IMG/VR virus record: IMGVR_UViG_3300045993_000184
Coordinates: 1-21,258 of that record
Strand: one strand, 5' to 3'
Source of the DNA: a virus
DNA length: 21,258 nt
The position numbers and the translations under genes were made by a program. The notes under the pieces are model-generated. The model ran no database searches, had not been told where the DNA came from, and worked only from the letters and a program-made list of their open reading frames with translations. Shown here one piece after another: positions 1-21,258 of the stretch (position 1 is the first letter of the stretch; each line of letters opens with the position of its first letter).

Positions 1-474
1 AAAGGTAATTCTAATTTTGGTAAGTCAGTAGTTTCAAATAAGCTTGGAATTCACGGTGCTTCATTTGAAGAAAGATCTACTTGGCAAAAAGAAAGAATTG
101 CTAACACCAGTTTAGAACAATTATCTGCTAACGGTAGTAATGGTGGAAAAAGATGTGCAGTGTTAGGTAAATCTGGCTTTAAGACTAGATCAAAAGAACA
201 AGCTAAACTTGATGCCCAAACTGCTAATCAGACCAAACTAGATAGAAATAGTTTTTGTGCATTCAAAGATCCTTCTGTAGGTAAATTGGGTGGACAGATT
301 GGTGGTAAACTTGGTTACGGTACTAAATTCTATACAGACGGTTTGGTTGAAATGAAATTTAGATCTTCTGATACATCAAACAAAGAACTAACGGAAAAAG
401 AATTCTCGGAATTCCTATCTTCAAACCCAGGGTTTTCTAAGGGTAGAAAACCGAGAATAAATAATACATATTAG
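1..474 (+). CDS. Homing endonuclease-like protein, C-terminal part (5' partial)
   Basis: The reading frame is open from the first base and stops at 472-474, so the start lies upstream of the window; about 157 residues are visible. The fragment begins with a GNSNFGKS segment resembling the NUMOD3 DNA-binding module of phage homing endonucleases (family form G-x-x-N-P-M-x-G-K). It has further lysine/glycine-rich repeats and ends with an aromatic/DGLVEMKF element followed by GFSKGRKPR, which resembles the terminal DNA-contact module of HNH and GIY-YIG phage endonucleases. No nuclease motif is visible, so the catalytic class (GIY-YIG or HNH) cannot be told. It sits just before the tail tube gene, where T4-like phages normally have the tail sheath gene, consistent with a free-standing endonuclease inserted between structural genes. 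Role inferred: DNA cleavage that spreads the gene between co-infecting phages. Confidence 0.65.
   Translation, partial: KGNSNFGKSVVSNKLGIHGASFEERSTWQKERIANTSLEQLSANGSNGGKRCAVLGKSGFKTRSKEQAKLDAQTANQTKLDRNSFCAFKDPSVGKLGGQIGGKLGYGTKFYTDGLVEMKFRSSDTSNKELTEKEFSEFLSSNPGFSKGRKPRINNTY
456..463 (+). promoter_or_regulatory. T4-late-like promoter box AATAAATA before gp19
   Basis: AATAAATA differs at one position from the T4 late consensus TATAAATA. It lies inside the end of the preceding ORF, about 22 bases before the gp19 start. The same octamer precedes the 590-residue head gene (2678-2685) and the omega-like gene (8325-8332). Late function is inferred from this recurrence; the A-richness of the region makes a chance match possible. 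Confidence 0.45.
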
Positions 475-485
475 GAGAATACGCA

Positions 486-1031
486 ATGGCCCGCATAGAC
501 GATTTCAGAGCATTTTTGACACAGGGTGGTGCTCGCCCTACCCAGTTCAGAGTAAATTTGTCCTTCCCAGACGCTATTGGAGTTGAGCATACAGGTGCAG
601 GCACTTCCGGTGTCTTCATGTGTAATGCAACTTCACTACCTGCTTCTACCATTGCTCCAATCGAGGTCCCATACCGCGGCCGCAATGTTAAGTTGGCTGG
701 TGAACGTCAGTTCCAAAATTGGCAAGTTCGTATTCTGAACGATTCCAACTTCCTGATCCGCAAGGCTCTGGAAAGCTGGTCTTCACGTATCTTGGCTCAC
801 TCTACCACAAACGGTGTTGTGATCCCAATTTTGTATGCTGTCGACATGGAAGTAGTTCAGCTTGATCGTAACGATCTTGAACTGCGCAAGTACAAGTTCC
901 ACAATTGCTGGCCAACAAACATCTCTGATATCGCTTTGGACTTCGGCCAAGTTACTCAGATTGAAGAATTCACAGTTGAATTCTCTGTTGACTATTGGAC
1001 TGTGGATTCTGGTTCTGCTCAAATCATCTAA
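486..1031 (+). CDS. gp19: Tail tube protein (gp19 family)
   Basis: This 181-residue protein matches the T4 gp19 tail tube family (163 residues in T4), the subunit of the inner tube through which DNA passes, surrounded by the contractile sheath. Recognisable parts are the N-terminal IDDFRAFLTQGGARPTQFRV segment, the central VPYRGRNVKLAGERQF loop and the C-terminal QIEEFTVEFSVDYW strand near residues 157-171. The start is supported by a strong ribosome binding site (TTAGGAGAAT) a few bases upstream. It is followed after 4 bases by the portal gene, so the two are likely co-transcribed and translated together. A late-promoter-like AATAAATA lies upstream. Family assignment is from sequence motifs and synteny with gp20. 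Confidence 0.93.
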   Translation: MARIDDFRAFLTQGGARPTQFRVNLSFPDAIGVEHTGAGTSGVFMCNATSLPASTIAPIEVPYRGRNVKLAGERQFQNWQVRILNDSNFLIRKALESWSSRILAHSTTNGVVIPILYAVDMEVVQLDRNDLELRKYKFHNCWPTNISDIALDFGQVTQIEEFTVEFSVDYWTVDSGSAQII

Positions 1032-1035
1032 CTAA

Positions 1036-2682
1036 ATGGCAAATATTAATAATGAGGCAGCCGGCTTAAATTTATTTGGTTTCAACATCACTAAAAGCAA
1101 AAATAAAGATGTTGAAACCAGATCTTTTGTAGCCGCAACTGACATTGAAGGTGGTATTGAAGTAGCCACAGGCTCTGGTGCCGGCTTCAACTCTTACTCA
1201 ATCGACCTTGATCCTTCTTCAATTAAGAATGAAGTAGAACTTATCTCGAAGTACCGTGAAATTTCACTGGTAGCAGATATAGATCTAGCAATTTCTGAAA
1301 TTGTAGACGAGTTTATGGTTATTGACGAAGTAGAAGAACTGGTTACTATCGACTTCCAAACCGAGTTCGATGAAAAGTACTCGAAAAAGACCAAAGAAGC
1401 AATCACAGAAGAATTCAAAAATATTCTTGATCTGCTAAAGTTCCAACAAGTTGGTCCGGATATTGCTCGTAACTGGTATATTGACGGCCGAGTCGCCTTC
1501 CACAAGGTTGTAGATGCTGCCAAACCAAAAGACGGTATCAAAGAACTTCGGCCAATTGACGTAGCTAAACTAAAGCGAATCATTGAGATAAAGAAGGAAG
1601 TTGATTCCAAGACTGGTATCTCTATGGTCGTTGGTCAGTCCGACTTTTACATCTACACAGACGTACAGAAAACTAACAACTACAATGGTGGGCAAGGCGA
1701 CCAAAAGACTGGCATCAAAATTGCTCCAGAATCGGTTGCATATGTTACTTCCGGTCTGATTGATCGTAACTCGAACATGTCGCTGTCTTATCTCCATAAG
1801 GCAATCCGACCACTCAATCAGCTGCGCATGATGGAAGACTCCGATGTTATCTATCGGCTTACTCGTGCTCCACAGCGTCGTATTTTCTACATTGACACTT
1901 CTGGTATGGCTCGTACCAAGGCTGAGCAGTACATTAAAGATGTCATGGCTCGGTATAAGAACAAGCAAGTCTATGATGTCAATACTGGTACGGTTAAAGA
2001 TGCAAAGAACCATCAGTCTATCCTAGAGGACTTCTTCCTTCCACGCACGACTGGTGGCAAGGGAACTGAAATCACTACTTTGGATGGAGCTCCAAGCTTG
2101 GGTTCTATTGAGAATACTCAGTATTTCCAACAGAAGCTGTATCAGGCAATGAACATCCCAATGTCTCGCCTTCAGCAAGGTCAGGGTTCGTTCAACATTG
2201 GCCGGTCCAATGAGATTACTCGGGACGAAATCAAGTTTGCTAAGTTCATCAACAAACTTCGGCTCCGTTTCAACAACCTATTCTTTGACTTGCTCAAGAC
2301 TCAACTCTTGCTCAAGGGTATTGCTACACCCGAAGATTGGGCTCTGATCAAGGAAACTCTGCGCTTCCGTTATGCCAAGGATAACTTCTTTGCAGAACTG
2401 AAAGAATCGGACATGCTGAGAGAACGTCTACAGAACGTCCAGATTGCTGATATGTATGTCGGTAAGTATTACTCCAAAGACTACGTCATGAGAAATATGC
2501 TTAAGCTGACAGATGAAGAAATTGACGAGATGAATAAAGCAATGGAAAAAGACAATGCCGAAGCGGCCAAGGCTATGGCAGCAATGCAACCTGCTCCAGG
2601 CCAAGATGCTCAGAGTGGCCAAGCACAGGATAACACTCCTACGACTCCACCAAAATGGCCTACTGCAGATCAGAAGCAATAA
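1036..2682 (+). CDS. gp20: Portal vertex protein (gp20 family)
   Basis: This 548-residue protein is close in length to T4 gp20 (524). The portal forms a dodecameric ring at one capsid vertex, initiates prohead assembly and is the DNA entry/exit channel. Diagnostic segments include LISKYREISLVADIDLAISE (residues 69-88), NWYIDGRVAFHKV (146-158), SYLHKAIRPLNQLRMMEDSD (from residue 251) and the clip/stem stretch with YQAMNIPMSRL. The C-terminal tail (after about residue 510) is rich in Ala, Gln and Pro and looks disordered. The gene starts 4 bases after gp19 without a clear ribosome binding site, suggesting translational coupling. Its stop codon lies inside an AATAAATA box that may start transcription of the next gene. 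Confidence 0.95.
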   Translation: MANINNEAAGLNLFGFNITKSKNKDVETRSFVAATDIEGGIEVATGSGAGFNSYSIDLDPSSIKNEVELISKYREISLVADIDLAISEIVDEFMVIDEVEELVTIDFQTEFDEKYSKKTKEAITEEFKNILDLLKFQQVGPDIARNWYIDGRVAFHKVVDAAKPKDGIKELRPIDVAKLKRIIEIKKEVDSKTGISMVVGQSDFYIYTDVQKTNNYNGGQGDQKTGIKIAPESVAYVTSGLIDRNSNMSLSYLHKAIRPLNQLRMMEDSDVIYRLTRAPQRRIFYIDTSGMARTKAEQYIKDVMARYKNKQVYDVNTGTVKDAKNHQSILEDFFLPRTTGGKGTEITTLDGAPSLGSIENTQYFQQKLYQAMNIPMSRLQQGQGSFNIGRSNEITRDEIKFAKFINKLRLRFNNLFFDLLKTQLLLKGIATPEDWALIKETLRFRYAKDNFFAELKESDMLRERLQNVQIADMYVGKYYSKDYVMRNMLKLTDEEIDEMNKAMEKDNAEAAKAMAAMQPAPGQDAQSGQAQDNTPTTPPKWPTADQKQ

Positions 2683-2685
2683 ATA
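2678..2685 (+). promoter_or_regulatory. T4-late-like promoter box AATAAATA before head polyprotein gene
   Basis: AATAAATA overlaps the stop codon of the portal gene and lies 28 bases before the next start codon, the same arrangement as at gp19. One mismatch from T4 late TATAAATA. Function is inferred. Confidence 0.45.
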
Positions 2686-2713
2686 GAATAACAAGTATTT
2701 TAAAGGCACCAAA

Positions 2714-4486
2714 ATGAGTATATTAGACCAAATCCTACAAGATCAAGAAGCCGCAAAAGCTGCTCTTGGTGCTGCTTTGAATCAAAAAGCATTTGACATA
2801 CTGGACTCTATTTCTTCTAATGAACAGATCGAAGTAGTTATGTACGATGACGAAGATGACACCAACGAATCAGTTGAAGATCTTACAGAAGAAGAACTTG
2901 AAGAAGCAAAGAACACTCCATATCCAAAGAATATGGCTAAGCCTATGACTGATGCCGATATCAAAGCTTGGCAAATCCGTCAAGCTTATGAGAAAAAGGC
3001 TGCAAATGCCAATAAATCTGCTCCTAAGTTTGCCAAAGCCCTCCATGCAGCTCGTGTAAAGCATGACGATGAAGTTGATGAATCTGTTGAAGAACAACTC
3101 GATGAAGCATCAGTTAAACTGAATCTTGGTTACTACGAAGTTCACCACGGTGGTCAACGCGTTGGTAAGTATGTAGCTAAATATGAAGCTAAAGAACATG
3201 CTGCTGATCTGAATGCTAAAGCTGCAAATGCTGCTACAAAAGCAAGATTGGCTAAATTGGCTAAAGCTCGTGCAAAGAATGAATCGGTCGAAGATGAATC
3301 TACTGAAGGCCTCGCAGAAGGTCTAGGTTCACTTGCTGGTCTGTCTAAACATTTGATCAAGACTGTTACTGCTGGCCGTGCTTATGGTGTCCAAGGTGCC
3401 GGCGAACACTCAGAAGTTGAAACTCATGCAGTCAAGAATAAGTCCGGTCATCGTGCTATTCTGAACAAAGCTCTTGATGCAGGCCATGTTCCAGTTGTAT
3501 ATGTAAACGGTAAGATCCACTCTGCCGGTAAATCTAATAGTTCTAGCTATGGTCGTCCTGACTATGCCATCCATTCTGGTGATGAACAACAGACACAAAG
3601 ACAAGTTACATACTCGAAGGGTTATCGCTCTGGTGGCAAAATGCACTACCCAGAGCCACACGTTGGTCAGAACCCACGGTACTCAAAAGGTGATGCTCTT
3701 GAAAAGTTGACTCCAGGCCATGAAGCTTCCTTCTATAAGGAAAACAAGGTCGAAGTTAAGGTTATTCACCCAGACAAAGAACGTCAGAAACTTCATGCTC
3801 AGCGTACAAATGCTCGTCCAGAAACACAGACTAACTATGTAAATACAAAGCCTGGTGATAAGCATGCTTCCCAGTATGTTGACGGTAAGACTAAGACTTC
3901 TGTTACCTCTGCTGGTGACAACCTGAAGTCTATCAAGACTGCTGCTGCCCTTAAATTGGCTACTCAGAAACTTGGTGGTGATAATTCTTCTGCTAACAAG
4001 AAGGCTATGGATCTGCATGCCGAACTTGGTGCTCACCTTGCTAAGGGTGACCACAAAAATGCGATCAATACTGCTAACAAACTTGCCGACCACGTCCGCC
4101 AACAAGGTCTGTCTACCCATGCAGATAAGATTGCTGACTACGCAAAGAATCTTAAAGATCTGAAGTCTCGTTACGACAAGTCTTATGCTAAGTCTAACCT
4201 TGCCAAACTTCGTGGTGATAAGGTTGATGAATCAGAAGAACTCACAGAAGCTCTGGAAGCTATGTTGGTTGAAATGCTTGATACCAATGAAGCTGTAGTC
4301 GGTGGATCTGTAAAGAAGGATCACTACGGTAACATTCTTCATGTTAAGACTGTACCTGATTCTGCTAAGCTAACTCCAGCACAGATCAAGGCACACCACG
4401 ACAAAATCCAAAAAGAACGCCAAAAAGAACATGAAGCCCGTTCTTCAACTCGTTCATCTGGCCAACCACTTGATACGGAAGAATAA
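2714..4486 (+). CDS. Putative internal head/prohead core polyprotein
   Basis: This 590-residue protein occupies the place of T4 genes 67 and 68 (prohead core) between portal and protease but is much longer than either. It has acidic linkers with a repeated (N/D)ESVE motif at residues 51-55, 122-126 and 189-193, and a related DESEELTEAL near 505-514. Each is followed by a sequence fitting the T4 prohead protease rule (L/I)-X-E before A or G: LEE/A at 64-65, LDE/A at 131-132, LAE/G at 202-203 and LTE/A at 512-513. Cutting there would release basic, lysine- and alanine-rich pieces (for example residues 132-190) and a central domain of about 310 residues. I infer a head-internal protein that binds or is ejected with the DNA. 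I do not recognise the central domain. The start follows an AAAGG ribosome binding site. Confidence 0.7.
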   Translation: MSILDQILQDQEAAKAALGAALNQKAFDILDSISSNEQIEVVMYDDEDDTNESVEDLTEEELEEAKNTPYPKNMAKPMTDADIKAWQIRQAYEKKAANANKSAPKFAKALHAARVKHDDEVDESVEEQLDEASVKLNLGYYEVHHGGQRVGKYVAKYEAKEHAADLNAKAANAATKARLAKLAKARAKNESVEDESTEGLAEGLGSLAGLSKHLIKTVTAGRAYGVQGAGEHSEVETHAVKNKSGHRAILNKALDAGHVPVVYVNGKIHSAGKSNSSSYGRPDYAIHSGDEQQTQRQVTYSKGYRSGGKMHYPEPHVGQNPRYSKGDALEKLTPGHEASFYKENKVEVKVIHPDKERQKLHAQRTNARPETQTNYVNTKPGDKHASQYVDGKTKTSVTSAGDNLKSIKTAAALKLATQKLGGDNSSANKKAMDLHAELGAHLAKGDHKNAINTANKLADHVRQQGLSTHADKIADYAKNLKDLKSRYDKSYAKSNLAKLRGDKVDESEELTEALEAMLVEMLDTNEAVVGGSVKKDHYGNILHVKTVPDSAKLTPAQIKAHHDKIQKERQKEHEARSSTRSSGQPLDTEE

Positions 4487-4488
4487 AA

Positions 4489-4848
4489 ATGGCTCTAGTT
4501 AAGAAAATTCTCAAAGCAACACCACGCGAAGTGGTAGTTAAATGGACCGGTTCTGGCACAGATACATTGACTCTAGCTTCCTTGGTTGCTGGCGCCCAAA
4601 CTGTCACCGGCACACCTGAAGTAACTATTGATTCAATGTCAGTAACTAATTCTGGTGCTACTACCATCACACGTAATGCTGAAATTGCATTTCAAGTAAA
4701 CGGTAACTACGACTACAACATGGGCCCTATGGGCTTCGGTAATGTTGCTGAAAATGCAACTTTTGACATTGCAGTCAACATGGTTGCTGTTGGCACTACA
4801 ATCCTACGTGTTCGTAAGGTTAACGGTTACTCTGCTCCTGTTCTATAA
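4489..4848 (+). CDS. Small virion-type structural protein (hypothetical)
   Basis: The 119 residues are rich in Thr, Val, Gly and Asn, with alternating hydrophobic stretches that predict an all-beta fold and no signal peptide, coiled coil or catalytic motif. It ends with TTILRVRKVNGYSAPVL. Proteins of this size and look occur in the structural block of marine T4-like phages. It lies two bases after the 590-residue head gene and 11 bases before the prohead protease, so it is expressed with the head genes. A capsid decoration or other minor virion role is possible, but no specific function can be read. No prohead protease site is evident in it. Confidence 0.7.
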   Translation: MALVKKILKATPREVVVKWTGSGTDTLTLASLVAGAQTVTGTPEVTIDSMSVTNSGATTITRNAEIAFQVNGNYDYNMGPMGFGNVAENATFDIAVNMVAVGTTILRVRKVNGYSAPVL

Positions 4849-4859
4849 AGAAGAAACGT

Positions 4860-5510
4860 ATGAAATTCCTTACTGAAGTAATTGATAATCCCCTAAGCCT
4901 GCTCATGGAAGCAGGAACAGATGGTAAGAAGAATCTTTTCATCCAAGGCCCGTTTGCTGTCGCTGAGTCTAAAAATAAAAATGGTCGCATCTATAAGAAG
5001 GAAATCCTCGAAGGTGCTATCAATAAGTATGATCTAGACTACATCAAGAATGCTCGTGCTCTAGGTGAAATGAACCACCCAGCTCGGCTGAACATTGATT
5101 ACGAACGTGCTACTCACATGATCACAGAAATGCGCCAAGATGGCAACGTCTGGATCGGAAAAGCTAAAGTGTTAAATACACCCATGGGAGCGATCCTTAA
5201 GGGTTTGCTTGAGTCTGGTGTGAATGTTGGTGTGTCTACTCGTGGTGCCGGTTCTATTACCGAAGCCAATGGTATCAAACATGTTGGTTCTGACTTCTTC
5301 CTAACTGCTGTCGACGTTGTATCTGATCCTTCTGGACCAGGTTGCACAATCAATGGTATCATGGAAGGCTTCGAGTACGACTTGGATGCCAAAGGACAAG
5401 CAATCATTGAAGACATTGGAGCCCGTGCTAAGAAAGACTATGACAAGAAAGTACTTACCGAAGCACGTAAGATTGAATTATTCAAACAACTGTTGGAAGC
5501 TATCAAATGA
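4860..5510 (+). CDS. gp21: Prohead core protease (gp21 family, S77)
   Basis: This 216-residue protein matches T4 gp21 (212 residues), the serine protease that degrades the scaffold and trims capsid proteins inside the prohead. Candidate catalytic residues are His73 in GEMNHPA and Ser126 in VGVSTRGAG, with conserved acidic residues in the VDVVSDPSGPG segment (151-161). Candidate self-processing sites of type (L/I)-X-E/A occur at both ends: LME/A after residue 17 and LTE/A after residue 201, agreeing with the autocatalytic trimming known for the T4 enzyme. The stop codon overlaps the next start (ATGA), indicating coupling. Targets with the same motif are present in gp23, the 590-residue protein and the 127-residue protein of this window. 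Confidence 0.93.
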   Translation: MKFLTEVIDNPLSLLMEAGTDGKKNLFIQGPFAVAESKNKNGRIYKKEILEGAINKYDLDYIKNARALGEMNHPARLNIDYERATHMITEMRQDGNVWIGKAKVLNTPMGAILKGLLESGVNVGVSTRGAGSITEANGIKHVGSDFFLTAVDVVSDPSGPGCTINGIMEGFEYDLDAKGQAIIEDIGARAKKDYDKKVLTEARKIELFKQLLEAIK

Positions 5511-5890
5511 ACAAAGAACTAAAACTAATCTCTGAAGCATATACATCTATGCTTCAAGAGGCTTCTGAATGGGAGTCTAGACATGATGAGTTTACTCGTG
5601 CCGGTCAGGAAGCAAATGACACCAGCATAAATAAAACTCTGGCTGGTCTGAAGGCAATTTCTGCTAAGGCTTCGAAGAAACGTGGTTTGATTAATCAAAT
5701 CGTTGGTAAGAATTCTAATGGTGATTTGTCCCGAATTGCTGTTGGTGCTGATGTTTTACACAAAAACATCTCCAAAAATAAGAATTCTAAACATGGCACA
5801 GATGACCGCAAAGAATTGGGTCAACACATGACATATGCAAATTCGCTTCTGCAAAGACATAAAGACCTTGCAGAAGAAACATTAGAGTAA
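5507..5890 (+). CDS. Small head protein candidate with capsid-targeting-like N-terminus
   Basis: The 127-residue product is lysine-, serine- and asparagine-rich, basic in the middle, with no recognised domain. Its N-terminus contains ISE/A after residue 10 and LQE/A after residue 18, both fitting the T4 prohead protease rule. T4 internal proteins carry a similar short N-terminal capsid-targeting sequence ending at an IAE/A cut. The start overlaps the protease stop codon (ATGA) and the scaffold gene follows, so the position is inside the head-assembly operon. I infer a core or internal head protein; the middle and C-terminal part (residues 19-127) gives no clue to function. Confidence 0.65.
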   Translation: MNKELKLISEAYTSMLQEASEWESRHDEFTRAGQEANDTSINKTLAGLKAISAKASKKRGLINQIVGKNSNGDLSRIAVGADVLHKNISKNKNSKHGTDDRKELGQHMTYANSLLQRHKDLAEETLE

Positions 5891-5932
5891 GAAAAGCTCT
5901 AATAAAATACACAGATGCACAATTTTGAAAAG

Positions 5933-5963
5933 ATTAAATAAATCATAATTCGGAGAATTAAAC
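5933..5963 (+). promoter_or_regulatory. gp22 leader: late-like box and SD-presenting mini-hairpin
   Basis: ATTAAATA at 5933-5940 matches six of eight T4 late positions and is identical to the boxes of the palindrome at 15889-15906. Downstream, TAATTC (5946-5951) can pair with GAATTA (5955-5960), leaving loop GGA with the Shine-Dalgarno GGAG at the loop/stem edge just before the gp22 start at 5964. The stem is short and its regulatory role is uncertain. Confidence 0.35.
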
Positions 5964-6863
5964 ATGACCCTAGAAGAACGAATCAAACAAATGCTTGAAG
6001 AAAGCACAAAGCAAGTAGAGGCAACTCCAGAAGTTATCGCTGAAGAAGTGGTAGCAGAAGAAGTTGTTGAAGAGGAAGTAGCAGAAGAAGTTGTTGCTGA
6101 ATCGAAACCTGCTCCAAAGGCAAAGACGGTTAAGGAAGACACACAAGTGTCCTCACAAGTAGCAGCCCTCCTTGAAGCTGAAGGTCTCTCCGAAGAATTC
6201 AAACTACAAGCAGTGACAATTTTTGAAGCAGCTGTAACAGATCGCGTACTTCAGATCCAAGAAGAATTGGAAGCTGAGTACAACGTAAAACTCGAGGAAG
6301 CTACTGCTGAACTCGAAACCAATATTGATGGATTTTTGAATGAAGCTGTCCAGGAATGGGCAGATAATAATAAAGTAGCAATTGAAGCTAATTTTAAGAC
6401 CCGCCTTGCAGAAAGTTTCATGGATGGTATTCAGTCATTGTTGGCTGAACACAATATTGCCCTGCCAGAAGAGTCCGAAGATGCTTTGGAAATTGCATTA
6501 GATGAAGTTAATAAACTTGAAGAACAAGTCTCTAGTACCGATGAAACCATTGCTCAATTGCATGAAGAAATCGCCACACTGAAGGCTGAAAAGATTCTTG
6601 AGTCGTTCAAAACTAAGATGACCGACACTGAATTTGATCGCTTCGTTCAATTGACGGAGTCTGTTAAGTTTAAAGACGAATCCCAGTACGAAAAGCAATT
6701 GAGCATTGTGCTTGAAAACTTTGGTAAGATCGCTGCAAAGAAGGTAGAAAAAGTAGAAGCTATTGTTGAAACAGTTGAGGCACCAGTTGCACAACCAGTT
6801 ATCACCGAGACATTCTCTTCAGTTAACCGTTATGCCCAGTACCTTGCTAAGAAACCTGCTTAA
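5964..6863 (+). CDS. gp22: Prohead scaffold/core protein (gp22 family)
   Basis: This 299-residue acidic, helical protein sits between protease and capsid genes as T4 gp22 (269 residues) does. It forms the transient inner core around which gp23 assembles and is then degraded by gp21. The N-terminal third is a Glu/Val/Ala repeat (residues 20-46), followed by a Lys/Pro linker and long predicted coiled-coil helices (about 75-210), including an LEEQVSSTDETIAQLHEEIA heptad-like stretch. Many L-X-E tripeptides suit degradation. The C-terminal segment with SSVNRYAQYLAKK resembles the capsid-binding end of gp22 proteins. The start follows GGAG at suitable spacing. Assignment rests on composition, length and position. 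Confidence 0.9.
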   Translation: MTLEERIKQMLEESTKQVEATPEVIAEEVVAEEVVEEEVAEEVVAESKPAPKAKTVKEDTQVSSQVAALLEAEGLSEEFKLQAVTIFEAAVTDRVLQIQEELEAEYNVKLEEATAELETNIDGFLNEAVQEWADNNKVAIEANFKTRLAESFMDGIQSLLAEHNIALPEESEDALEIALDEVNKLEEQVSSTDETIAQLHEEIATLKAEKILESFKTKMTDTEFDRFVQLTESVKFKDESQYEKQLSIVLENFGKIAAKKVEKVEAIVETVEAPVAQPVITETFSSVNRYAQYLAKKPA

Positions 6864-6910
6864 GTATTGATCACAATTAGAAATCCACAAACCAAAAAGA
6901 GGTAATTAAA

Positions 6911-8254
6911 ATGGCAGTTCAAACCGTAGAACAACTAATGGAAAAATGGGCACCAGTGCTCGACGCTGAAGGCGTAACTCCAATCACCAACATGCACAAG
7001 CGTCAAACGACTGCCGTGCTGTTGGAAAACACCGAGCAGGACATCATCCAAACTCGTCAACTTCTTTCAGAAGCAACTCCTACATCGCAAACCCAAGGCT
7101 ATCCTACAGATGGTTCCGGTTTGTCTAAGTTCGACCCAGTGTTGATCTCCATGGTTCGCCGTGCAGCTCCACAAATGTTGGCTTATGACATCTGCGGCGT
7201 TCAACCACTTCGTCAGCCTACAGGTTTGATCTTCGCATTGCGTAGCCGTTACGGCAACCAAGCTGGTGCTGAAGCCCAATTCCAAGAAGCTAACTCTGCA
7301 TTCTCTGGTGCTGCTGGTACTTCCCCAGGTACTTCTACTGGTACCGGTCAAGCTGTGTACACTAACGATCCTACAAATGACTTCGTGTTCTCTGATCAGG
7401 ATCCAACTGGTACTACTTCTACCGCTATCGTGGCTCCAGGCCAAGGTATGACGACACAGGTAGGCGAAAGCTTGGGTTCGACAGGTCCAGCATTTGCTGA
7501 AATGTCTTTCACTATCGAACAAATGTCCGTTACTGCTAAGACCCGCGCTTTGAAGGCTGGTTACTCAGTTGAATTTGCTCAAGACGTTAAGAACCTTCAC
7601 GGTCTTGATGCTGATGCAGAACTGTCTAACATCCTTTCAACCGAAATCTTGGCTGAAGTGAATCGTGAAGTTCTCAAGACTATCTATCTTGGTGCTAAGG
7701 TTGGTGCTCAAGGAACTACTGTTCCTGGTATCTTCAATCTTACTGCTGACTCTGATGGCCGTTGGTTGGCTGAACGTCATAAAGGTCTGTTGTTCCAAAT
7801 CGAACGTGAAGCTAATGCTATCGCTCAAGAAACTCGTCGCGGCAAGGGTAACATCCTTGTTTGCTCAAGCGATGTTGCTTCCGCTCTAGCAATGGGTGGT
7901 ATGTTGGATTATGCTCCAGCCTTGGCAAATGACATCAATGTTGATGACACTGGTGCTACCTTCGCAGGTGTGTTGAACAAGAAAATGCGTGTTTACATCG
8001 ATCCATACTCTGGTACCGCTGGCACGAACTCTCAGTTCTTCATGGTTGGTTACAAGGGCGCTTCCGCATGGGACGCTGGTCAGTTCTACTGCCCATACAT
8101 TCCACTGCAAATCGTTCGTACGACCGATCCAGCTACAATGAGCCCAGTGCTTGCTTACCGTCTTCGTTACGGTATGGCTCGCAATCCGTTCTTCAATACG
8201 GCTGGCCGTACTAATGCTTACTACCGCATCGCTGCAGTACGTAACATCATCTAA
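6911..8254 (+). CDS. gp23: Major capsid protein precursor (gp23 family)
   Basis: The 447-residue protein is the hexamer-forming capsid subunit, shorter than T4 gp23 (521). The N-terminal region (residues 1-54: EQLMEKWAPVLDAEGVTPI and following) is the usual delta-domain that binds the scaffold. A prohead protease site LLSE/A follows residue 54, equivalent in position to the T4 cut after residue 65, giving a mature protein of about 393 residues. Further conserved segments are DPVLISMVRRAAPQMLAYDI, GVQPLRQPTGLIFALRSRY and the C-terminal YRLRYGMARNPFF. The start follows AAGAGGTAATTAAA. A strong terminator 20 bases downstream ends the head transcript. Codon choice is biased towards GCT, GGT and CGT, as expected of a highly expressed gene. 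Confidence 0.97.
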   Translation: MAVQTVEQLMEKWAPVLDAEGVTPITNMHKRQTTAVLLENTEQDIIQTRQLLSEATPTSQTQGYPTDGSGLSKFDPVLISMVRRAAPQMLAYDICGVQPLRQPTGLIFALRSRYGNQAGAEAQFQEANSAFSGAAGTSPGTSTGTGQAVYTNDPTNDFVFSDQDPTGTTSTAIVAPGQGMTTQVGESLGSTGPAFAEMSFTIEQMSVTAKTRALKAGYSVEFAQDVKNLHGLDADAELSNILSTEILAEVNREVLKTIYLGAKVGAQGTTVPGIFNLTADSDGRWLAERHKGLLFQIEREANAIAQETRRGKGNILVCSSDVASALAMGGMLDYAPALANDINVDDTGATFAGVLNKKMRVYIDPYSGTAGTNSQFFMVGYKGASAWDAGQFYCPYIPLQIVRTTDPATMSPVLAYRLRYGMARNPFFNTAGRTNAYYRIAAVRNII

Positions 8255-8273
8255 TCTTTCGGTTAGACAAAAC

Positions 8274-8302
8274 AAGGGACCTTCGGGTCCCTTTTTTATT
8301 TT
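8274..8302 (+). terminator. Intrinsic terminator after gp23
   Basis: A perfect 8-bp stem, AAGGGACC (8274-8281) with GGTCCCTT (8286-8293), closes a TTCG tetraloop and runs straight into a T-rich tract (TTTTTTATTTT). It lies just after the major capsid gene and is the only classical terminator seen in the window. Confidence 0.95.
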
Positions 8303-8332
8303 ACAAGCATTCTATTGGTGATATAATAAATA
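8300..8332 (+). promoter_or_regulatory. Dual promoter: sigma70-like plus late-like box
   Basis: TTTACA (8300-8305) and a consensus TATAAT (8322-8327) are separated by 16 bases, a good sigma70-type promoter. The late-like AATAAATA (8325-8332) overlaps the -10 box. The promoter directly follows the terminator and precedes the omega-like gene, whose leader has the AAAGGAAT ribosome binding site seen after other promoters here. Both early/middle and late transcription of the omega-like and gp3-like genes is therefore possible. Confidence 0.7.
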
Positions 8333-8354
8333 AGTCACCACCAAAGGAATAAAG

Positions 8355-8558
8355 ATGCAAATTAAGAAACTTTCTCGCCATGACCAAGTAGACATGGGTA
8401 AGATCCGTGAAGCAGGTAATCTGTATGAAACAATCATCATTGCCTCAGCTCGTGCATATGAACTCCGTAAAGGTGCTCCCCCAAAGATTCATGACAATGA
8501 AGATCCTTTCAACTCTGGTGTCATGACTGCTCTCCTAGAAATTCAAGAAGGATTGTAA
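8355..8558 (+). CDS. RNA polymerase omega subunit-like small protein
   Basis: The 67-residue product resembles the conserved core of bacterial omega (RpoZ): hydrophobic YETIIIASARAYELRKG at residues 24-40 corresponds to the LVLVAARRARQM helix of E. coli omega, and VMTALLEIQEGL at 56-67 to its TVIALREIEEGL. It ends where the omega core ends, lacking the E. coli C-terminal tail. The omega N-terminal ARVT motif, which contributes to ppGpp binding in E. coli RNA polymerase, is not present; the phage protein instead begins QIKKLSRHDQ. Known omega binds beta-prime and helps RNA polymerase assembly. I infer that this protein may join or compete within host polymerase. It has its own promoter and sits between the capsid and gp3-like genes. 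The match is short, so homology needs structural checking. Confidence 0.6.
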   Translation: MQIKKLSRHDQVDMGKIREAGNLYETIIIASARAYELRKGAPPKIHDNEDPFNSGVMTALLEIQEGL

Positions 8559-8561
8559 GCT

Positions 8562-9038
8562 ATGGATTACAATATGCTAAAAAGCAATTCGTTTCAATTC
8601 TCTATTGAACGAATCCCAGAAACTGCATTTAGAGTCACTGCAGTGAATCTACCTGATATCTCAGTTCCTGCCCCAATGTCGGCCTCAGCTGCATCAAATC
8701 AATTCTTTCCAGGTTCGTCATCGGAATTCTCACAACTAAATGTTACTTTCCTAGTTGATGAAAATCTGCTGAACTATGAAGAAATCTATCGTTGGATTAC
8801 ACAACAGCGGTATGATATTGGATCTGAATTTGCAACGAAGAACATCCAAGAGGATAAGCTTGTATCCGATGGTACTTTGCTCACTCTTACGAATTCTTCC
8901 AACCCAAACCGAGTGATCAAGTTCTTTGATCTATTCCCAACATCACTTTCGGCTCTGAACTTCTCTACACAGCATCCCGATCCAATCCCGGTCGAGTGTA
9001 CTGCTACCTTCTACTTCTCAAGGTTCGTGCTAACATAG
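8562..9038 (+). CDS. gp3: Tail completion/tail tube-fold protein (gp3-like)
   Basis: The 158-residue protein has the features of the T4 tail tube-related family: an N-terminal strand (SFQFSIERIP), a VNLPDISVP turn, the central LNVTFLVDENLLNYEEIYRWI segment (about residues 59-80), and a C-terminal CTATFYFSRF strand. The FLVDEN plus aromatic helix pattern is typical of gp3, the protein that caps the tube and stabilises the sheath before head joining. Its position after gp23 and before uvsY matches cyanophage-type gene order for gp3. It is distinct from the 181-residue gp19 earlier in the window, so there are two tube-fold proteins. An alternative is a baseplate tube initiator of the gp48/gp54 type, but those are longer. 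The gene begins 3 bases after the omega-like gene. Confidence 0.65.
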   Translation: MDYNMLKSNSFQFSIERIPETAFRVTAVNLPDISVPAPMSASAASNQFFPGSSSEFSQLNVTFLVDENLLNYEEIYRWITQQRYDIGSEFATKNIQEDKLVSDGTLLTLTNSSNPNRVIKFFDLFPTSLSALNFSTQHPDPIPVECTATFYFSRFVLT

Positions 9039-9040
9039 AT

Positions 9041-9068
9041 TTTACTTAGATCTAAATCAATTTATAAT
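9041..9068 (+). promoter_or_regulatory. Promoter of the uvsY-nrdJ operon
   Basis: TTTACT (9041-9046) and a consensus TATAAT (9063-9068) are spaced by 16 bases. The spacer holds a perfect 10-base palindrome TTAGATCTAA (9046-9055), a possible operator. The start point would be near 9075, about 23 bases before the uvsY start. No terminator separates this operon from the upstream gene, so read-through also enters it. Confidence 0.65.
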
Positions 9069-9096
9069 GAAGTAATGAACACTAGATTTAGGTAAA
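9041..9096 (+). promoter_or_regulatory. Hairpin able to hide the uvsY ribosome binding site
   Basis: TTTACTTAGATCTA (9041-9054) can pair over all 14 positions (12 Watson-Crick, 2 G-U in RNA) with TAGATTTAGGTAAA (9083-9096), which ends one base before the uvsY ATG and holds its ribosome binding site. The 28-base loop contains the TATAAT box. Only RNA begun upstream would contain both arms; RNA begun at the local promoter lacks the 5' arm. Confidence 0.65.
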
Positions 9097-9097
9097 C

Positions 9098-9538
9098 ATG
9101 CTAACTAATGAAGAACTGATGGCCGAATGGGCTATCGATTGTAAGATAGATCAGCTCAAGCTATCCGAGAGAATGTCATCCCACCCGATTCGGCATTCGA
9201 AATATCTTACATTCCTCCAAACATACAAGATTCGCCTTCGGACACTGTCTCTGAAATACATGCAGAGACGGCAACTTATGACGAAATACTATAATGGGGA
9301 AATGGACGAAGCTGAACTCATTGCTAATGATCTGAAGCAATATCTATACAAGAAACCTCTGAAGTCCGAGATGGAAACTATCTTGGACGCTGATAGCTCT
9401 CTGCAACTTATCAAAGAGAAGATTCTATACACCGAGACTATGGTTCAGGCTTGTGAAAGCATCCTCAAGGATATTGGCAATCAATACTACTTGTTTAAAT
9501 CCATTGTCGACCAAAACAAATTTTTATCTGGAGTCTGA
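9098..9538 (+). CDS. uvsY: UvsY recombination mediator
   Basis: The 146-residue protein matches T4 UvsY (137 residues), which displaces single-strand binding protein and loads the UvsX recombinase on single-stranded DNA. The recognisable pattern runs from the N-terminal acidic helix (EEWAID type) through IDQLKLSERMSSHPIRHSKY, a tyrosine/glycine segment (KYYNGEMD, about residues 64-71), then KKPLKSEMETILDADSSLQL (89-108), corresponding to YEKSEMKTVLSADKDVLKV in T4, and a C-terminal helix ending in a short hydrophobic tail. It is the first gene of an operon with uvsW, primase and nrdJ. Translation may be blocked in read-through mRNA by the 9041-9096 hairpin. uvsX is not in this window. Confidence 0.88.
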   Translation: MLTNEELMAEWAIDCKIDQLKLSERMSSHPIRHSKYLTFLQTYKIRLRTLSLKYMQRRQLMTKYYNGEMDEAELIANDLKQYLYKKPLKSEMETILDADSSLQLIKEKILYTETMVQACESILKDIGNQYYLFKSIVDQNKFLSGV

Positions 9539-9540
9539 GC

Positions 9541-9816
9541 ATGAATAAAGGCGCAATAGCCATAGCAAATGAACTTCTGTACCAATCTTCCGGAGCACAA
9601 AGAAACATGATGCTTGATTGGTTAGAGAACAATGTCAAAAAGCAAGTAATGTACACAAATAACTCCGATATTACCTACATCATTGGTGAATCAGAACTTT
9701 TTGACGAGCCAGTGTTCAATGGAAAATATCCTGTGTACCACATGTTATTTGATCTTCAAGACCGAACAGATCTTAAAATCTCTGTATACAAGACTGTGTC
9801 TAAAATCTACGTATGA
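9541..9816 (+). CDS. Hypothetical protein between uvsY and uvsW
   Basis: A 91-residue protein that I do not recognise. It begins two bases after the uvsY stop and its stop overlaps the uvsW start (ATGA), so it is a bona fide operon member translated with its neighbours. The N-terminal third is helical (AIAIANELLYQSSG), and the C-terminal half has alternating hydrophobic residues (YPVYHMLFDLQ, LKISVYKTVSKIYV) suggesting beta strands. No cysteine pairs, signal peptide or nucleotide-binding motif are visible. T4 also has small genes of unknown role around uvsY and uvsW. Its placement suggests an accessory role in recombination or replication, but that is context only. Confidence 0.75.
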   Translation: MNKGAIAIANELLYQSSGAQRNMMLDWLENNVKKQVMYTNNSDITYIIGESELFDEPVFNGKYPVYHMLFDLQDRTDLKISVYKTVSKIYV

Positions 9817-11300
9817 GTGATATTGTAGTAACAAAGCACAACGAGTCTTTTGTACGAGTTAAGTGTGATCCGGATATAGCCCGGGAAATCTCAGATACCT
9901 ACACATTTGAAGTACCGGGAGCAAAGTTCTCGCCGATGTACAAGATGGGTCGTTGGGACGGAAAAATCCGCATCTTCAATCTAGGACCAAGAACTCTGCC
10001 ATACGGTTTGGTTGCAGAACTCAAGAAATTTGCTGAATCACGTTCATATTCTATTGAGATAGATATTCCCGAGCATACCGACGTTGGACTCACATATAAA
10101 GACATCCAGGATTTTGCCGGAACTCTGGGCATTGAGAAACGAATTCCACCAATTGAGATTCGTGACTACCAAATCAATGGAGCATACCAAGCACTAAAGA
10201 ATAAACGAGCAATCCTCCATGCAGCTACCGGAGCAGGAAAGTCTCTAGTTCTTTTTATCATTTGCCGATACATAGTGGATGAACTTCAGATGCGTGTGCT
10301 GATTGTTGTGCCTACAATTTCTTTGACCTCTCAGATGAAGTCAGATTTTGCAGACTACGCTTCTGGTACCGATTGGTCAGCAGATGACAATGTACATTGT
10401 ATTACAGCAGGCGTAGATAAAAATATCAAGAAGCCTATCACAGTTTCTACTTTCCAATCTATCTATAAGATGCCATCTGAATGGCTGAATCAGTTCGGTG
10501 CTATGATTGGAGACGAAGGCCATAAAATTGTAGCAAAAACTATCACGGGCATCTATGAACGTGCAACTGATGTTGAGTACAAACTTGCCTGTACTGGAAC
10601 TCTTCATGATATGAAATGTAACCTTCTAGTAATGAAGGGCATCACAGGTGAAGTGTATGAAATTGCTACCACTGCAACTCTGATTGAGAACAAACAACTG
10701 GTGCCACTTACAATCAAAGCAATCATTCTAAACCATCCACCCGAAGTCGCTAAGGCTATGAAGAAGGTTGATTATGACACGGAGATAAAGTACATTGTGT
10801 CTAACTCGAATCGGAACAAGTTCATTGCAAAACTTGCTTCTCAGTGTAGGGGAACGACTCTGGTACTCTTTAGATTCGTAGAACTCCAGGGTGAAGATCT
10901 ATACAAGTTAGTGTGTGAAAAAGCACCCGATAGAAATATCCACTACATCGACGGCACAGTCACAGGTAAGGACCGAGAGCTCATTCGGCATTCAGCAAAT
11001 AAAGGTGAAGATGACATTATTGTAGCCTCGTATGCTGTGTTTTCTACTGGTGTCAATCTACCTGCTATCGAGAACATCATTTTTGCTCACCCAGCAAAAT
11101 CTGCTATCACAATCATTCAGTCTATTGGCCGTGGTCTTCGTCTCAAAGAAGGCAAGGACAAATGCATACTGTATGATATCTCAGACAACATGACATTCGG
11201 TAAGAAGGCAAATATCTCATACCGACATCTCGGCGACAGACTCGGGACCTATACTCGAGACGGTTTCACATACACAATCATAAATGTGAATTTTAAATGA
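9813..11300 (+). CDS. uvsW: UvsW DNA/RNA helicase (SF2)
   Basis: The 495-residue protein matches T4 UvsW (502 residues), an ATP-dependent helicase that unwinds R-loops and branched DNA, rewinds forks and helps switch from origin- to recombination-dependent replication. The N-terminal domain (about 1-110) has the GRWDGKIRIFN motif of the UvsW DNA-binding domain. Helicase motifs follow: Q-like IRDYQ (116-120), Walker A ATGAGKS (138-144), Ia VVPTISL (165-171), II DEGH (234-237), III TGT (261-263) and VI QSIGRGLR (436-443). All are intact. It overlaps its upstream neighbour by an ATGA and is followed closely by the Sm-like gene. Confidence 0.95.
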   Translation: MSDIVVTKHNESFVRVKCDPDIAREISDTYTFEVPGAKFSPMYKMGRWDGKIRIFNLGPRTLPYGLVAELKKFAESRSYSIEIDIPEHTDVGLTYKDIQDFAGTLGIEKRIPPIEIRDYQINGAYQALKNKRAILHAATGAGKSLVLFIICRYIVDELQMRVLIVVPTISLTSQMKSDFADYASGTDWSADDNVHCITAGVDKNIKKPITVSTFQSIYKMPSEWLNQFGAMIGDEGHKIVAKTITGIYERATDVEYKLACTGTLHDMKCNLLVMKGITGEVYEIATTATLIENKQLVPLTIKAIILNHPPEVAKAMKKVDYDTEIKYIVSNSNRNKFIAKLASQCRGTTLVLFRFVELQGEDLYKLVCEKAPDRNIHYIDGTVTGKDRELIRHSANKGEDDIIVASYAVFSTGVNLPAIENIIFAHPAKSAITIIQSIGRGLRLKEGKDKCILYDISDNMTFGKKANISYRHLGDRLGTYTRDGFTYTIINVNFK

Positions 11301-11314
11301 AAGGTGAATCCTTA

Positions 11315-11713
11315 ATGCCCGAACAAACTAAAATCAACTACCCATGCTTTGCTGTGAAACTCATGACTGGGGAGACACTTCTTACTGGTCCAATGTACAT
11401 TGAAGCCGGACTTATGCATTTCCTAGCACCGGTGAGAATAAATTTTACTTCCATGGTTTTTGATGGTAAAATTGTAACACAATACGTTCCACAGCTGTAC
11501 CAACCATTTGGAGACAATAAATATATCCCCATCGTGGCAGATCATGTGATCTCTATCCTCAAGGCTTCCGAGTCTGATGCTAGATTCTACAAAAATTGCT
11601 ACAATGCTCTAATTATGGAAGAAACGCGGCGGCTATTGATGCTTGACTCCATCATGAATGGAGTCGACTTTGCTGACAAAGATATTATGAGTGCTCCCAC
11701 CGTTATACAATGA
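11315..11713 (+). CDS. Sm-like (Hfq-related fold) small protein, putative
   Basis: The open frame can begin at 11297, but only the ATG at 11315 has a good ribosome binding site (AAAGGTG at 11300-11306, 8 bases upstream), so I call a 132-residue product. The N-terminal half resembles the Sm fold: FAVKLMTGETLLTG, then GLMHFLAPVRI, and later a YIPIVADHVISI strand, the order of Sm1 and Sm2 strands in small phage Sm-like proteins. The C-terminal part is helical with RRLLMLDSIM. Proteins of this kind in T4-like marine phages have been proposed to bind RNA, but no binding residue can be verified here. The stop overlaps the primase start (ATGA). Function is inferred; the gene itself is secure. Confidence 0.6.
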   Translation: MPEQTKINYPCFAVKLMTGETLLTGPMYIEAGLMHFLAPVRINFTSMVFDGKIVTQYVPQLYQPFGDNKYIPIVADHVISILKASESDARFYKNCYNALIMEETRRLLMLDSIMNGVDFADKDIMSAPTVIQ

Positions 11714-12738
11714 ATGATGATTATTTCCTGCAAGTTTCATATGCTAAAATTCTAGGGTCCAGGTTAGAAAGATTCCGGATCAAAAAAGAATCTCCATTTT
11801 TGGCCGCTGCACGGTGTCCAGTCTGTGGTGATTCTGCTAAGGTAAAGACAAAGACTCGTTTCCAGATCTATGAGAAGAATCATGACCTGAACTGTCTATG
11901 TTTTAATTGTGGTCTGTCAACGACTCTAACAAGTTTTCTAAAGATACATTTCAAACAACTATTCGATGAATTCTTATTTGAAAAATTTAGACACAATGCA
12001 CCGGCACCTAAAAAAGAATTTGTACCCCAGAAGGTAACATATGAAAAGAAACAGACATGTGAAGCAGAATTAGATCTTCCGTTGGTCTCAGACCTACCAG
12101 ATGATCACTTTGCCAAGCAATACATTAAGTCACGCCAGCTCCCAGCCTATCCATTCTATTACGCAGACAAATTTTATGAATACTCTTCCCAGTTTAATGA
12201 CACCTTTGAATCAAACAAACGAGACGAAGCCCGTATCATTATTCCTTTCTTCGATAGAGCCGGGAAGATCTTCGCGTACCAAGGACGAGACCTCTCTGAC
12301 AAATCAAATCAGAAATATGTCACAGTCAAAATCAACGAAAAGACGCCTCTGCTATTTGGTTTCGAGCGCCTTGATTTAAATAAACCCATAACCCTAGTAG
12401 AAGGTCCCTTGGACTCGTTGTTCATAGAAAATTGTATAGCTTCTGTGAACGCGTCTCTTGCGACTACCGCTACTTGGTTTCTAAAAGGAACGAAAATTTC
12501 AGGTGACTTGCTCACCGTAGTACTAGATAATGAGCCTCGCAATAAGGCAGTCGTGAAGGAATATGAAAAAGCAATTGACTCAGGATTAAAAGTAGTAATC
12601 TGGCCAAAAGCTGTTGATCAATACAAAGACATAAACTCAATGATTATGAATAAGATAGACCCCGTAGCCCTTATAAAGAGGAATACCTACAAAGGTTTAG
12701 TTGCAAATTTAAACTTTAATGAATGGAAGAGAATATAA
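11710..12738 (+). CDS. gp61: DNA primase (gp61 family)
   Basis: The 342-residue protein equals T4 gp61 in length. It makes RNA primers for lagging-strand synthesis together with the gp41 helicase. The N-terminal zinc-binding domain shows CPVC (Cys36, Cys39) and CLCFNC (Cys62, Cys64, Cys67). The TOPRIM domain has the catalytic glutamate in LVEGPLDSLF (Glu231) and the acidic LDNEPRN motif (Asp273). Between them lies a FFDRAGKIFAYQGRDL segment typical of phage DnaG-like primases. It overlaps the upstream Sm-like gene by four bases and is followed after 2 bases by nrdJ. Codon use is slightly more AT-rich than in the structural genes. Confidence 0.93.
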   Translation: MNDDYFLQVSYAKILGSRLERFRIKKESPFLAAARCPVCGDSAKVKTKTRFQIYEKNHDLNCLCFNCGLSTTLTSFLKIHFKQLFDEFLFEKFRHNAPAPKKEFVPQKVTYEKKQTCEAELDLPLVSDLPDDHFAKQYIKSRQLPAYPFYYADKFYEYSSQFNDTFESNKRDEARIIIPFFDRAGKIFAYQGRDLSDKSNQKYVTVKINEKTPLLFGFERLDLNKPITLVEGPLDSLFIENCIASVNASLATTATWFLKGTKISGDLLTVVLDNEPRNKAVVKEYEKAIDSGLKVVIWPKAVDQYKDINSMIMNKIDPVALIKRNTYKGLVANLNFNEWKRI

Positions 12739-12740
12739 AC

Positions 12741-14966
12741 ATGGTACAAGAACAAGAACATTCGGGCAATCTGATGCTGGCTGAATCAAAATTTTATATG
12801 GGTTACTCACGGTGGGATGAGGTAAATTCAAGATATGAAACGTGGGAAGAATCCGTAGCCCGAGTTATGAACATGCATAGACAAAAGTATGCAGACAAGA
12901 TGACTCCAGAATTAGAAGTTGCAATGAACTATGCTCAAGAAGCATATACCGAAAAACTTGTTCTTGGTGCCCAACGTGCTCTACAATTTGGTGGCGATCA
13001 AATCTTTAAGCATGAATCTCGTATGTACAATTGCTCTGTTTCTTATGTTGACCGTCCAGCATTCTTCAACGAATGCATGTATCTTATGCTCTCGGGTTGT
13101 GGAGTCGGTTTCTCTGTCGGCAAGAAACGTATTGACAAACTTCCTTCTATTGCTCGCCGGTCACAGAAGAAGGCAAAGATCTATCAGGTGCCAGATTCTA
13201 TTGAAGGTTGGGCTGAGGCATTTGGTGTTCTGCTAAGTTCATATTTCACTGAGGGTGCAACTCACCCCGAGTTCCGTGGTTGCCAGGTTCACTTTGACTT
13301 TACAAAGATTCGCCCTTCTGGTGCCAAAATCTCTGGTGGTTTCAAGGCTCCAGGCCCAGATGGACTACGAGCGGCTTTGGTCAAATGTGAAGATGTGTTG
13401 GAAAACCTGCTTGAAGAGAAGCCTATCACAAAACTGAACTCGATCACAGCCTACGACTTCGTGATGCACATGTCCGATGCCGTACTTTCTGGTGGTGTTC
13501 GCCGCTCAGCAACAATCTGTGTCTTCGACAAAGATGACCATGATATGCTGAAGGCAAAGACCGGTGATTGGTTTATTACCAACCCACAACGTGGTCGTTC
13601 TAACAATTCAGCTCTCATTATCCGTGACGAACTGACCCGTGATGAATGGCATCAAATTATGAAGTCGGTCAAGGACTTTGGTGAGCCAGGATTCATCTTT
13701 GCTGAATCCGATGACTTCATGTGGAATCCTTGTGTAGAAATTGGTATGCTTCCACAAACCGAAGATTACGTGTCTGGCTTCCAATTCTGCAACCTTACAG
13801 AGATCAATGGTCGCAAATGTATAGATAAGGCTACGTTCCTCCGTGCTTGCCGTGCATCTGCAATTCTTGGTACTATCCAGGCTGGGTATACAAACTTCAA
13901 ATATGTTTCTGAAGCTACTCGTAAAATCACAGAGCGCGAAGCTCTCATCGGTTGCTCTATTACCGGTTGGATGAACAATCCAGACATCTTGTTTGACAAA
14001 CAAAACATGATTGAAGGTGCTACACTGATCAAGGAAGTCAATGCTCAGATGGCCGACATTCTTGGTATCAACCATGCTGCTCGTACTACCTGTGTGAAAC
14101 CATCTGGTAATGCTTCTACCCTATTGGCTTCGGGTTCTGGTATTCATGGTGAGCATGCTGAATTGTTCTTCCGTCACGTGCAGATGAATGTGAACGACGA
14201 AGTCGCAAAGCATATCCAGGCTATCAATCCAAAGATGGTAGAAAAATCAGTCTGGTCACCAAACGGCACAGATGTAGTTGTAGCATTTCCTATCATTACC
14301 AAGCCTGGTTCTAAGTATAAATCCGAGTTGCTTGGTGTGAAACAACTTGAGTACGTAAAACTTGCCCAACAGTACTGGGTAGAATATGGCACCAATGTAG
14401 AATTATGTGCCCATCCAAAACTCCGGCACAATGTTTCTAATACTATCACCGTAGATAACTGGGATGAAGTAGAACAATACTTGTTTGACAACCGCCAATT
14501 CTTTGCTGGTGTCTCACTTATGGCAGGGTCAGGCGACAAGGCATATGCTCAGGCACCATTTACTGAAGTGCTAACGTTTGAGAAGATCGTAGAACTGCAT
14601 GGTGAAGGTTCACTATTCGCGTCAGGTCTAATCGTAGAGGCGTTAAGAGCTTACAATGAGAACCTTTGGCTCGCTTGTGATACATTGGTCGGTAAGGGTC
14701 TTAAATTGTCTACGGAATCGGAAGATTTGCTGAAACGTGACTGGATTCGCAGAGCTACCAAGTTTGCCTCCAACTACTTCAAGGGTGATTCGGACTCCAT
14801 GATTGCATGTCTCAAAGATTGCTACAATTTACACAAATGGTCCAACATCAACCGTTCTATGTACCACATCGACTTCTCTAAGGAACTACAAGCTCAACAG
14901 TATGTTTCTGTAGATTCTCTTGCCGGTGCTGCATGCAGCGGAGGTACTTGTTCCGTAGAATTTTAA
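12741..14966 (+). CDS. nrdJ: Class II (B12-dependent) ribonucleoside-triphosphate reductase
   Basis: The product converts ribonucleotides to deoxyribonucleotides using adenosylcobalamin. With the start at 12741, supported by GGAAGAG (12725-12731), it has 741 residues, close to the 739 of the Lactobacillus leichmannii monomeric enzyme; a 12723 ATG lacks a ribosome binding site. Active-site residues by this numbering are Cys98 (YNCS), Asn329, Cys331 and Glu333 (NPCVE), and Cys350 (FCNLTE). The C-terminal redox pair is Cys732 and Cys737 in CSGGTCSVEF. T4 itself has a class I enzyme, so this marks an aquatic-type phage whose host makes or imports B12. No intein or intron interrupts it. Its last bases overlap the convergent endonuclease gene. 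Confidence 0.95.
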   Translation: MVQEQEHSGNLMLAESKFYMGYSRWDEVNSRYETWEESVARVMNMHRQKYADKMTPELEVAMNYAQEAYTEKLVLGAQRALQFGGDQIFKHESRMYNCSVSYVDRPAFFNECMYLMLSGCGVGFSVGKKRIDKLPSIARRSQKKAKIYQVPDSIEGWAEAFGVLLSSYFTEGATHPEFRGCQVHFDFTKIRPSGAKISGGFKAPGPDGLRAALVKCEDVLENLLEEKPITKLNSITAYDFVMHMSDAVLSGGVRRSATICVFDKDDHDMLKAKTGDWFITNPQRGRSNNSALIIRDELTRDEWHQIMKSVKDFGEPGFIFAESDDFMWNPCVEIGMLPQTEDYVSGFQFCNLTEINGRKCIDKATFLRACRASAILGTIQAGYTNFKYVSEATRKITEREALIGCSITGWMNNPDILFDKQNMIEGATLIKEVNAQMADILGINHAARTTCVKPSGNASTLLASGSGIHGEHAELFFRHVQMNVNDEVAKHIQAINPKMVEKSVWSPNGTDVVVAFPIITKPGSKYKSELLGVKQLEYVKLAQQYWVEYGTNVELCAHPKLRHNVSNTITVDNWDEVEQYLFDNRQFFAGVSLMAGSGDKAYAQAPFTEVLTFEKIVELHGEGSLFASGLIVEALRAYNENLWLACDTLVGKGLKLSTESEDLLKRDWIRRATKFASNYFKGDSDSMIACLKDCYNLHKWSNINRSMYHIDFSKELQAQQYVSVDSLAGAACSGGTCSVEF

Positions 14967-15838
14967 TTTCTAATTTTTGATAAAATGACGTATCCGGATT
15001 TATTCTTTTTGTTTGTTATGCCGGATACGTTATTATCTCTATAGAATTTAGACAAATTACCAACTTCTATGATTTTCCCAGCTGGGGTTAATAATTTATA
15101 TGTCACAACCGATCTTGTATAGTTTGTATGAGATTTTTCTGCATAGCCCAAAACATATCCCTGTGCCAAAGCTTCATTTAAATTTATCAAATCAATTCTA
15201 GCATTCTTATTAAGAAAATTGTGCATCCAAATAGATTCTTTGGAAATCCATGCATTGCTTATAGATTCTTTCCATTGATCAAATTCTTCTTGGTGCATAA
15301 ATTCTTTGATAGATTTACCATACATAGAATTTTTATCACCAAAATTTCCATATTTTAAACTTTTTTCTTCTGGGCTCATTTCCGACATTAGTAGTTCAAG
15401 AGTGCTTTTGCGCTTCAATTTGCTTTCTTTTGTTTGATGTTTCCCTGGATTTTGATCTGATTTCATCCGCTTACTAGCAGATTCTCTAGATTTTTGGGTG
15501 CGGCCGGCATTCCCTAAGAATTTTGTCTTACCTTTAGGTGGTTGCACTGCCATATTTAGAATTAATGGATTTTTAAAATTTTCTAAAATTAATTCTTGTT
15601 CAAAAACATAGGCATCATATGGATCAAAGAATTCCGCAAGGATCATAGTATTGAATTGTTCAAATCTAGGTTTAACTATATCCGAACTAGTTTTGTACTT
15701 CAAAATATCTTTATGAGAAGGTAGATTGAGTTTATTTGATGTTCTACTTCCTATATAAAATGTACCATTTTCTTTGTGGGTACATAGATAAACATAGGGT
15801 AGAATTTTTTCAGATGAATAAATATCTGTGCTGGTCAT
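14963..15838 (-). CDS. GIY-YIG homing endonuclease with NUMOD modules
   Basis: This 291-residue protein is on the opposite strand from almost everything else. The GIY-YIG catalytic domain has YVYLCT (residues 15-20), TFYIGSR (26-32) and a downstream glutamate in YVFEQELI (80 or 82). A NUMOD3-like DNA-binding module, GDKNSMYGKS, is at 167-176, then a WMHN...IDLINLNEALAQGYVLGY element (204-232) and a C-terminal module TYKLLTPAGKIIEVGNLSKF (246-265). A ribosome binding site AAGGAT precedes the start. The gene is visibly AT-richer (20 G+C in the 60 bases 15241-15300, against 29 in 1861-1920), a sign of separate origin. It is inserted directly at the nrdJ 3' end, overlapping it by 4 bases without disrupting it. 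Confidence 0.88.
   Translation of the reverse strand: MTSTDIYSSEKILPYVYLCTHKENGTFYIGSRTSNKLNLPSHKDILKYKTSSDIVKPRFEQFNTMILAEFFDPYDAYVFEQELILENFKNPLILNMAVQPPKGKTKFLGNAGRTQKSRESASKRMKSDQNPGKHQTKESKLKRKSTLELLMSEMSPEEKSLKYGNFGDKNSMYGKSIKEFMHQEEFDQWKESISNAWISKESIWMHNFLNKNARIDLINLNEALAQGYVLGYAEKSHTNYTRSVVTYKLLTPAGKIIEVGNLSKFYRDNNVSGITNKKNKSGYVILSKIRN
14984..15034. repeat. Inverted repeat (14-bp arms) at the nrdJ/endonuclease convergence
   Basis: AATGACGTATCCGG (14984-14997) pairs with CCGGATACGTTATT (15021-15034), including one G-T pair, around a 23-base loop. It lies 18 bases after the nrdJ stop and inside the 3' end of the opposing endonuclease gene. It could act as a terminator or mRNA-stabilising hairpin for nrdJ, but no clear U tract follows on either strand. 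Confidence 0.6.
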
Positions 15839-15888
15839 ATAGATCCTTAACTTGACTAGCAGGAACTGAGAATTCCGTGGTTACCATC

Positions 15889-15906
15889 TATTTAATGCAT
15901 TAAATA
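15889..15906. promoter_or_regulatory. 18-bp perfect palindrome, two-way late-like promoter box
   Basis: TATTTAATGCATTAAATA is its own reverse complement. Each half ends in ATTAAATA (plus strand 15899-15906; minus strand 15896-15889), a variant of T4 late TATAAATA. It lies between two divergent endonuclease genes, 50 bases from one start and 27 from the other. Either a bidirectional late promoter or a binding site for a dimeric protein is plausible. Confidence 0.5.
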
Positions 15907-15909
15907 CTT

Positions 15910-15928
15910 TCCAGAGTAACTTTCTGGA
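15910..15928 (+). promoter_or_regulatory. Hairpin over the ribosome binding region of the short GIY-YIG gene
   Basis: TCCAGA (15910-15915) pairs with TCTGGA (15923-15928) around a 7-base loop, ending 5 bases before the ATG at 15934. The only SD-like bases (GGAT, 15926-15929) are in the 3' arm. Late-like transcription from 15899-15906 would start near 15912, inside the 5' arm, and so weaken the hairpin. Confidence 0.45.
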
Positions 15929-15933
15929 TTATT

Positions 15934-16380
15934 ATGACTTGGATTTATGAGAATGAACCTGTATCTGAGGTTGACCCACAGTACATAGGTTTCATATACT
16001 GTATCACTAACTTATTAGACGGTAGACGATACATAGGAAAAAAGAAATCGACTTTCAAGAAAACTTCGATTAAAACCATCAAACTAAAAAACGGTGAGAA
16101 GCGGAAGAAGAAAATCCGATCTTTAGTTCCTTCCGATTGGGATACTTACTATGGATCATCAGAAGAATTAAAGAAGGATGTAGAAACTTTAGGAAAAGAA
16201 AACTTCAAACGAGAAATAACTCGGTGGTGTAGAACACTAAGCGAACTGACCTACTTTGAGGCCCGTGAACAATTTGTCACGGATTGCTTACTATACCCAG
16301 ACAAATTCTACAATGCTTGGATCTCATGTAGAACACGCAGAGATCATCTACTGAAATTTACACAAATTGCACCAGTATGA
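15934..16380 (+). CDS. Short GIY-YIG endonuclease
   Basis: The 148-residue protein has a GIY-YIG nuclease core: GFIYCITN (residues 19-26), RRYIGKK (31-37), the W-D-T-Y-Y-G-S-S segment (69-76), and a conserved glutamate in YFEAREQF (Glu109), followed by FYNAWISCR. A basic insert (KLKNGEKRKKK, about 50-60) may contact DNA. Unlike the 291-residue endonuclease it lacks NUMOD-type C-terminal modules. Similar short proteins are widespread free-standing endonucleases in T4-like phages, where they may act as homing or DNA-processing nucleases. It is divergent from its larger neighbour. Its last bases hold a promoter-like element for the downstream toxin module. Confidence 0.85.
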   Translation: MTWIYENEPVSEVDPQYIGFIYCITNLLDGRRYIGKKKSTFKKTSIKTIKLKNGEKRKKKIRSLVPSDWDTYYGSSEELKKDVETLGKENFKREITRWCRTLSELTYFEAREQFVTDCLLYPDKFYNAWISCRTRRDHLLKFTQIAPV

Positions 16381-16386
16381 TAGAAT
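16357..16386 (+). promoter_or_regulatory. Weak sigma70-like promoter before the Doc module
   Basis: TTTACA (16357-16362) lies in the 3' end of the endonuclease gene. TAGAAT (16381-16386) follows after 18 bases; TATGAT (16376-16381) is a better box but only 13 bases away. The TTTACACA start and the AAAGGAA leader resemble the modules at 18527 and 19963. Moderate to low certainty. Confidence 0.4.
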
Positions 16387-16404
16387 CAACATAAAGGAAA
16401 TTTT

Positions 16405-16536
16405 ATGATCAAAACTAAACAGTTAACACAACCGATAGCGGAAAAGAAAAAAATTACAAAAGAAAAATTTTTATCTTCTGCTTTAAAACAAATCAAACTT
16501 CACAAAGCATTGCTTGATAAGTTAAAAGATGCTTGA
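16405..16536 (+). CDS. 43-residue lysine-rich ORF, candidate Doc antitoxin
   Basis: The ATG at 16405 follows a good ribosome binding site (AAAGGAAA) and encodes 43 residues starting MIKTKQLTQPIAEKKKITKE and ending LHKALLDKLKDA. It is strongly basic, probably helical and without a DNA-binding domain. Its stop lies 5 bases inside the downstream toxin-like gene (8-base overlap), the order and coupling usual for antitoxin-toxin pairs. In phage P1 the C-terminal tail of Phd (about 20 residues) is enough to neutralise Doc, so a short helical peptide could act as a minimal inhibitor. This is an inference from position; no sequence similarity to Phd is evident. The charge is opposite to the acidic nature of many antitoxins, which is a point against it. 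Confidence 0.55.
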   Translation: MIKTKQLTQPIAEKKKITKEKFLSSALKQIKLHKALLDKLKDA

Positions 16537-16858
16537 ATTTTTAACCGAATCTACAATAATAGAGATTAATAAGAATTTAGGGTATTCAATCCTAAATAAA
16601 TCTCTCGTGGGTTCGGCCATTTCTTCTTGGCACTATTATAGAGATGTTAAGGATCAGATTGCTTCTGTAGTGCTAGGTATTACGAAGAATCATGCATTTT
16701 CAGACGGTAACAAAAGGACTGCTACTGTTGTATATTATGCGCTTTGTGATTGCTTAGAAATAAAACCTCTATCCGAATTCAAAATGAACATAGTAATTTT
16801 GAATATTGCTTCTTCTAAAAATATGTCAGTAATTACCGCAAGAAAATTGCTATTCTGA
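16529..16858 (+). CDS. Doc/Fic-fold toxin-like protein
   Basis: The 109-residue protein contains the Fic/Doc active motif HAFSDGNKR at residues 55-63, followed by TATVVYYALCDCLEI, which matches the Doc type (P1 Doc: HxFxDANKRTA) rather than AMPylating Fic proteins (HxFxxGNGRxxR). P1 Doc (126 residues) phosphorylates elongation factor EF-Tu and stops translation. The rest of the helical bundle is present: SLVGSAISSWHYYRDVKDQI before and the NMSVITARKLL helix after. The start lacks a strong ribosome binding site and overlaps the 43-residue ORF, so it is probably translationally coupled to it. The region is AT-rich compared with the structural genes. Function in a lytic phage (host shut-off, competitor exclusion) is inference. 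Confidence 0.85.
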   Translation: MLEFLTESTIIEINKNLGYSILNKSLVGSAISSWHYYRDVKDQIASVVLGITKNHAFSDGNKRTATVVYYALCDCLEIKPLSEFKMNIVILNIASSKNMSVITARKLLF

Positions 16859-16859
16859 T

Positions 16860-17084
16860 ATGATAAAATCAATCTATGACGTCCCCTTTTGTACTATAAA
16901 GAAAATTCTTTATATACGCGATTCTAATTTTACCTATGGAATTGATGAGGACGGCTATGGCCTTGCTATCATCGATGGGGAAAGAATTCGCTTTTTCGTC
17001 GATGAGTATGGAGAAATTGATACCAACTCGATACGATACGAAAATGAAACTGAAATCAAACAACTTACCTCGACTCAAAATTAA
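16860..17084 (+). CDS. Hypothetical protein downstream of the Doc-like gene
   Basis: A 74-residue acidic protein with many Tyr, Ile and Asp/Glu residues and alternating polar and hydrophobic stretches (CTIKKILYIRD, YGLAIIDGERIRFFVDEYG) suggesting a small beta-sheet domain. It starts one base after the Doc-like stop, so it is likely cotranscribed with the toxin module, and its 3' end overlaps the lytic transglycosylase start by about 41 bases. I do not recognise it. It could be a third member of the toxin module or an unrelated accessory protein. No motif decides between these. Confidence 0.6.
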   Translation: MIKSIYDVPFCTIKKILYIRDSNFTYGIDEDGYGLAIIDGERIRFFVDEYGEIDTNSIRYENETEIKQLTSTQN

Positions 17085-17700
17085 GAATCCATTCGGAGCA
17101 ATTCCAAAAATAGCAGAATCTCAAACCTTCAAATACATTAAGTATGTAATTTACTTTGTACTGGCAATCTCGCTATTGACCGGTGCCTTGTATCTAAATG
17201 TGATCCGTGAACAAGTGCTTTATCTTCAAAGCAAACCAGCAGAATCAGTAGCAATAAACGAAGGATTGATCCTAGACAAGACTGCATATATTATTGCCCG
17301 AGATGGTAATGTAGAACCAGGTGTTGCAAAGAAATATGCAGTTTGGATCTATGAAGCATCTGCAAAATACTCATTAGATCCTACACTACTACTTTCTGTC
17401 ATGGCTACGGAATCTGGATTCAACTATAAAGCAGTCTCACCTTTTGGTGCCATCGGACTACTTCAGATCATTCCAACTTACCATAAAGAAAAGACGACTC
17501 AAGCTGCTCTGTTTGATCCAAAGCATAACATCATGGTAGGCGCGCAAATCGTACGCGAGTATATGGATATGTCAAAAACAACAGTAGAAACTCTACTTCG
17601 GTACAATGGTTCTGTCGGACAGGCTCCTGTGTATGCAACGAAGGTAATCAGTACTCAGCATAAATATGACAAAGAAATTATGTTGGCGGTATCAGAATGA
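17044..17700 (+). CDS. Membrane-anchored lytic transglycosylase (SLT domain)
   Basis: Using the ATG at 17044, the product has 218 residues. An N-terminal basic stretch precedes one hydrophobic segment (about residues 31-52, KYVIYFVLAISLLTGALYL), predicting a type II membrane anchor with the enzyme in the periplasm. The catalytic domain has the SLT signature: glutamate in ATESGF (Glu123), SPFGAIGLLQI (132-142), and LLRYNGS (184-190). Such enzymes cleave peptidoglycan glycan strands to 1,6-anhydromuramic products. The frame is open further upstream to an ATG at 16936, but that part overlaps the 74-residue gene in another frame and looks non-coding. No start has a convincing ribosome binding site. 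The role could be lysis, cell-wall weakening or superinfection control; it is not a tail-bound type as far as can be seen. Confidence 0.88.
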   Translation: MKLKSNNLPRLKIKNPFGAIPKIAESQTFKYIKYVIYFVLAISLLTGALYLNVIREQVLYLQSKPAESVAINEGLILDKTAYIIARDGNVEPGVAKKYAVWIYEASAKYSLDPTLLLSVMATESGFNYKAVSPFGAIGLLQIIPTYHKEKTTQAALFDPKHNIMVGAQIVREYMDMSKTTVETLLRYNGSVGQAPVYATKVISTQHKYDKEIMLAVSE

Positions 17701-17843
17701 AATACACACTTGAAGTGCAAGAAGTAGATGGGGAACTTGTAATTGAGTTCCCCAAAGAACTTGTGGCCGAACTCGACTGGGCTTTGGATGATGTCCTAGT
17801 TTGGAAGATTGAAGGCGAAACTATTACATTGAGTAAGAAATGA
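17697..17843 (+). CDS. AbrB/MazE-like small protein (48 residues)
   Basis: The ATG overlaps the transglycosylase stop (ATGA) and the stop overlaps the next start (ATGA), so this 48-residue ORF fits exactly in the operon. The sequence MKYTLEVQEVDGELVIEFP, then LDWALDDVLVWKIEGETITL, follows the SpoVT/AbrB pattern: strand, G-x-L-V-I-x-x-P, helix with an E-L-x-W motif, D-D-V-L, and a final strand ending in lysines. The family includes dimeric DNA-binding transition regulators and MazE antitoxins. Here the loop carries Asp-Asp where the family usually has Gly-Asp. No matching MazF-type toxin is seen next to it. Its acidic character (many Glu/Asp) argues that DNA binding needs testing. Confidence 0.6.
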   Translation: MKYTLEVQEVDGELVIEFPKELVAELDWALDDVLVWKIEGETITLSKK

Positions 17844-18088
17844 AAAAACTTGATCTAGTCGGACAAATTGTGAAGTTGGCTCAAGATATAGAATCGGAAG
17901 ATCCTATTGACTTTGGCCTGCTCGAGGTAGATGAGAACATAGCTTACTCTCTTGTCGCTTCAAAGATACTTGAGACCTATCTCGGGAACGACCCAGAAGA
18001 TCGTGAAATGATTCTATTGGCTGCCGCAACTAAACTTGCCGTTGAAAATTTTGTGTTGAATGTTGAAAAAAGGAAACGAAATGTCTAA
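17840..18088 (+). CDS. Hypothetical protein (82 residues)
   Basis: The protein begins at an ATGA overlap and is acidic and helical, with the segment ENIAYSLVASKILETYLGN and a distinctive EDREMILLAAATKLAVENFV stretch near residues 53-72, ending in a lysine/arginine tail (EKRKRNV). Similar short proteins are found in T4-like phages of aquatic bacteria as unassigned ORFs. I do not recognise a function. It overlaps the next gene by 8 bases, given the start I chose there. It belongs to a run of small co-directional genes from 17697 to 18526. Confidence 0.75.
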   Translation: MKKLDLVGQIVKLAQDIESEDPIDFGLLEVDENIAYSLVASKILETYLGNDPEDREMILLAAATKLAVENFVLNVEKRKRNV

Positions 18089-18350
18089 ATTGATCATGGT
18101 CGAAACTCTGTCCCAGTTTCGTATTCGGTATGTTCTGGAAGTTCCAGATGACAAGACCGAATTCACTTTGGCAGATGTAGAACTGAGAGAATTGGATGAC
18201 GAATTCTCACAAAAACATCTTGGTGAAGTGTTGGTCGGACACCGTGAAATTTCTTATGACGAATTCTTTAAGCTACATGATGAGGATAATGGATTTGAAT
18301 CTTGGACTCCAGAACAAAAGATGCAATGCATCAGAAAGAATGTAGAATGA
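18081..18350 (+). CDS. Hypothetical protein (89 residues)
   Basis: The frame is open from 18060, but the ATG at 18081 has a strong ribosome binding site (AAAAGGAAA), giving 89 residues starting MSKLIMVETLSQFRIRYVLE. The acidic C-terminal half has FSQKHLGEVLVGHREISYDE and a DEDNGFESW segment. Small acidic proteins with this ETLSxFRxRYVxE opening and FSQxHLGE middle occur among unassigned genes of T4-like phages. No catalytic or binding motif can be named. Its stop overlaps the next start (ATGA). Confidence 0.75.
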   Translation: MSKLIMVETLSQFRIRYVLEVPDDKTEFTLADVELRELDDEFSQKHLGEVLVGHREISYDEFFKLHDEDNGFESWTPEQKMQCIRKNVE

Positions 18351-18526
18351 ACGAAAATTACCTAGTAACTCTAGCCAAAGTTAACACAAAAGAAGCATGG
18401 CATGAGTACACTCTCATGACCGATCTGATGGAACGATATGCTAAGTCGTGTGATATGCTGGCAGAGATGTGCTCAACCTCGTGGGGTTGGCAAGGTGCTA
18501 ACTTAGAAGAGCCCAAGAAGGAATAA
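18347..18526 (+). CDS. Hypothetical protein (59 residues)
   Basis: The start at 18347 overlaps the upstream stop in ATGA and is preferred to an upstream ATG at 18302 that would read out of frame through the previous gene. The 59-residue product is helical (HEYTLMTDLMERYAKSCDML) with two cysteines and a Trp-rich tail (STSWGWQG). No family was recognised. Its stop codon is directly followed by the -35 box of the next promoter. Confidence 0.6.
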   Translation: MNENYLVTLAKVNTKEAWHEYTLMTDLMERYAKSCDMLAEMCSTSWGWQGANLEEPKKE

Positions 18527-18583
18527 TTTACACATATTCCTTCGTGTAGTATAATTGATCTACACCGAACACAAAGGAATAAG
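18527..18583 (+). promoter_or_regulatory. Early-type promoter-leader module, copy 1
   Basis: TTTACA (18527-18532) and TATAAT (18550-18555) are spaced by 17 bases. Between them is a dyad TACAC (18529-18533) and GTGTA (18544-18548) with a 10-base gap; GTGTAG can also pair with CTACAC just past the -10. The leader ends in CACAAAGGAATAAG before the start at 18584. A close copy lies at 19963-20021. Confidence 0.8.
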
Positions 18584-18739
18584 ATGCTCTCTCTCAAACA
18601 AATTGAAATCGTTGTCGCACTGACCGAGATGAAGAGCTTGGAGATTGCGGAATTGGTCATGCACCTCGCAAGTGTCGATCCGCTTACCGCTCAAGTGCTG
18701 CGCAATGCACTAACTGTAGAGATTGGAGCAATGGAATGA
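18584..18739 (+). CDS. Small hypothetical protein (51 residues)
   Basis: This is the first gene after the copy-1 promoter, with ribosome binding site AAAGGAAT seven bases before the ATG. The 51 residues are mostly helical and hydrophobic/acidic (IEIVVALTEMKSLEIAELVM, then AQVLRNALTVEIGAME), with no transmembrane-length stretch. Its stop overlaps the start of the kinase-like gene (ATGA), so it is cotranslated with it. No function is recognised; a small regulator or kinase partner is conceivable only from position. Confidence 0.65.
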   Translation: MLSLKQIEIVVALTEMKSLEIAELVMHLASVDPLTAQVLRNALTVEIGAME

Positions 18740-19227
18740 CTGATTTTGAAAACATGAAACTAAACCCACCAATTTGCTATATGCTTATTGGTTGTCCTGG
18801 CGCTGGAAAAACTACTTGGGTACTTAAGAACCACCCAGAGCTCGGCTGTGCCTCAACTGACAAGTATATTGACCAGTTTGCTGCTGAACAAGGCATTTCA
18901 TACAACGATGCATTCTTGCCTAACATCAAGGAAGCAACCTCTCGTATGATCGACGAAGTAATGCACTTCCAGTTCACAGAGCAGGATTTTGTCTGGGATC
19001 AAACCAACATGTCCAAGAAGTCTCGTGCCAACAAGATCAAGAACTTGGTCGGTTATCGCGTGATTGCCGTGCTCTTTGAAACACCCGAAGTCGAAGAACT
19101 TCAAAAACGTCTGGCTTCACGACCAGGAAAAACTATTCCAAAATACGTTTTGGATTCTATGATTGCCTCATATGAAGTACCTACACTAGATGAGGGCTTT
19201 TACAAAATTATGATTGCTGAAAAATGA
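18736..19227 (+). CDS. Polynucleotide kinase-like P-loop protein
   Basis: The 163-residue protein is the size of a kinase-only version of T4 Pnkp (301 residues with its C-terminal phosphatase). It has Walker A GCPGAGKT (residues 19-26) followed by TW as in T4 (GCPGSGKSTW), an acidic STD motif with Asp42 in the position of the T4 general base, a WDQTNMSKKSR segment at 87-97 corresponding to the DTNLNPERR region, and a lid with arginines in KRLASRPGK (124-132) plus IPKYVLDSMI as in the T4 IPIDVLRSM stretch. Predicted role: transfer of phosphate from ATP to 5'-OH ends of DNA or RNA. It overlaps the metallophosphoesterase gene (ATGA). Substrate cannot be read; related AAA_33 kinases act on other molecules. 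Confidence 0.8.
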   Translation: MTDFENMKLNPPICYMLIGCPGAGKTTWVLKNHPELGCASTDKYIDQFAAEQGISYNDAFLPNIKEATSRMIDEVMHFQFTEQDFVWDQTNMSKKSRANKIKNLVGYRVIAVLFETPEVEELQKRLASRPGKTIPKYVLDSMIASYEVPTLDEGFYKIMIAEK

Positions 19228-19781
19228 TTTACTTTACATCTGACCTGCACATTTACCACCGACGAATCCAAGAATTCTGTCCCACCACTCGCCACGGTTC
19301 GGATTGGGAAGATATGTCCGAGCGCATCCTGAGCAACCTAGAAAATACTCTGCGTCCAGGTGACGTTCTGTACAATCTGGGTGACGTAGCATTCCAGGGT
19401 GTGAGTTTCTGTGAGAAGGCTCTGAACCGCATTCGAGCGACCGGAGTCGAACATCACCTGATTCTGGGCAACCACGACCACAACATTCGTAAGAATCAAG
19501 ATCTGAAAGATCTGTGTACCTCCGTTTCTACAATGAGAACTATCACAATTGAAAAGCAAACGGTCGTACTGTGTCACTTCCCTCTGGCTCATTGGGAAGA
19601 CGAAGAACGATCATTCCACCTGCACGGACACTGTCACGGATCTTTCAAGACCGAAGGTCAGATTCTGGATGTAGGAATTGACAATAGGAACCCAGCGGAC
19701 ATGATGCCATGGACATGGGATGAAGTAAAACAACACATGAAGACTGTGAAGCCAAAAGTTGGCCACCACGGTGCAAACTAA
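19224..19781 (+). CDS. Calcineurin-like metallophosphoesterase
   Basis: The 185-residue protein contains the full binuclear metal set: SDLHIYH (Asp7, His9), LGDVAF (Asp54), GNHDHN (Asn83, His84, Asp85), CHFPLAHW (His118) and LHGHCHG (His134, His136). Members hydrolyse phosphomono- or diesters. It starts inside the stop codon of the kinase-like gene, so the pair is likely made in matched amounts. In bacterial Pnkp of Clostridium thermocellum a kinase and a metallophosphoesterase of this fold are joined in one RNA-repair protein, so this pair could do the same two end-healing steps. Small phage phosphoesterases of this type with unknown substrate also occur alone. Confidence 0.88.
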   Translation: MIYFTSDLHIYHRRIQEFCPTTRHGSDWEDMSERILSNLENTLRPGDVLYNLGDVAFQGVSFCEKALNRIRATGVEHHLILGNHDHNIRKNQDLKDLCTSVSTMRTITIEKQTVVLCHFPLAHWEDEERSFHLHGHCHGSFKTEGQILDVGIDNRNPADMMPWTWDEVKQHMKTVKPKVGHHGAN

Positions 19782-19791
19782 GGAAATCAAA

Positions 19792-19962
19792 ATGAACTTT
19801 CAAAACATTCTCAAGGCTATTTTCCCAACTCCACCAACATTGGATGAGTACATCAAGGCTCATGATCCACAAGACATTCTCGATGTAGAAATGCTCGAGA
19901 AGCGGTACGATCAGCTGACTGTAAAGGCCTCAGAACCCGGGACAATTGTCAACTGGAATTAA
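19792..19962 (+). CDS. Small hypothetical protein (56 residues)
   Basis: The ATG at 19792 has the ribosome binding site AAGGAAAT and is preferred to an in-frame ATG at 19759 that lies inside the phosphoesterase gene. The product has a proline-rich FPTPPTLDEYIKAHDPQDI segment and a VEMLEKRYDQL helix. The Y-I-x-x-A/H-D...L-E-x-R arrangement is vaguely like small DUF3563-type proteins, but the match is too weak to name. Its stop codon directly precedes the copy-2 promoter. Confidence 0.6.
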   Translation: MNFQNILKAIFPTPPTLDEYIKAHDPQDILDVEMLEKRYDQLTVKASEPGTIVNWN

Positions 19963-20021
19963 TGTACACATAATTCTGAGTGTAGTATAATAGACTCATA
20001 TCGAAACTCAAAGGAATTGAA
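19963..20021 (+). promoter_or_regulatory. Early-type promoter-leader module, copy 2
   Basis: TGTACA (19963-19968) and TATAAT (19986-19991) are spaced by 17 bases. The dyad TACAC (19965-19969) and GTGTA (19980-19984) has the same 10-base gap as copy 1, and GTGTAGTATAAT is identical in both. The leader ACTCAAAGGAATTG before the start at 20022 also matches. As in copy 1, the -35 box begins directly after a stop codon. Confidence 0.8.
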
Positions 20022-20201
20022 ATGGCTATGGTTACCGTTTATGTTGGAGATTATATTAAGAATGAGACTGGTTTCTTCAAACGTGTAGAATCTATACAAC
20101 TTTGCTGTGACGAATATATTATAGTCTTTTCTGACGGATCTATTATGTTACTCGATGATGTTACCATGGACAATCTCTTCCTTGAATCCGAAGTAGTTTA
20201 A
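20022..20201 (+). CDS. Small hypothetical protein (59 residues)
   Basis: The first gene after the copy-2 promoter has ribosome binding site AAAGGAATTG before its ATG. The 59-residue product is hydrophobic with alternating strands (MVTVYVGDYI, IIVFSDGSIMLLDDVTM) and a CC pair at residues 28-29, suggesting a small beta-rich domain of the type that binds a partner. No membrane-length helix or known motif is visible. Function unknown. Confidence 0.65.
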   Translation: MAMVTVYVGDYIKNETGFFKRVESIQLCCDEYIIVFSDGSIMLLDDVTMDNLFLESEVV

Positions 20202-20217
20202 CTCAGGAATTTTTATT

Positions 20218-20586
20218 ATGGCTAAAGAAACAAAAGCTCAACGTGAAGTCCGTGAATCGGAAGAACGCGGCCGTTCGCTCGTCGAACAGTGTCGCAATTA
20301 TCCAGTACGTTTGATGGCTTTACTCCAACGTGCTCAGAATTGCAACTTTGAGTTGGCAGTTGATGGAATGTACTTCCGTGTGTATGACCGGGATGACCGC
20401 GACTATGATGTCTATGTAGTTGGACTTGAATTTTCAACGGATGATGATTGGAATCTCGATAACCTCGAGTTTGTAGTCCGTGAAAAGGAAGATGCGGCTC
20501 GTGAACAAGAACGTAAACGGTTGGCTCGTCAGACTGCTCTGAATAAGCTTACCACTGAAGAACGTGCCCTTTTGAACTTGCTGTAA
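20218..20586 (+). CDS. Hypothetical charged protein (122 residues)
   Basis: The protein starts after an AGGAATTTTT ribosome binding site. The N-terminal third is charged and helical (KAQREVRESEERGRSLVEQC). The middle has a tyrosine/aspartate-rich beta stretch (YFRVYDRDDRDYDVYVVGLE), and the C-terminal third is a Glu/Arg-rich helix (REKEDAAREQERKRLARQ). No nuclease, kinase or DNA-binding motif was recognised. It is cotranscribed with its neighbours (2-base gap to the next gene). Function unknown. Confidence 0.75.
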   Translation: MAKETKAQREVRESEERGRSLVEQCRNYPVRLMALLQRAQNCNFELAVDGMYFRVYDRDDRDYDVYVVGLEFSTDDDWNLDNLEFVVREKEDAAREQERKRLARQTALNKLTTEERALLNLL

Positions 20587-20588
20587 TC

Positions 20589-20897
20589 ATGTTTTACTTT
20601 GATAAAGAGAAAAAGCCAATTGGTGGATATACCCACTGGGATATTCATGCTCTTGCACGCTGTTTGGATCCTAATGCATGGGTTGAGTTTGATGCACTCC
20701 CAGATGTTGATCCGGTCACCGGTGACAAAAAGTACTACGGTAGCTTTGGAGCCGTCAATACTTCTTTCAATATGGCAATCAATGGTCTTAAGAATGGAGT
20801 GAAGATTGTTTCTAAGAAACATCTCTGGTCCTTCAAGGATCTTCAGATCCACACAATCGAAATGCAAATCAAAAAGCTGAAAAATGAAAAAATCTAA
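20589..20897 (+). CDS. Hypothetical protein (102 residues)
   Basis: A soluble-looking protein beginning MFYFDKEKKPIGGYTHWDIH. It has an aromatic N-terminal half with the acidic WVEFDALPDVDPVTGDKKYYG segment and a lysine-rich C-terminal helix (HTIEMQIKKLKNEKI). It overlaps the next gene by 14 bases. The frame is confirmed by tight packing on both sides. I recognise no domain. Confidence 0.75.
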   Translation: MFYFDKEKKPIGGYTHWDIHALARCLDPNAWVEFDALPDVDPVTGDKKYYGSFGAVNTSFNMAINGLKNGVKIVSKKHLWSFKDLQIHTIEMQIKKLKNEKI

Positions 20898-21258
20898 ACT
20901 TATCGCTCTGCTGAATGCACTGCCAGGTAATCCTGACATCAAGTTGTGGAATGGCATGGTCGGCGACTGGATGGAAATTGACCCAAAGTTAATTCGCCAA
21001 GATCTTGTGAAGCAATCTCTTGAGCATTGGCTTGAGATGTGTCGGCTCCAAGATTGCCAAGATCGTAAAGACTGGGATTATCAAATGCCGGCAGAAGAAG
21101 TTGCTCGTTTGACGAAGAACTATAACAAAGTAAATCAGTGGGAAATGAATCCGTATGTCAAGCTTGACCAGGTGAAGAATAAGCAATACAAGATGAAGCC
21201 GATTTTGATTATGCAAGCAAAGCCACGTGGCGTAAAAACTTGGGATCGTCTTGGAAAC
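20884..21258 (+). CDS. Hypothetical protein (3' partial, runs off the window)
   Basis: An ATG at 20884 opens a frame of 125 codons that is still open at the last base, so the C-terminus is missing. It begins MKKSKLIALLNALPGNPDIK, then LWNGMVGDWMEIDPKLI. Short phage proteins with this ALPGNPxxxLWNGxVGDW opening are known as unassigned genes in T4-like phages. The later part is charged and tryptophan-rich (KDWDYQMPAEEVA, KVNQWEMNP). The start overlaps the previous gene by 14 bases. Function not recognised. Confidence 0.7.
   Translation, partial: MKKSKLIALLNALPGNPDIKLWNGMVGDWMEIDPKLIRQDLVKQSLEHWLEMCRLQDCQDRKDWDYQMPAEEVARLTKNYNKVNQWEMNPYVKLDQVKNKQYKMKPILIMQAKPRGVKTWDRLGN

Follow-up and report, generated by a model that had tools for sequence, protein, structure and literature searches.

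A modular 590-residue protein with predicted gp21 sites between exchangeable blocks in the head-gene cluster of T4-like environmental phages

Results

Gene order around the 590-residue ORF

The window analyzed here, a 21,258-nucleotide stretch of viral DNA (positions 1 to 21,258 of IMG/VR record IMGVR_UViG_3300045993_000184), is part of a T4-like phage genome in which the genes for the tail tube, portal (gp20), a 590-aa protein, a 119-aa protein, gp21 protease, a 127-aa protein, gp22 scaffold and gp23 capsid protein follow one another. The 590-aa ORF at 2714..4486 (+), first reported in a preliminary description, was confirmed, and an identical copy is present on a 69-kb contig of the same virus. 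By comparison with the T4 gene order, its position between the gp20-type portal gene (1036..2682, +) and gp21 is that of T4 genes 67 and 68. The functionally unassigned 119-aa gene (4489..4848, +) is kept between the polyprotein gene and gp21. Searches of the 590-aa protein against Pfam, PHROGs and NCBIfam gave no significant match; no Pfam family reached E ≤ 1, and no recognized effector or embedded peptidase domain was found. tblastn against 50,697 phage records returned no match for this protein, for its relative in locus L004 or for two other chains encoded by the L009 genome.

The gp21-type prohead protease gene (4860..5510, +) starts 373 bases downstream of the 590-aa gene. Its product matched Peptidase_S77 (E = 8e-34, 117 bits against a cut-off of 27) and is intact, with H73 and S126 conserved in alignment with T4 gp21. 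Little besides L/I-x-E before the cut determines cleavage by T4 gp21 (PMC9026906). The proteases of phiKZ and SPN3US likewise cleave behind a Glu within a short motif, in many cases at several points of one substrate (PMC5694885). Downstream of the gp22-type scaffold gene (T4_CASP; 5964..6863, +), the gp23-type major capsid protein (6911..8254, +) has a predicted gp21 site after residue 54, where LLSE↓AT aligned with FLTE↓AE of T4 gp23 (arrows mark predicted cuts). The T4 gp23 site is thus retained in the capsid protein, which makes L-x-E↓A the probable protease motif of this phage.

Between gp21 and gp22 lies a separate internal-protein-like gene of 127 aa (5507..5890, +), composed of a leader, MNKELKLISEAYTSMLQE↓A, and a basic 109-aa body. 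The leader, with the common pattern M..ELK.I.EAY..ML, also precedes unrelated bodies in L002 (two genes, 7513-7941 and 7950-8417), L005 (6419-6916), the L009 genome (L116 8267-8593) and L095 (7055-7408). In T4, IPI-III and Alt carry capsid targeting sequences, leaders cut by gp21 at L/I-x-E, and their cargo varies among relatives. The 127-aa gene fits this pattern directly by sequence, and it and its leader-sharing counterparts look as expected for capsid-targeted internal proteins. The earlier proposal that the 590-aa gene replaces IP-type genes was therefore abandoned, since an IP-like gene with a predicted cleavable leader is present after gp21.

Predicted cut sites in the 590-residue protein

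The motif [LI]xE↓[AGS] occurs in the 590-aa protein only at residues 64 (ELEE↓AKN), 131 (QLDE↓ASV), 202 (GLAE↓GLG) and 512 (ELTE↓ALE), exactly the four sites listed in the preliminary description. Shuffled sequence would give 1.34 such sites (P = 0.04; P = 0.016 with A or G only at the last position), and L/I-x-E followed by any residue was not in excess (6 against 5.1 expected). The count by itself is thus near chance and suggestive only, so the case for the cut sites rests on the relatives. The linkers are strongly acidic (net charge -10 for residues 41-60 and -7 for residues 501-520), as had been described, and the pieces after the head are neutral to basic by charge calculation. The (N/D)ESVE-type sequence said to precede all four sites was found before the first three and is replaced by VDESEELTE before residue 512.

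These sites and the borders in relatives divide the protein into five segments. The head segment (residues 1-64; 2714..2905, +; net charge -18, pI 4.1) comprises a conserved, gp67-like helix (residues 1-48) and an acidic linker ending in ELEE↓A; site 64 is the end of this unit, with equivalents in relatives at 54, 69 and about 68. Block 2 (residues 65-131; 2906..3106, +), for which no relative was found, is predicted to be helical and ends in EEQLDE↓A, and block 3 (residues 132-202; 3107..3319, +) is predicted to be beta-beta-alpha and ends in GLAE↓G. In relatives, block borders fall at sites 131 and 202. The core (residues 203-526; 3320..4291, +) is basic (pI 9.4), with a predicted alpha/beta part (about residues 233-362) and a helical part. 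The tail block (residues 527-590, AVVGGSVKKD...; 4292..4483, +) is common to L002, L004, L005 and L012.

The fourth site of the preliminary description, LTE↓A after residue 512 (codons 512-513; 4247..4252, +), is not a shared border: it is private to the window, and relatives read EVIES or ELVDA at this point. Relatives insert or exchange blocks 14 residues farther on, at LD[TVI]NE↓A, which in the window is LDTNE↓AVV after residue 526 (codons 526-527; 4289..4294, +) and in relatives contains INE or VNE. Because the conserved border lies at 526 instead of 512, the proposed pieces of 64, 67 and 71 residues stand, and those of 310 and 78 residues become about 324 and 64. Two borders are off-motif, namely window residue 526, with T at P3 (DTNE↓A), and one in L002 (SEYE↓G). 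As the P3 Thr departs from the motif although the border at 526 is shared, the window protein may be cut at 512, 526 or both.

Block exchange among relatives

Ten loci in IMG/VR carried the gene, one of them from the same virus, and the gene directly follows the portal wherever the contig covers that region. The products range from 844 aa, counted from its ATG, in L004 to 629 aa in L009 (a 192-kb contig), 495 aa in L002 and L008, 438 aa or fragments in L005, L006, L007 and L011, a fragment in L010 and 104 aa in L012. Common to the relatives are a head of about 48 residues and a core of 318-324 residues; the remainder is variable. Every relative of sufficient length has the core, the one exception being the 104-aa L012 protein; the core is 63-70% identical among relatives and contains no L/I-x-E↓A/G/S site before 512.

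The variable parts are blocks of 50-95 residues that are swapped, gained or lost between head and core and after the core. Between head and core, L005 has only a linker, L002 one block, the window two, L004 three and L009 one other block. The single block of L002 (5151-5340) and one of the three in L004 (polyprotein residues 129-199) belong to the Rmf/CrpP family, which is absent from the window. These blocks scored 33.8 and 32.9 bits against NF041886, above the NCBIfam cut-off of 28 and below that of Pfam PF04957; the Rmf block gave no match to PDB sequences. Another of the L004 blocks is block 3 of the window (ASVKLNLGYYEVHH...), placed after an unrelated neighbour (EINE↓ASVKLN). After the core of L004, an inserted DnaJ-type zinc-ribbon block separates INE↓ from the tail block (AVVAGSVKKD), which two more blocks follow; in L009 the tail is fully replaced.

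To relate block borders to the motif, 38 block starts were taken from the IMG/VR loci and from proteins related to them, each scored by its first conserved residue, because ungapped seed extensions entered the similar acidic linkers; borders from all-against-all blastp ran through gaps and were discarded. With some block offsets set by eye, 29 of the 38 starts lay within one residue of [LIV]xE↓ compared to 2.2 expected, and the maximum in 5,000 random-position trials was 9. The same motif precedes blocks that are unrelated in sequence (ASVKLN, GLGSLAG, AVVAGS and SGDYDSHYNAG).

Two relatives differ in other ways. In L012 (5894-6208) the head runs directly into the tail block (DENTNE↓AVVAGS; 104 aa in all) and the core is absent entirely, either through a natural deletion at the putative cut site or as an assembly artefact. 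The L009 genome has two ORFs of 180 and 575 aa (L116 4997-7266) instead of the 119-aa slot gene, perhaps reflecting altered capsid decoration.

A recurrent block preceded by the cleavage motif

Since some other block offsets were set by eye, the cleanest border test was provided by a recurrent block, LSKxTLGSY[IV]KKA. [LI]xE stands immediately before 14 of 14 copies in a first set, and the motif was likewise found immediately before all 66 copies of an earlier fetched set. A DNA pattern for TLGSYVKKA, from which the linker was excluded, was then run over IMG/VR and gave at least 83 distinct copies; among the matches listed, [LIVM]xE directly preceded 83 of 83 (71 with strict [LI]), compared to a background frequency of 1.3% of residues. 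These 83 copies are not 83 independent events, because descent may relate them. The linker letters before the block vary (QIDE, QLDE, ELDE, TITE, TLFE and YVTE), and the residue after the putative cut is L or I instead of A/G/S. Of 79 loci in an earlier set, 43 had a portal-like ORF nearby, 32 a gp21-like one and 23 a gp22-like one. tblastn with a hand-written consensus of the block gave no match in cultured phages.

In the L009 genome the recurrent block (LSKKTLKSYIKKA) also lies inside the gp22 scaffold (L116 8686-9732), after EEQLDE; the gp22 of the window has none. The same genome encodes two further modular chains of 729 and 749 aa (L115 8659-10848 and 11686-13935), with up to about ten pieces and EEVLDE↓-type linkers, adjoining genes with an MKTFxEYLxE leader, a DUF6267 gene and an NMNAT-like gene. 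The 749-aa chain weakly matches a phage ProQ C-terminal-like domain.

Among cultured phages, 682-aa chains of similar build were found in Caulobacter phage Cr30 (AGS80949.1) and Synechococcus phage S-SKS1 (SWZG_00082), both hypothetical proteins. They share the chain architecture of the window protein and carry the recurrent LSKxTLGSYxKKA block after [LI]xE, but lie outside the head cluster and have neither the gp67-like head nor the shared core. The Cr30 chain, too, closely follows a cytidylyltransferase gene.

Structure predictions for the core and full chain

The core was modelled from a six-sequence alignment with a mean pLDDT of 56.7; core residues of about 31-160 were mostly at 55-85 (alpha/beta) and the remainder was helical. 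No convincing fold match was obtained, in agreement with the preliminary view of this piece as being of unknown fold. All Foldseek matches of the core to the PDB had E > 0.05, and no match was found in bacterial and archaeal genomes. VIA-align reached a Z value of 5.9; its matches were of unrelated folds and included several papain-like cysteine proteases. As the 590-aa protein has no cysteine, no cysteine protease assignment is made. The best BFVD match was an uncharacterized 330-aa protein of Agrobacterium phage Atu_ph07 (E = 2.8e-4), judged by length to be probably the ORF at 26390 of MF403008, for which a profile search gave only E = 3.5; this match is kept as a lead.

In the full-chain model (mean pLDDT 49.5), residues 3-35 form a head helix, block 2 contains helices (80-114) and block 3 is beta-beta-alpha (140-187), with the core following. 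Confidence was low at 131, 202 and 486-555, and site 64 was at a helix end. This model, of low confidence as a whole, suggests that the linkers may be flexible.

Relation to gp67 and other head proteins

Alignment by hhalign of the heads with gp67-like slot proteins, including T4 gp67, gave a weak link (probability 59.5, P-value 9e-5). In Synechococcus phage BUCT-ZZ01, the closest cultured phage by portal (53% identity), the slot gene (UTS52006.1) encodes a gp67-like head, 28% identical to T4 gp67 in alignment, followed by one recurrent block after ELYE↓. The polyprotein is probably homologous to gp67, as a gp67-type gene that gained blocks. It resembles T4 gp67 and gp68 in slot, in an acidic N-terminal head of weak profile similarity to gp67 and in gp21-substrate motif, but at 590 aa compared to 80 and 141 aa it is not a small gp67-type protein of about 80 residues, and T4 gp67 has no folded, exchangeable blocks of the kind present here.

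Other systems share single features with this chain. T4 internal proteins carry one cargo per gene behind a targeting sequence of 10-20 residues, whereas the window chain would carry several cargos behind one acidic head of about 64 residues, with internal sites between them. Inner head proteins with long propeptides in phiKZ and SPN3US likewise have several prohead-protease sites per protein, but there the extra sites belong to the propeptide, which is discarded, and do not separate exchangeable blocks (PMC5694885). The polyvalent proteins of phages and plasmids also combine many domains per chain, delivery by a mobile element and domain shuffling (PMC5512222); unlike the window chain, they bear recognized effector domains and often their own peptidase, the candidate protease here being the separate gp21. 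The open-licence literature yielded no paper describing a modular head polyprotein processed by a prohead protease, nor one describing Rmf carried in virions, an absence that is weak evidence.

Discussion

We consider it likely that the 590-aa gene is a gp67-type core gene that has grown to encode a cassette polyprotein, which would be cut by gp21. This reading draws on the position of the gene, the motif, block exchange at the motif, and the protease together with the occurrence of its motif in the capsid protein. The preliminary proposal that a prohead protease acts on the chain gains support from the adjoining gp21 gene, the capsid site and the placement of the relatives' borders on predicted sites. 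In the course of events that we infer, which takes in packaging, cleavage, DNA association, ejection and a function for each piece, the acidic N-terminal segment would target the entire chain into the scaffold core. After closure of the shell, gp21 would cut at L/I/V-x-E within flexible acidic linkers; the acidic leader would be lost or remain in peptide form, and the folded pieces, most of them neutral to basic (about 7.6, 7.6, 35 and 7 kDa), would stay with the DNA. By analogy to T4 internal proteins, entry of some pieces into the host is plausible. Since each piece is an exchangeable unit, the phage could alter what its head contains by recombining at the linkers, whose sequences are similar.

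The T4 proteins of the same slot point to another fate for the pieces. T4 gp67 is annotated as a precursor to internal peptides, fragments of T4 gp22, gp67 and gp68 mostly leave (PMC9026906), and both slot and head correspond; the chain could accordingly be a core precursor that shapes the core and is simply degraded, its peptides mostly leaving the head and its blocks functionless after assembly. We judge this unlikely: the 324-residue core is preserved at 63-70% identity and is free of L/I-x-E↓A/G/S sites before 512, the blocks change places intact, and in relatives they include the known folded families Rmf/CrpP and zinc ribbon.

It is less probable still, and in our estimate quite improbable, that the protein acts whole as an uncut multidomain chain, with [LIV]xE either belonging to the fold of each block, for example as the start of a helix (IDELSKKTLGSY), or forming a linker prone to recombination. 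The invariance of the motif in the recurrent block could indeed be structural, and the likeness of acidic linkers alone could guide recombination, but blocks unrelated in sequence follow the same motif, and that motif is the one of gp21, encoded next door. That the sites arose by chance in a protein with acidic linkers and an unrelated function outside the head, as the P value of 0.04 for the count alone might allow, is hardly credible in view of the gene order, the border statistics and the unbroken series among the recurrent-block matches listed.

If the cassette polyprotein is cleaved as proposed, several internal proteins would be loaded via one leader and one gene, and cargo would evolve through swaps of whole units bounded by cut sites. 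The pattern of a block after [LIV]xE serves as a sequence rule by which hundreds of candidates for internal head proteins, so far without annotation, can be found in environmental T4-like phages. It also becomes possible to test directly for a ribosome factor carried in the virion. More tentatively, and as a possibility that we would not yet favour, such beads-on-a-string polyproteins may be a general means of cargo loading in environmental T4-like phages: the folded beads, among them in relatives an Rmf/CrpP protein of ribosome-hibernation type, would be freed by gp21 in the head, delivered with the genome and swapped between phages at cut sites in the manner of plug-ins, with the scaffold gene as one more recipient.

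Other ORFs in the window

Three further ORFs of the window were read by eye. A small ORF at 16529-16858 contains HAFSDGNKRTA, a Fic/Doc-type motif. Two adjacent ORFs, at 14963-15838 (-) and 15934-16380 (+), have GIY-YIG-like starts (YVYLCTHKENGTFYIGSR and GFIYCITNLLDGRRYIGKKK) and are possibly homing endonucleases.
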